A stretch of DNA of 64,000 bases from Candidatus Aminicenantota bacterium (GTDB taxonomy: Bacteria > Acidobacteriota > Aminicenantia > Aminicenantales > Saccharicenantaceae): positions 186,001 through 250,000 of the forward strand of contig JACIYJ010000002.1 of NCBI GenBank assembly GCA_014360015.1. The letters run 5' to 3'. Within the stretch, counting starts at the first letter, position 1. Every line of letters begins with the position of its first letter. The position numbers and the translations under genes were made by a program. This document shows positions 1 to 64,000 of this stretch, piece after piece. The notes beneath the pieces are model-generated. The model did not search any database, was not told where the DNA came from, and was given only the letters and a program-made list of their open reading frames with translations.

Positions 1-363
1 GTCTGCTTGATAAACGAGTTCTCAGCTTCGGATGGAGACATTTTCCCATATCGTTTCAAACGCTACCAGCTGGGAAAACTCATCGGCAAAAGAACCTGGG
101 GCGGAGTGGTCGGCATTCGGGGCACGCTGCCACTTGTAGACGGTGGTTACCTGAATAAACCAGAATTTGCCACCTACAGCTTAGAGGGTCAATGGATTAT
201 CGAAGGCGAAGGAGTGGAGCCAGATATTTATGTGGACAACGATCCGGCTAAAGAATATGAAGGAATCGATGAGCAGCTGAACAAAGCTATTGAGGTTATT
301 CTTGAAGAGCTCAAGACCAAGGAGCAGAAACTACCGCCAGTGCCGCCTTATCCGAAGAAGTAA
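1..363 (+). CDS. Tricorn-type S41 peptidase, C-terminal fragment
   Basis: The reading frame is open from base 1, so this is the 3' end of a longer gene cut by the window edge; the TTG at 7 is not a real start. The fragment begins with VCLINEFSASDGDIFPY, which matches the nucleophile region of tricorn-like S41 peptidases (Ser in the SxSDGD motif). It continues through the TWGGVVG and LEGQWIIEGEGVEPDI segments typical of the C-terminal catalytic domain. The tail is proline- and lysine-rich (PPVPPYPKK). Family members cut peptides released by other proteases and are often exported with N-terminal beta-propellers, which lie outside the window. Family call strong; localisation unknown. Confidence 0.85.
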   Translation, partial: VCLINEFSASDGDIFPYRFKRYQLGKLIGKRTWGGVVGIRGTLPLVDGGYLNKPEFATYSLEGQWIIEGEGVEPDIYVDNDPAKEYEGIDEQLNKAIEVILEELKTKEQKLPPVPPYPKK

Positions 364-705
364 CAACGGCTAAGAGTCGCGTCAGGTAGTTGAGAGGTTA
401 AGGTTGAATTTATACCGCAAATTTAAGAATTGATAAAGTGGCCAGGATTACTTAAGTCACTCTGATTAGAATTTCAGGTTCAGATATAGGCTTTATTTAA
501 TGGAATTACCAGATCTTAAGATTTTTCAGAAAGCTGGTTCAGATAACAGTAGCTGGAAGAGTATTAAACAGGATAGCCAGAAGAACATAAATAATGGCAA
601 TTTATGAGGATCAGACATAAATCCAGAGCTGGGGGTACTGGCCATTTCTGGAGAAAAATATTCTAAAAGGAAAACACAATATAATACTCAGGGAGAGAGA
701 AAGAG
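364..705. other. Intergenic stretch without a recognisable gene
   Basis: These 342 bases separate the tricorn-type gene from the M28 peptidase. I see no ORF with protein-like character, no tRNA and no clear terminator. A TATAAT word lies at 680-685 without a convincing -35 partner. It is only about 20 bases from the downstream ATG, and a purine-rich ribosome-binding stretch (gggagagagaaagag) follows it. Confidence 0.5.
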
Positions 706-2052
706 ATGAGAAAAAATGTGAGATGGCTGTTAGCTCTTTCATTGGTTTTATGTTTTAACCTGACTCTTTTTCTCAGAGGTCAGGAGTTAGAGCTTAAAAG
801 CACAGAATTCCTGAAAAAAGCTGTGGCTCAGGTCTCGGAACAGAACCTGGCCTCCACTATCAAGACTCTTCAATCGTTCAAGACTCGCAATTTGCTGTCA
901 GAGCAGAAGGCCGTTAATTTCGGCATCGGTGCAGCCCGACGCTGGCTGCTCAAAGAATTCCAGAAGATTTCAGGACTGGAAGTCATTGATGATGGCTATT
1001 TGCTGCCGAAGCAAGGTGGTCGAATAGTTAAAGACACCGAACTTCATAACATCATGGCCATCAAGAGGGGTAAGAGTCAGAAAGAAAGGATCATCATCGT
1101 CAACGCTCATTACGACACCATCGCTGTTTCTAAGGACGGAAAATTCAATTATGAGGACGTCAACACCGAAGCTCCTGGTGCCAATGATGATGCCTCCGGG
1201 GTGGCCGCGGTGCTGGAAATGGCCAAGATCATTGCCGGCTACGAGACTGAGGCCACTATTCATTTCATCGCTTTTGCCGGTGAAGAGCAGGGTCTGGTCG
1301 GCTCAACCCTTTATGCCCAAAAAATGAAGCAGCAGGGAAAAAATGTTGAGGCCGTTCTCACTATGGATATGATTTCCAACATCAAAGCTGGCAATGGCTA
1401 CATAGAATCGACGCGGGTCAGAGTTTTCAGCGAAGATCCTAACGATTCACCCAGCCGGGAGTTAGCTCGCTATGTGCGGAGAATAGGTGAGATGGTTTTG
1501 CCGGCTATGGAGGTTGACCTGATTTTCCGGGCTGACCGTTTCGGTCGGGGCGGCGACCATACACCCTTTGTAGTTGAAGGCTATCCCGGAATTCGATTCA
1601 CAGAAGCCAGAGAAAATTACTCCAACCAGCACACCACGACCGATGTTTTTGACAACCTTTCTGTGCCCTATTGTGCTGATATCACCCGGATTATTTTAGC
1701 TTCAGTTCTGTCTTTAGCCTGCGCGCCTGAAGCACCGGTGGTGACCAACGAAAGAGGAGCTCCTCTTCTTGGCCGCGGTCAGGGTTATGATGCTGAGCTT
1801 CGCTGGAAGTGGCACGGAGAAATGAATAAAATTGCCGGGTTTAAGGTCTATGTCAGAGATACAAAGGCTCCGTTTTGGGAGCGAAGCTATTTTGCCGGAA
1901 AAACCGACTCTTTTATACTTAAAAACGTTTCCATCGATGACCTGACCTTCGGAGTGGCCGCCGTGGGCACAAATGGTCTGGAAAGCTTGGTCTCAGTTTA
2001 CCGGATGCCACCCCGCCGCCGGGCTGAGTATGTTTTTCAGGAGATAAAATAG
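706..2052 (+). CDS. Exported M28 family zinc aminopeptidase
   Basis: The 448-residue product has an N-terminal signal peptide (about residues 1-26, hydrophobic core WLLALSLVLCFNLTLFL). The M28 catalytic domain shows the usual di-zinc signature in order: His135 in AHYDT, Asp161 in PGANDDASG, Glu193-Glu194 in FAGEEQGLVGS, Asp221 in MDMIS, and a late His in GGDHTPF. After about residue 345 a beta-rich C-terminal region (LRWKWHG through TNGLESL) resembles a fibronectin-III-like module. The protein would remove N-terminal amino acids from extracellular or periplasmic peptides. A purine-rich ribosome-binding site precedes the ATG. Other M28 subgroups (carboxypeptidases) cannot be excluded from sequence alone. 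Confidence 0.9.
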   Translation: MRKNVRWLLALSLVLCFNLTLFLRGQELELKSTEFLKKAVAQVSEQNLASTIKTLQSFKTRNLLSEQKAVNFGIGAARRWLLKEFQKISGLEVIDDGYLLPKQGGRIVKDTELHNIMAIKRGKSQKERIIIVNAHYDTIAVSKDGKFNYEDVNTEAPGANDDASGVAAVLEMAKIIAGYETEATIHFIAFAGEEQGLVGSTLYAQKMKQQGKNVEAVLTMDMISNIKAGNGYIESTRVRVFSEDPNDSPSRELARYVRRIGEMVLPAMEVDLIFRADRFGRGGDHTPFVVEGYPGIRFTEARENYSNQHTTTDVFDNLSVPYCADITRIILASVLSLACAPEAPVVTNERGAPLLGRGQGYDAELRWKWHGEMNKIAGFKVYVRDTKAPFWERSYFAGKTDSFILKNVSIDDLTFGVAAVGTNGLESLVSVYRMPPRRRAEYVFQEIK

Positions 2053-2171
2053 AGACCGGTTTCTTTTCCAACCGCTTTTTTCACCTCTCCTGATAATTTC
2101 GGAAAGGATTAAAGATTTAAATATTGTCGATCGGTGTATAATGAACCTAAGAAATTATTTAGGAGTTAAAC

Positions 2172-2963
2172 ATGAATGGAAATCAGCTAAATAAGGCTCA
2201 GCCCAAGGAAAGTCCGAATAAAATCAAGTGGGTAATCGGAGTAATGAGCGGTAAGGGAGGGGTGGGTAAGTCAACAGTGACTTATTTGGTGGCTCTGGCT
2301 TTGAAAAGAAAAGGCTTCAGCGTGGGAGTTCTCGATGCCGATATCACCGGAGCAAGTATCCCGAAAATTATGCATCTGCCCAAGTATGAAATGAAAGTCT
2401 GCGGCGATTTCATCTGCCCGGTTGAAACAGGGCAGGGGCTGAAGGTGATGTCTATAAGTTTCCTGGTGGATAATGAAGAACAGCCGGTAATCTGGCGCGG
2501 TCCACTGCTCAGCAAAGCCATTCAGCAATTCTGGGGTGAAGTGCTCTGGGGCGAGCTTGATTATTTAGTGATCGATATGCCTCCCGGGACTTCAGATGTG
2601 GCCATTACTGTGATGCAGTCTTTGCCATTGAATGGATTTATTTTTGTCACCACACCGCAGGATTTAGTCTCGGTGGTGGTGGCCAGATCAATCCAGATGG
2701 CCGAACGACTTAATGTCCCCGCTCTGGGATTGGTGGAGAATATGAGCTATTTCATCTGCCCTCACTGCGGCCAGAAAACGAATTTTTACGGCCAGAATGA
2801 AACTGAAAGCCTGGCCCGCAAACACGGGACAGAATTAATTGTTCAAATTCCCACCAGTGTGGAGTTTGCCCGAATGCCCTCCCAGGGCCTGGATTTAAAA
2901 AATCCTTTAGTGGTTGAAATTTTGGAGAGACTTGGAGATGATATCAGCGGGAAATTGAAATAG
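2172..2963 (+). CDS. mrp: Mrp/NBP35-family iron-sulfur carrier ATPase
   Basis: The 263-residue P-loop protein carries the deviant Walker A motif GKGGVGKS (residues 27-34) and Walker B-like LDADITG. The family segment YLVIDMPPGTSD is present, and a CPHCG pair near residues 196-199 matches the CxxC that holds a bridging Fe-S cluster in Mrp/ApbC/NBP35 proteins. It probably loads Fe-S clusters onto target enzymes in the cytoplasm. There is no N-terminal DUF59 domain, so it is the short form. A TATAAT word at 2137-2142 could be its -10 element, and AGGAGTTAAAC precedes the ATG. MinD-like ATPases are the main alternative, but the CPHC motif favours Mrp. Confidence 0.92.
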   Translation: MNGNQLNKAQPKESPNKIKWVIGVMSGKGGVGKSTVTYLVALALKRKGFSVGVLDADITGASIPKIMHLPKYEMKVCGDFICPVETGQGLKVMSISFLVDNEEQPVIWRGPLLSKAIQQFWGEVLWGELDYLVIDMPPGTSDVAITVMQSLPLNGFIFVTTPQDLVSVVVARSIQMAERLNVPALGLVENMSYFICPHCGQKTNFYGQNETESLARKHGTELIVQIPTSVEFARMPSQGLDLKNPLVVEILERLGDDISGKLK

Positions 2964-3065
2964 GTGTAATTTGTCAGACATTTTATTAATTAGGCATTAT
3001 TGGAACTAATATTGGCTGAAGTGGCGGGGCAGAGGGGGCCAGCTTGATTTAGGGGAGAGAATTTA

Positions 3066-3231
3066 TTGAATGACAAGAGGTTAAAACGAGAAAAACCTAA
3101 AACCAGGTTGTGGACCGTCGGCTTTAGCTTTTATCGGTTTACTTATTGCCATCATTTTCGGCCTGTTTTGGATGGCTACGGTCATCTATCTCGGGAAAAG
3201 AAAATGGGGAAAATCTAAAGAAGGAGATTGA
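3066..3231 (+). pseudogene. Small single-TM protein ORF split by a frameshift
   Basis: A TTG at 3066, eight bases after a strong AGGGGAG ribosome-binding site (about 3051-3057), opens a basic N-terminus (LNDKRLKREKPKTRLWTVGF). Near 3120-3130 this frame loses protein character. The +1 frame then encodes a membrane helix and basic tail (LAFIGLLIAIIFGLFWMATV, then YLGKRKWGKSKEGD) ending at the TGA at 3229-3231. Joining the two frames gives a credible protein of about 54 residues: basic N-terminus, one transmembrane helix, basic C-terminus. The split may be a sequencing error or a true lesion. No function can be assigned. Confidence 0.4.
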
Positions 3232-3300
3232 CTTTTTGATTGGCTAATTTCTGGCGTATATCCAGAAATAAAAAAGGGTAAAAAGGAGGCATAAAGAGAT

Positions 3301-5013
3301 ATGAAAGTCGAAAACATCGGTCTTTGGGAAAGAATAATTTTAGTCAGTTTAATTGGGTTGGCTGTCACTGGTTCAGTTCCAGTTATTGGTCAAACCAGAG
3401 ATGAGTCCGGCCAAGCTGACGCCAAAATACTGGTTGCAGCTATCACCCAAAGTAATGGATCAGCCGAGCTCCTGGTTCGAAGTAAAATCTCAGCAGTTAC
3501 TGTCTATCCTGATAGGGCTCAGGTCATCAGAAAAGCTCAGGTTAATCTTAATTCAGAAACCCGCTCTCTTATTTTCTCAGGTCTACCTGCTACTATCATT
3601 CCCGGTTCGGTTCGGGTAACTGGAAGCGGCCCGGCCAGAGTTAAAATTCTGGGCGTTGAGATTAAAACCAATTACTTAGAAGCCGAACAGCTACCCGAGG
3701 TCAAAAAGCTTCTGGATGAAATAAATGCGGTGGAAACAGAGATTTCCAGACTGAAAGGGCAGGAAGCGATTTTTGATTCACAGGAGAAATTTCTAAACTC
3801 TTTCGGAACCGCCATGAGCAACCAGGTGTCCAAGGAACTGGTTGCTGGTCGTCCCGATCTCGTCGGAGTTGACAAATTCATTGAGTTTCTTGGTGCCAGA
3901 CTTCAGACCATCCAGAAAGGTCGTTTGGAGAACAGTCAGGCTCTGGCTGAGAAGCAGGCTAAGCTTGAAGCCCTAAAGAAGAAATTAAAAGAGATAATGC
4001 CGGCCAAATCTAAGGAAGAGAAAAATATCAGCGTCCTGGTGGAGGTTAATCAGCCAGGTCGTCTGGAAGTTGAACTCAGCTATGCAGTCAGCAATGTGCG
4101 CTGGCAGCCCGTGTACACCATCAGAGCCTGGCCTGAATCAAATGAAATCGAACTGACCATGGCTGCTAACGTAACCCAGAAAACAGGAGAGAATTGGGAT
4201 GAAGTCAAGCTGGTTCTTTCCACCAGTGCCCCGACTGCCGGGAATCAACCAGGTGAGCTCGAGCCGTGGTACTTAGACATTTCTCAGCCCAGAGTGATGA
4301 AGGCCCTGACCAGGGAAACAATTGAGTCAAAAGCAATGATGGAAACTGAAGCTGCTCCAGCTCTGGCTTTTGAAGAGCCGGCAGAAGTTGTTCCGAGCTG
4401 GTTTGCGGTCAATTTTGAAGTTAAAAAACCCTGGACGATTCTGAGTGATGGAACGGAGCGTCGGGTACCAGTAGATTCCCAGAAACTGATGGCCACCTTT
4501 GATTACCTGGCTGTGCCCAAGCTGCAGGAGCTGGCTTATCTCCGCGGCAATTTTAGAAATACTCTTTCCTACCCCTGGCTGGTGGGCAGAGCCGACCTGT
4601 TTATCAACCAGGATTTTGTCGGCACAACCAGCCTGGATTTTGTTCCTTCCAATGATGAGGTGAAGCTCTTTTTCGGTGAGGATCGACAGCTCAAGGTCAG
4701 GCGGGAATTAATGAAAAGAGAAAAAAGCGGACCGGGCTTTTTGGGTAAGACAGAAAAACTCCATCTGGTTTATAAAATTACTCTGGAAAATCTGCGAAGC
4801 AGGGAGGTGGAGGTTGAGCTTCAGGATCAAATTCCGGTCAGTCAGAATACGAAAATCGAAGTTAAGGATATAAAAATAACGCCGCCGCCGACCAACCGTA
4901 ATGAGAAAGGAATTGTGACCTGGAAGGCAAAACTCGGGCCAAAAGAAAAGCAGGAATTTACCATTGACTTTACTGTGGAATATCCAAAAGACGCCCGCAT
5001 CGCTGGGCTTTAA
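3301..5013 (+). CDS. Exported DUF4139 (MuiA-like) protein
   Basis: The 570-residue product starts with a signal peptide (cleavage probably near VIGQ, residue 30). The segment SAVTVYPDRAQVIRKAQV is the typical start of the DUF4140/DUF4139 architecture. A charged coiled-coil region follows (about residues 130-235). The C-terminal beta-rich DUF4139 region includes LEVELSYAVSNVRWQPVYTI and ends in TIDFTVEYPKD. Related proteins are annotated mucoidy-inhibitor MuiA family; the biochemical role is unknown. AAGGAGG sits nine bases upstream of the ATG. It is preceded by the broken small membrane ORF and has no obvious operon partner downstream. Confidence 0.85.
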   Translation: MKVENIGLWERIILVSLIGLAVTGSVPVIGQTRDESGQADAKILVAAITQSNGSAELLVRSKISAVTVYPDRAQVIRKAQVNLNSETRSLIFSGLPATIIPGSVRVTGSGPARVKILGVEIKTNYLEAEQLPEVKKLLDEINAVETEISRLKGQEAIFDSQEKFLNSFGTAMSNQVSKELVAGRPDLVGVDKFIEFLGARLQTIQKGRLENSQALAEKQAKLEALKKKLKEIMPAKSKEEKNISVLVEVNQPGRLEVELSYAVSNVRWQPVYTIRAWPESNEIELTMAANVTQKTGENWDEVKLVLSTSAPTAGNQPGELEPWYLDISQPRVMKALTRETIESKAMMETEAAPALAFEEPAEVVPSWFAVNFEVKKPWTILSDGTERRVPVDSQKLMATFDYLAVPKLQELAYLRGNFRNTLSYPWLVGRADLFINQDFVGTTSLDFVPSNDEVKLFFGEDRQLKVRRELMKREKSGPGFLGKTEKLHLVYKITLENLRSREVEVELQDQIPVSQNTKIEVKDIKITPPPTNRNEKGIVTWKAKLGPKEKQEFTIDFTVEYPKDARIAGL

Positions 5014-5467
5014 ACAATTTTTGGTTTTATTTTTTGTTTTTTCCGTCGGCCAGTATGATCATTATTCACTATCCTTTTTTAATCAAACACCAAAATCTTA
5101 TTTTTTATTCAATCCTGGTAATATAGACATAATAATTAGTGATAAAGCCAACATATTCTCTTTTGTTAAAGAAGGATGACCTGGCTTTTTTATGAGACTT
5201 AAGTCGGGCCAGTTCATCTCCCATAAGCCCGGCCAGATGATAAAAAGGACCTGATCTGGTCATGACGGATACTTCTGAGATGGAACCAAGTTGATAAGGT
5301 TGGGTGGTCCTAACGTCAGTCAAGTTATTCCGAAAATGATGAAATTCTTCCTACAGGCGATTAAGACTGATTCAGGTTCAATTCAAACTGCAAGCTTTCA
5401 AGAAAAAATGATATAATTTTAAACTCTTTTATCGTCAGATACTAAAAGAAAGAAAAGGATAGGACTG
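5014..5467. other. Intergenic stretch, no supported gene
   Basis: These 454 bases are AT-rich at both ends with a more GC-rich core at about 5177-5340. The core contains short complementary words (for example GACC-tgatct-GGTC near 5249-5262) but no fold I recognise as a riboswitch or known ncRNA. A minus-strand frame at 5105-5323 lacks a ribosome-binding site and recognisable motifs. A TATAAT word occurs just upstream of the P-type ATPase gene (about 5411) without a good -35. Confidence 0.4.
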
Positions 5468-8188
5468 ATGACTGAGAAAAAATCAGGGACCAAATTTTGG
5501 ACCATATCTCCTGAAGATGTGGCTGCTAAATTTGGGTCTGACTTGAAAAAAGGTCTGAGCACTGAACAGGCTGAAAAGAACCTGGAACAGTTTGGTTTTA
5601 ACCAGCTCCAGGAAGCCCGGGGCCGCGCGGCGCTAACAGTTTTTTTTGATCAGTTCAAATCATTTTTGATCTGGGTGCTGATTGCAGCGGCCATCATCTC
5701 CGGCTTTCTGGGAGAATGGGTGGATGCTCTGGCCATCGTCGGCATTGTTATTCTCAATGCCATTCTGGGCTTTGTTCAGGAATATCGGGCCGAAAAAGCT
5801 CTGGCCGCTCTCAAAAAAATGGCCGCACCGCTCACCAAAGTTATAAGAAATGGAGAGCTAAGGCAAATTCCGGCCCGTGAAGTTGTACCCGGAGACCTGC
5901 TGGAGCTGGAAGCTGGTGATCATGTGGCCGCTGATGCCAGAGTAATTTCACATACCCCAAACTTCTCAGTCCACGAAGCAGCCCTTACCGGGGAGTCAAC
6001 ACCGGTTTTTAAGACCAGCCTTGAGCTGGATGAGGAAGACATTCCCTTAGCGGACCGGGCCAACATGGTTTATGCCGGAACCTCTGTTTCTTCCGGTAAA
6101 GCCAGAGCCATTGTGGTCAACACCGGCATGTCCACTGAACTCGGTCAGATCGCTCAGATGATCCAGGAAATTACCATAGAAACGACACCGCTTCAGAGAA
6201 AGCTCGAGCAGTTCGGTCGCTGGATCGTTTATCTATGCTTTTTCCTGGTAGGGTTGATTTTCCTGCTGGAATGGGTAAGAGGCGGGGAGCTGGTCCAGGT
6301 ATTCCTGACATCGGTTAGCCTGGCCGTGGCGGCTATCCCTGAAGGTTTGCCAGCTGTTGTAACGATAGCCCTGGCTCTTGGAGTCCAGCGAATGGTTAAA
6401 CGCCATGCCCTTATCCGGAAACTACCTTCCGTTGAAACCTTAGGCGCAGCCACAGTTATCTGCTCAGATAAAACCGGGACACTGACCAAGAACGAAATGA
6501 CGGTTAAGGTTGTCTATGCTGACGGAAAACTCTTTTCGGTGACCGGGGCTGGCTATGAACCTGAAGGAGAATTTCTGCTTGAGGAAAAGAAAATTACTCC
6601 TGATGAATTCCCGGGTCTTTATAAGACTCTCATCTGCGGAACTCTCTGTAATTCTTCAAATTTAGTTCAGGATAACGGACGTTATCGGATTGCCGGGGAC
6701 CCGACTGAAGGCGCGCTTCTTACTCTCGGCAAAAAGGCTGGCCTGAGCAAAGAAAAACTGGAAGAAAAAGAACCTTTGGTAGAAGAAATTCCCTTCGATT
6801 CCGAGCGCAAGATGATGACCATGCTCAGAAGGCGGAACGGTGAGTATGTGGCTTATGTCAAGGGCGCTCCGGATGTGCTTCTTAAAAATTGTGCCTATAT
6901 CTTTGAGTCCGGTCAGGAAAGACCTATCACCGTGGGAGATGTGGAAAGAATCCTTCAGGTTAATGATTCCTTAGCCCGCCAAGCGTTGAGAGTTCTCGGT
7001 TGTGCCTACAGGAGATTTTCCAGCCTGCCGGAAAAATTGGAAGCCACCAATGTGGAAAGAGATCTGACTTTTGTCGGGCTGGTGGCCATGATTGACCCGC
7101 CGCGGGAAGAAGTCATCAAAGCTATGGCTGCCTGTAAGCAAGCCGGTATCAAACCGGTGATGATTACTGGTGATCATAAAGTAACTGCTGTGGCCATTGC
7201 CCGGGAGCTGGGTATGCTGGAAGAAGAGGCTCTGGCCTTAAGCGGTGAAGAGCTTGACCGATTGAGTCCGGATGAATTTGAAAGACAGGTTGAAAAAATT
7301 CAGGTCTATGCCAGAGTTTCTCCTGAGCATAAGCTTAAGATTGTCAGAGCCTGGAGAAAAAAGGGTGAAGTGGTGGCCATGACCGGCGATGGAGTTAACG
7401 ACGCTCCAGCGGTTAAAGAAGCTGATATCGGTGTGGCCATGGGGATTACCGGAACTGATGTCACTAAAGAAGTCGCGGATATGATCATCACCGATGACAA
7501 CTTTGCTTCCATCGTAGCGGCGGTGGAAGAAGGTCGGGCTATCTATGACAATATCAAGAAATTTGTTCATTATCTTCTGTCCTGTAATCTGGGCGAGATC
7601 ATGGTGATGTTTGTCTCCTCACTCATCGGCTGGCCGGTGCCACTTCTGCCGATTCAGATTCTTTGGGTAAATCTGGTGACTGATGGCCTGCCGGCTTTAG
7701 GACTCGGCTTTGACCCACCGGACCCGGATATCATGACCAGACCGCCAAGAAAACCTGACGAACCGATCATTGATAAAAAACGAGCCAGCTTGATGACGGT
7801 GCAGGGTATTTTTATCGCCGTCTGTTCTCTGGTGGCTTTCAGTTATGTCCTGTTTGTCGAAAGAGAAGGCATAGAGCGAGCTCGAACAGCTGCTTTTATC
7901 GTCCTGTCTGTTTCTCAGCTTTTTCATGCTTTTAACTGCCGCAGTCAGATGAAGTCGGTGTTTGAACTGGGGGTCTTTTCTAACCTGAAGCTGGTCTACG
8001 CTTTTCTGGCATCTCTGACACTTCAGCTCTCTGTCGTTTACCTGCCATTCTTCCAGAAAATTTTTAAGACACAAAACCTGACTGTCTTTGATTGGGTTTT
8101 GGTTCTGGCTCTGTCGTCGCTTTCGCTCTTGGGCATGGAGCTCATCAAGTGGCTTAATAAACGATTTAAATTCTATGAAGTTTATTGA
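5468..8188 (+). CDS. P-type Ca2+-transporting ATPase (SERCA/PMR1-like)
   Basis: The 906-residue pump has all P-type ATPase landmarks: cation-ATPase N domain (about 10-75), TGES in the actuator domain, PEGLP in M4, phosphorylated Asp334 in CSDKTGTLTKNEM, MITGD, and the hinge GDGVNDAPAVKEADIG. M5 has SCNLGEIMV and M6 has NLVTDGLPA, which correspond to the Asn, Glu, Asn, Thr and Asp residues that bind calcium in SERCA-type pumps. It probably exports Ca2+ across the inner membrane at the cost of ATP; Mn2+ transport is an alternative. The stop codon abuts the stop codon of the convergent gene at 8189 with no space for a terminator. Confidence 0.93.
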   Translation: MTEKKSGTKFWTISPEDVAAKFGSDLKKGLSTEQAEKNLEQFGFNQLQEARGRAALTVFFDQFKSFLIWVLIAAAIISGFLGEWVDALAIVGIVILNAILGFVQEYRAEKALAALKKMAAPLTKVIRNGELRQIPAREVVPGDLLELEAGDHVAADARVISHTPNFSVHEAALTGESTPVFKTSLELDEEDIPLADRANMVYAGTSVSSGKARAIVVNTGMSTELGQIAQMIQEITIETTPLQRKLEQFGRWIVYLCFFLVGLIFLLEWVRGGELVQVFLTSVSLAVAAIPEGLPAVVTIALALGVQRMVKRHALIRKLPSVETLGAATVICSDKTGTLTKNEMTVKVVYADGKLFSVTGAGYEPEGEFLLEEKKITPDEFPGLYKTLICGTLCNSSNLVQDNGRYRIAGDPTEGALLTLGKKAGLSKEKLEEKEPLVEEIPFDSERKMMTMLRRRNGEYVAYVKGAPDVLLKNCAYIFESGQERPITVGDVERILQVNDSLARQALRVLGCAYRRFSSLPEKLEATNVERDLTFVGLVAMIDPPREEVIKAMAACKQAGIKPVMITGDHKVTAVAIARELGMLEEEALALSGEELDRLSPDEFERQVEKIQVYARVSPEHKLKIVRAWRKKGEVVAMTGDGVNDAPAVKEADIGVAMGITGTDVTKEVADMIITDDNFASIVAAVEEGRAIYDNIKKFVHYLLSCNLGEIMVMFVSSLIGWPVPLLPIQILWVNLVTDGLPALGLGFDPPDPDIMTRPPRKPDEPIIDKKRASLMTVQGIFIAVCSLVAFSYVLFVEREGIERARTAAFIVLSVSQLFHAFNCRSQMKSVFELGVFSNLKLVYAFLASLTLQLSVVYLPFFQKIFKTQNLTVFDWVLVLALSSLSLLGMELIKWLNKRFKFYEVY

Positions 8189-8926
8189 TTATTTCATCTG
8201 CCGGATGCGGACTTCTATTTCGGGCGTATCTTTTAGCAAAGCTACCAGTCTGGAAGTATCAGTTTCGCCATAATGATAAGGATAAAGTATTCTGGGCTTG
8301 AACCATTTAGCCGCTTCAGCCACCATTTCCGGGGTCATGGTGTATGGAAGGTTCATCGGCAGAAAGGCAATGTCGATGTTCTTCAAATTTTTCATTTCTG
8401 GAATGTTTTCTGTGTCTCCTGCCACATAAACCCGCTTATTGCCAAAGGTAATCACATAACCGTTGCCCACGCCCTTGGGATGAAAAGGATTACCGTCAGG
8501 TCTTTTATGCTGGATGTTGTAAGCGGGAACAGCTTCGATCTCCAGACCAAGAATATTCGTTCTGTCTCCGTTTTTCATCACTTTTAAGCCGGGAACCTTG
8601 GGCTGGCAGGAACCTGAACCAATGATGACGGTAGAATCTTTTCGCAGAATCTTTATTGCCTCCGGGTCGCAGTGGTCAAAGTGTTCATGAGTGATCAGGA
8701 TGAGGTCAGCTTGGGGTAGCTTTTTATAATCGGTCTCACTGCTGACCGGGTCAACATGAATGACTTTGTTTCCGAAAGTGAACATCAGTGTGCCATGCCC
8801 GATGAAAGTGATTTTTAAATCTCCAGCAGAAGTGGAAATGATATCTTCTTCATGTTTCTGACCAAAGGCTAAGAGTGGAGCTAAACCCAGGAACGAAGTT
8901 AGGAGTAAAACTATCAGTTTTTCCAT
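8189..8926 (-). CDS. Exported metallo-beta-lactamase-fold hydrolase (UlaG-like)
   Basis: The 245-residue protein has a signal peptide (MEKLIVLLLTSFLGLAPLLA) followed by a compact metallo-beta-lactamase fold. The zinc-binding motif THEHFDHCD is followed by VAGDTENIPE (metal-bridging Asp) and a late PYHYGETD. The overall layout matches the UlaG-like/YtnP-like branch of the superfamily rather than classical beta-lactamases; the substrate is unknown. A GGAGG-type site lies just upstream of the ATG (reverse complement of ccacctcct near 8930). It is divergent from the histidine kinase gene and convergent with the P-type ATPase gene. Confidence 0.85.
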   Translation of the reverse strand: MEKLIVLLLTSFLGLAPLLAFGQKHEEDIISTSAGDLKITFIGHGTLMFTFGNKVIHVDPVSSETDYKKLPQADLILITHEHFDHCDPEAIKILRKDSTVIIGSGSCQPKVPGLKVMKNGDRTNILGLEIEAVPAYNIQHKRPDGNPFHPKGVGNGYVITFGNKRVYVAGDTENIPEMKNLKNIDIAFLPMNLPYTMTPEMVAEAAKWFKPRILYPYHYGETDTSRLVALLKDTPEIEVRIRQMK

Positions 8927-8949
8927 TGTCCACCTCCTTCTTTTACCAT

Positions 8950-8974
8950 ATCATTTTAGCATAGAAAAAATGAT
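8950..8974. promoter_or_regulatory. Inverted repeat in a divergent promoter region
   Basis: ATCATTTT (8950-8957) and AAAATGAT (8967-8974) form perfect 8-bp arms around a 9-bp spacer. The repeat lies between the metallo-hydrolase (minus) and the histidine kinase (plus), so it could be an operator for either gene. The ATCATTT/AAATGAT words also occur in the larger palindrome before the ArsR gene at 57883-57916. In AT-rich DNA this could be chance. Confidence 0.3.
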
Positions 8975-9072
8975 GAAAAAATGTTTTTTGTTTTTGATGA
9001 AAATTTCTTATAATGCTTGAAGTATATCAGAGCGCAAGGCTTGTTCTTCAGATTATTTAAGAGAGCGTTAAG

Positions 9073-10815
9073 ATGAGGATGAAAAAGTTTTTTTTGAGGA
9101 TGCAGGTCGCTTCCGGGACGGTTATTTTTATCATCTGTTCACTTCTGGGCATTTTCACTATCCGGCAATTGCGAACAACTGAAATCAACAATCAGGTCAG
9201 CGAACTGACCGAGCTGGCTCTGGCCATGACGGTGGAGATACGGCCCTATGACCAAATGGACGACAGCCGTCTCGAGCAGATTCTGACCACCCAGGCCAGA
9301 ATTTCCCGGGTCAGAGTTACGCTGATTGACCCCTTGGGTAAAGTCATCTTTGACACGGAAAAAAAAGCTGGGGAGCTGGAAAGTCATCGCTACCGACCTG
9401 AAATTGACCGGGCTCTGGCTGGTGAGGTAGGCTGGATTGTCCGTTACAGTGATACCCTGAGAAAGAAGATGCTCTACGTGGCTGTACCCGTCAGAAAGAA
9501 TGCTCAAGTGACAGGAGTCTGCCGGGTCAGCCGTTTTCTTGACTTGGCTGTTCATTCTTACGAACAGACCAGAAATCGTCTTCTGATTGGCTTTGCTTTA
9601 TTCATTCTGCTCGGTTGGGGATTGTCTTATCTTCTTTTAAGAAAACTTTTGAAACCTCTGGAAAACCTGTCATTAGTCGTTGATCAGGCGGCAGAAGGCG
9701 ATACTGGTCTTCCGGTCAGAACCTCCCTGATGGCGGTTCTCGGACCCCTGGTTGCAGGTATTAACCGCTTAATATCCAGGAATCAGGAACTGGCTGAATC
9801 TCTAAAAGAAGATAAAGAGATATTCCAGACTTTGATCGATTCTACTGAAGAGGGCTGGCTGCTGGTTGACCCAGCGGGTAAGATTATTATGGCTAACCAG
9901 AGCCTGCGCCGGATGTTTCCTGAAATTGGCCCGGGTAGCGAATTCTACTGGCAGACACTCAGATGTCCTGAACTGAATGAGCTTTTTGAGCGGGCTCATA
10001 AGTCAGAAAAGCCCATCGAGGGCCAGTTCGAAAAAGACGGTCGAACCTTTTCCTGCCTGGCCAGCTGGTTACCACTCAGACAGCGGTTTCTGCTGAGATT
10101 TTCTGATATCACTGAGACGAAAGAGCTGGCAGAAAGAAAGAAAGAATTTGTGGCTAACCTGGCCCATGAATTGAAAACTCCCTTAACAGCCATCAAGGGA
10201 TTTCTGGAAACTCTGGAAAATGAAAATCTGAGTCAGGAAGGAAAAAATTATCTGAAAATCATTCAGAGAAATACCGAGCGACTGGTACGTCTGGTAGAAG
10301 ACCTGTCCAGATTATCGGAGCTTGAAGAAAAAGGTCCACAGCTCAAAAAAGAAGCAGTCAACCTGGCCGACATGGTCCGAACGGTGGTTAAAGCTTATTT
10401 TCAACCAGCTACAGAAAAGGGTTTATATTTGAAGGTGGAAGCAGAGCCTATTCCGGAAATTTATGCTGATGCTTTCCAGATGGAACAGCTGATTTTAAAC
10501 CTGGTGGACAATGCCATCCGCTACACGGAAAAAGGGGGAGTAACGGTCAGGCTGGAGAATAAGGATAACGGAGTGTTGTTGTCTGTTTCTGATACTGGAA
10601 TTGGAATCCCGGAAGAACATCTGCCGCGAATTTTTGAGCGGTTCTATGTTGTGGATAAGTCTCGTTCGAGAAAAACTGGCGGCACCGGTCTTGGATTGTC
10701 TATAGTTAAACACATCGTCCTGGCCCATCAGGGGAAAATTGAAGTCAGAAGTGCGCCGGGCTTTGGCACCACCTTTTCAGTCTGGTTACCACCGGGTTCA
10801 GCTGATAGCCAATAA
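9073..10815 (+). CDS. PhoR-like membrane sensor histidine kinase
   Basis: The 580-residue kinase has an N-terminal transmembrane helix (about 10-30), a periplasmic sensor region, and a second helix (about 170-190, LLIGFALFILLGWGLSYLLL). HAMP-like and PAS-like segments follow, the latter around ESTEEGWLLVDPAGKIIMAN. The HisKA H-box LAHELKTPLTAIKGF carries phospho-acceptor His365. The HATPase region has the N-box (NLVDNAIRYTEKGG), G1 (DTGIGIPEEHL), F-box (IFERFYVVDKSRSRKTGG) and G2 (GTGLGLSIVKHI). It resembles PhoR/WalK kinases. No response regulator gene is adjacent, so the partner is unknown. A TATAAT at 9009-9014 is a candidate -10. Confidence 0.92.
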   Translation: MRMKKFFLRMQVASGTVIFIICSLLGIFTIRQLRTTEINNQVSELTELALAMTVEIRPYDQMDDSRLEQILTTQARISRVRVTLIDPLGKVIFDTEKKAGELESHRYRPEIDRALAGEVGWIVRYSDTLRKKMLYVAVPVRKNAQVTGVCRVSRFLDLAVHSYEQTRNRLLIGFALFILLGWGLSYLLLRKLLKPLENLSLVVDQAAEGDTGLPVRTSLMAVLGPLVAGINRLISRNQELAESLKEDKEIFQTLIDSTEEGWLLVDPAGKIIMANQSLRRMFPEIGPGSEFYWQTLRCPELNELFERAHKSEKPIEGQFEKDGRTFSCLASWLPLRQRFLLRFSDITETKELAERKKEFVANLAHELKTPLTAIKGFLETLENENLSQEGKNYLKIIQRNTERLVRLVEDLSRLSELEEKGPQLKKEAVNLADMVRTVVKAYFQPATEKGLYLKVEAEPIPEIYADAFQMEQLILNLVDNAIRYTEKGGVTVRLENKDNGVLLSVSDTGIGIPEEHLPRIFERFYVVDKSRSRKTGGTGLGLSIVKHIVLAHQGKIEVRSAPGFGTTFSVWLPPGSADSQ

Positions 10816-10834
10816 GAGAAAAATCGGCTATAAT
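10806..10834 (+). promoter_or_regulatory. Candidate promoter of dsrC
   Basis: TAGCCA (10806-10811), a 17-bp spacer and a perfect TATAAT (10829-10834) form a plausible sigma-70-type promoter. It starts inside the last codons of the histidine kinase gene. Transcription would begin near 10841, inside the left arm of the inverted repeat at 10834-10861. The -35 matches consensus at only four of six positions. Confidence 0.4.
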
Positions 10835-10861
10835 TCACTCTGAAAATTCTATCGGAGTGAG
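10834..10861 (+). promoter_or_regulatory. Inverted repeat covering the dsrC ribosome-binding site
   Basis: TTCACTCTG (10834-10842) can pair with CGGAGTGAG (10853-10861) as nine base pairs including two G-U pairs, with a 10-base loop. The right arm contains the GGAG ribosome-binding site nine bases before the dsrC ATG. If transcripts start upstream, for example read-through from the kinase gene, the hairpin would mask that site. If transcripts start near 10841, the repeat would act only as a DNA operator. Confidence 0.4.
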
Positions 10862-10866
10862 TAAAA

Positions 10867-11187
10867 ATGCCTGAATTAGAATTCAAGGGCAAAAAGCTTA
10901 AACTTAATGAAGAAGGTTTTTTAACCACCCCGGAATTGTGGGATGAAGAAATCGCTCAGTTTTTAGCTAAGCAGGCTGAAGGAATCGAACAAATGACGGA
11001 AGAACACTGGAAGATCGTTAACTATATTCGGAATTATTATCTTCAGAAAGGTCAGGCCCCGATGATCAGGAAGATGGTCAATGAGACGGGAATTTCCCTT
11101 AAGCATATTTACGAACTTTTTCCTTCGGGTCCGGCTAAAGGGGCTTGCAAGGTAGCTGGTTTGCCCAAGCCGGACGGTTGTGTTTAA
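10867..11187 (+). CDS. dsrC: DsrC-type sulfur-carrier protein
   Basis: The 106-residue protein aligns over its full length with the DsrC/TusE family and ends in the conserved C-terminal arm GACKVAGLPKPDGCV. Both redox cysteines are present: Cys94 and the penultimate Cys105, ten residues apart. This is the pattern of true DsrC, which carries sulfur as a trisulfide for dissimilatory sulfite reductase; TusE-type proteins keep only the last cysteine. No dsrAB, dsrMKJOP or tus genes lie in the window. The gene is convergent, four bases apart, with a cysteine desulfurase gene, a possible persulfide source. Function outside dissimilatory sulfur metabolism is possible. Confidence 0.92.
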   Translation: MPELEFKGKKLKLNEEGFLTTPELWDEEIAQFLAKQAEGIEQMTEEHWKIVNYIRNYYLQKGQAPMIRKMVNETGISLKHIYELFPSGPAKGACKVAGLPKPDGCV

Positions 11188-11191
11188 TGAT

Positions 11192-12355
11192 TCACCCCTT
11201 TTTTTTCTTGAACTCAACTATTTCTCTGACGGCTTGAATGGCGGTCCTGATGTGCTCTTCCGTGTTGAACGGGCCGATGCCAAATCGGACTGCGCCTTTG
11301 ATTTTATCAGTTCCAAGTTGCTCGTGAACTAAAGGAGCACAGTGCAGACCGGTGCGACAAGCGATGTTGTAATCGACATCGAGCATAATGCCCACATCCT
11401 GGGCTTCCATCCCATCAACGTTAAAAGCAATTACGCTGATGTGATTGGTCAGGTCGTCCTGACAGTAGAGAGTCACGCCATCAATCTGTTTTAAGCCATC
11501 AACCAGCATCCGGGTCAATTTCATCTCGTGATGATGAATGTTTTCCAGACCTTTTTCCATCACCCATTTAAGTCCGGCGTGAAGTCCGGCAATGCCCAGA
11601 ACGTTGGGCGTGCCATATTCCAGGCGGTACGGATACTCTTCGAGATGGGTTCTCTGGGCAGAACGAACACCAGTGCCGCCAGCTCGGGTGATCTTGATAT
11701 TCACGCCTTCGGCCACGCATAACCCGCCAATTCCGGTCGGCCCAAGAAGCGATTTATGGCCGGTAAAGGCTACCACATCTATGTTCATTTCCTTCATATC
11801 AATCGGTACCTTGCCAGCAGACTGGGAAGCATCGATGGCGAAAACTACCCCATGTTCTTTGCAGATTCTGCCGATTTCTTTGATGGGTTGAACTGTGCCG
11901 ATGACATTAGAAGCATGATTGACGATGACCAGTTTAGTATTCTTTTTTATTTTTTTCTTGATATCTTCCGGGTGGACAAAGCCGTTTTTATCAAAGGGCA
12001 CGTAATCAACTTCGACACCTTTTAGCGACAAATGATAAAGAGGCCTCAACACGGAATTGTGCTCAATGGTGGTGGTGATGGCATGGTCTCCGGCTTCGAG
12101 CAGGCCAAAAATGATCAGGTTCAAGGCGTCGGTTGAATTATAAGTGAAGCACAGCCGGTTGGGGTCGGAGCCATTAAAAAATTCAGTTAGCATTTTTCTG
12201 GTGTTTTCCACCATCTCTCCGGCTTCCAGGCAGAGGTCATAACCGGAGCGACCTGGATTTACCCCATAATGACGATAGAAGTGATCCATGAATTGATAGA
12301 CTTCTTCTGGCTTGGGATAAGAAGTGGCGCCGTTGTCCAAATAGATGATTTTCAT
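11192..12355 (-). CDS. PLP-dependent cysteine desulfurase family protein
   Basis: The ATG at 12355 is chosen because GGAGG lies eight bases upstream; an upstream in-frame start at 12400 has no such site. The 387-residue protein begins MKIIYLDNGATSYPKPEEV. The PLP-binding lysine is in FTGHKSLLGPTGIGG, and the likely catalytic cysteine is in ACRTGLHCAPLVHEQLG. This matches the class-V aminotransferase subgroup annotated as cysteine desulfurase family (SufS-like, with an RTGLHCAP motif). It would remove sulfur from cysteine as an enzyme-bound persulfide for Fe-S cluster, thiolation or sulfur-carrier pathways. No suf or isc genes are nearby; DsrC is the only sulfur-carrier neighbour. Confidence 0.9.
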   Translation of the reverse strand: MKIIYLDNGATSYPKPEEVYQFMDHFYRHYGVNPGRSGYDLCLEAGEMVENTRKMLTEFFNGSDPNRLCFTYNSTDALNLIIFGLLEAGDHAITTTIEHNSVLRPLYHLSLKGVEVDYVPFDKNGFVHPEDIKKKIKKNTKLVIVNHASNVIGTVQPIKEIGRICKEHGVVFAIDASQSAGKVPIDMKEMNIDVVAFTGHKSLLGPTGIGGLCVAEGVNIKITRAGGTGVRSAQRTHLEEYPYRLEYGTPNVLGIAGLHAGLKWVMEKGLENIHHHEMKLTRMLVDGLKQIDGVTLYCQDDLTNHISVIAFNVDGMEAQDVGIMLDVDYNIACRTGLHCAPLVHEQLGTDKIKGAVRFGIGPFNTEEHIRTAIQAVREIVEFKKKKG

Positions 12356-12679
12356 AGATAAAGCCTCCAGAAAGGATTTGATATATATAAAGATGGGCAA
12401 ATTTGGTTGGAAAGATTACAGGGAGGATTACAGTTTGTTTCCATAGTCAAAGAGGCATTTTATACTAATAAAAATTTTGGATTAAATCAACAGGCCAAAT
12501 TGCTTCACTTAAAATCTATCCGAAATTGATTCGTTGCCTCACGAGAAAATTTATACAAAATTGGCTTTTGCCCCTGGTAGGTGAGCTGGTTATGGGGTTT
12601 AAAAATTACCTCAGCGAAAGTTTTAAATTGACTTTTAATTATTTCCAATGAAGAATAATAACAAAAATGAGGTGAGCAC
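12356..12679. other. Divergent intergenic region
   Basis: These 324 bases lie between the cysteine desulfurase (minus) and the D-aminoacylase (plus) genes. The region holds the desulfurase ribosome-binding site next to 12355 and a candidate promoter for the D-aminoacylase at 12628-12656. I see no additional ORF or structured RNA. Confidence 0.5.
12628..12656 (+). promoter_or_regulatory. Candidate promoter of the D-aminoacylase gene
   Basis: TTGACT (12628-12633), a 17-bp spacer and AAGAAT (12651-12656) fit a sigma-70 promoter, with start codon ATG at 12680. TTGACT recurs as a -35-like word before several genes in this window (29328, 35950, 37850), suggesting a common housekeeping promoter form. 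Confidence 0.4.
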
Positions 12680-14293
12680 ATGCGGCTGAAAAAAATACTT
12701 ATCATCGGCCTTTTTAACTTCTGTCTTTTAAGTCTGTTGCTTGTTTGTTCCAGGGTGGAGAAAACTTATGACCTGGTCATTGCTAACGGCTTGGTGATTG
12801 ACGGTAGCGGCAATCCTTGGTTTAAGGCTGATATCGGAATTAAAGGCCAGAAGATTATAGCTATCAAGGACCGAATTGAACCCCAAAAGGCGGAAAGAGT
12901 AATTGAGGCCGCAGGTTTGATTGTAGCTCCCGGCTTCATCGATATCCACACTCATGCTGATGAAGGAATTCTAAAAATCCCTGGCTGTGAAAACTACATC
13001 TCTCAGGGTGTAACAACTCTTATCGGCGGCAACTGCGGTGGTCATGAATTTCCGCTATCCGAGCTGTTCCAGAAAATACAACAGCAGGGAATAGCCTGCA
13101 ATTTTGGTTCCCTGGCCGGACACAATACTATCAGAGAGAAAGTGATGGGAATGAAGATGGGCGAACCAACACCTGAAGAAATGAGCCGGATGAAAGAACT
13201 GCTCCGACAGGAGATGAGAGCCGGAGCTCTGGGGCTGTCCACAGGCCTGGCCTATCTTCCCGGGACTTATTCCAGGACTGAAGAGCTGGTCGAGCTGGCT
13301 TCGGTTGTAGCTGAATTTGGAGGTTTCTACGCTTCTCACATCAGGAATCAGGGCAAAAGAATAACTCAGGCGATAGAAGAAGCCATCAGTATCGGCGAAA
13401 AAAACCATCTCCCGGTCGAAATATCCCACATCAAGCTGGCGGATGAGGATGTCTGGAACCAGCTGGAGATGATTATTCGTCCGGTGGAGCAAGCAAGGGC
13501 CAGAGGAGTAGAAGTCACTCTTGACCAGTATCCTTATACCGCCACCAGCTCTGGTTTTACCAGCAGCTTTCCCCAGGATGTTTTTGAAGGCGGACAGGAA
13601 AAATTCCTGGAACGTCTTAAAGACCCCGAAACTTATGACCGGGTCAAACAGACAATAATCAACAATAGACTGACTTCAAAGCGGGGGATAAACAAACTGG
13701 AAACGATTTATATCGCCCGCAGCCAGAAATTCCCTGACTATGAAGGCAAGAACCTCAAGCAAATTCTGGAGATGATGGGAAAGGCGGCCACTGTGGATAA
13801 CGGAGCCGAGCTGATTATCGACATAGTCAAGGAAGGTGATGCTTCAGCCATATTCTTCCAGATGGACGAGAAAGACGTGGAAGCCCTGATGAAATTGCCC
13901 TATGTCATGATTGGTTCTGACGGCAGCCTGCAGGTCAGGGGGCAAGGCAGCCCTCATCCCCGAAGTTACGGCACTTTTCCCCGGGTTCTCGGTGAGTACG
14001 TCCGGAATCGCCAAGTAATCACCCTGGAGGAGGCTATCAGAAAAATGACTTCACTTCCGGCTCAGACTCTTAGGATTAAAAACCGTGGCCTGCTGCGGGA
14101 AGGTATGTATGCTGATATAACCATCTTTGACCCGAAAAAAATCAAGGACCTGGCCACTTTTGCCAGCCCCCATCAATACAGCCAGGGTTTGGTCTATGTA
14201 CTGGTCAACGGTCAGGAAGTGATTGAACAGGGCAAATTTACGGGTAAAAAGCCGGGTATGATTATTTATGGTCAGGGGTACAGGAAAAAATAA
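12680..14293 (+). CDS. N-acyl-D-amino-acid deacylase, lipoprotein
   Basis: The 537-residue amidohydrolase has a lipoprotein-type signal peptide ending in LLLVC (Cys23), so it is probably membrane-anchored outside the cytoplasm. Metal-binding motifs of D-aminoacylases are present in order: DIHTHAD, the cysteine of GGNCGG, ASHIRNQG, VEISHIK and MIGSDGSL. The enzyme hydrolyses N-acyl-D-amino acids (or D-peptide-like substrates) to free D-amino acids. GAGGTGAG is the ribosome-binding site. It stands alone between divergent and downstream genes and fits the peptide-degrading theme. Exact substrate cannot be read from sequence. Confidence 0.88.
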   Translation: MRLKKILIIGLFNFCLLSLLLVCSRVEKTYDLVIANGLVIDGSGNPWFKADIGIKGQKIIAIKDRIEPQKAERVIEAAGLIVAPGFIDIHTHADEGILKIPGCENYISQGVTTLIGGNCGGHEFPLSELFQKIQQQGIACNFGSLAGHNTIREKVMGMKMGEPTPEEMSRMKELLRQEMRAGALGLSTGLAYLPGTYSRTEELVELASVVAEFGGFYASHIRNQGKRITQAIEEAISIGEKNHLPVEISHIKLADEDVWNQLEMIIRPVEQARARGVEVTLDQYPYTATSSGFTSSFPQDVFEGGQEKFLERLKDPETYDRVKQTIINNRLTSKRGINKLETIYIARSQKFPDYEGKNLKQILEMMGKAATVDNGAELIIDIVKEGDASAIFFQMDEKDVEALMKLPYVMIGSDGSLQVRGQGSPHPRSYGTFPRVLGEYVRNRQVITLEEAIRKMTSLPAQTLRIKNRGLLREGMYADITIFDPKKIKDLATFASPHQYSQGLVYVLVNGQEVIEQGKFTGKKPGMIIYGQGYRKK

Positions 14294-14356
14294 AAAAAAT
14301 TTTTCTTAAACTATTGAAATTTTGTTGATTGGTGCTAATATGTATGGCTAAAAAAA

Positions 14357-14860
14357 ATGAGATACTACATTTCACTCGGCAGTAATCTCGGCGACCGGCG
14401 CCGTCATTTAGCTCAGGCCAGAAGTCTGCTGCAAAAAGCTGGAGTCAGGATTATCCGGCAGTCCTCAATCTATGAAACTGAACCCGTGGATTATTTAAAC
14501 CAGCCCTGGTTTTACAATCAGGTTATCGAAGTCGAAACGCCTCACAACCCGATTTCTTTGCTCCACCTGGTCAAAGATATCGAGCACCGGATGAAACGGA
14601 AACCCACTTTTGACAAGGGTCCAAGGACAATTGATATAGACATTCTTCTGGCTGATAGGACCGTGGTTCAGACCCAGAAGTTAATCATCCCTCATCCCAG
14701 AATGAGTTTTCGTAATTTTGTGATGATTCCCCTGGCTGAAATCGCGCCAGATTTTGTCCATCCGCTCCTTCACCAGCCAATCTCTATTCTGGCCCAGATG
14801 ACCGGCGATTCTTCGACTGTCAGGAAAGTGGAAGAAATCCATCAATTGACCGCAGTCTAA
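14357..14860 (+). CDS. folK: HPPK, 6-hydroxymethyl-7,8-dihydropterin pyrophosphokinase
   Basis: The 167-residue protein is a full-length HPPK. It shows the N-terminal YISLGSNLGDRRRHL, the SSIYETEPV and QPWFYNQVIEVET segments, the catalytic RTIDIDILLAD (Mg2+-binding aspartates) and IPHPRMSFRNFVMIPLAEI. It transfers pyrophosphate from ATP to 6-hydroxymethyl-7,8-dihydropterin in folate synthesis. No other folate gene is adjacent. It is convergent with the large M14 peptidase gene. Confidence 0.95.
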   Translation: MRYYISLGSNLGDRRRHLAQARSLLQKAGVRIIRQSSIYETEPVDYLNQPWFYNQVIEVETPHNPISLLHLVKDIEHRMKRKPTFDKGPRTIDIDILLADRTVVQTQKLIIPHPRMSFRNFVMIPLAEIAPDFVHPLLHQPISILAQMTGDSSTVRKVEEIHQLTAV

Positions 14861-15048
14861 AACCTCAGCCAGAATTTGATTCTGTATCTTTTCTTTCATT
14901 TTGTTCTTTTAACCGCAAGCCCATAATCCCGCTCTTGACCATAAAGGAAAACTATTTGCTTCGTCTTGCCATTTAATAAGATACCCCGCTCACATTGTCT
15001 TAAATTTTCTTTTATTTATTTTTTCTGTAACTTAAACTTTGCCTGTTA

Positions 15049-17658
15049 CTATTTTAAGGTACTGTAATAAATCGAATTGAACAGCAGCTTGAAAGTACCG
15101 CGGGGTTGAGCCCGGAACTGCACCGGAAATCCTAAGAGAATCAGCCGGCCTTTTTCCATCGGGACTTCGACGATAGCCGCTTTTTGCTGGATGAGTTTTT
15201 CACCGTATATCCAGCCACTGAGCAAAAGATTGTCTGCGGAATATTTCGCCACTATCCTGGGTGAAGGTTTCTGGCCGAAGGACGGAAAAACATCAAAGGC
15301 GCAGCTATCGGCAAAGACAATGGGTTGCGGATTCTGCATGCCATAAGCTATCGGATGTGACAAATCAAACTCGGCCTGAAGGATGGAGCCAACACAATTG
15401 AACTCTTCTTTTTTAGCTTTTTCCAGAACATTTCGCACTGGCGGCTTGAACTCACCGGTTGCCAGGTTGCAGGTGGTGTTCATAAAAATGAGGGTACCAC
15501 CTTGTTTGACGAATTCTTTCAGGTTGTTTACTCCATGGGAAGTGAGTCCTCCGATATAATCTGGAGGCATGGTTCCTTTCTGATAGCCATTGACTATCAG
15601 TTCAGGTGAATAATGGTCAGGCAGGATGATTGTATCATACTGGGCAGCTAAATTCCCAGCCCGAATGTCAGCATCATGCAGCACCTTGTAACTGAATTCA
15701 TGCTCATCCAGAACAAATCTGGTCCAGCCTTCATCTTCAACGGCCACCCACGACTGATAAATACCGACCTTAGGAGCTCTGACTTCATAGGTTTCGACTG
15801 GAGGTTTGGACGAACAGGCCAGAATTTTCAAACATAGATCCTTTGCCAGCCTGTCCATGAACTCACGGTTGATGGAACTGGCGATGATGGTGCCTTCAGG
15901 ATAAGTTTTGCCGTCATAAGTGAAAGATTTTTTAGCCCAGCTAATTTTCCCATTCTGCTTAAAAATGCGATTTATGGCGATAAAGGAGGCATTCTGGCTG
16001 TGGTCAAGGAGAAAAGCAGCCCGACCTGAGCCTTCAATTTTCCCGGCTGGCAGGGTGACGTTCTTAACCAATGTCATTTTGACCGAAACCGGCGTGTTGG
16101 CTGCCAGCACTTTAACATTGAACTGATAGGGAAGAGTCCAGCCCATCATATCGTAGGCTTCGATGGGTGCGCCCTCAAACTTTCTGGATGAAACCAGGCC
16201 CTGCCACAGGTCTGGGTATTTTCGCAGGTCAGGATAATGCTGTTCTTCAAACATGTTCTTAGCAAAAAGAGCAAAAGGCTGGTTCATTGGGATGAGTAAA
16301 GTTCCTTTGGGATAAAGGATTCCGTCGCAGGTGAATTCTTCTTGAGCTTCATAGACTTCAATCCCGAGCAAAATCATCCGATTCAGCAGGAGAGCCATAT
16401 TGCCTGGGTCGGTTTGATTTTGCGGAATTATCCAGGCATAGGGCGGTTCTTTTTGAAAACGAGCCATAACATCTCTGGCCATTTTATATTTGTTGTAAAG
16501 AAGCTCCTGTCGGTATTTGGCGGCAACTTCCAGAACTGCCTTTGAGGCTGTTAGACAATAATCCACAGCGTCTTTCAGTCGCCACCAGCCGCCTTTCCAG
16601 GGGCTGGGATAAAAAGCTGACATAGTCAGGTCTTGATATTCAGGTGGAAAATCTTTGACCGTATAGAACCGTGGTGTAGCATAACGATAAAGGGCAGTTT
16701 CAGTCAGGATGGAAATGATGTTGTGGGAATCGACCACCTGGGTGACATAGCCAGGATACCAAGTGTCGAAGACGATTCTTGAAATAGCTCCCTCTTTGCC
16801 TTCGGCGTCAAAAGCCGCACCCATGGCCGAGCCGATTAAATTCTGCCAGCGGACGATGAGCGGGTGGACGTTGGGATTGGTGGGCTCAGAGTTAGGTGGG
16901 ATCCAGATGCGCGCCGGGAAAGGTGCCGTCTGATGGTGGTTGTAGAGAATTACCGGGTACCACTCCTGATTGACCAGTTTGTTGATGTTCTGCGTCTCCT
17001 TCAGATTAGAAATGTAAGAATCGCGGTTATTGTCGTGGCCGGCATAATAATGATAGAGATAGGGGAGAGGAGAGACTTCATAGGGCGTGCCTAAATTCTT
17101 CTGATACCATTCAGCAACTTTGTTCATACCATCGGGATTGGCAAAAACCAGAAGACAGATGACTTCATTCAGGATGTTCAAAGTTTTGGCGTCCTTAGCC
17201 GAGACCAGGTCGTAGGCTAACTGAACCAGATGCTGGGCTGGTGCGCATTCGGTAGCGTGGAGGCCGCCGTCAATGTAAACCACGGCTTTGCCTTGCTCGG
17301 AAAGCTTCTGAGCCTCCTCTGGCGAGAGATCGCGAGCCAAGGATAATTTCTTGATTATTTCCCGGTACTTTTCCAGGTTGGCCAGATTGTCTGGCGATGA
17401 GATGACCGCATAATACATTGGCAGGCCAAGAGTGGTTTTTCCCATCTCCATCAGCTTAATCTTGTCGGAAACCGAAGCCACTTTTTTCAGATAGTCGATG
17501 GCCTGGGTGTAGTTGATCAGATGATAATCAGCTCCGACTTTGAAGCCCAGAATGTCTTCCGGGGCCGGAATAACCTGAGCTTTAAGAGAGGCGAGTCCGG
17601 TCAAAAGCAACAGACCCAATCCCGATAAAATTAGTAGGGAATAAACTTTCTTCATCAT
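15049..17658 (-). CDS. Exported M14 zinc carboxypeptidase with C-terminal amidotransferase-like domain
   Basis: The 869-residue protein has a signal peptide (residues 1-27). The M14 domain carries zinc ligands in GGLHATECAPAQH (HxxE) and YNHHQTAPF, and a candidate catalytic Glu in SILTETALYR. The C-terminal third (about residues 640-869) contains TIILPDHYSP, FVKQGGTLIFMNT and LILLGFPVQFRAQPRGT, which resembles a class-I glutamine amidotransferase-like fold often fused to large M14 peptidases. It would trim C-terminal residues from extracellular peptides. Located upstream of yraN and cysS in the chromosome but last in their transcription direction, 18 bases after yraN. Confidence 0.88.
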   Translation of the reverse strand: MMKKVYSLLILSGLGLLLLTGLASLKAQVIPAPEDILGFKVGADYHLINYTQAIDYLKKVASVSDKIKLMEMGKTTLGLPMYYAVISSPDNLANLEKYREIIKKLSLARDLSPEEAQKLSEQGKAVVYIDGGLHATECAPAQHLVQLAYDLVSAKDAKTLNILNEVICLLVFANPDGMNKVAEWYQKNLGTPYEVSPLPYLYHYYAGHDNNRDSYISNLKETQNINKLVNQEWYPVILYNHHQTAPFPARIWIPPNSEPTNPNVHPLIVRWQNLIGSAMGAAFDAEGKEGAISRIVFDTWYPGYVTQVVDSHNIISILTETALYRYATPRFYTVKDFPPEYQDLTMSAFYPSPWKGGWWRLKDAVDYCLTASKAVLEVAAKYRQELLYNKYKMARDVMARFQKEPPYAWIIPQNQTDPGNMALLLNRMILLGIEVYEAQEEFTCDGILYPKGTLLIPMNQPFALFAKNMFEEQHYPDLRKYPDLWQGLVSSRKFEGAPIEAYDMMGWTLPYQFNVKVLAANTPVSVKMTLVKNVTLPAGKIEGSGRAAFLLDHSQNASFIAINRIFKQNGKISWAKKSFTYDGKTYPEGTIIASSINREFMDRLAKDLCLKILACSSKPPVETYEVRAPKVGIYQSWVAVEDEGWTRFVLDEHEFSYKVLHDADIRAGNLAAQYDTIILPDHYSPELIVNGYQKGTMPPDYIGGLTSHGVNNLKEFVKQGGTLIFMNTTCNLATGEFKPPVRNVLEKAKKEEFNCVGSILQAEFDLSHPIAYGMQNPQPIVFADSCAFDVFPSFGQKPSPRIVAKYSADNLLLSGWIYGEKLIQQKAAIVEVPMEKGRLILLGFPVQFRAQPRGTFKLLFNSIYYSTLK

Positions 17659-17676
17659 CTATCTCCTGAAAAAATG

Positions 17677-18048
17677 TTATTCAAAAGCATTCTTGATATG
17701 TTCTATTACAGGTGTCCCTTCAGGGTTAAAGCTTATGCTAATGACATCGAACCGGCAATCAATGTGGTTTAAGTTATTAAGATAAAGGTAGCCTTCAGCA
17801 GCTCGTCTCAGGTGGGATTTTTTTTTAGGAGTGATGGCTTCTTCGGGCAGACCGTATTCAGCTGAGCTTCTGGTCTTAACTTCGATAAAAACTAAATAAT
17901 CCCGGTCACGGGCAATAAGGTCAATCTCGGTATGATGAAAACGGAAATGCTTTTCTATAATCTGATAGCCTTTCCTTTGAAGATATTCTGAGGCAATGTC
18001 CTCACCCCAGCGGCCAAACGGGAGTGAGCCTACTTTATCCTTTTCCAC
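17677..18048 (-). CDS. YraN/UPF0102 family nuclease-like protein
   Basis: The 123-residue protein shows the UPF0102 pattern: GRWGEDIASEYLQRKGYQI, TEIDLIARDRDYLVFIEVK and the basic helix PKKKSHLRRAAEGYL. The E-D-ExK arrangement is that of a PD-(D/E)xK nuclease fold, as in YraN/Holliday-resolvase-like proteins. Its cellular role is not established. The start overlaps the 3' end of cysS by 19 bases, so translation is probably coupled. Confidence 0.9.
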   Translation of the reverse strand: MEKDKVGSLPFGRWGEDIASEYLQRKGYQIIEKHFRFHHTEIDLIARDRDYLVFIEVKTRSSAEYGLPEEAITPKKKSHLRRAAEGYLYLNNLNHIDCRFDVISISFNPEGTPVIEHIKNAFE

Positions 18049-19424
18049 CTGACGCCTTCTTTGGTATCTTCCAGAATAATTCCCAGCTGACGCAGTTCTT
18101 GGCGAATGGCATCAGCTAAGGCAAAATTCTTTTCTTTTCTGGCCTTCTGCCGGAGTTCGATTTTCCTTAGGATTTCGGGTGGAAGGGTTTCTTCTTCTTT
18201 TTCAGGCAGAATAGCCAGGACTCGGTCCATCTGATAAACAGCCTCCAAGACCTTTCTGGCATCATCCTGTTTCAGACTATCTTTGGCCAACCTTAAGTTT
18301 ATTTCTCGAATAAGCTCGAACAGCGCAGCCAGAGCCGCTGAAATGTTCAAATCGTCGGCCAGGCTGTTTTTGAAATCAGCCATGGCTTTTTGAACGAGAG
18401 GCTCAACCTCCTGGTCAGAGCCAGGAGAAAATTTCCGGTGTTCCAGCTCATAAACGAAATCAAGAATTCGCTGTCTTGAAGCTTTAGACTGCTCCAGACC
18501 CTCGAAGGTGAAATTGAGCATTTTGCGGTAATGGGTAGAAAGCAGGAAATAGCGGATATCTATGGGGTCGAGGTTTCGAGTCAACAGGTCGCGCAAGGTG
18601 TAGAAATTGCCTTTGGATTTGGACATCTTTTCGCCGTCAACTATTAAATGGTGGCAGTGCAACCAGTAGTTGACAAATTTCTGCCCATAATAGGCTTCTG
18701 ACTGGGCAATCTCGTTCTCATGGTGAGGGAAGATGTTATCTATGCCACCGCAGTGGATATCGAAGGTCGGTCCCAGGTAACGGGTGCTCATGGCTGAACA
18801 CTCGATGTGCCAGCCCGGTCTTCCGGCTCCAAGCTCTGTTTCCCAGAAAGGTTCGCCTTCTTTGGCTTTTTTCCAGAGGGCAAAGTCATGAACGCTTTCT
18901 TTTTCGTATTCGTCAGCTTCAACCCGGGCTCCAGCTTTGAGTTCTTCCACGTTTATCTTGGCCAGGCGACCGTAAGCCGGGAATTTAGCTATGCTGAAAT
19001 ACACTGAGCCATCTTTGATGTAGGCAAAGCCCTTTTCCAGCAGGCCCTTGATCATTCTGACCATGTCTGGAATGTGTTCCGTGGCTCTCGGATAGTAATC
19101 AGCTGGAAGGAGGCGCAGAGTCTTAATGTCTTCAAAAAAGGCTTCAATGTATTTCTTTGTGTATTCGTTGAGCGAGATACCCAAGCTGTTGGCACCCCTT
19201 ATAGTTTTGTCGTCCACGTCAGTGATATTCATCACGTGAATGACCTTGAAGCCGTAAAACAGCAGGAATCTCTTGAGCAGGTCTTCAAAGATGTAAGCCC
19301 GGTAATTGCCGATGTGAGGATAATCGTAAACCGTAGGACCGCAGGTATAAAGCCGGACTTCACCTTCTTTGATCGGTTTAAATTCTTCAATTGTGCCGGA
19401 TAGAGTATTAAAGAAACGAATCAT
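18030..19424 (-). CDS. cysS: Cysteinyl-tRNA synthetase
   Basis: Class-I aminoacyl-tRNA synthetase that charges tRNA-Cys. Zinc and ATP motifs are clear: YTCGPTVYDYPHIGNYRAY (HIGH-like HIGN), WHIECSAMS, GGIDNIFPHHENE and KMSKSKGNF. I prefer ATG at 19424 (MIRFFNTLSG, 464 residues); an in-frame TTG at 19442 would add six residues, and neither has a strong ribosome-binding site. The C-terminal helical DALR-like domain is present and length is normal. First gene of the cysS-yraN-M14 group. Confidence 0.96.
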   Translation of the reverse strand: MIRFFNTLSGTIEEFKPIKEGEVRLYTCGPTVYDYPHIGNYRAYIFEDLLKRFLLFYGFKVIHVMNITDVDDKTIRGANSLGISLNEYTKKYIEAFFEDIKTLRLLPADYYPRATEHIPDMVRMIKGLLEKGFAYIKDGSVYFSIAKFPAYGRLAKINVEELKAGARVEADEYEKESVHDFALWKKAKEGEPFWETELGAGRPGWHIECSAMSTRYLGPTFDIHCGGIDNIFPHHENEIAQSEAYYGQKFVNYWLHCHHLIVDGEKMSKSKGNFYTLRDLLTRNLDPIDIRYFLLSTHYRKMLNFTFEGLEQSKASRQRILDFVYELEHRKFSPGSDQEVEPLVQKAMADFKNSLADDLNISAALAALFELIREINLRLAKDSLKQDDARKVLEAVYQMDRVLAILPEKEEETLPPEILRKIELRQKARKEKNFALADAIRQELRQLGIILEDTKEGVRWKRIK

Positions 19425-19507
19425 CCTGTTTATTATGTCCAAACTGAGTTAAGGCGTCAATAGGAGAAATGACTGCTGTGAGTTTCTTGATTAACAGACG
19501 AAATTAA

Positions 19508-19537
19508 TTGACCAATTTTCTCGATTTATGACATAAT
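19508..19537 (+). promoter_or_regulatory. Promoter of the saccharopine-pathway operon
   Basis: TTGACC (19508-19513), an 18-bp spacer and CATAAT (19532-19537) each match the sigma-70 consensus at five of six positions. The first gene starts at 19573 after an AAAGGA ribosome-binding site. Confidence 0.5.
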
Positions 19538-19572
19538 AAAAACGTAAATTATATTAATCGAAAGGATTCATC

Positions 19573-20886
19573 ATGAGAATAAATGTTGGCATTAGGCGTG
19601 AAGACATCAACCGCTGGGAAAGGCGAGCGCCTCTGATTCCGTCTCATGTCAGAGAGCTTATTCAGAATTATCCATTAAATTTTTATGTTCAACCATCAAC
19701 CATCAGAGTTTTTCCTGATAGTGAATATCGGGAGGCAGGTGCCATCGTTCAGGAAGACCTTTGTCCCAGTCGAATCATCTTAGCCATAAAAGAAATTCCC
19801 GTTAATCTGCTTGAACCGGGGAAGGTCTATGTCTTTTTTTCTCATACGATTAAGGGCCAGGCTCATAACATGCCCCTGCTCAAAAAAATTTTAGAGCTCG
19901 GTTGCACGCTCATCGATTACGAAAAAATGACCAACGAGAAAGGACAACGGGTCCTGTTCTTTGGCAATTATGCCGGTCACGCCGGAATGGTTGACTCGCT
20001 CTGGGCTTACGGCCAGCGAATGAAGGCTCTTGGAGTGGAAACGCCTTTTCTTAAGATTAAACAAACAATTCATTACAGCAACCTGACTGAGATTAAGGAA
20101 CAGATTCAAAAAGTTGGTCGGGAGATCGAAGAAAAAGGTCTACCACCAGAGATAAGCCCGTTCATCTGCGGCTTTTTTGGCTATGGCCATGTGTCTCAGG
20201 GAGCTCAGAAAGTCTATGACCTCTTGCCAGCAGTGGAGATAAAAGCTTCAGAGCTGGCCGAGACTGTGGAAAAAGGATATTTTTCCCCGCACCGGGTTTA
20301 TAAAGTGGTGTTCAAAGAAGAAGACATGGTCAGGCCGAAAGGAGATTTAGCTTTCGACCTTCAGGATTATTACCAGAACCCGGAAAAGTATTACCCGGTG
20401 GCTGAAAGCTACCTGCCTTATCTTAATGTTTTGATTAATGGCATTTTATGGACACCAAAATATCCAAAGTTTGTTACCAGAAAGTTTCTCCAGGAGCTTT
20501 ATGGTGGAAAATCTATGCCCCGGCTTCAGGTAATCGGTGATATCACTTGTGATATCAATGGTTCGATCGAAAGCACAGTTAAAGCCACCGACTCTGAAAA
20601 TCCAGTCTACGTCTATGACCCGATAGAAGGGAAGACCATTTTCGGCTTTGAGGGTCGTGGTCCGGTGGTGATGGCTGTCTATAATCTTCCGGCAGAGTTA
20701 CCCCTGGAATCTTCGACCTTTTTCAGTAAAAACTTAAAGCATTATGTCCCAGGAATTGCCCTGGCTGATTATTCTAAGCCGTTTAACCAGATTGAGTTGG
20801 ACCCGGTGGTAAAAAGAGCAGTTATTGTCTATAAAGGTCAGTTGACTCCTGATTATAAATATTTAAAGGATTATTTAAAAATTTGA
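19573..20886 (+). CDS. Lysine-ketoglutarate reductase (saccharopine-forming)
   Basis: The 437-residue protein matches the lysine-ketoglutarate reductase half of plant and animal AASS: NRWERRAPLIPSHV, YVQPSTIRVFPD, YVFFSHTIKGQAHNMPLL, FFGNYAGHAGMVDSLW and GFFGYGHVSQGAQ. The fold is that of alanine dehydrogenase/transhydrogenase N-terminal domains. It would condense lysine and 2-oxoglutarate to saccharopine using NAD(P)H. The next gene, 29 bases downstream, encodes the matching saccharopine dehydrogenase, so the eukaryotic-type bifunctional enzyme is here two separate proteins in one operon. Direction (degradation versus synthesis) is inferred from AASS similarity. Confidence 0.88.
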   Translation: MRINVGIRREDINRWERRAPLIPSHVRELIQNYPLNFYVQPSTIRVFPDSEYREAGAIVQEDLCPSRIILAIKEIPVNLLEPGKVYVFFSHTIKGQAHNMPLLKKILELGCTLIDYEKMTNEKGQRVLFFGNYAGHAGMVDSLWAYGQRMKALGVETPFLKIKQTIHYSNLTEIKEQIQKVGREIEEKGLPPEISPFICGFFGYGHVSQGAQKVYDLLPAVEIKASELAETVEKGYFSPHRVYKVVFKEEDMVRPKGDLAFDLQDYYQNPEKYYPVAESYLPYLNVLINGILWTPKYPKFVTRKFLQELYGGKSMPRLQVIGDITCDINGSIESTVKATDSENPVYVYDPIEGKTIFGFEGRGPVVMAVYNLPAELPLESSTFFSKNLKHYVPGIALADYSKPFNQIELDPVVKRAVIVYKGQLTPDYKYLKDYLKI

Positions 20887-20915
20887 AAAATATTATTTTT
20901 TAATAAGAGGATAAA

Positions 20916-22238
20916 ATGAAAAAGGTCTGTGTTCTCGGCGCGGGACTGGTAGCCGGTCCACTGGTTGAATATCTTCTTAATTTCGATGACATTCAGGTTA
21001 AAGTGGCTGATATAGAAGTTGATAAAGCCCGCCATCTGGTTAAGGACCATCCGCGGGGGCAGGCTTTCCAACTTGACCTTAACGACCGACAGAATCTGGA
21101 AACTCTTATCTCTGATGTTGAAGTAGTGGTTAGTATGGTCCCTTATACTTTTCATCCCTATGTAGCCGGAATCTGCCTTGAACACGGTAAGCATCTGGTA
21201 ACAGCTTCTTATGTCAGCCAGGAGATGAAAGCTCTTGACGGGAAAGCTAAGGAAAAGGGACTGACCTTTCTCAATGAACTCGGTCTTGATCCGGGGATTG
21301 ACCACATGGAAGCCATGCGGCTTATTCATGAAGCCAAGGCTTCGGGCGGACGGGTGGTGAGTTTTATTTCTTATTGCGGTGGTTTGCCAGCCCCTGAAGC
21401 TAAGGATAATCCTTTTGGCTATAAATTTTCCTGGAGCCCCAGGGGGGTGCTTCTGGCCGGGCGTAATGAGGCCCGTTACCTGAAAGACGGAAAAGAAGTG
21501 GTGGTGCCGGCTGAACAGCTTTTTGCTCATTATCAGATGATTGAAATTCCAGGTCTGGGAGTTTTTGAAGGTTATCCCAACCGCAATTCGGTTTCCTACA
21601 TTGAGACTTATGGTATCCATGAAACCAGAACCATGCTCCGCGGGACATTGCGCTATCCTGGCTGGTGCTTGAAGCTGAAAAAGATAGGTGAACTCGGACT
21701 TCTCGACATAGCCGAAAGAGAATGGAAGGCCAGGACTTATGCCGAGTTTCTGAGAGAATTCCTTGAGCTTGGGCCGCAGGAACCTCTTCAGGAACAAGTT
21801 GCTGCAAAACTCGGACTGACCCCGGATTCTGAGGTCATCCAGAGCTTTGACTGGCTTGGACTTTTTAGCGACCGGCCGTTGCCTACCAGAAAGATTTCGC
21901 CTCTCGATCTGCTGGCAGCTTTGATGGTGGATAAACTCAAGTATAAGGAAGGCGAAAGGGATATGACTATTCTGCAGCATGAAATAATAGTGGAATATTC
22001 CGACAGCCGCCGTGAAAAAATAACCTCGACTCTGATTGATTTTGGAATTCCCCATGGACATACTTCAATGTCCAGGACAGTCGGTTTGCCTGTAGCCATC
22101 GGAGTAAAGCTGATTCTGGAAAATAAGATCCATCTCAGGGGAGTTCTTATTCCAACTGCAGCTGAAATCTATGATCCAATTCTCCAAGAATTGAAAACTC
22201 TGGGGATAAGGTTTAAAGAAGAAAGAAATTTTATCTGA
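20916..22238 (+). CDS. Saccharopine dehydrogenase (glutamate-forming type)
   Basis: The 440-residue protein has the Rossmann motif VLGAGLVAGPLVEYL and the saccharopine dehydrogenase pattern VVVSMVPYTFHPYVAG, FLNELGLDPGIDHMEA and SYCGGLPAPEAKDNPFGYKF. It would oxidise saccharopine to glutamate and 2-aminoadipate semialdehyde, completing the first two steps of lysine breakdown with the upstream reductase. GAGG before the ATG serves as ribosome-binding site. A long antisense frame across this gene is a codon-usage shadow. Confidence 0.9.
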   Translation: MKKVCVLGAGLVAGPLVEYLLNFDDIQVKVADIEVDKARHLVKDHPRGQAFQLDLNDRQNLETLISDVEVVVSMVPYTFHPYVAGICLEHGKHLVTASYVSQEMKALDGKAKEKGLTFLNELGLDPGIDHMEAMRLIHEAKASGGRVVSFISYCGGLPAPEAKDNPFGYKFSWSPRGVLLAGRNEARYLKDGKEVVVPAEQLFAHYQMIEIPGLGVFEGYPNRNSVSYIETYGIHETRTMLRGTLRYPGWCLKLKKIGELGLLDIAEREWKARTYAEFLREFLELGPQEPLQEQVAAKLGLTPDSEVIQSFDWLGLFSDRPLPTRKISPLDLLAALMVDKLKYKEGERDMTILQHEIIVEYSDSRREKITSTLIDFGIPHGHTSMSRTVGLPVAIGVKLILENKIHLRGVLIPTAAEIYDPILQELKTLGIRFKEERNFI

Positions 22239-22264
22239 GCTAAGTCTCAGATAGGAGGGCTAAA

Positions 22265-23071
22265 ATGAAAAGGCAACCCTATGTTGCCGGCTATTTTTAT
22301 CCTGATCAGCCCGAAATTCTCAAAAGAACCATAGAGTCCTTTATTCTTGACAGAGCAGAGAAGACCGAGGCGATTGGAGTAGTCTCGCCTCATGCTGGAT
22401 ATGAATATTCAGGACCCGTGGCTGGTGCCGTTTATTCTTCAGTCATCATTCCGGAAACAGTGATCATTTTAGCCCCGGCCCATCACCATATAAGCTCTTT
22501 ATTTGCGCTCTATGATTCAGGGACCTGGGTGACTCCGCTCGGAGAAGTTGCGGTGGAGAACAGGCTGGCTGAATTGATTATTGGGGAAACTCAATTGATT
22601 TCCAGGGACCAGGAAGCCCACCGAAAAGAGCATTCGATCGAGGTTCAGATTCCCTTTCTCCAGTATTTACAGAAAAATCTGTCAATCGTTCCGATAGTTG
22701 TCTCTCACGAAGCTGATTACGACCATTTAGCTGAATTGGGTAAAGCTTTAGCCAGGGCTGTGACTGGTTTTAGAGGGAAAGTGCTGCTGGTGGCCAGCAC
22801 TGATATGAGTCATTATGTTAATCAGAGAGTGGCTGAAGAGCTTGATTACAAAGCCATTTCTTTTATCCAGAAGCTCGATCCCCAAGGCCTTTATGAAGTC
22901 GTGAGCTCTTACGGAATTTCCATGTGCGGCTTTCAACCAACCACAGCTCTGCTGGTAGCGGCCAAATCCCTTGGGGCTAAGGAGGGAAAGCTCATCAAGT
23001 ATCAGACTTCGGGCGATAGGACAGGAGATTACAGGCAAGTAGTCGGCTATGCTGGCCTGGTAATTAGTTAA
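22265..23071 (+). CDS. amrB: MEMO family protein (AmmeMemoRadiSam system protein B)
   Basis: The 268-residue protein matches the MEMO/AmrB family: VAGYFYPDQPEILKRTI, VSPHAGYEYSGPVAGAVY, ILAPAHHHISS, KEHSIEVQIPFLQYL, STDMSHYV and a final YAGLVIS. The conserved histidines and cysteine (SMCGFQPTTALL) resemble the metal site seen in MEMO proteins and extradiol dioxygenases. Usual partners AMMECR1 and a radical SAM protein are not in the window. It follows saccharopine dehydrogenase by 26 bases with a GGAGGG site, so it is probably co-transcribed. Biochemical role not settled. Confidence 0.9.
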   Translation: MKRQPYVAGYFYPDQPEILKRTIESFILDRAEKTEAIGVVSPHAGYEYSGPVAGAVYSSVIIPETVIILAPAHHHISSLFALYDSGTWVTPLGEVAVENRLAELIIGETQLISRDQEAHRKEHSIEVQIPFLQYLQKNLSIVPIVVSHEADYDHLAELGKALARAVTGFRGKVLLVASTDMSHYVNQRVAEELDYKAISFIQKLDPQGLYEVVSSYGISMCGFQPTTALLVAAKSLGAKEGKLIKYQTSGDRTGDYRQVVGYAGLVIS

Positions 23072-23074
23072 ATA

Positions 23075-23101
23075 ATAGCACTCTGGAAGCCAGATTGACA
23101 A
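23075..23101 (+). promoter_or_regulatory. CIRCE-like HrcA operator
   Basis: ATAGCACTC (23075-23083), exactly nine bases, then GATTGACAA (23093-23101) follow the CIRCE layout TTAGCACTC-N9-GAGTGCTAA. The left arm matches 8 of 9 positions and the right arm 6 of 9. The right arm contains TTGACA, so it appears to double as a promoter -35 element. Position directly upstream of hrcA supports autoregulation by HrcA. Confidence 0.6.
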
Positions 23102-23123
23102 AAGTTGTCTTTTGGGGTAAATA
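23095..23123 (+). promoter_or_regulatory. Promoter of the hrcA operon
   Basis: A perfect TTGACA (23095-23100) is followed after 17 bases by TAAATA (23118-23123). The -35 lies within the right arm of the CIRCE-like element, so HrcA binding would block RNA polymerase. Confidence 0.5.
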
Positions 23124-23139
23124 AAAGAAAAAAGAGAAA

Positions 23140-24201
23140 ATGCCTTACTCCAAATTAGAAAATAAAGAAAAAATTGTTCTGAATCTTACAGTAGAGGTCT
23201 ATCTTCAGACAGGAAGACCGGTAAGCTCTGGCTATCTGGCTCAAAAGATAAATTACACTGTTTCACCGGCGACCATCCGGAATGTCATGGCTAAGTTAGA
23301 ACAGGAGGGGTATCTGCACCAGCCCCATACTTCAGCCGGCCGGATTCCGACTGATGAGGGAATTAGGTTTTATGTTAACAACCTGCTGAATGAGACACTC
23401 TATGCCACTCCAGAGTCTGTCAAGATTTGTCCTGAAGAGCTCTCGGTTGATTCGGGCGAGCTCGATTTGCTTCTCCTTCAAGTCAGCCAGATTCTGGCTA
23501 ATAATTCCGATAACTTGGCTTTTGTTATTTCTCCGCACATTTCTCAGGTAAATTTTGACCAGGTGAAGTTTGTTAAGCTCAAAGATAACAAAGTGATGAT
23601 TGTCTTACTTTCTACGTTTAATCTGGTTCAAACTGAGATCTTTGAGACCCAAACCCTTTTTACTCAGACTGAGCTCGATCGGGCTGCTCAGTACATAAAT
23701 CAGAACTTTCGGGGAAAGAATTTAGCCTTTGTCAGGGACTATCTTTTCCGGGAGCTGCCAAGACTTAAAATGAAATACGAAGATCTGGTGGAGAAAATGA
23801 TAGCTCTGCTCAAAAGCTATCCTTCACCGGAGAAAGAAAGAGGCAAGATCTTCCTGCAGGGGACAGCCAGACTTCTGGACAAAGCTGAGCTTTTTGACTT
23901 TCAGAAGCTGAAATCTCTTTTCCAGAACTTTGAAGAAAAAGCCAATTTGGTCAGACTGCTTTCCGACCTGATAAGCCTGGAAAGAGTCAAAGTCATCATC
24001 GGTTCCGAGTTACAGTTACCGGAGATTGCTGATTGTTCTCTCATTCTTTCCCATTATGGATACAGAAATCAGATTCTGGGCTCGCTCGGGATAATCGGGC
24101 CCAAGAGGTTACCCTATGAAAAAATAATTCCACTGGTCGATAATGTGGCCAGATATTTGACCAGAACCATCACCATCCTGGAGAAAGGAGTTGAGCTATG
24201 A
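23140..24201 (+). CDS. hrcA: Heat-inducible transcription repressor HrcA
   Basis: The 353-residue repressor has the winged-helix N-terminus with SSGYLAQKINYTVSPATIRN and MAKLEQEGYLHQPHTSAGRIPT, which is diagnostic of HrcA. The C-terminal regulatory domain is full length. It represses chaperone genes by binding CIRCE and is normally tuned by GroEL. It heads the operon hrcA-grpE-dnaK-dnaJ and shares ATGA with grpE. A weak AGAGAAA precedes the ATG. Confidence 0.95.
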   Translation: MPYSKLENKEKIVLNLTVEVYLQTGRPVSSGYLAQKINYTVSPATIRNVMAKLEQEGYLHQPHTSAGRIPTDEGIRFYVNNLLNETLYATPESVKICPEELSVDSGELDLLLLQVSQILANNSDNLAFVISPHISQVNFDQVKFVKLKDNKVMIVLLSTFNLVQTEIFETQTLFTQTELDRAAQYINQNFRGKNLAFVRDYLFRELPRLKMKYEDLVEKMIALLKSYPSPEKERGKIFLQGTARLLDKAELFDFQKLKSLFQNFEEKANLVRLLSDLISLERVKVIIGSELQLPEIADCSLILSHYGYRNQILGSLGIIGPKRLPYEKIIPLVDNVARYLTRTITILEKGVEL

Positions 24202-24929
24202 GTGGTAAGAAGCCAGAAGAAGAAAAAAAAGAACAGATAGAAAATAAAGAGCTTGAAAATAAAGATCTGCAGGAGGAAAAGGTAAAAGATAGTCAGGAAA
24301 AAAAGGAAATTCCTTTTGAGCTTAGCGAACAAGAAGAAATAGAATATCTTGACCTTAAAGCTGAGGATAAGCCTGAAGTCTGTGAGGCCAAAGAAAAAGT
24401 TGAACCATCAGCAGAAAAAGAAAAGGAGGAAATGATCAGTAAGCTGAGCGAAGAGCTGGAGGCTAAGGAAAAAGAGATTGCCCAGCTCAAGAGTCAGGTT
24501 GAAGAGCTCAAGGATAAATTTCTGCGCAGTCTGGCCGAGCTGGACAACGTCCGCAAAAGAGTCGAAAAAGAGAAAGAAGAATACTATCAATATGCTCTAA
24601 GTGACCTGCTCCGGGAAATCCTTCCCATCATCGACAACTTCGAAAGAGCTCTAAAGACGCCTGAAGAAGAAACTGATGGAAAAACTTTTAAAGAGGGAGT
24701 TGAGTTGATTTATAGGATGCTGCTGAATCTTCTGAGAAAATACGGGGTAACTCCGATCGAACTCCAGGATAAAAAATTTGACCCGACGATTCATCATGCT
24801 CTGGCCTCAGAAGAGTCTGATGAGGTCAGCGAGCCTGAAATAAAAGAAGAGCTGCAAAAGGGGTATTTAATTCATAATAGACTCCTCCGGCCGACTATGG
24901 TAAAAGTAATCATTCCTAAGAAGAACTGA
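24198..24929 (+). CDS. grpE: Nucleotide exchange factor GrpE
   Basis: The 243-residue protein has a long, very acidic and lysine-rich N-terminal region (residues 1-80, low complexity) and a coiled-coil stalk. The GrpE core contains [31 protein letters not shown] and [12 protein letters not shown]. GrpE releases ADP from DnaK. The start overlaps the hrcA stop by four bases (ATGA), and dnaK begins two bases after its stop, indicating tight coupling. The N-terminal extension is longer than in many GrpE proteins. Confidence 0.95.
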
Positions 24930-24931
24930 AC

Positions 24932-26521
24932 ATGGCAGAGGTAATCGGGATAGACCTGGGAACCACTTATTCCTGTGTGGCCTGGATGAACGGGGAGACC
25001 CCAGTGGTTATCCCCAATCTGGAAGGTAACAATACCACTCCTTCTGTGGTTTCTTTTACCTCGGGAGGGCAGAGACTGGTCGGACTGCCGGCTCTTCGAC
25101 AGGCCGTGACCAATCCAGAAAATACCATCTATTCAGTCAAAAGGCTGATCGGGAAGAAGTTCAACTCTCCAGAAATGGAGATGATCAGGAAAAAGCTTCC
25201 TTATAAGCTGATGGAAGCTCCCAACGGTGATATTCTGATAAAAGCTGGTAACGAAATTTACACACCGCAAGAAATTTCGGCTTTCATTCTCAGCTATCTC
25301 AAAGAATGTGCTGAGAATTATCTTGGGACTAAAGTCGAGGAAGCAGTCATCACCGTGCCAGCTTATTTTAATGACCATCAACGACAGGCTACTAAGGATG
25401 CCGCGGCCATCTGCGGTCTTAAAGTTTTACGAATCATAAATGAACCGACAGCTGCCAGTTTAGCCTACGGGTTTAACACCAGAAAAAATGGGGTAGTAGC
25501 TATTTATGACCTCGGCGGCGGGACTTTTGATATTACAGTCCTGGAAATCCATGAAGGCATTTTTCATGTTCTTTCAACCAGCGGCGATACTTTTCTGGGT
25601 GGTGATGATTTCGATAATCGCCTGATTAGCTGGCTGCTGGAGGAGTTCTGGAGGGAACACCACATTGACCTGAGCCAGGATAAATTTGCCCTGCAGAGAA
25701 TAAAAGAGGCGGTTGAAAAAGCTAAAAGAGAATTGTCTTTTACTCCTGAAACAGAGATAAACCTGCCGTTCATTTGCTCTTCTGATAAGGGTTCTCTCCA
25801 TATTCAAAAACGGATCAACCGGAGTTTTCTGGAGAACCTGACGCACGACCTGGTTGAAAGAACTCTAACCATATGCCAACAGGCTTTGAATGATGCTGGT
25901 CTAACCACTTCCAGGATTGATGAGGTAATCCTGGTGGGTGGCCAAACCAGGATGCCCTTAGTGCGACAGATGGTGGCCGATTATTTCGGTCGTCAGCCAG
26001 CAGCCCGGATTAACCCCGATGAAATCGTAGCTATGGGAGCAGCTCTTCAGGCCAAAATCATAAAAGGCAGCGTTGATGACCTGGTGCTCCTTCTTGATGT
26101 TACCCCTTTTTCCTTAGGAATAGAAACCGAAAACGGTGGCTTTCAGAAGATTATCGAGCGAAACACGACCATCCCTGCCCGGAAAACTATGGCCTTTACC
26201 ACAGTGGAGAACAATCAGCGGCGGGTCAGAATTCATGTTCTCCAGGGTGAAAGTGAACGAGCGGAGATGAATAAATCCCTGGCCACTTTTGACCTGGTCG
26301 GAATTGATCCGGCGCCGGCTGGAGTGCCACAGATCGATGTTACTTTTGAAATCGATGCTGATGGCATTCTCCGGGTTTCAGCTCGAGATGTGGGTACCGG
26401 CCGGGAACAAAAAATTGAGATTAAACCAGCAGCAGGTCTCCTTCCGGAAGAGCTTCAGGAGATTATCGACAGGCGGAAGAAGGAGGTGAAGAAAACTTAT
26501 GATGAAGAAGGATTATTATGA
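24932..26521 (+). CDS. dnaK: Short DnaK (Hsp70) lacking most of the lid domain
   Basis: The 529-residue chaperone has a complete nucleotide-binding domain ([49 protein letters not shown]) and a complete beta-sandwich substrate domain ([13 protein letters not shown] to [15 protein letters not shown]). It then stops soon after the first linker helix ([18 protein letters not shown]). Typical DnaK proteins run to about 600-640 residues with a helical lid and a C-terminal EEVD-like tail; both are missing. The end is not a cut by frameshift: the dnaJ ribosome-binding site and start codon are embedded in its last 40 bases. It may be a specialised Hsp70 or the only DnaK. Confidence 0.93.
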
Positions 26522-27650
26522 GATACTTGGAGTCTCAAGGCAGGCCACGCCTGAAGAAATAAAAAAAGCTTACCGCCAGGCTGCTTTAAAATATCATCCT
26601 GACCGCAATCCGGGAAATAAGGAAGCCGAAGAAAAGTTTAAAGAGGCGGCCGAAGCTTACAGTGTGTTGATCGATCCGGAAAAAAGAGCCATCTATGACC
26701 GTTACGGTCATCAAGGGCTTCAGGGGCAGGGCTATCAGGGTTTCACCGGGTTCGACTCTTCTATTTTCCAGGATTTCGAAGACATTTTGGGAAATTTCTT
26801 TGGTTTCAGCTTTTCTGATTTTTTCGGGCAGGAGACTTCCAGAAGATATCGACCCCAGCGGGGTCGTGACTTGGCTCTGGAACTTCAGATAACTTTAGAA
26901 GAAGCGGCTGCTGGGACGGAAAAAGAGTTGAAAATTACCCGGCATGAGTTATGTCCTGTCTGTCAGGGTTCAAAATTAAGACCAGGAACCAGAAAGTCAA
27001 TCTGTCCGGCCTGCCATGGACGGGGCCAGCTACGCTATCAGCAAGGTTTTTTTACCATAACCCGTACTTGTTCGCACTGTGATGGAACCGGTGAAATCAT
27101 TGCCACTCCCTGTGAAGAATGCCAGGGTACGGGCCGAGTAAAGCAGAAAAGACAGCTAAAAGTAAAAATTCCACAGGGTGTTGATGATGGTACCCGGTTA
27201 AGAATCACTGGAGAAGGCGAAGCCGGAGACCAGGGTCTGCCCCGGGGAGACCTGTATGTAATCATCCGGGTCAAAAAACATCCTTTCTTTGAGAGAAGAG
27301 GCCGGGATCTTTATTGTGAAGTTCCAGTAACTTTCTCCCAGGCAGCTCTGGGGGCTAAGATAGCCATCCCGCTTATAAACGGTGATTTTGAGGTCCTAAG
27401 GATTCCCGCCGGGGTTCAATCGGGTGAAGTTTTTAAAATCAAGAATGCCGGGATGAAAGAGCTCGGCGGACATCGCCACGGCGACCTGTACGTGAAAGTA
27501 ATCATCAAAACCCCAGAAAAACTGGATAAAGAACAAAGAGCTTTGCTCACCAGACTGGCTGAATTAAGAGGCGAGAAACTGGAAGAGGTGGATAAATCAA
27601 TCTTGGAAAAATACAGAAACCTTACTGAAAAAAGGGAAAGTGACCAGTAA
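26499..27650 (+). CDS. dnaJ: Chaperone DnaJ (Hsp40)
   Basis: The 383-residue type-I J protein has the J domain with HPD motif ([17 protein letters not shown]), a Gly/Phe region (residues about 70-110), and four CxxCxGxG-type zinc repeats starting [23 protein letters not shown] and CEECQGTG. Two C-terminal beta domains follow. It stimulates DnaK ATPase and delivers clients. AAGGAGGTGA (26480-26488) inside dnaK lies ten bases before this ATG; the gene overlaps dnaK by 23 bases and rsmE by 11. Confidence 0.96.
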
Positions 27651-28362
27651 TCAGTTTTTTATCAAAAATCTTCCAGATGGCCGGAACCGGTTTTCTCTTG
27701 AAGGAGAAGAGCACCATCATCTCTTCCGGGTGGCCCGGATAAGAGTCGGGGATCGCATCTGGCTGACTGATGGTCGAAGCCACCGGCTTCTGGCTGAAGT
27801 GGAAAAAATCAATGAGGATAAAACCTGGCTCCGTCCCTTAAAAACAGTTGAAGAATCTCTGAAGACAGCAACGGTTCTCGGTCTCGGGATGACTAAGCCC
27901 AAGACCATGGACTTTATCATCCAGAAAGCCACGGAGCTGGGTGTTACGGAAATTCAACCGCTTATTACCCGAAGGTCTTTGACCATCACTTCAGAAAAAC
28001 TGGAAGCTAAGACGGAACGCTGGAAAAAAATAGCCAGGGAAGCTCTGAAACAATCCAAAGGGGCTATTCTGCCAGTCATTAGCCAGCCACTCTCTTTGAA
28101 GGAGGCTATCCTCAAAACCAGAACTGAGTTAAAATTATATTTAGACGAACACAGTGAGGTTTATTTTCGTGATATACTGAGCACAAGTAGGCCTGGTTCA
28201 GTAAGCCTGCTGATCGGGCCTGAAGGTGGCTGGACAAAGGAAGAGGAAGAAATGCTACAGAAATCTGAGTATAAAGGTTTAACTCTCGGTGGTCGGATTC
28301 TCAGGACTGAAACGGCAGTCATCTCAGCTTTAACTTTAATCTCTCATTTCTGGAACTGGTAA
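27640..28362 (+). CDS. rsmE: 16S rRNA (uracil(1498)-N(3))-methyltransferase
   Basis: The 240-residue protein is a SPOUT-class methyltransferase: N-terminal PUA-like part with [35 protein letters not shown] in the middle, and the C-terminal knot with [13 protein letters not shown] and [16 protein letters not shown]. It methylates U1498 in 16S rRNA using SAM. It starts with GTG inside the end of dnaJ. rsmE after dnaJ is a common arrangement in bacteria. Confidence 0.93.
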
Positions 28363-28363
28363 A

Positions 28364-29302
28364 ATGTTTTTACAGGGACAAAAAGTTGGTAAGTACGAAA
28401 TTCTGCGGTCACTGGGAAGCGGTGGCTTCGGTTCCGTCTATTTAGCTCGAGATACTTGGCTGGATATCAAGGTAGCCATCAAAGTTCCTCATAAACAATC
28501 GACCGAGCTCTATAAACTGCTAAAAGAGCCACGACTTCAGGCCGCTCTGAATCATCCCAACATCGTCAGAGTTCTGGCAGCCGAAAAAGAAAAAGATGTC
28601 TTCTTCATGGTCATGGAATATGTCAAAGGCAAGTCCCTGGAGAAAATTCTGGAGAAAGAAAAAATCCTGGATTGCGACCGGGCGGTTGATATCATCAAGC
28701 AGATTGCTTACGGGATTGACCATGCCCACAAGAATAAAATCATTCATCGTGACCTCAGACCTTCGAACATCCTGATTTCTGAAGAAGGCACAGTGAAGAT
28801 TACTGACTTTGGGACTTCGGCCTGGTTGAATTCTTCCCAGTATGCTTCTACCAGAATCGGCTCACCGCCTTACATGGCTCCCGAACAATTTCTGGGTAAA
28901 GCTTCTTATTGTTCGGATATCTATTCGATTGGCTGCATTTTTTATGAAATGATTGTCGGCCGGCCGCCGATTTTTGATCCTGACCCCTTCAAAATTCTGG
29001 AAAAAGCTCAGCAGGGTAAGGTCACGCCGCCCCGGCTCAAGAACATGAAAGTGCCCAGGGAGATCGATGCCCTTATAATGAAATGTTTAGCTCCTAAGGT
29101 GGAAGACCGAATTCATAGCGCCTCTGAAATCATTAGGGAGCTTTCTAAACTGAAGGGGAAAGAAGAAAAATCCAGCGAACTCGAAGATATTTTTGCCCGG
29201 ATTAAAGCCAGAGAACAGAGAAAGTTAACCCTGTGCTGGAATTGCCGAAGGCCTCTTCCTTACAAAACCAAAGTCTGTCCATACTGTGGGGAGAGTGTTT
29301 GA
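28364..29302 (+). CDS. Soluble Ser/Thr protein kinase with C-terminal zinc ribbon
   Basis: The 312-residue protein begins one base after the rsmE stop. The Hanks-type kinase domain (residues about 9-265) has GSGGFGSVYLA, catalytic Lys in VAIKVPHK, IIHRDLRPSNIL (HRD), ITDFGTS (DFG) and PPYMAPEQF. After a charged linker, CWNCRRPLPYKTKVCPYCG forms a CxxC-x12-CxxC zinc ribbon at the extreme C-terminus. There is no transmembrane helix and no PASTA or TPR part, so it acts in the cytoplasm. Position at the end of the heat-shock operon suggests a role under stress; targets are unknown. Confidence 0.9.
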   Translation: MFLQGQKVGKYEILRSLGSGGFGSVYLARDTWLDIKVAIKVPHKQSTELYKLLKEPRLQAALNHPNIVRVLAAEKEKDVFFMVMEYVKGKSLEKILEKEKILDCDRAVDIIKQIAYGIDHAHKNKIIHRDLRPSNILISEEGTVKITDFGTSAWLNSSQYASTRIGSPPYMAPEQFLGKASYCSDIYSIGCIFYEMIVGRPPIFDPDPFKILEKAQQGKVTPPRLKNMKVPREIDALIMKCLAPKVEDRIHSASEIIRELSKLKGKEEKSSELEDIFARIKAREQRKLTLCWNCRRPLPYKTKVCPYCGESV

Positions 29303-29327
29303 GTCCATTCAGGTTAAGCTTTTTAAA

Positions 29328-29356
29328 TTGACTTTAAATTTTGGCTGATATACTAT
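29328..29356 (+). promoter_or_regulatory. Candidate promoter upstream of pilT
   Basis: TTGACT (29328-29333) is followed by TATACT after 15 bases (29349-29354) or TACTAT after 17 bases (29351-29356). Either fits a sigma-70 promoter. It would give a leader of about 165 bases before pilT, unusually long for this window. Confidence 0.4.
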
Positions 29357-29472
29357 TAAATCAAATTTGAGACTTAAGTTCTGACAGGCAAGGCCCAATA
29401 TAGAAAAATGGCTCCATTCGATGAGATGATCGGCTTTAAAAAGGAGAAAGTTCAGCTCTGTTTATCAAGCAG

Positions 29473-29504
29473 AAATCTTAACCGGATTTTTTGGTTAAAG
29501 ATTT
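29473..29504 (+). terminator. Leader hairpin before pilT, terminator-like
   Basis: AAATCTTAACC (29473-29483) pairs with GGTTAA-A-GATTT (29493-29504) with one bulged A and a 9-base loop. The right arm runs into TTTTTATT. The stem is AT-rich and weak, so it may be an attenuator rather than an efficient terminator. It lies 22 bases before the pilT ATG. Confidence 0.3.
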
Positions 29505-29526
29505 TTATTAAAAAGGGGATGGGCTG

Positions 29527-30681
29527 ATGATTATTGATGATCTTTTGAAAATAGCCATCGAAAGAGATGCTTCGGATTTACATCTTAAAGCCGGTAATCA
29601 CCCGATGATCAGGGTCCATGGAACCCTGATTCCTCTGGTTGGCTTTCCCCGGTTGACACCAGAAGATACTGAAGATTTGGCCAATCAGATTATGACCGAT
29701 TACCAGAAGAAAAAGTTAAAAGAAGAATTTGATGTGGACCTGGCTTATAGCCTGTCGGGGTTCGGTCGCTTCAGGGGAAATATTTACTATCAGAGAGGCT
29801 CCATAGCCATTTCCCTGAGAATCATTCCCCTCGAGGTTAAGTCGATAAGAGAGTTACTTTTACCTGAAGTCCTGGAAAAAATCGCTCTTTATCCACGCGG
29901 TCTGGTGCTGGTCACCGGGACTACCGGTAGCGGCAAGACCACTACTCTGGCGGCTATGATTGATTACATCAATACCTACAGACGAGAAAACATCATCACT
30001 ATCGAAGACCCGATAGAATATCTGCATAAAGACAAGAAAAGCACTATCAGCCAGAGAGAAGTCGGAATGGATGTTTTGAGCTTCTCTCGCGGACTGAGGG
30101 CCTGTTTACGTGAAGATCCGGATGTTATCCTGGTAGGTGAAATGCGCGATCTGGAGACCATCGAAACTGCCTTACTGGCGGCCGAAACCGGTCACCTGGT
30201 CTTAAGCACCCTTCATACTCTGGATGCTCCGGAAACCATCAACCGCATCGTTGCCGCTTTCCCACCCCATCATCAGCGTCAGGTCAGGTTACAGCTGGCC
30301 AGCGTGTTGAAAGCTGTTATTTCCATGCGTCTGGTTCCGAGGATAGATGAACAGGGCCGGGTGCCGGCAGTCGAGGTCATGATTTCTACACCTTACATTC
30401 AAGAATGTATTGCTGACCGCGACAAGACCGCTTTGATTCGAGATGCCATCGCTTCCGGAGTCTCCCAGTACGGAATGCAGACTTTCGACCAGTCCATCTA
30501 CCAGCTTTATCGCGACGGCTATATTTCCTTCGAGCAGGGAATTAAATATTCATCAAATCCGGATGCCTTTAAGCTGAGGGTTATGGGGATCCAGTCCACA
30601 CTGGATATTGCTCTTGAACAGATGGAAAAAGAGATGGTCAAAATCAAACGAGTTGATGGAGGGGGTGAAGAGGAAAGTTAA
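29527..30681 (+). CDS. pilT: Type IV pilus retraction ATPase PilT
   Basis: The 384-residue secretion-type ATPase shows Walker A GTTGSGKTTT (about residues 135-144), the Asp box (IEDPIEYLH), the Walker B region LREDPDVILVGEMRD, His-box GHLVLSTLHT and the PilT-typical C-terminus (ALIRDAIASGVSQYGMQTFD). It powers pilus disassembly, giving twitching motility. PilB, PilC and pilins are not in the window, and pilU is not adjacent. AAAGGGG upstream is the ribosome-binding site. alaS starts seven bases after its stop. Confidence 0.94.
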   Translation: MIIDDLLKIAIERDASDLHLKAGNHPMIRVHGTLIPLVGFPRLTPEDTEDLANQIMTDYQKKKLKEEFDVDLAYSLSGFGRFRGNIYYQRGSIAISLRIIPLEVKSIRELLLPEVLEKIALYPRGLVLVTGTTGSGKTTTLAAMIDYINTYRRENIITIEDPIEYLHKDKKSTISQREVGMDVLSFSRGLRACLREDPDVILVGEMRDLETIETALLAAETGHLVLSTLHTLDAPETINRIVAAFPPHHQRQVRLQLASVLKAVISMRLVPRIDEQGRVPAVEVMISTPYIQECIADRDKTALIRDAIASGVSQYGMQTFDQSIYQLYRDGYISFEQGIKYSSNPDAFKLRVMGIQSTLDIALEQMEKEMVKIKRVDGGGEEES

Positions 30682-30687
30682 AGGAAC

Positions 30688-33324
30688 ATGAAAGCTAATG
30701 AGATCCGAACTGCTTTTTTGGAATTCTTTGAGAAAAGAGGGCACCGAATTGTCCCCAGCTCTTCTCTGATCCCGAAAGACGATCCCACTTTACTTTTTAC
30801 CAACGCCGGAATGAACCAGTTCAAGAACATTTTCCTTGGACTGGAGAAGCGGAGTTACAGCCGGGCGGCCACTGTCCAGAAGTGTCTCCGGGTCAGTGGG
30901 AAGCACAACGACCTGGAACAGGTGGGAAGAACTCCCAAGCATCATACTTTTTTTGAGATGCTGGGTAATTTTTCTTTCGGTGACTATTTCAAGCGAGAGG
31001 CCATAAGTTATGCCTGGGAACTGGTGACTGATGTTTTTCGGCTGCCTAAGGAAAGACTTTACATCACCATCTATGAAGAAGACGAAGAAGCTTTTAACAT
31101 CTGGAACAAAGAAATAGGCATAGACAGCTCTAAGATTTTCCGCTTCGGCAAGAAGGATAATTTCTGGGCTATGGGTGAAACCGGTCCCTGTGGGCCCTGT
31201 TCAGAAATTCATTACGATTTAGGTGAAGATATCGAAAGCGGTTCTCCTTATGAACTGATTGAGAGGGGAAGCGACAGGTTTGTTGAGCTCTGGAATCTGG
31301 TGTTCATGGAAAAATTTCAGGATGAGAGCGGGCAGTTACATCCTTTGCCCCGTCCTTCAATTGATACGGGAATGGGACTGGAGAGAATGGCGGCAGTGCT
31401 TCAGGGCAAAAGAAGCAATTTCGATACTGACCTGTTCACTCCGTTAATCCAGGCTATTTGCCAGGAAACCAGTCAGGAATATCCATTGGGCGGAGAAACA
31501 GATGTTTATATCCGGATAATCGCTGACCATATTCGGGCCATTACTTTTCTCATCGGAGATGGCGTTAACCCTTCAAACGAAGGACGCGGCTATGTTTTGA
31601 GGCGTCTGATCAGAAGGGCTTATCGCCGCGGCAATCTTCTCGGCCTGGACAAGCCCTTCCTTTACCGCTTGGCCAGTACGGTGGTGGATATCATGAAAGA
31701 TGCTTATCCTGAGCTTCTGTCCAGCTTGTCTTACATCAGCCGGGTCTGTCTGGCAGAAGAAGAAAGGTTTGCCTACACTCTAAATTCCGGTTTGCGTTAT
31801 TTTGAGCAGTATGCTGAAGAAGCCTTAGCTTCTAACACTCGGATTATTCCGGGAGATAAAGTCTTTAAACTTTACGACACTTTCGGTTTCCCGGTTGACC
31901 TCTGTCAGGAGCTGGCCAGAGAAAAGAACCTGGAGATTGATGAGGCCGGGTTCCAGAAAGAGCTTGAAGTTCAACGAGAGCGGGCCCGCCAATCATGGGA
32001 GGGCGAAGCCCGGATTAAAGAAAAATCTGTCTATCAGAATTATAAACATTTAAAAATCACACCTGTGTTTTATGAAAAAGAAGAGGTTGAAGAAACTGAA
32101 GTTCTGGCCCTGATCAAAAACGGGGAGCCAGCTGATTCTCTCAAGGAAGGAGAAAGCGGAGAAGTTATTCTGTCGATCACGCCATTTTATGCTGAATCCG
32201 GTGGTCAGGTGGGTGATTCCGGAATTTTGAAGAGTTCCAATTTTTCTGGTCTGGTGGAGAACACTTTTACCCCTATCCCCGGGCTCATAGTCCACAACCT
32301 GAAAGTGCTGACAGGCGAGTTAAAAGTTGGCCAGACTGTGGAAGCTGTAGTTGATTCTGTAAGAAGAAGAGCCATCAGCCGGAATCATACGGCTACTCAT
32401 TTGCTCCATGCTTCTTTAAGGCAGATTCTTGGTGACCATGTCCGGCAATCAGGTTCGCTGGTCAGTCACAGGAGACTGAGGTTTGATTTTACTCATTTCG
32501 CCGCTTTAACCGAAGATGAAATCCGAAAAGTAGAACAGTTAGTAAACGAAAAAATCAGGGAAAATCTGCCTGTTACCACTAAGATTACCACTCTGGAAGA
32601 AGGGATAGCTGAAGGAGCCATGGCCATCTTCGAAGAAAAGTACGGAGAAAAAGTTAGGCTGGTCAGAGTCGGCGATTTCAGTAAGGAACTCTGCGGTGGA
32701 ATTCATGTCAGGAACAGTGGAGAAATCGGCTTTTTCAAGATTGTCTCTGAATCGAGCATCGCTGCCGGACTGCGCCGGGTAGAAGCAGTGACCGGAGAAG
32801 AAGCCTTCAATTATGTCGAAGAGCTGGAAAAGAACCTGCGAGAACTGGAAAGGCTGTTTAAGGTCAGTCGAAAAGAACTTCTGACCAGAGCGGAGAAACT
32901 CCTCAAGAATTTGGAAGAAAAAGAAGAAGAAATCAGACGTCTGAAACAGAAGCTCCTGCATCAGGCAGGTCAATCGCCGGAAATGACCGTCAAAGAAATC
33001 AAAGGAGTGAAGTTTGTAACCCAGAAGTTCGAAGGTATAGATATAGAGGCTTTGCGGAATTATGCTGATTTGCTCAAGCAGAAAATCGGTTCTGGAGTGA
33101 TCGTTTTAGCTTCAGCTGCTGACGGTCGGGCATTTTTAGTAGTTGCCGTAACTTCGGATTTAATCGGGAAGATTCAGGCCAACAGGCTAATAAAAGACAT
33201 CGCCCAGGTGGTTGGGGGTGGCGGGGGTGGCCGCCCGGATTTCGCCCAGGCTGGAGGCACCAGACCTGAGAACATTGATCAGGCTCTGGAAAAAGGTTTT
33301 GATCTCCTCCAGAAATTGTTGTAG
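30688..33324 (+). CDS. alaS: Alanyl-tRNA synthetase
   Basis: The 878-residue class-II synthetase is full length. The N-terminal catalytic core has LLFTNAGMNQFKNIFLG, HHTFFEMLGNFSFGDYFK and DTGMGLERM. The editing domain has HTATHLLH and the CGGIHV zinc site, and a C-terminal DHHA1-like domain ends with VVGGGGGGRPDFAQAGG. It charges tRNA-Ala and clears mischarged Ser/Gly. It is probably co-transcribed with pilT. A 7-bp hairpin (AATCACC/GGTGATT, 33325-33344) follows the stop without a U tract. Confidence 0.96.
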   Translation: MKANEIRTAFLEFFEKRGHRIVPSSSLIPKDDPTLLFTNAGMNQFKNIFLGLEKRSYSRAATVQKCLRVSGKHNDLEQVGRTPKHHTFFEMLGNFSFGDYFKREAISYAWELVTDVFRLPKERLYITIYEEDEEAFNIWNKEIGIDSSKIFRFGKKDNFWAMGETGPCGPCSEIHYDLGEDIESGSPYELIERGSDRFVELWNLVFMEKFQDESGQLHPLPRPSIDTGMGLERMAAVLQGKRSNFDTDLFTPLIQAICQETSQEYPLGGETDVYIRIIADHIRAITFLIGDGVNPSNEGRGYVLRRLIRRAYRRGNLLGLDKPFLYRLASTVVDIMKDAYPELLSSLSYISRVCLAEEERFAYTLNSGLRYFEQYAEEALASNTRIIPGDKVFKLYDTFGFPVDLCQELAREKNLEIDEAGFQKELEVQRERARQSWEGEARIKEKSVYQNYKHLKITPVFYEKEEVEETEVLALIKNGEPADSLKEGESGEVILSITPFYAESGGQVGDSGILKSSNFSGLVENTFTPIPGLIVHNLKVLTGELKVGQTVEAVVDSVRRRAISRNHTATHLLHASLRQILGDHVRQSGSLVSHRRLRFDFTHFAALTEDEIRKVEQLVNEKIRENLPVTTKITTLEEGIAEGAMAIFEEKYGEKVRLVRVGDFSKELCGGIHVRNSGEIGFFKIVSESSIAAGLRRVEAVTGEEAFNYVEELEKNLRELERLFKVSRKELLTRAEKLLKNLEEKEEEIRRLKQKLLHQAGQSPEMTVKEIKGVKFVTQKFEGIDIEALRNYADLLKQKIGSGVIVLASAADGRAFLVVAVTSDLIGKIQANRLIKDIAQVVGGGGGGRPDFAQAGGTRPENIDQALEKGFDLLQKLL

Positions 33325-33371
33325 AATCACCCCGAAAGGTGATTGCCAGAAAGGGGATAAGTTATTAATAT

Positions 33372-33947
33372 TTGAATAAAATGGCAGGAAGAAGGTTTAT
33401 TCGATTTGTTTCAGTCATTCTTAGTCTGTTTATGTTTTGTTCTTTACTTTTAGCTTCATCCCGTCAGGAAGACCTCAAAGCTAAGTATGATCCAATTATT
33501 CAGAGACTGGCGGCCAAGCACGGGGTTCCAGCCGATTTTGTGCATGCGGTCATCAAAGTCGAATCCAATTATGACCAGTTTGCTGTTTCGGAAAAAGGAG
33601 CTCTCGGGCTGATGCAACTTATGCCGGAAACAGCCATGAAATACGGGGTTCTGAATGTCTTTGACCCGGAGCAGAATATTGAAGGTGGGATTAAATACCT
33701 CAAAGATTTAATCAAGCAATACCATGGTGACCGAGACTTGGTTTTAGCCGCTTATAACGCAGGTCAAGCTGCGGTTGAAAAGCACAATGGGATTCCGCCT
33801 TATCCTGAAACCAAGAATTATTTGAAAAAAGTTGAATATACCCGGCCCTACATCAGGACCAAGACCATAATTTACCGTTTCTACGATGAAAATGGGCGTC
33901 TCTGCCTGACCAACAATCCTTTTTACCTGCAAAAGAAATCCAGTTGA
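33372..33947 (+). CDS. Lytic transglycosylase, SLT family
   Basis: The 191-residue protein has a signal peptide and an SLT/Slt70-like catalytic domain: the catalytic Glu in VIKVESNYDQFAVSEKGA, then GLMQLMPETA, NIEGGIKYL and VLAAYNAGQAAV. The tail (YRFYDENGRLCLTNNP) resembles a DUF4124-type motif. It would cleave peptidoglycan glycan strands in the periplasm. Two starts are possible: TTG at 33372 (better spacing from AAAGGGGA) or ATG at 33381. Confidence 0.88.
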   Translation: MNKMAGRRFIRFVSVILSLFMFCSLLLASSRQEDLKAKYDPIIQRLAAKHGVPADFVHAVIKVESNYDQFAVSEKGALGLMQLMPETAMKYGVLNVFDPEQNIEGGIKYLKDLIKQYHGDRDLVLAAYNAGQAAVEKHNGIPPYPETKNYLKKVEYTRPYIRTKTIIYRFYDENGRLCLTNNPFYLQKKSS

Positions 33948-33960
33948 AAACTGCCCGTCT

Positions 33961-34911
33961 TCAGGGCTTGTTCAAAAATCCTTTGACCTGAAGCGATAAA
34001 GGTATAATTTCAAAGGTAGCCGGAAGACAACCTACCTGTTCACCATCAAGTTCGATCAGCACCGGTTCAGGCTTCAGGGGGAAAACCTGAACTCGTTGTC
34101 CCCGAAGCATGGTCACTTTATGATAAGAAAGATGGCTGCCATTTATCAGCTTCCAGCCATGCAGACAGAATTCCAGGAACCTGAGGCTTTTTACCAGAAT
34201 TATATCGAAGAGATTATCGTTCAGTCTGGCCTGAGGTGCGATTTTCATCCCTTTTCCGAAAATCTTACCGTTAGCGATGGCCCCGATCAGATAATTGCCA
34301 GAGGCTTTTTCCTGACCGTCTACCGTTATTCTAACTTCGTGTCCCTTAAAGGATAGCATGGTTTCAATCAGACAGCGCACATAAGAAGAAGCTTTCCGCT
34401 TTAACCTTTCTTCGTTAACCCGTCTGACCACCTCGCCTCCCAGACCGAAATCAGCGATGTTCAGAAAATAACGGCTCGAAGTTTTGCCTTCCCGGTCAGA
34501 GTATATCACCCGGCCGACGTCTATAGGCTGATCAGGGGCTTCAGAAATAAACTTGATGGCGTTTTTCGGGTTCCTGGGGATGTTCAGACTCCGCGTCAGG
34601 TCGCAGCCTGTTCCTGAAGGGACTATTCCCAGAGTAGCTTCAGGGTTGATGATTTTTTGGTTATCAAAAAAGCCGTTAGCGATTTCATTGACCGTTCCAT
34701 CGCCACCGACTCCAATGAGCAGTTCTGTTCCTTCTCTCAAAGCTTCTCGGGCCAGTTCGGTAGCTTGAAAAGGTCTTTCGGTGAAGTCATATTTGAATTC
34801 TTTAAAAAAACTTTTCAGGATTTCTTTTATCTCAGTCCAGCGATGTCTGGTCCGGCCATGGTTAGAGGCCGGGTTGACTATCACCCGGGTTTTGAGGAGC
34901 TTGCGTCTCAT
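33961..34911 (-). CDS. Diacylglycerol/sphingosine kinase-family lipid kinase
   Basis: The 316-residue protein is of the DagK_cat/YegS type: VIVNPASNHGRTRHRW, the nucleotide-binding GVGGDGTVNEIANGFFD, LGIVPSGTGCDLTRSL and the C-terminal LIELDGEQVGCLPATFEI. It would phosphorylate a lipid alcohol such as diacylglycerol at the cytoplasmic membrane face. Its 5' end overlaps the 3' end of the next upstream gene (34862-35389) by 50 bases, so the two are probably coupled. Confidence 0.9.
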   Translation of the reverse strand: MRRKLLKTRVIVNPASNHGRTRHRWTEIKEILKSFFKEFKYDFTERPFQATELAREALREGTELLIGVGGDGTVNEIANGFFDNQKIINPEATLGIVPSGTGCDLTRSLNIPRNPKNAIKFISEAPDQPIDVGRVIYSDREGKTSSRYFLNIADFGLGGEVVRRVNEERLKRKASSYVRCLIETMLSFKGHEVRITVDGQEKASGNYLIGAIANGKIFGKGMKIAPQARLNDNLFDIILVKSLRFLEFCLHGWKLINGSHLSYHKVTMLRGQRVQVFPLKPEPVLIELDGEQVGCLPATFEIIPLSLQVKGFLNKP

Positions 34912-35389
34912 TCTGAACTCCTGTTGCTGTCCTCCTGCCGAAAAGCGAATAGCCGATGAGTCCGCCTATGGCTCCAAAGAAAGCGAAAAGAAGACAGGAT
35001 AATAGCAGATCAAAAATAAAAAAAGAAGGACTCAAACCCTGGTATTTCATCTGAAGAAGGTTTTCCCATTCAGGTGGTAATTCTTCCATAAACCTGGACA
35101 TGCTCATTAAAAATCTTTTAGTCACGTTGAAATATAAAGGACTAAAGGGAATTTCTATGATGGCGTTGATCACACCCCCAAAAACTCCGGATAAAACTCC
35201 TACCAGCAGACCATCCCCAGTTTTCAAAGGAAAAGGGGTTTTCTCAACTAAAAGGTAGGTGGAAAGAACGGCCCCAGCGATAACCCAGAGGCAGCAAAGG
35301 CAATTTAAGAAGGGAATGGCTGAGACTACTCCAGCCATGACACCACCGATCAAGGCAGGTAAGAAATAATCAGGCTGTTTTCTGTCCAT
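34862..35389 (-). CDS. Polytopic membrane protein of unknown function
   Basis: ATG at 35389 is preferred because AGAGGT lies seven bases upstream; a GTG at 35413 would add eight residues. The 175-residue protein has about four hydrophobic segments: YFLPALIGGVMAGVVSAI with LNCLCCLWVIAGAVL, GLLVGVLSGVFGGVINAII, and FFIFDLLLSCLLFAFFGAI. The C-terminus is polar and cytoplasmic-like. Small-residue-rich GxxxG helices suggest packed membrane helices. I do not recognise the family. It overlaps the lipid kinase gene, so a lipid- or envelope-related role is possible but unproven. Confidence 0.7.
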   Translation of the reverse strand: MDRKQPDYFLPALIGGVMAGVVSAIPFLNCLCCLWVIAGAVLSTYLLVEKTPFPLKTGDGLLVGVLSGVFGGVINAIIEIPFSPLYFNVTKRFLMSMSRFMEELPPEWENLLQMKYQGLSPSFFIFDLLLSCLLFAFFGAIGGLIGYSLFGRRTATGVQNETQAPQNPGDSQPGL

Positions 35390-35448
35390 TTTTCGACCTC
35401 TGATTAGAATCACTTAATTTTATTATTAAAAATGGCCTTAATGCAAAT

Positions 35449-35922
35449 TCAATTATTTCTCTCGGACCGGGCAGAGAGTTCATCCAGAGCTTTAAACCAG
35501 AAAAAGGGCAGGACTGCTGACCAGACAAATCCGACTATTGTCCTTAGAATCAGAGGAGAAGACCAGAGTTTTATCAAGTTGAAAAAAACGTCGACTCCCA
35601 TCGGGGTGGCCATCAAAATAATAAGAAGTGGCCTGGAAGTTATCCAGAGGCGAAAAGATCGCCGCCAGGTCGGATAAATTAATGAGCTCAGGAAAAAGCC
35701 AGAATAAATTCCCAGACAACGACTGCAAACTGCCAGTTGATGGCCGTTTAGAAAATAGCTTCTTTCAGGTTGCTGATGGCATAAGGGGGAGTATAATAAA
35801 TAAACAAATTTTGATAAGAGCGGCCAGCGCCACGAAGTCAGAGGTGCCAGAAAAACACCTCCCAGAATTAGGCCCGAGACAAGAATTGTTAACAGCCACG
35901 ATAACCGCTGCCTAAGGTTCAT
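35449..35922 (-). CDS. DUF2085 membrane protein
   Basis: The 157-residue protein has several membrane helices and the DUF2085 signature: SPLCHQQPERSYFLNGHQLA followed by VCSRCLGIYSGF, with paired Cys/His that could bind metal. Function of the family is unknown. It is the first gene of a minus-strand group with the membrane protein and lipid kinase genes and is divergent from the TPR protein gene. Confidence 0.85.
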   Translation of the reverse strand: MNLRQRLSWLLTILVSGLILGGVFLAPLTSWRWPLLSKFVYLLYSPLCHQQPERSYFLNGHQLAVCSRCLGIYSGFFLSSLIYPTWRRSFRLWITSRPLLIILMATPMGVDVFFNLIKLWSSPLILRTIVGFVWSAVLPFFWFKALDELSARSERNN

Positions 35923-35949
35923 CTTTTTAGAGGAAAGTTTATTAAAAAT

Positions 35950-35977
35950 TTGACTTTTAATGAAGATATAATATAAA
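35950..35977 (+). promoter_or_regulatory. Candidate promoter of the protease-like/TPR gene
   Basis: TTGACT (35950-35955), 16 bases, then TATAAA (35972-35977) form a good sigma-70 promoter. A second TATAAT overlaps at 35967-35972 but is too close to the -35. Confidence 0.5.
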
Positions 35978-36008
35978 TTTTTTTTAGGATGGAATGGAAG
36001 GAGGCATG

Positions 36009-37838
36009 ATGAAAAAATACTATCATTCGTTGATTATAATAGTTAGCTTTTTCGTCTGTGGCCAGCTGATTATGGCTCAATCCCAAGAAGTTACTGATAT
36101 TCTGTCAAAAAATTCTTCTGGAGTGATAACTCTTCTTGCCTGGGACAATAATAAAAACGTGGTCGGAGAGGGAACTGGATTTGCCATAGGTGAAAATTTA
36201 ATAGTCATTCCTTACCATCTTGTATCGCAGGCGGCTGAGGCGGAGATAACAACAATTTCGGGCAAAAAGGCTAAGGTTGAAGCCCTGGTGGCTTTAGACA
36301 GAAATTATGACCTGGCCATCATGAGAATCAAAGGTAAGCTCGAGCCTTTGTCCTTAGGAGCTACGGATAAACTCGAGAAGGGCAGGCGTCTTTTTGCCCT
36401 GAGTGAAATCAACGGTCAGGTAATAATTACAGAAGGCTTTCTGCGAGACTGGCTGGAGCTCCTGACAGGAAATGTAAAGTTGCTGGACATTTCTATGAAC
36501 CTGGAGAAAACAGCTTGCGGGGCTCCAATTTTTGATCTTCAGGGAAAGGTAGTCGGAATGGCCATGGTTCTCGGTCAGGGGGTCAGATTCGGAGTGCCAA
36601 TTGAACCAGTCCTGTCTCTGAATAGATTTGCCAAAGGGGTAGAATTGAAAACTGCCAGCAAAGAAAATTTTCTGGAAACGATGGAAGGAGCTTATTTTGC
36701 CGGCAAATCAGCAGCCCTGCTTAATGAGCCAGGAACGGCTACCATTTATCTTGAAAAATATGTTAAGTTCCGTCCCGATAATCTTGATGCCTATTTGTGT
36801 CTTGGCCGGTGCTATTATCAACTAAGGAATTATTCTGAATCCTATAACAATTATGCCAAAGCTCTTCTGTTGAAACCTGACCACCCTCAGGCTCTCTATG
36901 GACTCGGGTTGAATTTGTTGAACCAGCGAAAGTTTAAAGAAGCAATTGAACAGCTGGAAAAAGCTATTGCTAATAAAATTGACTCTAAGGAAATTTATTT
37001 TGAGCTGGGCTCAGCCTATGAAGAACTTCAAGATCTGAATAAAGCTGCAGAAAATTATTTAAAATACGTCCAGAGTCAGCCAGAAAACCCCTGGAGTGGC
37101 TGGCTTAAACTGGCTCAGACCTATCAGAACCTTAAAGAGACCGATAAAGCTATAATGGCTTATAGAGAGGCTCTCAAACTCAAACAGGATGACATCAAAT
37201 CTAATTACAGTCTGGCTCAATTACTGGCCAGTATAGGTCAATACGCAGAAGCCGAGTCGGTTTTCAAAAAGCTGATCGAAATCAATCCGCAGGATGCGAC
37301 CACTTATTATAACCAGATAATTCAGATGTACGATCGGGCCGGTCAGTATGATAAAGCCATCGAGGCGGCCAAAAAAATAATTGAATTGAACCCGAAAAGT
37401 GAAGTAGCCGTTTATAACCTGGCTATCATGTATTTCAAGCTCAACAGATTTGAGGAAGCGGTCAAAACTCTAAATGACTGCCTGGCACTTAAAAATGACT
37501 ATACCTATGCCTGGTACAATCTGGGCCTGGTTTATAACAAAATGAACAAACATCAGGAAGCGGTGGAAGCCTTTAAAAAGTACAACGCCCTGGCTCCCGA
37601 TGATCCTAATGGCTGGCTGAATATCGGTGTGGAATACATGATTCTCAAAGATTTTGAGAGGGCTCTGCCTTATCTGGAAAAATGTGTCCAGCTCAAACCT
37701 GATAATGCGGTAGCGCAGTATAATCTGGCTATAACCTATATCAATCTGAACGACAATTACAGCGCCAGGGAAGTGCTCAAAGTGCTGCAGAGGCTGGATA
37801 AAGCCTTAGCCGATCGTCTGAGCAAGCAGATTAAATAA
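36009..37838 (+). CDS. Exported trypsin-fold/TPR fusion with Cys at the nucleophile position
   Basis: Start at 36009 is chosen because AAGGAGG lies at 35998-36004; in-frame ATGs at 35994 and 36006 are worse spaced. The 609-residue protein has a signal peptide (1-23) and an HtrA/trypsin-like domain (about 30-215). His70 (VIPYHLV) and Asp101 (NYDLAIM) fit the charge relay. The nucleophile site reads TACGAPIFD where HtrA has GNSGGPL, placing Cys170 instead of Ser. From about residue 225 to the end there are about ten TPR units (for example YLCLGRCYYQLRNYSESYNN and WYNLGLVYNKMNKHQEAVEA). It may be a Cys-type protease or an inactive binding module with TPR scaffolding in the periplasm. Confidence 0.8.
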   Translation: MKKYYHSLIIIVSFFVCGQLIMAQSQEVTDILSKNSSGVITLLAWDNNKNVVGEGTGFAIGENLIVIPYHLVSQAAEAEITTISGKKAKVEALVALDRNYDLAIMRIKGKLEPLSLGATDKLEKGRRLFALSEINGQVIITEGFLRDWLELLTGNVKLLDISMNLEKTACGAPIFDLQGKVVGMAMVLGQGVRFGVPIEPVLSLNRFAKGVELKTASKENFLETMEGAYFAGKSAALLNEPGTATIYLEKYVKFRPDNLDAYLCLGRCYYQLRNYSESYNNYAKALLLKPDHPQALYGLGLNLLNQRKFKEAIEQLEKAIANKIDSKEIYFELGSAYEELQDLNKAAENYLKYVQSQPENPWSGWLKLAQTYQNLKETDKAIMAYREALKLKQDDIKSNYSLAQLLASIGQYAEAESVFKKLIEINPQDATTYYNQIIQMYDRAGQYDKAIEAAKKIIELNPKSEVAVYNLAIMYFKLNRFEEAVKTLNDCLALKNDYTYAWYNLGLVYNKMNKHQEAVEAFKKYNALAPDDPNGWLNIGVEYMILKDFERALPYLEKCVQLKPDNAVAQYNLAITYINLNDNYSAREVLKVLQRLDKALADRLSKQIK

Positions 37839-37849
37839 AGGCCTGCCGA

Positions 37850-37878
37850 TTGACTAAAAACCCGAGATATGGTATTTA
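37850..37878 (+). promoter_or_regulatory. Candidate promoter of tRNA-Leu and tig
   Basis: TTGACT (37850-37855), a 17-bp spacer and TATTTA (37873-37878) lie just after the TPR gene and about 55 bases before the tRNA. The -10 is weak. Confidence 0.35.
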
Positions 37879-37933
37879 AAATTCTTAGTTTTCTCCGCAC
37901 GTGTGAACAGTTATCCTTAGTTTTTCATGATAT

Positions 37934-38021
37934 GGGCAGGTGGCGGAATTGGCAGACGCACTAGGCTTAGGACCTAGTTCCTGAATAAGGAGTGCGGGTT
38001 CGATTCCCGCTCTGCCCACCA
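37934..38021 (+). tRNA. tRNA-Leu (anticodon UAG), CCA encoded
   Basis: GGGCAGG (37934-37940) pairs with TCTGCCC (38011-38017) as the acceptor stem (last pair G-U). The anticodon stem CTAGG/CCTAG encloses the loop CTTAGGA with anticodon TAG, reading CUA. A long class-II variable arm (TCCTGAATAAGGA region) and a T arm GCGGG-TTCGATT-CCCGC follow. The 3' CCA is encoded (38019-38021). Length 88 bases is normal for tRNA-Leu. Confidence 0.96.
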
Positions 38022-38093
38022 TAAACTTTTAAGGATGCTTTAGCCCGACGGATTTCCGTGCCTGTGGCATAAAATTTTTTATGAGGAAAGAAC

Positions 38094-39371
38094 ATGGAAC
38101 AAAATCCCAACCTTGACCGCTTGAAAGTCATCAGTCCAACAGTCCGTGAAATTGATCTGGAAATCTCATCTGATGAGGTCAAAAAAGAATACGAAAAAGT
38201 TCTTAAGGACTATGTGTCAAAGGTTAAGCTGCCCGGGTTTCGAAAGGGTCATGCTCCTAAGGAGATGGTTCAGAGAATGTTCGAGGATGAAATAAAAGAA
38301 GCTGTCTTGGACAACCTCATTCCTGAAAGCCTGAGACGGGAGCTGGAAGCTCTGAAGGTCGTCCCGGTTAATGTGCCGACGGTCAAATCGATCGATTTCG
38401 ATCTGGATAAAGGAGTTAGGTATCAGGTAGCTTTTGAAGTCTGGCCAGAATTCGAACTGCCAGAGAATTATCTTGAAAAGAAAATCAAACGGGAAGATGT
38501 CAGGGTGGGAGAAGCAGAAATAGACCAGGTGCTCAAAAATATCCAGGAAAATGCAGCTGAGTACCTGCCGGTGACTGACAGGGGAGTGACCAGCGGGGAT
38601 TACGTGGTGGTAGAGATTCAGGGGAAGGATGTTCGGGCGAAAAAATTTATGCCCGTGGAAAAAGTGGTTGTCTTGGCCGGACATCCGGAAAACGAAAAAC
38701 AGCTTAACGAAGCCCTGCTCGGGATGAAGCCGGGTGAAGAAAAAATCTTTACAGTTAACTATCCTGAAGACTATCAACAGAAGAAATTTGCGGGCAAACA
38801 AATTGAATACCGGATTAAAGTCCTGGAAATAAAAGAAAAAAAGCTGCCCGAACTCAACGATGAATTCGCCCGGACGGTTGATGAGGTTTCCAGTCTGGAA
38901 GCCTTAAAAGACAGGATTCGACAGGATCTGGTAAAACACATAGAGTCGGAAGCTAACGACCGGGCCATCAATGAATTCTTGGAGAAGCTGGCAGCTGAGA
39001 TCAACCTGACTCTGCCTGAGAGTATGATCAAGGAGGAGGCTCAGGCCATTATCAGCCGTCAGTTCAGAGAAGATGAGTTGAAAAAAATTCCTCAAGAACT
39101 CTGGCCCAGAATAGCCGAACAGGCCAGAAAGCAGGCCGAAATCAGCCTCAGGAATCATCTGTTGTTCAGGAAGATAGCCGAAAAAGAAGGGATTTCTGTT
39201 TCTGAGACTGAGTTTGAAGAAGAGCTCAAGAAAGTATCTGAAGAACGCAAGATACCCTTAAACCGATTAAAAGCTGCCCTTAGTCAGGATGACCGGAAAG
39301 AAGAATGGAAGTTGAACCTGCTTCTCCGGAAAACCGTTGACTTTTTGATAGATAAGGTTATAATAAAATAA
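38094..39371 (+). CDS. tig: Trigger factor
   Basis: The 425-residue ribosome-bound chaperone has the N-terminal ribosome-binding part with the signature GFRKGHAPKEM, a central FKBP-type PPIase domain (about 155-245, GDYVVVEIQGKDV to FAGKQIEYRIKVLEIKEKKLP), and a helical C-terminal chaperone domain. It is the first of tig-clpP-clpX-lon, a conserved proteostasis cluster. AGGAAAG precedes the ATG. Confidence 0.95.
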   Translation: MEQNPNLDRLKVISPTVREIDLEISSDEVKKEYEKVLKDYVSKVKLPGFRKGHAPKEMVQRMFEDEIKEAVLDNLIPESLRRELEALKVVPVNVPTVKSIDFDLDKGVRYQVAFEVWPEFELPENYLEKKIKREDVRVGEAEIDQVLKNIQENAAEYLPVTDRGVTSGDYVVVEIQGKDVRAKKFMPVEKVVVLAGHPENEKQLNEALLGMKPGEEKIFTVNYPEDYQQKKFAGKQIEYRIKVLEIKEKKLPELNDEFARTVDEVSSLEALKDRIRQDLVKHIESEANDRAINEFLEKLAAEINLTLPESMIKEEAQAIISRQFREDELKKIPQELWPRIAEQARKQAEISLRNHLLFRKIAEKEGISVSETEFEEELKKVSEERKIPLNRLKAALSQDDRKEEWKLNLLLRKTVDFLIDKVIIK

Positions 39372-39380
39372 AGTTTCCCG

Positions 39381-39977
39381 ATGGCCTTAGTTCCTTTCGT
39401 CATTGAGTCTGATGGCCGCACCGAGCGCGGATACGATATATATTCTCGATTATTAAAAGACCGAATAATTTTCCTCGGAACAGAGATAACGGACGAGGTA
39501 GCAAACTTGGTCATTGCCCAGCTACTTTACCTGGAAGCTGAAGGTAACGATAAGGATATATCCCTTTATATAAATTCTCCTGGAGGTAGCATCACGGCCG
39601 GACTGGCCATTTATGATACCATGCAATTCATCACGGCTCCGGTTACGACTATCTGTATCGGACAGGCGGCCAGCATGGCTGCGGTTCTCCTGGCTGCTGG
39701 AGCTCCTGGAAAAAGGTTTTCCTTGCCTAGTTCCAGGATCATCCTGCATCAGCCTTTTGGAGAATTTCAGGGACAGGCCAGCGACGTGGCCATACAGGCA
39801 AAAGAGATACTAAGAATGAGAGAAACCTTGAACAAGATCCTTTCCCGACACACCGGCCAGCCGCTGGAAAAAATTCAGGCTGATGTGGAAAGAGATTTCA
39901 TTATGAACGCGGTTCAGGCCAGGGAATACGGTCTTATCGACCAGATTATCAGTTCCAGAAATGAAACTCTCGCCTAA
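39381..39977 (+). CDS. clpP: ATP-dependent Clp protease proteolytic subunit
   Basis: The 198-residue serine peptidase has Ser98 in [14 protein letters not shown], the catalytic His in [14 protein letters not shown] and the late Asp in [11 protein letters not shown]. The N-terminus [21 protein letters not shown] is the usual ClpP start, with a short propeptide at most. It forms the barrel that degrades substrates fed by ClpX, whose gene begins 42 bases downstream. No strong ribosome-binding site is visible. Confidence 0.97.
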
Positions 39978-40019
39978 ATCAGGAAAGATTGAGGCTGAGG
40001 GGCTTTTGAGGCTAAGAAA

Positions 40020-41273
40020 ATGACAGCAAACAACCAACATTCTGGGACGACAGTCAGGTGCAGTTTTTGCCATCGTACCCAGAATCAAGTGAAAAAACTG
40101 ATTGCCGGGCCCCAGGCGGTCTATATCTGTGATAATTGTGTGGAAATTGCCCACTCCATTCTTATTTCTGAGCAGTTTAAAGAGCTTGAGTCCAAGCAAA
40201 AAAAAGAAACTTACCTGACTCCGGTTCAGATAAAAAAAGCTCTGGATGAATACATTGTCGGACAGGAGGAAGCCAAGAAAAAAATATCGGTTGCCGTTTA
40301 TAACCATTATAAGCGTATCAACCAGCCGAAGGGTCTTAGTGAAGTGGAAATTACCAAAAGCAACATTTTGTTAATTGGCCCGACCGGTACTGGCAAAACT
40401 CTGATGGCTCAAACTCTGGCTAAGCTGCTGTCCGTTCCTTTTGCCATAGCTGATGCTACCACTCTGACCGAAGCTGGCTACGTGGGAGAAGACGTGGAGA
40501 ATATCATTTTGAAATTGTTTCAGGCAGCTAAAGGCAATATCGAGAAGACTCAGAAAGGCATCGTCTACATAGACGAAATCGATAAAATCAGCCGTAAAAG
40601 CGATAGCCCTTCTATTACCCGCGATGTTTCAGGTGAAGGCGTCCAACAGGCGTTGCTCAAGATAATTGAAGGTACAGTGGCCAATGTCCCACCTCAGGGA
40701 GGACGTAAGCATCCCTATCAGGAGTTTATTCCGATTGACACCACCGATATTCTGTTCATCTGCGGAGGAGCCTTTGTCGGGCTGGATAAGATTATTGCCC
40801 AGCGTCTCGGTAAATCGAAAGTCGGCTTCAAGGCTGAGTTAAAGAAGGAGCTCCCAGAGGACGAAGACATCTATAGATATCTGATACCTGAAGACCTGAT
40901 TAAATACGGTTTGATTCCGGAACTGGTAGGCCGGATTCCGGTAGTGGCAATTTTCCACGACCTGACCAAAGACCATCTGGTGGATATACTGACCAGGCCA
41001 AAAAATGCTATTATCAAGCAGTACCAGAAGTTGTTCGAGATGGAGGGTGTGGAATTAGAGTTTACCCAGGAGGCCCTGTCCGCCATTGCCGAAAAGTCTA
41101 TAGAAAAGAAGCTTGGAGCCAGGGGCCTGAGGGCGATCATCGAAGATTTGATGCTTGACCTGATGTTCTATCTACCTTCTCAGAAAAAAACAACTAAGAT
41201 AGTGATTACCAGAGAAATGGTGGAAGAACAGCGTTTGAGCTATGAAAAATATAAACAGGTAATTGGAGCATAA
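40020..41273 (+). CDS. clpX: ATP-dependent Clp protease ATP-binding subunit ClpX
   Basis: The 417-residue unfoldase has an N-terminal zinc-binding domain ([15 protein letters not shown] to CDNC), Walker A GPTGTGKT, Walker [10 protein letters not shown], the [22 protein letters not shown] segment and sensor-2/box VII motifs ([12 protein letters not shown]). It recognises tagged proteins and feeds ClpP. lon begins two bases after its stop codon. Confidence 0.97.
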
Positions 41274-41274
41274 C

Positions 41275-43704
41275 ATGGCCGATTCTTTTGAAAACTCTGA
41301 ACTGGTCAAGAACGTACCTTTGATACCGTTGAGAGACCTGGTAGTCTTTCCGGCGACCTTGGTGCCTTTCATCGTAGGTCGGCCGTCTTCGATCAAGGCG
41401 CTGGAAAAAGCTTATGAAAAGGACAAACTGATTTTTCTGGCGGCTCAAATGGATGCTACAATAGACAACCCGCTGCCCAAGGATATTTATTCTATGGGCG
41501 TTACCGCCAGAATTATCCGGACGGTCAAGACTGACGAAAGAAATATGAAGGTCATCGTCGAAGGACTTAACCGGGCCCGGATCATTGAGTACCTCAGCAC
41601 TTACCCCTATTACCAGATTCTGGCCAAAGTGGTCAAAGAAGTCGAGGATAATACCCCCGAAACCCAGGATTTGCTGAAAAAAGTGCTGTCTCTTTTTGAA
41701 GAATATCTAAAAGTGAACCAGAATGCTAACCTGGACTCCATAATTCCGGCTCTCAGAGAAAATTCTACCGACCGGATTGCCGATATCATCTCTTCTCATC
41801 TTTATTTGCCCCTGGAAGAGAAACAAAACCTGCTGGAAACCGTCAATACTAAGGAAAGATTGAGACGGTTGAAATTCTTGCTACAGGAATCCCTGGTGAA
41901 TTTCATGGGCCGGGAGACTGCCGCCGGAGGTACCAGGAGAAGGGGAGGAGCCAAGGATGCCAGCCAGAGAACCTTCATTCCTGGTAATCAGTTCAGAAAA
42001 GAAGAGCAACCCAATGAGATTGAAGAGTTGAGAAGAAAAGTGGCTGAAGCTCAGATGCCGCCCGACGCTCAAGAAAAAGCTTTGAAAGAGATAGAGCGCC
42101 TGGAAACCATGCCGCCGATGTCGGCAGAAGCCACTGTCAGTCGCAACTATCTGGACTGGTTGATATCTCTTCCCTGGAACAAGAAATCCAGAGAAAAACG
42201 TGACCTAAAAGAAGCAGAAAAAATATTGAACGAAGACCATTATGGACTGGAAAAGGTCAAGGAAAGAATCTTGGAATACCTGGCCATCCGCCAGCTAGTC
42301 AAGAATCCGAAGGGCGCAATTCTGGCTTTCATCGGGCCTCCAGGAGTTGGCAAAACTTCACTCGGCAAGTCTATCGCCCGGGCGACCGGAAGAAAATTTG
42401 TCCGGTTGTCCCTGGGAGGAGTCAGGGATGAGGCTGAAATTCGCGGCCACCGTCGGACCTATATTGGAGCTTATCCCGGACGAATTATCCAGATGATCAA
42501 GCGAGCCGGTACCAAAAATCCGGTTTTCCTCCTTGATGAAGTGGATAAGATGAGCATGGATTACAGGGGAGATCCGGCTGCCGCTTTGATGGAAGTCCTG
42601 GACCCGGAACAGAATAAAGAATTTCTTGACCATTATATCGACACCGATTTTGACCTGTCTCAGGTGATGTTTATTATCACCGCTAATTCGATTGACCCAA
42701 TACCAAAGGCTCTGCTCGACCGAATGGAAGTCATCAGAATTCCCGGCTACACAGAAGACGAAAAGCTTCAGATTGCCAAAAAATTCTTGATTCCCAAGCA
42801 GCTAAAAGCCCACGGGCTGAGCCCGAACAACTTAGAATTCACCGATCAGGCTATTCTGAAAATCATCAGGGAATACACCAGAGAAGCTGGAGTCCGAAAT
42901 CTTGAGCGGGAAATCACCGCCATCTGCCGGAAAGTGGTCAAAAAAGTGGTGACTAAAGGCAAGGATTACCACGAAAAGCTGACCCCAAAAGCCGTGGAGA
43001 ATTATCTGGGAATTCCCAAGTATCGACGCCTGGAAATTGATCAAAAGGACGAGATCGGGGTGGCACTGGGTATGGCCTGGACAGAGTTTGGTGGAGAGTT
43101 GCTAACCTTTGAAGCCACCAAGATTCATGGCAAGGGCAACCTGTTGCTGACCGGACAGTTGGGAGAAATCATGCAGGAATCAGCTCAGGCTGCCTACAGC
43201 TATGTTCGAGGAAAGCTGTATGAGCTAAATTTAAGCAAAGAACTGGAAAGGAATTTTGATATTCATATTCACGTTCCTGAAGGAGCTACTCCCAAAGAAG
43301 GCCCTTCCGCCGGGATAACCATTGCCACAGCCATCATTTCTCTGTTGACCGGAATTCCCGTGAGCAAGAAAGTGGCCATGAGTGGTGAAATTACCCTCAG
43401 GGGGAAGGTGCTGCCGGTTGGTGGGATTAAAGAAAAGTTACTGGCTGCTTATCGGGAAGGTATTACCGAAGCCATTCTCCCGATTGACAACAAACCCGAT
43501 CTCAAGGATTTACCCAAGAAACTCAAACAAAACCTTAAAATTCACTTAGTTGAAAATATGGATCAGGTGCTTAAGATAGCTCTGACCAAAGAGTTAGTGC
43601 CCAAAAAAGGTCCAGAGGAAGCCGAAAAGCAAGAAAAACCAGAGGCTGCGGCAGAAGAAGGTACTCCATCTCCTGTGGCTAAAGAACCAGAATTGACCAA
43701 CTAA
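41275..43704 (+). CDS. lon: ATP-dependent protease Lon
   Basis: ATG at 41275 (809 residues) is preferred; GGAG lies six bases upstream and the in-frame TTG at 41263 falls within clpX. The order is LON substrate domain ([13 protein letters not shown] at the start), a helical part, the AAA+ module with Walker [10 protein letters not shown] and Walker [10 protein letters not shown], and the protease domain with catalytic Ser678 in KEGPSAG and Lys in [11 protein letters not shown] low-complexity acidic tail ([17 protein letters not shown]) ends the protein. It degrades misfolded and regulatory proteins. Confidence 0.96.
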
Positions 43705-43785
43705 GAAGAAGTATAAAATAGCAGATAACTTCCTCAAAAAAAAAATAAATTTACACAAAAAAAATCAAATAGTGAGGTGCATAAG

Positions 43786-45066
43786 ATGAAAGAATACAGT
43801 CTGATCGACCTGGAAGAGAAAGAAATGTCATCTCTGAAAAGAATTGCTTCTTCTATGGGCCTCGAAGAAGAGGACATAGAAAACTCCAGCCGGCATAATC
43901 TGATCTTCAAAATTCTGGAAGCCCAGGCTAAGAAACAGGGACTGTTGTTTTCAGAAGGAGTTCTGGAATGCTTAGAAGACGGGTTTGGCTTTTTGCGGGC
44001 GCCCGAATTCAGTTATCTGCCGAGCCCCGATGATATTTACGTTTCGCCCTCTCAGATCAGAAAATTTCAGCTTAGAACGGGGGACACCATTTCAGGTGTG
44101 GTCAGACCGCCCAAGAATGGTGAAAAGTATTTTGCCCTGATAAAGATAGAAGCCATCAATTTCCTACATCCTGATGTGGTGCTGGAAGCCAGACGGAATG
44201 TTTATTTTGAACAGTTGACCCCGGTTTATCCTTTTGAACTGATTAAACTCCAGGATGGTAATCCCAAGAATATGAATGCCAGGGTGATGGAGTTGCTGAC
44301 TCCGATAGGGAAGGGTCAAAGAGGGCTGATCGTATCGCCGCCTCGGGCCGGAAAAACCACCCTGCTCAAAACCATAGCTAAATCTATCGAAAAAAACCAT
44401 CCTGAGGTTTTCCTAATAGTTCTGCTGATTGCTGAAAGGCCAGAAGAAGTCACAGATTTTAAGCGCAGCGTCAATGGTGAAGTCGTGGCCTCTACCTTTG
44501 ATGAGCCGCCAACCAGAAATGTTCAAGTGGCCAATATCGTCTTGGAAAAAGCAAAAAGGCTGGTTGAGCTCAAGAGGGACGTGGTCATCCTGCTGGATTC
44601 AATCACCAGACTGGCCAGGGCTCATAATGCCATCGTCCCGCCTTCGGGTAAGGTTCTTTCGGGTGGCATTGATGCCAACGCCCTGAACAAACCTAAGAAA
44701 TTTTTCGGTTCAGCCAGAAAGATTGAGGAGGGCGGAAGCTTGACCATCGTGGCCACAGCTCTGATTGATACTGGCAGCCGGATGGATGATGTCATCTTTG
44801 AAGAATTCAAGGGCACTGGCAACATGGAAATTAACCTTGACCGGCGTTTAGTGGATAAGAGGATCTTCCCGGCCATCGACATCAGCCGTTCTGGAACCAG
44901 AAAAGAAGAACTGCTCATTCCAGAGAAAGACCTTAACCGGATCTGGATTCTTAGAAAGATCCTCAGCCAATTGAACGAAGTCGAAGCCATGGAACTGCTG
45001 TTGGAAAAGCTCTCCAAGACCAAGACCAATGCCGAATTTCTGGAAGCCATGAGCAAAGGACTGTAA
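43786..45066 (+). CDS. rho: Transcription termination factor Rho
   Basis: ATG at 43786 is chosen over the GTG at 43777 because GAGGTG sits nine bases upstream. The 426-residue helicase has the N-terminal Rho domain, the cold-shock-like RNA-binding domain ([20 protein letters not shown]) and the ATPase core with [27 protein letters not shown] and [13 protein letters not shown]. It terminates untranslated transcripts. Rho dependence would fit the scarcity of clear intrinsic terminators in this window. Confidence 0.97.
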
Positions 45067-45690
45067 ATAAGAGCCTTATTGAATTTTTTTTATATCGAAT
45101 TCCCAAGCTTCTAAATATTTTTAAATTGGCTCTTCCGGGTTTTTAAAGGGCTAAGCCTGGAGAGTTGTTATTTTCATCGCGCGGTAATAAAGATCCTACC
45201 GAATTAGAGATTCTTAAAGTTTTGAGGCTGAATTTTCTATATCTTATTGATATTTCCTCAATTGGATTATTGACGAAAAGCTGGCTGAGCTATAATCTTA
45301 GAAGGGGTAATTCATAAACTTTAATTTTTATCCACCAAAAAGACGGATAGACCAATTTTATTTATAGTTCGTGTTATAAAACCCATGGCTTAATAATTTA
45401 TGATTTTCAAAGGCAAGAAATTAGTAAGAAAGCCCATATCTAAATTTTTTTAGGCTTTCGAGTGATGGCCAGAATAAGAGAATAAATTTGATTGAACTTG
45501 ATGGGTTCTTTGACTTATAGAATTTTCCACAGATGACTAAAAATTGGGCGTGCAAAAAATCCACAGAATTAATTCCAGGCTATCTTATTGAAAAGAAAAG
45601 AAATAAAAAGAGTATAAATAATGTGTCGCATAAGTTATATTATGTAAACTATTATCGGGGGTAAACGAATAACGATCCTTAAGGACAGGA
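45067..45690. other. Long gene-free region with DnaA-box-like words next to parAB
   Basis: These 624 AT-rich bases lie between convergent rho and parB and contain no credible ORF. Three DnaA-box-like words are on the plus strand: TTATCCACC (45328-45336), TTTTCCACA (45523-45531) and AAATCCACA (45557-45565), the first two at 8 of 9 consensus positions. A purine-rich, AT-rich tract follows at about 45588-45622. A 7-bp repeat GAAAGCC/GGCTTTC encloses a T-rich loop near 45428-45460. A replication origin is possible because parAB often flank it, but highly expressed genes to the left point toward this region, which argues against it. Confidence 0.35.
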
Positions 45691-46596
45691 TTATTCCTTG
45701 TCAGTATCAGGCTTAGGATGATCGTTTTGGGCCTTTTTTTCCTCTGATTCTGATTTTAATTTTTGCAATATTTCCTCAAGAATTCTTATCAATTCCTGTC
45801 GTGTTACCACTTGCTTTTTAAATTCAATTCTTAGACGATATGATTTTGAATCTTCAGGGACATAATTATAAACGAAATATTTAGGTTTTTGTTTTTCTGT
45901 TTCCTGTTTTTCTTTTTCTTTAAATAATTTAGTAAGATCTCGAGTATCTGAACGGGTTAAACGACGTTCTATAATTTGATCAATAACCCTGGCCATATCT
46001 TCTTCATTTTCGATTTTAGCTATCTCAATTATTGTACTGCGACTGGTTATACCAGCTTGCCTGAGCTTTTCACGTAAATTTAAAGGAATCCGAGATACAG
46101 ATATTATTTCTGTAATAGTTGATCTGGCCTTGCCAATTTTATCAGCAATATCTTGATGGCTATAGCCATACAGGCTGATAAGGGCCTTTAAACCATCTGC
46201 CTCTTCGAAGATATCAAGGTCCTTTCTTTGAAGATTTTCAATTAAAGAAATCTCCATAGCCTCCTGATCTTCTACATCCATTTCTATACAGGGTATCTCT
46301 TTAAGGCCAAGTTTTTTTGAAGCCACATACCGTCTTTCTCCAGCTATTATTTCGAATCTATCACCCTTAGCTCTAACCAGGATTGGTTCCAGAACTCCCT
46401 TTGTTTTTATTGAATCCATCAATTCTTGAATGTTACCCAGTTCGCTCCTGGGCTGTCTTGGATTAGGGTCTATTCTGTCGATAGATATGAGTCTGACACG
46501 AGGTGCTGGTGATTTTGAGGCAATCAATTCCACAAAATGCGGATCATGCCTCATAGTTAATGAATCAGGTAATCCAGATTTTTTAGTTTTTTGCAC
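45691..46596 (-). CDS. parB: Chromosome partitioning protein ParB
   Basis: The 301-residue protein has the ParB/Spo0J N-terminal CTPase domain (IDPNPRQPRSELGNIQEL, PILVRAKGDRFEIIAGERRY with the GERR motif, SLIENLQRKDLDIFEEA) and the helix-turn-helix that binds parS (YSHQDIADKIGKARSTITEI). The C-terminal third is charged and likely dimerises. It clamps onto DNA near parS and works with ParA in segregation. It overlaps parA by 14 bases. Confidence 0.95.
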   Translation of the reverse strand: MQKTKKSGLPDSLTMRHDPHFVELIASKSPAPRVRLISIDRIDPNPRQPRSELGNIQELMDSIKTKGVLEPILVRAKGDRFEIIAGERRYVASKKLGLKEIPCIEMDVEDQEAMEISLIENLQRKDLDIFEEADGLKALISLYGYSHQDIADKIGKARSTITEIISVSRIPLNLREKLRQAGITSRSTIIEIAKIENEEDMARVIDQIIERRLTRSDTRDLTKLFKEKEKQETEKQKPKYFVYNYVPEDSKSYRLRIEFKKQVVTRQELIRILEEILQKLKSESEEKKAQNDHPKPDTDKE

Positions 46597-47359
46597 GTTC
46601 TACCAACTCCTCAGCAATTTGTTTATATTGAATTGCTCCGATTGAATCAGGAGCAAAAGTAAAGATGCTTTCTTTATAAGCTGGGCTTTCTTCCAGTTTA
46701 ACGCTTTTTGATATATATGTTTTAAATACCTTGTCTCCAAAAACTTCGATAATTCTGTCTACTACATCTTTTGACAAATTAGTCCTCTTATCATGAAGTG
46801 TTATTACTACTCCCAGAATCTCAAGATCAGGGTTGGCAATTCTTTTGACCTTATCAATAGTCTCGAGCAAATCGTCAGTTCCTTCGAGACACAAATATGA
46901 AGACTGAATCGGGATAAGAATATGTGTGGCTGCCACCAGGGCATTTAGTGTAATCAACCCAAGAGTTGGAGGCGTATCTATAAAGATGAAATCGTATTTG
47001 TTTTTAACCGGGTTTATAGCGTCTCTTAAGCGATAATGTCCATCAAATTCGCCTATCAATGCCGGCTCTAATTTAGCCATAGAAATCTTAGAAATGGCAA
47101 CATCTAATCCAGGGATATTAGATTTGACGATGATTTCTTCTATTCTTTGGTTTTTATCCATCAAAACATCAAAAAGTGATTTTTTGTATTCATGAGGATT
47201 GTTAACTATTGAAATGGTACTATGAGCTTGTGGATCCATATCAACGAGCAGTACCTTGTACCCCATAAAAGCCAGAGCAGCTGAAACGTTGATGCAGGTT
47301 GTTGTTTTGCCTACTCCGCCTTTTTGATTGGTAACAGCGATGATCAATTTTTCCTCCAT
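46583..47359 (-). CDS. parA: Chromosome partitioning ATPase ParA
   Basis: The 258-residue ParA/Soj ATPase has the deviant Walker A KGGVGKTTTCINVSAALA, switch I-like VDMDPQAHST and Walker B FIFIDTPPTLGLIT. No N-terminal DNA-binding domain is present, so it is the chromosomal short form. TATAAAAT-like sequence lies within 25 bases of the start and no clear ribosome-binding site is visible, so the mRNA may have a very short leader. Confidence 0.95.
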   Translation of the reverse strand: MEEKLIIAVTNQKGGVGKTTTCINVSAALAFMGYKVLLVDMDPQAHSTISIVNNPHEYKKSLFDVLMDKNQRIEEIIVKSNIPGLDVAISKISMAKLEPALIGEFDGHYRLRDAINPVKNKYDFIFIDTPPTLGLITLNALVAATHILIPIQSSYLCLEGTDDLLETIDKVKRIANPDLEILGVVITLHDKRTNLSKDVVDRIIEVFGDKVFKTYISKSVKLEESPAYKESIFTFAPDSIGAIQYKQIAEELVERAKN

Positions 47360-47430
47360 ATCAAGCTTTTATGTATTTTATATACAAAAAAAATAACAAA
47401 AAAACAAGATAAAAAATATTTTTAATAATA

Positions 47431-47446
47431 TGTCGGCCCGCCGACA
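47431..47446. promoter_or_regulatory. GC-rich 16-bp palindrome between parA and the VPS10-like gene
   Basis: TGTCGGC-CC-GCCGACA has perfect 7-bp arms in otherwise very AT-rich DNA. Seen from the minus strand it lies after the end of the VPS10-like gene and before parA. As RNA it could form a 6-bp stem with a CGGG loop followed by a loosely U-rich stretch, a possible terminator. As DNA its 16-bp size and TGT...ACA ends recall parS sites, but the core differs. Confidence 0.4.
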
Positions 47447-47491
47447 AATTGATAAATTATTGATATTAAATAATTTATAGCTAATAGACTA

Positions 47492-48007
47492 TTACCTGTT
47501 CTCTAATGTTACCAGAGCAGGTTTCTGTATCTTGGATATTCCATTATTTTCCAGCAATTTATTAAATTCATCCAGGTCTTTTTGAATGAAATTGTTGAGC
47601 TTGTCTATCGATTTGAGCACAACCTCGCTTATCTCATTGGCCTGAGAGAGTTCTGAAGTGGTTGGTTCGCCTGGAAAACTGGACACACTCTGTTGGAGAG
47701 CTATTAATCTTATATTTATAGGTCCCCTCAAGAAAGTTTTATATGGAATAGATAATCCCATCAAAGTCCCTTCAGTCCGGAAAATTTCAGTTGTGACTTC
47801 GAAATTCTTGCATAAATTATCAAGGTAAATTTCTATTTCAGCCTTTTGTTTCTGGTCCGAAATTTTATTCAGTTCGGGCTTTAAGGCTTCTAAGCTACGG
47901 CTAATATTTCTAACGGCGGTCAAAGCTTTAGCGTAAAGATGGTTGATTTTGATCAAATCTCCTGCCAGCTGATGCTGTTTTTTTCTGAGCCTCTGGCAAT
48001 AGTTCAA
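47492..48007 (-). CDS. Frame-shifted C-terminal part of the VPS10-like protein
   Basis: This 171-codon frame is not an independent gene. Its helical text beginning KKQHQLAGDLIKINHLYAKA follows naturally from the end of the upstream frame (LLPEAQKK), and removing one A from the 7-A run (minus strand; 47978-47984 on the plus strand) joins them. The first eight codons of this frame lie over the upstream gene and are out of its frame. The segment is an alpha-helical, coiled-coil-like tail that ends related VPS10/BNR proteins. Confidence 0.75.
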   Translation of the reverse strand: MNYCQRLRKKQHQLAGDLIKINHLYAKALTAVRNISRSLEALKPELNKISDQKQKAEIEIYLDNLCKNFEVTTEIFRTEGTLMGLSIPYKTFLRGPINIRLIALQQSVSSFPGEPTTSELSQANEISEVVLKSIDKLNNFIQKDLDEFNKLLENNGISKIQKPALVTLENR

Positions 48008-50693
48008 AACGCGGGTCAGGTAAAACCCTTAGGTTTGATTGATATTCTTTATCTCCAATTTTTATTGAAACCAGATAATCTCCTGGTATTACATTGCACA
48101 TGGCAGTCATTGTCGGAATTACCAAATACTTCTTTCCGTCACTGGCTTTTGGGACAAACTGCAGGTTCCAATATGTTCGGTGAAGGCCAGCTTTCTTATC
48201 CAGTGGTAACTCGACGATTGTTTCACCGGCTTGATCCAATATCTTGATCCTAATATCGCCGCTTAAATCTTTCTTCAAAAAGTAAGTTATGCCAGCACCA
48301 TTGATTGGATTCTTCCCTGAAAAGCCGAAGCTTCCAAAGGTTTCTCCCCTGCTGGCCACTTGAAAAGATTGAGCATTTCTGATCTTAAAAAGATAGAAAT
48401 CTGAATCAAGAGTATCAGGTCCAAGTTCAGTCAAAAAGCCAATGTCATCCAGAATCCAGATTCCACGACCATGCGTCCCAATTATCAGGTCATTATCTCG
48501 AGGATGGATGGCTATATCATGCACGGCAACTGTAGGTAAATTTATGCCTTTTAAATTAATCCAACTTAACCCACAGTCAAGAGAAGCATAAATTCCAAAC
48601 TCGGTTCCAACAAATAGTAAATTTTTGTTGACTGGATGTTCTCTGATTACATGAATCCAGCCGAATGATGGTAAATTAGCTCTGATGGATTTCCAGGTTT
48701 TGCCAAAATCGCTGGTCTTATATATATAAGGTGCGTAATCGTCATTCCTGTGGTTATCAAACGCCACATAGGCTGTGCCAGCCTCAAAGTGGGAAGCTTC
48801 AATTCTTGAACACCAGGATTCTTTTGGCAGTCCTGGAATGTTTTTGACTACATTAACCCAGGTTTTTCCACCATCCTGAGAAACCTGAAGGTTACCATCG
48901 TCTGTTCCGCACCACAGGATTCCAGGTTTGACCGGCGATTCAGAAATGGCTGTTATGGTACAATGGACTTCGGCTCCGCTATTTTCTACTGTTATCGGCC
49001 CTACCCCATCGACCTGTTTGGTTTTGTCATTAGTGGTGAGATCCGGACTTATTTTTTCCCAGGAATATCCACCATCTTTTGATTGGAATAGGAAATTTCC
49101 GGCACAGTAAATGGTTTGATTATCATGTGGAGAAATCATAATTGGGGCATTCCAGTTAAACCGGTAAGGAGGTTCACTGAGCGGAGCTTCAGGCCTGATG
49201 GATTTTGCCTGTCCATGCCTTAAATCTTTTCTGGTCAGTCCGTTATTCTGAGAATTGCAGTAAACGATGAAACTGTTTTTGGGGTCAGGCCTGACAAAAA
49301 AGCCGTCTCCACCCGATATAAACTCCCAGTGCTCGTTTAGGATCCCGCGGCTATCAAGAGAATTGGACGGTCCGCCCCAGCAACCGTTATCCTGAAGTCC
49401 ACAGTATACCCGATAAGGTACACTGAAATCATAGCCGAGCTGATAAACTTCAGCTGCATCTATGTTGGTTACCGGTAACCAGGTTTTCCCGCCATCATAA
49501 GAAATATCAATTCCGCCATCGTTACCGTCGATTAGATGAAGCGGGTTAGTTGGGTCAATCCACAGGGCATGATGGTCCGGATGGATGCCACCACCAAGAC
49601 CCCTGAATTTCTGGCCCATATCGTTGGATACGTAAAGCCCGGTGGACAGAACATAGATAGTTTTATCATCGTTCGGGTCAACATAAATTTGGCTGTAATA
49701 GAAGGGTCGGTTGTTGACATTCTTATAGGTTTTGCTGTCACAGGTTCTTTTCCAGGTCTCGCCAAAGTCTTCAGAGCGCCAAATACCCGGGTTCTGATGC
49801 TCGATTAGAGCATAGACTACACCCGGTTTGCTTCTGGAAGCAGCCAGCCCGATTCTGCCCATTACTCCTTCCGGAAGGCCTTTGGTCAACTTTTTCCAGG
49901 TTAGACCACCGTCGGTTGTTTTATAAATCCCGCTTCCTGGGCCTCCACTGACCATTTTATAAGGCCTTCGCCTGTGTTCATAAGCGGCGGCATAAAGAAT
50001 CTGTGAATCTGATGGGTCCATCACCAAGTCGCATATGCCGGTGTTTTCATTTATATAAAGGATTTTGGTCCAGGTTTTCCCTCCATCTATAGTTTTATAA
50101 ACCCCGCGTTCAGAGTTTGGTCCCCACAGATGTCCCATAGCCGCCACATAAACCACATTTGGGTCTCCCCTGCTTATGACTATTCGACTGATGTGTCTGG
50201 TCTCTTTAAGTCCCATGTTGGTCCAGGTCTTTCCGCCATCTGTAGATTTATAGACTCCGTCGCCCACAGTTACCGAGTTTCTGGCGGTGGCTTCGCCGGT
50301 TCCCACCCAGACAATGTTGGGTGAGGATTGAGCCACAGTCACATCGCCAACCGATACAGTGGTTTCTTTGAAGAAAACCGGATACCAGGAAATGCCGTTA
50401 TTTTCTGATTTCCAGACACCACTCGGACCCACAGCCGCATAAATGATCCAGGGCTGTCTTTCCACCACATCAATGTCCACTGTCCTGCCGCCCATCACAG
50501 CTGGACCGATGTTCCGCCAAGTAATGAATTTGTCAAGCAGGTCTTGTGGTTTTTCCGGAAATTGCGGATAAGATATTGATAATAAAGAAATTATAAGAAT
50601 AATCAGCAAGATTAATCGATGACAAAAATAAAAATTTCCTGAAATAAAATGGATGAAATCAACTTTATTAATAGATTCTGGACTGAAGCGCAT
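47928..50693 (-). CDS. Exported VPS10/BNR-repeat protein (N-terminal 921 codons)
   Basis: After a signal peptide (residues about 22-42) come repeated BNR/sortilin-type beta-propeller blades with the SxDGGxTW pattern: STDGGKTWTNMG, TIDGGKTWTKI, TTDGGLTWKKL, SEDFGETWKRT, SYDGGKTWLPV, SKDGGYSWEKI, SQDGGKTWVNV and TSDFGKTWKSI. The intact protein would be about 1067 residues, as in related proteins, but this frame ends early at QKKTASAGRRF because of a one-base shift in a 7-A run. Exported family members are often annotated as VPS10-domain or glycosyl-hydrolase-like proteins; substrate unknown. Confidence 0.85.
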   Translation of the reverse strand: MRFSPESINKVDFIHFISGNFYFCHRLILLIILIISLLSISYPQFPEKPQDLLDKFITWRNIGPAVMGGRTVDIDVVERQPWIIYAAVGPSGVWKSENNGISWYPVFFKETTVSVGDVTVAQSSPNIVWVGTGEATARNSVTVGDGVYKSTDGGKTWTNMGLKETRHISRIVISRGDPNVVYVAAMGHLWGPNSERGVYKTIDGGKTWTKILYINENTGICDLVMDPSDSQILYAAAYEHRRRPYKMVSGGPGSGIYKTTDGGLTWKKLTKGLPEGVMGRIGLAASRSKPGVVYALIEHQNPGIWRSEDFGETWKRTCDSKTYKNVNNRPFYYSQIYVDPNDDKTIYVLSTGLYVSNDMGQKFRGLGGGIHPDHHALWIDPTNPLHLIDGNDGGIDISYDGGKTWLPVTNIDAAEVYQLGYDFSVPYRVYCGLQDNGCWGGPSNSLDSRGILNEHWEFISGGDGFFVRPDPKNSFIVYCNSQNNGLTRKDLRHGQAKSIRPEAPLSEPPYRFNWNAPIMISPHDNQTIYCAGNFLFQSKDGGYSWEKISPDLTTNDKTKQVDGVGPITVENSGAEVHCTITAISESPVKPGILWCGTDDGNLQVSQDGGKTWVNVVKNIPGLPKESWCSRIEASHFEAGTAYVAFDNHRNDDYAPYIYKTSDFGKTWKSIRANLPSFGWIHVIREHPVNKNLLFVGTEFGIYASLDCGLSWINLKGINLPTVAVHDIAIHPRDNDLIIGTHGRGIWILDDIGFLTELGPDTLDSDFYLFKIRNAQSFQVASRGETFGSFGFSGKNPINGAGITYFLKKDLSGDIRIKILDQAGETIVELPLDKKAGLHRTYWNLQFVPKASDGKKYLVIPTMTAMCNVIPGDYLVSIKIGDKEYQSNLRVLPDPRFELLPEAQKKTASAGRRFDQNQPSLR

Positions 50694-50887
50694 CCCTTGC
50701 CTCCTAAAAATTGATTTACTTTATTTTTCGCTCATTATAAGATAAAAAAATTAAAAATGAAAAAATTTTTACCTGATTTAATTATCAACTATTTAATTTC
50801 AATGAAACCGAAGATAAAGTCAGAACTGATTACTGCCTTTAATCGTATAAAAATAAGAAACTTTCTTAAAAACTAAGGAGGTGACAG

Positions 50888-52933
50888 GTGAGAAGAAAAA
50901 TACTTATCGTACTCCTATCATTTTCCTTAATTTTGTTTTTATTATTGGTTCAAAACAGTTTTTCTATTGAGCTTAAATACCATTCTCCAGCTGAAGTCTC
51001 TAATTTTCTTAAGGATATTAGCAATAAATATCCTTCTCTCTGTTCTCTTTCGCTTCTGGGAAAATCGTCCGGGGGCCAGAAAATCTTTTGCCTGGAAATT
51101 GCTGCCGGACGGGATAAAGTTGCTGCAGAAAAAAGACAGGCGATTTTAGTTACAGCTAACGTTGAAGGTCTTCATCTTCCCGGAACCGAAGCAGCTTTAG
51201 CTCTGGCTGAAAAGCTTCTGAGTGGTTATGGAAAAGATAAAAGCTTGACGGATCTTCTGGACAGAAAGACCGTTTACATTGTTCCTTTGCTTAACCCCGA
51301 CGCTGCTGCTATCTATTTTTCTTCTGTCAAATATGAAAAAAGCTCCAATGACCATCCGGTAGATGAAGATAACGATGGTCTAATTGATGAAGATGGACCG
51401 GAAGACCTGAACAAAGATGGACTCATCACTATGATGCGGGTTAAATCGCCTGACGGTCGCTGGATCATAGACCCGAAAGACCCCCGGTTGATGAAGCTGG
51501 CTGACTCCAAAAAAGGCGAAAAGGGAGAATATCAGCTTTATACAGAGGGCTTGGACAACGATGGCGATGGTCTGTACAATGAAGACGGACCCGGCGGAGT
51601 GGAACTGAATCGTAATTTCCCTCATGATTTTGAATATTTCAATAAGTCTGTCGGTCTTTACCCTGTTTCAGAACCAGAAACTGAGGCTCTGCTTAAGTTC
51701 ATGTTTGACCATAAAAACATCGCTTTAGTCATCAATTTTTCCACTGAAAATAATCTGTTGAACCTGCAGCAGACTGGACAAGCTCGGGTTGGGAGTGACA
51801 GAGTCAGAGTTCCCAGACAATTTGCCACTTTTCTGGGGCTCGATCCCGATACGGAATACAGCCTCAAAGAAATTATGGACATTCTGAAGAGTATGAATAT
51901 CGGCGGCGGGATGGAAATTGATGAGAGTATGGTAGCTACCTTCCTCGGGCTTGGTCCTGCTGTAACCATCGACCGCCAGGATATGCCCATCTACGAAGAA
52001 CTCCAGAAAGAATACAAAGACGGCCTCAAAGAGGCCAAACTGGATTTTCTGGAAAAGAGAGCTAAGGGTGTGGGCAAGGGTTCCTTAGTAGCTTTCTGTT
52101 ATTATCAATATGGGGTTCCGGTTTTTTCCTTTGACTTATGGCAGGTTCCAGAACCAAAAAAAGATGAGAAAAAGGAAGCCCTCACACCAGATAAACTCAA
52201 GTCCATGACTTCAGAGGAATTTCTGGCTTTAGGAGAAGAAAAAATTGCTGCCTTTCTTAAAGATCAGGGAGCTCCTCCCAATTTCAGCGCCAGCCTGTTG
52301 ATTAACATGGTTAAATCCGGTCAGGTAACTCCAGCCAAAATGGCTGAAATGATGGAAAAAATGCCCGGCCGGAAATCTGGTGCAGATAGAGAGGAAAATC
52401 CCGAAGCTTACCTCCTGGCTTATTCGGATAATATTCTTAAAGGTCAGGGTTTTGTTCCATGGAAGCCTTTTAAACATCCGACTCTGGGTGAGGTGGAAAT
52501 CGGCGGTTTTGTCCCCTATCTCAAATATGTTCCACCGGCTGCGGAACTTGAATCGACCATCAGATTCCACACGGATTTTTGTCTGAAATTGATGTTCAGA
52601 CTGGCCGAGCTCAGGGTAAAAGAAGTTAAGGCTGAAAAAATCGGGCCTGACCTTTACAAAATTAAAGTTTATCTTACCAACGATGGCTGGTTGCCCACAT
52701 CTACAGCTCAGGGCAGAAGGGCGCTTACCGCCTATCCCATCAGAGCCAGGCTAAAGCTGGATAAAGGCCAGAACCTGATTGCCGGACGGCCGATGGAAAT
52801 AATTCCCTTCTTGGGCAGCGGTGATGTGCGCCAGCTGGAATGGGTGGTGCAGGCCAGAAAAAACAGCCGAATAAAGGTTGAATTCTGGTCTAACAAACTC
52901 AATCCGATAGAAACGGTCATTGCTTTGGATTAA
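50888..52933 (+). CDS. M14-family carboxypeptidase homolog with altered active site
   Basis: GTG at 50888 is preceded by AAGGAGGTGA. The 681-residue product has a signal peptide (1-27) and aligns along its length with the next gene, an intact M14 enzyme. At the first zinc motif it has NVEGLHLPGTE where the neighbour has NIHGNEIQGTE, so His and Glu are exchanged (Glu93 and His96). The third zinc His is replaced (INFSTENN versus QSFHNYGG), and the catalytic Glu region reads FSFDLWQ instead of FSNELDF. It keeps the Asp-rich Ca2+-binding-like loops (DEDNDGLIDEDG, DLNKDGLITMM, DNDGDGLYNEDG). It has an extra helical insert at about residues 430-500. It is probably a non-canonical or inactive paralog. 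Confidence 0.8.
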   Translation: MRRKILIVLLSFSLILFLLLVQNSFSIELKYHSPAEVSNFLKDISNKYPSLCSLSLLGKSSGGQKIFCLEIAAGRDKVAAEKRQAILVTANVEGLHLPGTEAALALAEKLLSGYGKDKSLTDLLDRKTVYIVPLLNPDAAAIYFSSVKYEKSSNDHPVDEDNDGLIDEDGPEDLNKDGLITMMRVKSPDGRWIIDPKDPRLMKLADSKKGEKGEYQLYTEGLDNDGDGLYNEDGPGGVELNRNFPHDFEYFNKSVGLYPVSEPETEALLKFMFDHKNIALVINFSTENNLLNLQQTGQARVGSDRVRVPRQFATFLGLDPDTEYSLKEIMDILKSMNIGGGMEIDESMVATFLGLGPAVTIDRQDMPIYEELQKEYKDGLKEAKLDFLEKRAKGVGKGSLVAFCYYQYGVPVFSFDLWQVPEPKKDEKKEALTPDKLKSMTSEEFLALGEEKIAAFLKDQGAPPNFSASLLINMVKSGQVTPAKMAEMMEKMPGRKSGADREENPEAYLLAYSDNILKGQGFVPWKPFKHPTLGEVEIGGFVPYLKYVPPAAELESTIRFHTDFCLKLMFRLAELRVKEVKAEKIGPDLYKIKVYLTNDGWLPTSTAQGRRALTAYPIRARLKLDKGQNLIAGRPMEIIPFLGSGDVRQLEWVVQARKNSRIKVEFWSNKLNPIETVIALD

Positions 52934-52941
52934 GGAGGTCG

Positions 52942-54723
52942 ATGATGAAAAAGAAAATTCTGTATGCTGCCATTTTAATGAGTTTAATACTTCCTACCTG
53001 TTTCAGTTTTATCGCTGAAGCTCAGGACCAGAAGCCAAAACCTGAAGTGAAACTAACCTTTGACCATTTTTATGACCATGCTGAATTGACCCGGGCCTTG
53101 AAGATGTTACAGCAGGCTTATCCGGAGTTGATGACTGTTCAGTCCATCGGTAAGTCTTATCAGGGGCGGGACATCTGGGCGGTAATCATCAACAATCCGA
53201 AAACAGGACCGGCTGATAAGAAGCCTGGATTTTATATTGACGGAAATATCCACGGCAACGAGATTCAGGGTACTGAAGTTGCCCTTTATACCATCTATTA
53301 CCTGCTGAAAAATTTCGGCCAGCTGGATTTTGTTAATCGCCTGCTCCAGGACCGTTCCTTCTACATTGTTCCAACCATGAATCCAGACAGCCGGGATTAC
53401 TTCCTGCATCTGGCTTCAGATTCCAATTCACCGAGATCCGGTTTGGTACCCTATGATGATGATCGTGACGGCCTTTTTGACGAAGATGGCGCCGATGACC
53501 TTGACGGCGATGGTTCGATCACCTTCATGCGGAAAAAAGACCCTTATGGAAACTACAAAGTCAGTCCTGATAATCCGATGGTCATGATTCCCTGTAAACC
53601 CGGAGAAAAAGGCGAATACATCTTTCTCGGCTCTGAAGGTATTGACAATGATGGCGATGGGCTAATTAACGAAGATGGCCCGGGCGGTTATGATATGAAC
53701 CGGAATTTCGGTTACAATTGGCAGCCAAATTATGTTCAGCGCGGTGCGGGCGACTATCCTTTCTGCTGGCCGGAAACTAAGGCTGTTCGGGATTTTATCA
53801 TGGCCCATCCCAATATCATGGGGGCTCAATCATTTCACAACTATGGCGGAATGATTTTGCGGGGACCCGGGGCTAAAAATCTGGGAGAAGTGCTGCCCCA
53901 GGACCGTCAAGTCTATGATTATATCGGGAAACAGGGTGAAAAAATCCTGCCTGGATATCGCTATATCACCATCTATAAAGATATGTACACAGTTTATGGC
54001 GGGAGCATTGATTTTTTCTACAACCTGCTCGGAATTTTTACCTTTTCCAATGAACTGGATTTTGACCAGTATGCTGGTCTGCCTGCTTCTGAGAAAAAAT
54101 CTTCAGAAGAAGACGATGAGCAAGTGAACAGGTGGTTTGGACCAGGTGGCAGTCCGGATGAAATTCTTTATCATCAGCTGGTACTTATGGGTGAACAGCT
54201 GGTAGAGTGGAAGCCTTATCATCATCCGCTTTATGGCGAGATCGAAATAGGTGGAGTTAAAAAATTCGGTCGCCGGGTACCAGCTCTGTTTCGTCTGCCT
54301 GAAACCTGTCATCGCAACGCAGCCTTCTGCCTTTATCACGCCGACCAATTGCCGCGTCTGGCGTTTGAAGAAGTCAGGGTCAGTAAGCTGGAAAATGGAC
54401 TGTACCAGATTGATTTACGGATAATCAACAAACAGGTAACCCCGTCGATTTCTGCTCTGGCAGTTCAAAGGAAACTGCATCGACCCGATAAACTGATTGT
54501 TGAAGGCAAAGGAAAGCTAATATCTGCTGGCTTTCTCACTGACCGTTACCGGAACCTGACCCAGCCTGCAAAAATCAGAGATAATTATTTCTTTGTCGAA
54601 AATGGTGTACCCGGTTTTGGACAGGTAAACCTGCGGCTGATAGTAGAAGGTTCAGGAGAGCTTAAAGTGGTTTATGATTCTCTTAAAGGCGGAGTAATCG
54701 AAAGAAAGATTGCTCTCAAATAA
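52942..54723 (+). CDS. Exported M14 zinc carboxypeptidase with Ca2+-binding-like loops
   Basis: The 593-residue protein starts after AAGGAGG, eight bases past the preceding stop. It has a signal peptide (1-27) and intact M14 residues: HGNE (His104, Glu107), third His in GAQSFHNYGG, and catalytic Glu in TFSNELDFDQY. Between them are Asp-rich loops (DDDRDGLFDEDG, DLDGDGSITFM, DNDGDGLINEDG) resembling EF-hand or thrombospondin-3 calcium loops. A C-terminal beta region follows. It would remove C-terminal residues from extracellular peptides. It is co-transcribed with its altered paralog. Confidence 0.9.
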   Translation: MMKKKILYAAILMSLILPTCFSFIAEAQDQKPKPEVKLTFDHFYDHAELTRALKMLQQAYPELMTVQSIGKSYQGRDIWAVIINNPKTGPADKKPGFYIDGNIHGNEIQGTEVALYTIYYLLKNFGQLDFVNRLLQDRSFYIVPTMNPDSRDYFLHLASDSNSPRSGLVPYDDDRDGLFDEDGADDLDGDGSITFMRKKDPYGNYKVSPDNPMVMIPCKPGEKGEYIFLGSEGIDNDGDGLINEDGPGGYDMNRNFGYNWQPNYVQRGAGDYPFCWPETKAVRDFIMAHPNIMGAQSFHNYGGMILRGPGAKNLGEVLPQDRQVYDYIGKQGEKILPGYRYITIYKDMYTVYGGSIDFFYNLLGIFTFSNELDFDQYAGLPASEKKSSEEDDEQVNRWFGPGGSPDEILYHQLVLMGEQLVEWKPYHHPLYGEIEIGGVKKFGRRVPALFRLPETCHRNAAFCLYHADQLPRLAFEEVRVSKLENGLYQIDLRIINKQVTPSISALAVQRKLHRPDKLIVEGKGKLISAGFLTDRYRNLTQPAKIRDNYFFVENGVPGFGQVNLRLIVEGSGELKVVYDSLKGGVIERKIALK

Positions 54724-54772
54724 AGCCAGAGCTAATACTGATAACAAAAAGAAATAAGCGCGAGCTGTGGTG

Positions 54773-56107
54773 TTACTCACCACCAATCTGGAGACTTTTA
54801 ATCCGCAGTGTCGGAGCGGTCAAGGTTCGATTAAGGTCAAGATCATTACCCAGCAGGTCTATTCCGTTGAGCATTTCCTCAGCTGTCCCGGCAATGGTCA
54901 CCCCTTTAACCGGGAAAGCAATTTTCCCGTTTTCAATCCAGAAACCAGAGGCCCCACCGCTGAAGTTTCCGTTAACCGGGTTAATGCCGTACCCAACTAC
55001 TTCTTTGACCAGCAATCCCCTATCCGTGGCGGCAATGATTTCTTCTGGTGCGCTCTTACCCGCAACTATGTAAAAATTATGCGGACCGATGCCGGGTAAA
55101 TCAGTAAATCCTGACCGCGAGGCATTACCGGTGCTCTTAACCTTAGCTCTTCTGGCGGCATAAGTGTTATACATAAAACCTTTTAGCACCCCGTTTTCCA
55201 CAATTATCCTTCTCTGAGTAGGCACACCTTCACCATCGAAAGGAGCACTGGCCAGGCCTTTTTCCATGATTCCATCATCAATGATGGTCAGGAGCTCTGA
55301 GGCAATTTTCTGTCCAAGCTTTTTACCGAGGAAGCTGGCCCCCTGAAGCACTCTTTCTCCATTAGTGGCAGCAATGATTCCGCCCAGGATGGCATAAGCT
55401 ACATCCGGGTCAAAAATCACAGCTGCTCTCTGGGTCTTTATCGGCCTGGGGTCGAGCATCTCCACTGCTTTTCTGGCCGCCACTCGGGCAATCTCAGCTG
55501 CTGGTTTCAGGTCAGAAAAAAACCTCCGGCTGCAGGATTCATAACCCGCTGATTTCTGCTCGCCTTTTTCGGCAATTACTCCAAGGCCATAGCCACAGCC
55601 AGTAGCCTTGTAGCTTTTTATCAGGCCGAAAGAATTGGCTAAGATGATTTCCTCCTCCCTTTCGCTGTAGCTGGCTCCGGCGCTTTTAGTAATCCCTGGG
55701 ACTTTCAGGGCCAGGCTTTCGACTTCTTTGATCAAGGCTATTTTCCTGTCAACTGGAATGCTGCTCAGTTCAGAATCGTATAGACCTTTAACCTCTGAAA
55801 TTTCTTTATCTTCAGGCAAGCTGTGGTTCTCATCCAGAGTCAGGGCTCGGGCAAAATCAACAGCCCGCTTTACTGTTTCTTCTAAGCTTCTGGGTTGGAT
55901 ATCATTGACATAGGCGAAGCCCAACCTTTTGCTTACTATGACCCTCAATCCAAGGCCAAAACTGCTGGCTTCCTGGACAATTTCAACCTGACCATTTCTA
56001 ACTTCAATGCTCAGCTGGCGGCTGTTTTCCAAGTAAACTTCAGCCTGGTCGGCGCCTTTCTTCAGACAATCTTTTATGACCTGTTCAGCAATGGCTTTAT
56101 AATCCAT
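54773..56107 (-). CDS. pmbA: PmbA/TldE-family subunit
   Basis: The 444-residue protein belongs to the TldE/PmbA branch: YLENSRQLSIEVRNGQVE at the N-terminus, FGLGLRVIVSKRLGFAYVND, and the C-terminal GINPVNGNFSGGASGFWIENG and VKGVTIAGT. It lacks the HExxxH zinc motif, as expected for the non-catalytic partner of TldD. Together they degrade unfolded peptides or mature modified peptides. Its ATG is 12 bases after the tldD stop. The stop codon sits in a small inverted repeat (GTGGTG-ttact-CACCAC, 54767-54783) at the convergent junction with the M14 gene. Confidence 0.92.
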   Translation of the reverse strand: MDYKAIAEQVIKDCLKKGADQAEVYLENSRQLSIEVRNGQVEIVQEASSFGLGLRVIVSKRLGFAYVNDIQPRSLEETVKRAVDFARALTLDENHSLPEDKEISEVKGLYDSELSSIPVDRKIALIKEVESLALKVPGITKSAGASYSEREEEIILANSFGLIKSYKATGCGYGLGVIAEKGEQKSAGYESCSRRFFSDLKPAAEIARVAARKAVEMLDPRPIKTQRAAVIFDPDVAYAILGGIIAATNGERVLQGASFLGKKLGQKIASELLTIIDDGIMEKGLASAPFDGEGVPTQRRIIVENGVLKGFMYNTYAARRAKVKSTGNASRSGFTDLPGIGPHNFYIVAGKSAPEEIIAATDRGLLVKEVVGYGINPVNGNFSGGASGFWIENGKIAFPVKGVTIAGTAEEMLNGIDLLGNDLDLNRTLTAPTLRIKSLQIGGE

Positions 56108-56119
56108 GGCTCCTTCCTA

Positions 56120-57646
56120 TCATCCTCTCTGTCTGGTGCCGCCGACAGTGATGCCGCGTATTCTTACTGTCGGCTGACCAGCGGTGACTTCAGCTGACTG
56201 TCCCTTACCGCAGATGCCCGGGCCAAAATCAAGGTCGTTGCCAATGGCATCTATTCTGGTGATAATGTCTAAGCAGCTACCGATGAGAGTGGCTCCTTTG
56301 ACCGGAGTTGTCTTTTTACCGTTTTCGATGAGGTAGGCCTCCCGGCAGGTAAAATTAAAAACACCGGTGGTTGGGTCTACGCTGCCGCCACTTAGGCTCT
56401 GGACATAAAGACCATTCTTGGTCGAAGCGATGATGTCTTCTGGCTTGTCCTTACCTTTCTCGATAAAAGTGTTAGTCATACGTGGGATTGGATAATAGCG
56501 GAAGCTTTCCCGGCGGCCGTTACCGGTGCGTTCCATTTTGAGTTGTTTAGCTGAAAGGATATCAGTCATGAATTTGACTAAGACTCCGTTTTCAATCAGG
56601 ACATTCCGTTTCATCTGAGTACCTTCGTCGTCAAAATCAGTGGTGCCGCGGAAATTGGGCAGAGAACCATCATCCACCATGGTGAAGATGTCTGCCGCCA
56701 CTTTCTTCCCCAGCTTGCCGACAAAAACACCGGTCTGTTTGGTAATGTTGTCAGCTTCAAGGGGATGACCTACTGCTTCATGAACCAACACTCCACCCCA
56801 GCCGTTCTGGATGACCACATCCATTTTGCCAGCCGGAGCGTCCTTAGCTTCAAGCATGGCTACTGATTCTCTGGCTGCTTCCCGAGCTGCTTTTTCCGGC
56901 GGCAACTCGTCGAACATTTCGAGTCCAGAATGGCGGCTGAGCCTTTCTCTTCCCATATGTGAGGTGTTGTTGCCGACAGCCAAAGTCTGGACGACGAAGA
57001 AAATAAGGGGCAAGCTGCTTTTGAGTAAAATTCCTTCGGAGTTGGCAATTATTCTATCTCTGATTTCATCGTAATAATTGATCGAAGCCATCTTAATTCT
57101 GGGATCGTAACTCAGAGCTGCCTCATGAGCTCGCTGCATTATTTCCATTCTTTTTGAATCGGCCACATCCTGGAGTGGAATTTTTACCGTGATGTAGGAA
57201 GGTCTTTTTTGCTCTTTAACGTTGATTGGCTGGACTTTTTTACCTGATGAAGCAATGAGCGAAGCTACCTCAGCGGCCCGCAGAATTTTTTCTTCAGAGA
57301 GCTCATCAGTGTAGGCATAGCCGGTTTTGTCTCCATCAATGACTCTGACTCCGGCTCCCTGAATCAAGCCGAAAACAGCGCTTTTAAACTTACCTTCTTC
57401 CAGGACAATCGTCCGGGAGATCCTGTTTTCCACGTAAATGTCGGCAAAATCACCGCCTCTTTTCAGGGCTGTGGCGATGGCTTTGTTCAGGATTTCTGGC
57501 GAAAGATCAACCTTACGAGCTTCGCTTCCGGCCAGAAGGTTTTTGATGAGCAGCGGACTGGCCGCCAGGGCCAGACTTCCCTGAAAACTCAGGATGAGAA
57601 ACTTTCTTCGGTCGATCGGTTTTAATTCTGGAAAATAATCATTCAT
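56120..57646 (-). CDS. tldD: TldD-family metallopeptidase with Tat-like signal
   Basis: The 508-residue protein carries the TldD zinc motif HEAVGHPLEAD (HExxxH) and GTTDFDDEGTQMKR, LSGGSVDPTTGVFNF and VKGATLIG. Unlike cytoplasmic TldD of Escherichia coli it starts with a twin-arginine-like signal: PIDRRKFLIL (Arg13-Arg14), then a hydrophobic run (GSLALAASPLLI). This implies export of a folded enzyme to the periplasm. The partner pmbA gene follows, but its product has no signal, so either it travels with TldD or they do not meet. Confidence 0.9.
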   Translation of the reverse strand: MNDYFPELKPIDRRKFLILSFQGSLALAASPLLIKNLLAGSEARKVDLSPEILNKAIATALKRGGDFADIYVENRISRTIVLEEGKFKSAVFGLIQGAGVRVIDGDKTGYAYTDELSEEKILRAAEVASLIASSGKKVQPINVKEQKRPSYITVKIPLQDVADSKRMEIMQRAHEAALSYDPRIKMASINYYDEIRDRIIANSEGILLKSSLPLIFFVVQTLAVGNNTSHMGRERLSRHSGLEMFDELPPEKAAREAARESVAMLEAKDAPAGKMDVVIQNGWGGVLVHEAVGHPLEADNITKQTGVFVGKLGKKVAADIFTMVDDGSLPNFRGTTDFDDEGTQMKRNVLIENGVLVKFMTDILSAKQLKMERTGNGRRESFRYYPIPRMTNTFIEKGKDKPEDIIASTKNGLYVQSLSGGSVDPTTGVFNFTCREAYLIENGKKTTPVKGATLIGSCLDIITRIDAIGNDLDFGPGICGKGQSAEVTAGQPTVRIRGITVGGTRQRG

Positions 57647-57857
57647 AATTACCCCCGGAAGATGATTTTATCAAAAAATGCTTTTCTAATGGCTGAGGCC
57701 ATTGTTTTCGCCAGCTAAATTCTATTCCGGCTCCCTTAACTTTTATCTTATCTCAGCCTATCGGTCAAGCTTTAATTAGCTAATTCATTTTGAAATTTAT
57801 TAATCATATCATCAAGCAACTAAGGAGTAGTCAGGTAGATTAATCACTCGGGAGCCC

Positions 57858-57886
57858 TTGACAGATTAGCATATAAGGTGTATTTT
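57858..57886 (+). promoter_or_regulatory. Promoter of the ArsR redox cassette
   Basis: A perfect TTGACA (57858-57863), a 17-bp spacer and TATTTT (57881-57886) form a strong sigma-70 promoter. The -10 overlaps the left arm of the palindrome at 57883-57916, and transcription would begin near 57893, about 15 bases before the chosen ATG. Confidence 0.6.
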
Positions 57887-57916
57887 ATCATTTCGATATT
57901 TCGCCAAATGATAAAA
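57883..57916. promoter_or_regulatory. Perfect 11-bp inverted repeat, likely ArsR-type operator
   Basis: TTTTATCATTT (57883-57893) and AAATGATAAAA (57906-57916) are exact reverse complements with a 12-bp spacer. The element covers the -10, the transcription start and the regulator's start codon (ATG at 57908 is in the right arm). Imperfect AT-rich 12-2-12 style operators at this position are typical of ArsR/SmtB repressors; autoregulation is inferred. Confidence 0.6.
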
Positions 57917-58303
57917 CATAGCTTAAAAGAAATAAACAAAATTCTGGCAGCCCTGGCTGAAACTAACAGATTACGCATTCTGATGATGCTGAAAACCAGA
58001 CCATTGGCTGTTTGTGAGATTCGAGAGATTCTTGGCCTTTCGTTTTCAACTGTTTCCAAGCATCTCTCTGTTCTGAGAGAAGCCGGGTTAATCGATTTTG
58101 AGAAAGATGGCAAGTGGGTTAATTACCGGTTCAACCAGGAGCTTCCAGAGGTAGCCAGAGAATGGCTGGCTCTGCTCTTAGAGCAAATTTCTTCTGATCC
58201 CCAGATTCAGAGCGATTTAGAAAAAATTTTTGTGGTGGATAAATTCAAAATCTGTCAGAAACCAGATTCTGAAATCGATAATTATGAAAACAAGGAGGAA
58301 TAA
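57908..58303 (+). CDS. ArsR/SmtB-family winged-helix repressor
   Basis: ATG at 57908 is preferred because the promoter starts transcription downstream of the GTG at 57878; the message would be almost leaderless. The 131-residue protein has the ArsR fold: LAALAETNRLRILMML, then LAVCEIREILGLSFSTVSKH and LSVLREAGLIDFEKDGKWVNYRF. Where classical ArsR has ELCVCDL (two Cys for arsenite), it has one, Cys36 (LAVCEI), with another cysteine near the end (Cys116). So the inducer may be a thiol-reactive or metal ligand. It heads a four-gene cassette. Confidence 0.88.
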   Translation: MIKHSLKEINKILAALAETNRLRILMMLKTRPLAVCEIREILGLSFSTVSKHLSVLREAGLIDFEKDGKWVNYRFNQELPEVAREWLALLLEQISSDPQIQSDLEKIFVVDKFKICQKPDSEIDNYENKEE

Positions 58304-58306
58304 AAC

Positions 58307-58669
58307 ATGAAAAAAGCAATCTTAGTTTGTACTTGCAGCTTTGCCTGTCCTAGCATGAAAGATTTGAATTTCGCCGAGCTGGCAGAAAGGGTCAGGCTGG
58401 AACTGCCGCACGACTATATGCTGCTTCATCCCCGTCTCTGCGAAGCTAACGGTGAGGCGATGATGGAAGACCTGCTCAAGAAAGACGGTGTGGTTTACAT
58501 CACGGCTGCCTGCAAGCCAGAAAAACAGGCTAAATTGCTGCGGGATGGTTTCCAGAAAGCCGGTGTACCTATGGATAACCTGAGATTTAAGCCGGTCTCC
58601 ATTCAATTTAAGAACACTGAACAGGCTTTCGAAGAAATCAAAAAAGCTTTAGAGGAGTTAGGCAGATGA
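58307..58669 (+). CDS. Stand-alone HdrA N-terminal-like redox protein
   Basis: AAGGAGG lies 10 bases upstream. The 120-residue protein has five cysteines: VCTCSFAC (Cys8, Cys10, Cys14), RLCEANGE (Cys45) and TAACKPEKQ (Cys69). The pattern resembles the small N-terminal domain of HdrA (CHCG motif, a middle Cys, and a Cys before a PxxxxxL helix), which binds a [4Fe-4S] cluster, but here without the flavin domain. It overlaps the ferredoxin gene by four bases (ATGA). It probably binds an Fe-S cluster and passes electrons to or from the ferredoxin; assignment is tentative. Confidence 0.6.
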   Translation: MKKAILVCTCSFACPSMKDLNFAELAERVRLELPHDYMLLHPRLCEANGEAMMEDLLKKDGVVYITAACKPEKQAKLLRDGFQKAGVPMDNLRFKPVSIQFKNTEQAFEEIKKALEELGR

Positions 58670-58959
58670 GTGGTCGTTCTCATTATCTTGGGATTCCCAG
58701 AGAAAAAATTCCCTGGTATCCGACCATCAATCCGGACCTCTGTACTAACTGCGGCAGTTGTATTAATTTCTGTGCTAATAATGTTTTTGAACCAGGTGAT
58801 TCCCATCCCGAAGTGGTCAATCCCCTAAACTGTGTCGTGGGTTGTAGCGCCTGTGCCCGGGAATGCCCGGCTGAGGCTATCACCTTCCCCAGCCAGAAAA
58901 AGCTGGTGGCTCTCTTGCAGAAGCTCCGGGAGGAAATGAGCTCAGGCCCGAAGGAATAA
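58666..58959 (+). CDS. 2[4Fe-4S] ferredoxin
   Basis: The 97-residue protein has IPREKIPWYPTI before the first cluster motif CTNCGSCINFC (Cys26, 29, 32, 36), then CVVGCSACAREC (Cys56, 60, 63, 67) for a second cluster. The C-terminal helix is charged. It is a low-potential electron carrier in the cytoplasm and is translationally coupled to the HdrA-like gene upstream. Confidence 0.9.
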   Translation: MSGRSHYLGIPREKIPWYPTINPDLCTNCGSCINFCANNVFEPGDSHPEVVNPLNCVVGCSACARECPAEAITFPSQKKLVALLQKLREEMSSGPKE

Positions 58960-59002
58960 AAAGGATTATTAAAAAAACAAAATAAATAAAAGAGAGATAA
59001 AA

Positions 59003-59350
59003 ATGAAAAAAGTTAAAATCATCCTGGATGGCGAAATCAGGTCCTGCTGTTCCAGCTATCCTCCGGACCTGGTTTGGGAGATTGTTCAGGGCTGGCTTGG
59101 AGATAAAGCCGAGCTGGAAGTTATTGATAAAAACCAGGCTAACTGGCAGCCGGACCCCTTGGCTTCTCTGGCAGAAAAGTACTTCGGCTCAGCCATCTAT
59201 CCTCTGGTTTATGTAGAAGATAAGATAGCGATGATTGGCGATATCCCTGATGCTCAGACCCTGATGGAGATGATAGAAGGCAAAGTTGCCTATGGAGTGA
59301 GCGGAGAAGACATTCTGGATGAAGCCAGGAGGCATGGGCTTTTAAAATAA
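59003..59350 (+). CDS. Thioredoxin/ArsD-like protein with vicinal cysteines
   Basis: The 115-residue protein starts after AGAGAGAT. It reads as a thioredoxin-like beta-alpha-beta unit: KKVKIILDG strand, then SCCSSYPPDLVWEIV with vicinal Cys15-Cys16 at the active-site position, and a second half with YPLVYVEDKIAMIGDIP (a cis-Pro-like turn) and a helix. ArsD metallochaperones have a similar CC motif and V-G-x-x-P ending, but lengths and context differ. It is likely a thiol carrier or metal(loid)-binding protein in the ArsR cassette. No homolog can be confirmed by eye. Confidence 0.55.
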   Translation: MKKVKIILDGEIRSCCSSYPPDLVWEIVQGWLGDKAELEVIDKNQANWQPDPLASLAEKYFGSAIYPLVYVEDKIAMIGDIPDAQTLMEMIEGKVAYGVSGEDILDEARRHGLLK

Positions 59351-59554
59351 TTGAAGTAGATAGCTCGCTTGCGGTTGGTGACTGCTTTTTGAAGCCATGA
59401 TTTATCGGCGGGTGCCTTTATTTAAAAGTTCAGAATACAGAGTAAAATTAAGATCCAGATCAGAAAATTGCGACACCTGAGAACACCTCGGCCGAACCTG
59501 AAACCCGCTTTTGATTCTGAATCTCTTTATCTAAAAAATTAAAAAATTAACCCA

Positions 59555-60958
59555 TCAAATTAAGCTCACTTCTTCCAGATACTCGGGCTCAGCCACGGGC
59601 CAGCCAAGCTCTTCCCTGATTTCTTTAGCCAGATGAGAGATGACTTCTTTTTCACCATGGGTTAAGAACAGTTTTTTTGGTGGCTGTTTAAAAAAGCTGA
59701 GCCAGTGACGGAGCTGTCGATGGTCAGCATGGGCTGAAAATCCCTGGATTTCTTCAATTCGAGCCTTAACTTGGTACATCTGACCATAAATTCTGACTGG
59801 AGATTGACCATCAAGAATCTGACGTCCTAAGGTACCACGGGCCTGGTAGCCGACGAACAAGATGGTCGATTCAGGTCTTCCGATATTGTTGACCAAATGC
59901 TGCTTGATCCGACCGCCAGTGCACATTCCTGAGCCAGCCATGATGATACTCGAGCCCTTGACTTTCTCGATGGCTCTGGATTCATCAAAGCTCTGGACTA
60001 ACCTGAGACCGGGAAAATCGAAAGGATTCTGGCCTGAAGAAAACATCTGCCGGGCTTCCTCGTCAAGGTATTTTAGATAATGGCCAAAAACATTGGTCAC
60101 ACTGACTGCCATCGGGCTGTCCAAAAACACCGGTAACTGCGGAATCTTTTTCTTCCTGATTAATTTGCTCAAATGATACATCAGCTCTTGGGCTCGTTCA
60201 ATAGCAAAGGTTGGGATCACCAGATTACCGCCGGTTCGGTATACCCGGTTGACGTTTTCAGTTAGTCGCTCACCAACCTGTTCGGGATGGTCGTGTTCCC
60301 GGTCGCCGTAGGTTGATTCCAGAAAAATGTAATCAGCTTCAGAAAAGGTTTCTGGGTCCCGAACCAGAGGTTTATTCCACTGACCGAGATCACCGGAAAA
60401 AATAATCCGATTAGTCTGGCCATTATTCCTGGCTAAGACTTCAATGATGGAAGAGCCAAGAATATGGCCGGCTTCGTGGAAAACAATCTGAACGTCCGGG
60501 CTCAGGTTAATTTTCATCTGGTAATCGACTGATTCTACCAGAGGCAGGGCTTTTTCCACGTCAGTCACAGTGTAAAGCGGGATTTCCGGATACGGACCGC
60601 GACGGCCCTCTCTTTCATGACGTTTCTTTTTGATTAGAGCATCTTCTTCTTGGAGCTTGGCGGTATCGAAAAGCACTATGGGCAAAATTTCTGAAGTCGG
60701 CGGGGTACAGAGAATTCGACCACGGAAACCTTCCTTGACTATCTTGGGAATCAAACCGGAATGGTCAAGGTGAGCATGAGTCAGCAGAAGATAATCAATT
60801 TTTTCAGGCGGAAAAGGAAAGGGATTCCAGTTCCGGCTCTGATAATCTCTTTCCTGATAAAGGCCACAATCGATTAAGAAGTTTAAACCGTTGACCGAAA
60901 GAAGATAAGACGAGCCGGTTACCTGGCCGGCCGCGCCGAGAAACTTAACCCTGATCAT
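59555..60958 (-). CDS. Beta-CASP metallo-beta-lactamase-fold RNase-like protein
   Basis: The 467-residue protein has the metallo-beta-lactamase zinc motif THAHLDHSG and FHEAGHILGSSI, FSGDLGQWN and the beta-CASP part with STYGDREH, GSGMCTGGRI and GFSAHADHRQL, ending with LTHGEKEV. This matches CPSF73/Ysh1-like bacterial enzymes (MBL-fold RNA metallohydrolases), which cut or trim RNA. It overlaps the upstream membrane-protein gene by four bases (ATGA). Substrate unknown. Confidence 0.9.
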   Translation of the reverse strand: MIRVKFLGAAGQVTGSSYLLSVNGLNFLIDCGLYQERDYQSRNWNPFPFPPEKIDYLLLTHAHLDHSGLIPKIVKEGFRGRILCTPPTSEILPIVLFDTAKLQEEDALIKKKRHEREGRRGPYPEIPLYTVTDVEKALPLVESVDYQMKINLSPDVQIVFHEAGHILGSSIIEVLARNNGQTNRIIFSGDLGQWNKPLVRDPETFSEADYIFLESTYGDREHDHPEQVGERLTENVNRVYRTGGNLVIPTFAIERAQELMYHLSKLIRKKKIPQLPVFLDSPMAVSVTNVFGHYLKYLDEEARQMFSSGQNPFDFPGLRLVQSFDESRAIEKVKGSSIIMAGSGMCTGGRIKQHLVNNIGRPESTILFVGYQARGTLGRQILDGQSPVRIYGQMYQVKARIEEIQGFSAHADHRQLRHWLSFFKQPPKKLFLTHGEKEVISHLAKEIREELGWPVAEPEYLEEVSLI

Positions 60959-61821
60959 TGGACTCCTCTGTATTCAAAATAATAGCTGGTTTCCAGGCCA
61001 ATAAAAACCAGCCTGGTAAAAATCCTGAAGAAAATATAAACCTGACCCAGGATGATAATCACCAGGACTCCAGCCGCATTGTTGGTGGTAAAGAGCCTGC
61101 CGACTAAAAGAAAAAGCAGAGAAATTATTATAAAGATGAAGGCAGTAATAAGATAAAGCCACCAGAGCTTGAAGAAATGGTTTTTCAGGAAGCTTAAGGC
61201 TGTGCCAAGGGCAGGGATAACTTTTTTCGATTCAGAGACGATGATTATTCTGACCAGATCAAAGAGCAGTTTGAAGACCGTCCAGAAAAGAATTGCCAGC
61301 AGCAGCTTGAGGTTTGAACCGAGAATTACTGGCCATTCGGTAATAGCATTATCTATCCAGAGGTTTAAGGGCAAGGCTAAAAGGCGATATACCAGAAAGA
61401 TCAGGACAAAAAAAGGAAGCGAACTGATAAAGGTCAGGAAAAACTGCCAGAAATGATGACAGCCGTCAGCCAGAAAATCCTTGAACGTTATTTTCTTTTC
61501 CAGGCCCACCATCTGGCCAAAAACACCAGCATTCAGAAATATTGAGAGCAGGCCAAATAAAAAGATGACTGTCAGAACCAGCGAAAAATACGGCTGGAAG
61601 ATATTCTGATTGGCCATAAAAACTTCAACCAGGTGCAATTCAAAGGGCATAAAGGGCGGCTGGCTGAGATAAAAATGACCGAGGTTATTCCTGACGATTG
61701 AGGTTATTGGAACGATGGCCAATAAGGCAAAAGGCAGAATTATCAACCACAGATAAATAACCAGCCTGAATCTGGAAAATCCCTGTCTTATTCCGGAATT
61801 TATAAAATAAGCTGTTCTCAT
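60955..61821 (-). CDS. Polytopic membrane protein, unknown
   Basis: The 288-residue protein has about six transmembrane helices: LWLIILPFALLAIVPI, FSLVLTVIFLFGLLSIFL, FFLTFISSLPFFVLIFLVY, LLLAILFWTVFKLLFDLV, LYLITAFIFIIISLLFLLVG and GVLVIIILGQVYIFFRIF. There are no obvious catalytic residues. The layout recalls six-helix membrane domains of the DUF4013 or glycerophosphodiesterase-associated type but I cannot assign a family. It lies between the M1 aminopeptidase gene (19 bases upstream) and the beta-CASP gene, probably in one transcript. Confidence 0.7.
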   Translation of the reverse strand: MRTAYFINSGIRQGFSRFRLVIYLWLIILPFALLAIVPITSIVRNNLGHFYLSQPPFMPFELHLVEVFMANQNIFQPYFSLVLTVIFLFGLLSIFLNAGVFGQMVGLEKKITFKDFLADGCHHFWQFFLTFISSLPFFVLIFLVYRLLALPLNLWIDNAITEWPVILGSNLKLLLAILFWTVFKLLFDLVRIIIVSESKKVIPALGTALSFLKNHFFKLWWLYLITAFIFIIISLLFLLVGRLFTTNNAAGVLVIIILGQVYIFFRIFTRLVFIGLETSYYFEYRGVQ

Positions 61822-61840
61822 TTTTTTTTCTCCTTTTCGG

Positions 61841-63931
61841 TCACAACAGACAGGATAAAGTCAGTAAAAGATTTTGCATTAGCCAGAGCAGGTTACTTTG
61901 AAAAGCCAGAATCTTATGCCCAGGCCCTGAGGCTGAATAACTGTTGTTAGAAAAATTAGTATCAACCAGCCAGATACAATCAGGGTCAAGGACAGCCGTT
62001 TTTACTCGGCTGGGTTTTTCAAAGGTGAAGCGAACCCATCTGCTCTGACCATCCCATTCCCGCCATTCCACACTTCCATCTTCAAATTCTACTTTAAGCT
62101 TGAGCTTTTCTTTAGGACCGATTCGGGCTTCTCCATAACGCCTGAGAGTGATGGTGGTTTCATAAATTTTTTGTTTCTTTTTTTTGGGTTCTGGCTTTTG
62201 GTGATTGGAATTTTTTACTGGCTGATCGTCAAAAATTCCCTCAAATTTATCGGGTTTTTCTGTGGTCTCAACCGAGGAAATAGCATAATCAAAATCCTTG
62301 GTGTTGAAGAAAAATTCCTGGAAAAACCAGGTCAGGTCTTTCCCTGAAACTTCGTTAACTACTTTGATGAAATCTTCAGTTTTTGGGTGCTGGAAACGAT
62401 ACCTCATCTGAAAAGTTCGCATGATTTTAGCCATAGTCTTCTGGCCCAGTAATCTTTCCAGGGTATAAAGACAGGTCGAAGCTCGCTGATAAACATTAAG
62501 GGCATAGCTACCTGAATTGTAGAACTTCCAGGAAAGAGTGACGATGGGGTCAAGTTTGGCTACGGTCGAAGAAAACAAGCGGTCGGTCTGCCAATCATAA
62601 ACTGCCGGAAGTTTGATGAACCAGCTCAGAGGTAAACCGTTTAACCTAAGCGGCAGTTTTCCCGGACCATAAGCTGCAGCCACTGTCTTGCCCGTAGAAT
62701 AGGTATTAATGCCCTCGTCCAGCCAGGCTTCTTCGAACTCGTTATTAGCTACCATTCCGTACCAGTAACCATGACCGAATTCATGGATGATGACGCCTTC
62801 GGGCGACAGCACATCTTTTTCCAGAATGACCGAGGTTCCGGCTGTGAACAGAGTCGGATACTCCATTCCGCCGCTGCCCGTCCTGAAAGGCGGGTCAACC
62901 ATAGTAATAGTTCGGTAAGGATAAGGACCGAACCAGAGTCCATAATATTTGAGAGCTGCTTTGAGAGCCTTAAAATGACGCTCGATCTGGTTCCGGTGCT
63001 GTTTTTCGATCAGCAGAATCATCCGGACGTCTGGAAGCTTAATCTCCTCAAGTGAGAGGCCAAGCAGGTCAGCCACCTGACGGTACTCTTCGGCTGTAAC
63101 TTCTTCATCAGCTTTAAACAGCCGCTCTACTTTTATAAACCTGGGCGACGCTGTCCAGGCAAAATCGTGAATGTTCTGCTGAACATAGGTATAAGTGGCT
63201 TTTCCGGTTTTGGAGTCGACCGTCTTTCCTACCTCTTCTCCGCAGGCTCCAACCACAAATTTTTCCGGCACGGTTATTTTCACCTGAAAATCAGCGAAAT
63301 CAGCAAAAAATTCTGAATTCAAATGATACTGGTGACAGTTCCAGCCTTTCCCTTCCTCATAAACTCCTGGTTTGGGAAACCACTGGGAGATAAAAAAGCC
63401 ATCCTGATAATAGCCGGCCCGCAGTCCATTCCTCGGAACCTTGGCTTGAAATTCCAGATTCAGAGTAACTGACTGACCGGGAGCTACCGGCTGAGGCAGA
63501 ACTACTCTGAGAACCGTCTGGTCAAAGGGGTTAGGAGGCTCGTCAGGGCTGATGAAAGAAGCGGCTGGCATCAGGTCCTGGCCGTCAGCTGTGGTCATTG
63601 AAGTAATTTTTATCCAACCCCATTCGTCTTTTTTTACTCTGTATCTTTTAAAGAGCTTTTCCATCCTGGATTCTCTGGCCACTGTGGACAGCTCGTTTTT
63701 AAAGGCATTCCAGTATAGATGGAGCTGAATATCCGGGACATAGTCCTGAGTCAGATTGGTCCAGACAATGGTTTCACTGGCCTGAAGAGTATGAGTCTCC
63801 GGAAGGAGTTCGACTTTCAAGTCATATTTGACCGGCCTTTCTCCGGTCATCGACAAAAGTCTTGCCGGGAAAATTAAACCCAATATCAAGCAGACTATTA
63901 ATTTTGTTTTTTTTGAGTTTTTGTTTTTCAT
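61841..63931 (-). CDS. Exported M1-family zinc aminopeptidase
   Basis: The 696-residue protein has a signal peptide (residues 1-27). The M1 core shows the substrate motif GGMEYPTL in place of GAMEN, the zinc site HEFGHGYWYGMVANNEFEEAW (HExxH with the third ligand Glu 18 residues on, shown in two parts: HEFGH and EAWLDEG), and a downstream Tyr in NVYQRAS. A C-terminal part contains a Lys-rich linker (KPEPKKKKQK) before a beta domain. It would cut N-terminal residues from peptides outside the cytoplasm. It is the first gene of a minus-strand group with the membrane protein and beta-CASP genes. Confidence 0.9.
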   Translation of the reverse strand: MKNKNSKKTKLIVCLILGLIFPARLLSMTGERPVKYDLKVELLPETHTLQASETIVWTNLTQDYVPDIQLHLYWNAFKNELSTVARESRMEKLFKRYRVKKDEWGWIKITSMTTADGQDLMPAASFISPDEPPNPFDQTVLRVVLPQPVAPGQSVTLNLEFQAKVPRNGLRAGYYQDGFFISQWFPKPGVYEEGKGWNCHQYHLNSEFFADFADFQVKITVPEKFVVGACGEEVGKTVDSKTGKATYTYVQQNIHDFAWTASPRFIKVERLFKADEEVTAEEYRQVADLLGLSLEEIKLPDVRMILLIEKQHRNQIERHFKALKAALKYYGLWFGPYPYRTITMVDPPFRTGSGGMEYPTLFTAGTSVILEKDVLSPEGVIIHEFGHGYWYGMVANNEFEEAWLDEGINTYSTGKTVAAAYGPGKLPLRLNGLPLSWFIKLPAVYDWQTDRLFSSTVAKLDPIVTLSWKFYNSGSYALNVYQRASTCLYTLERLLGQKTMAKIMRTFQMRYRFQHPKTEDFIKVVNEVSGKDLTWFFQEFFFNTKDFDYAISSVETTEKPDKFEGIFDDQPVKNSNHQKPEPKKKKQKIYETTITLRRYGEARIGPKEKLKLKVEFEDGSVEWREWDGQSRWVRFTFEKPSRVKTAVLDPDCIWLVDTNFSNNSYSASGPGHKILAFQSNLLWLMQNLLLTLSCLL

Positions 63932-64000
63932 TGATTTCCTTTCAGTCAGACTGATTTATCATTTTATCTCAAATTTTTATACGAGAAGCCAAGATTTGAA

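Follow-up and report, generated by a model that had tools for sequence, protein, structure and literature searches.

What is the function of a compact group of four small genes that is headed by an ArsR-family repressor gene and carries redox protein genes, yet lacks an arsenite efflux gene of its own? The question is raised by positions 57858-59350 of the window, by which we mean the whole 64,000-nt stretch of DNA analysed here, from an Aminicenantes-type MAG of 2.7 Mb and 94% completeness. All four genes named in an earlier note on this DNA are present, in a single plus-strand unit: an ArsR/SmtB-family repressor (ArsR, 57911..58303), a 120-aa stand-alone putative Fe-S protein resembling the HdrA N-terminal domain (P120, 58307..58669), an eight-cysteine ferredoxin of the 2x[4Fe-4S] type (Fd, 58666..58959) and a 115-aa thioredoxin-fold-like protein with vicinal cysteines (P115, 59003..59350). 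Fd is coupled to the end of P120 by an ATGA overlap, as that note had described. A weakly supported terminator-like hairpin followed by T5 (59371..59385, plus strand) lies 20 nt past the P115 stop, the hairpin scan having returned five terminator-like sites against 1.7 expected. On the opposite strand the unit has TldD/PmbA-type genes as its upstream neighbours and an MBL-fold gene on the downstream side, all named by eye. The same genome holds a second ArsR-P120-Fd copy (L004 7917-8902; G000:C25, minus strand) without P115, whose P120 is 83% identical to that of the cassette. The ArsR of this copy has neither a start codon at the conserved position nor an operator, and the copy therefore looks decayed or differently controlled.

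The cassette is preceded by a sigma-70-like promoter, TTGACA-17-TATTTT (57858..57886, plus strand, 10/12 matches), whose -10 element overlaps a perfect 11-bp inverted repeat with a 12-nt spacer (57883..57916), the putative ArsR operator. With the arms TTTTATCATTT/AAATGATAAAA, the repeat is unique within the window (0 expected in shuffles), and its right arm contains the ArsR ATG at 57911. This start was chosen by alignment with orthologues; the GTG at 57878, where the longest open reading frame begins, is an improbable start, since this codon sits immediately 5′ of the operator and in the orthologues the operator comes first. Both elements were correctly recognised earlier and are kept in sister genomes: the promoter and the operator core TATAATATCATTTCGATATTTGGCGAAATGA recur 5′ of the orthologous ArsR genes of five of them (G002, G006, G010, G012, G013), with a full TATAAT as -10 and the core TATCATTTCGATATTTGGCGAAATGA, and in a weaker form in a sixth (G003). 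This recurrence argues that the repeat is more than a chance palindrome, and conservation in most sister genomes supports a candidate operator through which ArsR is predicted to regulate itself. The protein matches HTH_5 (E 1.8e-15) and passes the metalloregulator model HTH_metalloreg with 83.5 bits against a cut-off of 55. It had been taken for a one-cysteine variant; it instead has two cysteines, in AVCEIR and in a C-terminal ICx motif (ICQ in the window's ArsR), both invariant in 8/8 aligned cassette ArsRs. Two conserved cysteines permit arsenite as the ligand and do not prove it.

P120 matches no Pfam or NCBIfam family, its relatives match no Pfam model convincingly, and FeThRed_B, the model of the ferredoxin:thioredoxin reductase catalytic subunit, finds no match in P120 or its 17 relatives. 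Its structure was modelled with AlphaFold2 (pLDDT 84). In a fold search the seven HdrA entries all rank above every other fold (Z 9.7-11.3, the next at 8.0), and Foldseek matches the model over its whole length to the HdrA N-terminal domain (probability 1.00, E 7e-5). Direct sequence comparison of P120 with the PDB gives weak evidence; the P120 profile matches a full-length bacterial HdrA at E 1.5e-9, and a comparison of that bacterial protein with the solved HdrAs gives values of up to 1.9e-26, a stepping stone that links P120 to HdrA in sequence as well as in fold. P120 is thus predicted to be an HdrA N-terminal domain standing alone, and it appears to represent a protein family without a name, matched by no described family. 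The proposal of a five-cysteine HdrA-N-like protein holds in its detail too: C8, C10, C14, C45 and C69 are invariant in the alignment of 18 relatives. Four of the five have HdrA counterparts (CxC, C, AAC), and C14 lies in a three-residue insertion that HdrA does not have. In HdrA, one ligand of the N-domain cluster, Cys197, comes from the flavin domain of the partner subunit (PMC9012536); in P120, C14 may supply the ligand that HdrA borrows.

The resemblance to HdrA, together with a dsrC gene that lies 47 kb away in the window (10867-11187, PF04358, E 7e-37), could point to a module of sulfur metabolism in which DsrC or Hdr takes part, and a partnership with DsrC had been suggested. That suggestion is not supported: neither a dsrC homologue nor, by regular-expression search, a protein with the HdrB-type CCG motif occurs in any examined P120 locus, and P120 has no flavin domain. 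We regard a sulfur module as very improbable.

Fd matches Fer4 families of Pfam and combines a family-specific N-terminal signature, GIPREKIPWYPTI, with a second motif, Cx3Cx2Cx3C, in the family alignment; its relatives in L009, L013 and L014 have Asp in place of the second cysteine of the first motif. A small 'CSC' protein fused to a ferredoxin (L055_33) was considered and set aside, the likeness having been seen by eye only, with no HMM support. With a ferredoxin of its own beside it, an HdrA-N domain with one predicted cluster most readily suggests an electron relay, and in this respect the thiol/Fe-S electron relay envisaged earlier is a reasonable reading.

The fourth product, P115, contains a single CC pair, C15 and C16, as its sole cysteines, and no CxxC; the CC-motif thioredoxin-like protein of the earlier note is recovered in that the poor AlphaFold2 model (pLDDT 62) has thioredoxin-like topology. 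Using this model, Foldseek ranks ArsD first (3mwh/3kgk, probability 0.98) and SA0789 (1xg8) at 0.91, and VIA ties ArsD with glutaredoxins. The first rank of ArsD in Foldseek, the placement of the CC pair where ArsD has its cysteine pair, and the genuine ArsD encoded in several P120 islands favour an arsenic-binding or metallochaperone function, in which P115 would be an ArsD-like As(III) carrier and the five thiols of P120 would sequester the metalloid, electron transfer being secondary. Against it, hhalign gives P115 and ArsD a probability of 12%, no NCBIfam model, including that of ArsD (NF033727), matches P115 up to E=1, the third cysteine of ArsD is missing, and both the low confidence of the model and the level standing of glutaredoxins in VIA weaken the structural argument. 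We accordingly rejected P115 as an ArsD. A ferredoxin accompanies P120 constantly, a pattern that favours electron flow, and we consider metal binding as the main role improbable. P115 is probably a thioredoxin-fold-like protein that is not an ArsD, and no described family covers it in Pfam and NCBIfam searches; like P120, it stands outside the well-characterised families, as had been anticipated.

The earlier note had also asked whether the genes occur together in other genomes, and they do. P120 is patchy, being found in 7/19 genomes of the window's genus, in 4/395 genomes of a phylum sample around a Syntrophaceae genome and in 4/395 of a sample around a Bacteroidetes genome; its profile matched in 3/400 genomes around a Chloroflexi genome, one of the three matches being a real HdrA. 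Relatives at 70-78% identity come from Marinimicrobia, Chloroflexi, Kapabacteria, UASB270, Bacteroidetes and Syntrophaceae, several from short MAG contigs, so that single taxon labels may be wrong. The P120 and Fd pair recurs across at least six phyla, with Fd adjoining P120 in nearly every complete locus at gaps of mostly -11 to +13 nt. P115 follows P120 without exception in the genus (7/7 P120 genomes versus 0/12 others, Fisher p 2e-5), and among 198 relatives it appears only alongside P120, including in another P120 genome, G037. In the P120 tree the window's genus forms one clade; at depth the branching departs from phylum lines, Marinimicrobia grouping with Chloroflexi and a sequence from the Syntrophaceae phylum sample with Acidobacteria. 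This topology fits horizontal transfer, although support is weak for many inner branches. A search of plasmid records gave no P120 homologue.

A contig of another Aminicenantales family reads CoA_binding-P120-Fd-two unidentified genes-DUF169-like-P115-SufC-SufB (L042 6916-11881), and a further P120 on that contig lies close to an FmdE gene. Directly 5′ of P120, an unnamed small family of the form M-C-S-C...GLDQVVFTTI is encoded at L008 7689-7967, L013 5958-6227, L014 1597-1881 and L015 7634-7957; its L014 member has no Pfam match. Thioredoxin_3-like proteins lie beside P120-Fd at L008 8707-8967, L015 8697-8957 and L012 7413-7724, and these have lost the CxxC and kept a cysteine near the last strand (LVC, LMC, ILC).

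The neighbourhood of the pair points to arsenic. Outside Aminicenantes, acr3 genes above the NCBI curated cut-off lie within a few kb of P120 in 10/18 loci (L008, L011, L012, L013, L015, L018, L035, L037, L052, L055), for which we estimate a chance of about 1e-15 under a generous assumption of three acr3 per genome. Not counted among the ten are the acr3 of L017, cut by the contig end, that of L009, weak and far below the cut-off, and the first gene of L014, which was dropped because no NCBIfam acr3 model matches it. ArsA is encoded in L012, L013, L017, L018 and L019, ArsD in L012, L013, L017 and L019, and ArsC-like proteins in L008, L012, L013, L015, L018 and L052. The gene order is arsR-P120-Fd-arsA-CMD-arsD, other genes, then acr3 in L017, where 2 nt separate Fd from arsA, and arsC-acr3-permease-USP-CoA_binding-arsR-P120-Fd-P5CR in L052. 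In G012 and G013 the cassette, with all four genes, is immediately adjacent to acr3; in G003 the distance is 2.5 kb. Other recurrent companions are ArsP_1 permeases, Thioredoxin_3, Trx/CcdA, DGC, FmdE, P5CR-like proteins and SufBC. We consider the arsenic link of P120-Fd well supported by this neighbourhood. Some P120 loci lie beside ArsP_1/SaoE-like permeases instead of acr3, and the substrate could therefore be another thiophilic metal(loid).

The absence of classical arsenic genes, claimed earlier, stands for acr3 within the 64-kb window and falls beyond it: the window's genome has an acr3 on a different contig (C27:159139-160230), near P5CR-like and SufBC genes, and in relatives the P120-Fd pair sits inside ars islands. 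This acr3 was considered as a gene co-regulated with the cassette and rejected; because it has its own, different palindrome at its promoter, the two do not form one regulon by motif. Across the genus, acr3 presence does not track P120 (5/7 versus 6/12, p 0.63), and G037 and G042, P120-bearing Aminicenantes genomes of other families, have no acr3 match. Within the genus, acr3 genes have in common a promoter carrying the palindrome ATGAA-N4-6-TTCATATAT; their shared leader, GGCTTTGA...TCAAAGC(C/T)T(T/G)CCTGA, might fold into a hairpin and is a possible RNA element (promoter and leader sites at L044 8232-8460, minus strand; L039 3780-3988; L040 5625-5900, minus strand); an Rfam search of these leaders gave nothing above threshold. 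Downstream of P120-Fd in L035, a natural ArsD-Acr3 fusion protein is encoded (10332-11723).

ArsR control and the ars-island context together lead us to propose a relay, induced by arsenic, whose targets for reduction would be thiols or arsenic-thiol adducts. Our preferred reading, tentative and at a little less than an even chance, is that the cassette is under ArsR repression and serves as an accessory to anaerobic defence against arsenic (metalloids), built around a flavin-free electron relay. A thiophilic metalloid, most likely As(III), would bind the two-cysteine ArsR and lift repression at the operator. Fd, judged by its family, would take low-potential electrons from the ferredoxin pool of the cell and pass them to P120, which would act as a single-cluster relay equivalent to the HdrA N-terminal domain without its flavin domain, C14 perhaps replacing the partner-derived ligand. 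P120 would then act on a thioredoxin-fold partner, reducing its disulfide or an arsenic-thiol adduct that it carries; as position and co-occurrence suggest, this partner would be P115 with its CC pair here and Thioredoxin_3 proteins in other islands. The reduced dithiol could handle arsenic itself or hand it over for Acr3 efflux. The cluster, the direction of electron flow and the acceptor are all presumptive; a thioredoxin-fold thiol acceptor is probable, since P115 comes just after Fd, as do Thioredoxin_3 proteins in L008 and L015.

We also considered other destinations for the electrons. The pair might be the reductant branch of arsenate reductase, with ferredoxin, P120, thioredoxin and ArsC in series replacing NADPH-thioredoxin reductase in anaerobes. 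ArsC-like, Trx, Thioredoxin_3 and CcdA genes in many P120 islands fit such a route, and for Fusibacter sp. 3D3 the passage of electrons from ferredoxin to ArsC has been suggested (PMC9751042). However, several examined P120 loci lack arsC, and the window's genome, with two P120-Fd copies, has no match to either of the two ArsC models tested; we see this branch as possible, on balance unlikely. That P120-Fd, with or without P115, is a ferredoxin-driven flavin-free reductase acting on arsenic itself, on As(V) in genomes that have no ArsC or on As(III)-thiol species towards lower oxidation states, has in our estimate a small chance; if true, low-potential electron supply would be a branch of arsenic detoxification in anaerobes that has gone unrecognised until now. 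A third destination would be Fe-S protection or repair under metalloid stress, in which P120-Fd and a minimal SufBC rebuild or feed As(III)-damaged clusters. SufC and SufB genes directly after or near P120-Fd in L008, L014 and L042, and SufB/SufC-like genes near the acr3 of the window's genome, would suit that role, but most P120 islands have no SufBC, and HdrA-N domains are, to our knowledge, electron carriers and not scaffolds. Repair is in our view improbable, and an accessory relay of metalloid defence remains our preferred reading.

Islands of ars genes are among the best-catalogued resistance clusters, yet the P120-Fd pair has no family name despite its recurrence in them across phyla, and we found no paper describing it in the open-access literature covered. 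If the pair feeds ferredoxin electrons into arsenic handling, this would explain how strict anaerobes drive the detoxification of arsenic without NADPH-thioredoxin reductase, and it would mean that the HdrA N-terminal domain can act alone as a redox module.

Compared with known systems, P120 shares with the HdrA of HdrABC (PDB 5odc, 7bkb, 8rvu) the predicted fold over residues 1-120 and the CxC...C...AAC cysteines, but it ends at 120 aa, without the FAD/thioredoxin-reductase domain and without fused ferredoxin domains, Fd being a separate gene; it also has the extra invariant C14, adjoins ArsR and ars genes, and has no neighbour with the HdrB-type CCG motif at the examined loci. With ars operons and islands (arsR-acr3-arsC-arsA-arsD) the cassette has ArsR control in common, and in relatives P120-Fd is embedded in such islands, whereas neither an efflux gene nor one for arsenate reductase is part of the window's unit, and we found no described ars component that P120, Fd or P115 would match. 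P115 resembles ArsD (3mwh, 3kgk) in the modelled thioredoxin-like topology and in vicinal cysteines before helix 1; ArsD adds a third cysteine five residues later, which P115 lacks, while P115 has an extended C-terminus and weak profile similarity. HgcB of the mercury-methylation pair hgcAB, which is also ArsR-controlled (PMC10349881), is the closest NCBIfam model of Fd, at 42.8 bits far under its cut-off of 99, and no hgcA is found among the cassette genes. In the anaerobe Fusibacter sp. 3D3, genes for a ferredoxin and a redox-active disulfide protein likewise lie beside arsenic genes, in the arsC-1 context (PMC9751042), but no HdrA-N-like protein was reported there. The cassette is thus neither an HdrA, lacking the flavin domain, nor an ArsD nor an HgcB; at its core is an unnamed protein family, and within ars islands P120-Fd would function much as a fragment of HdrA.
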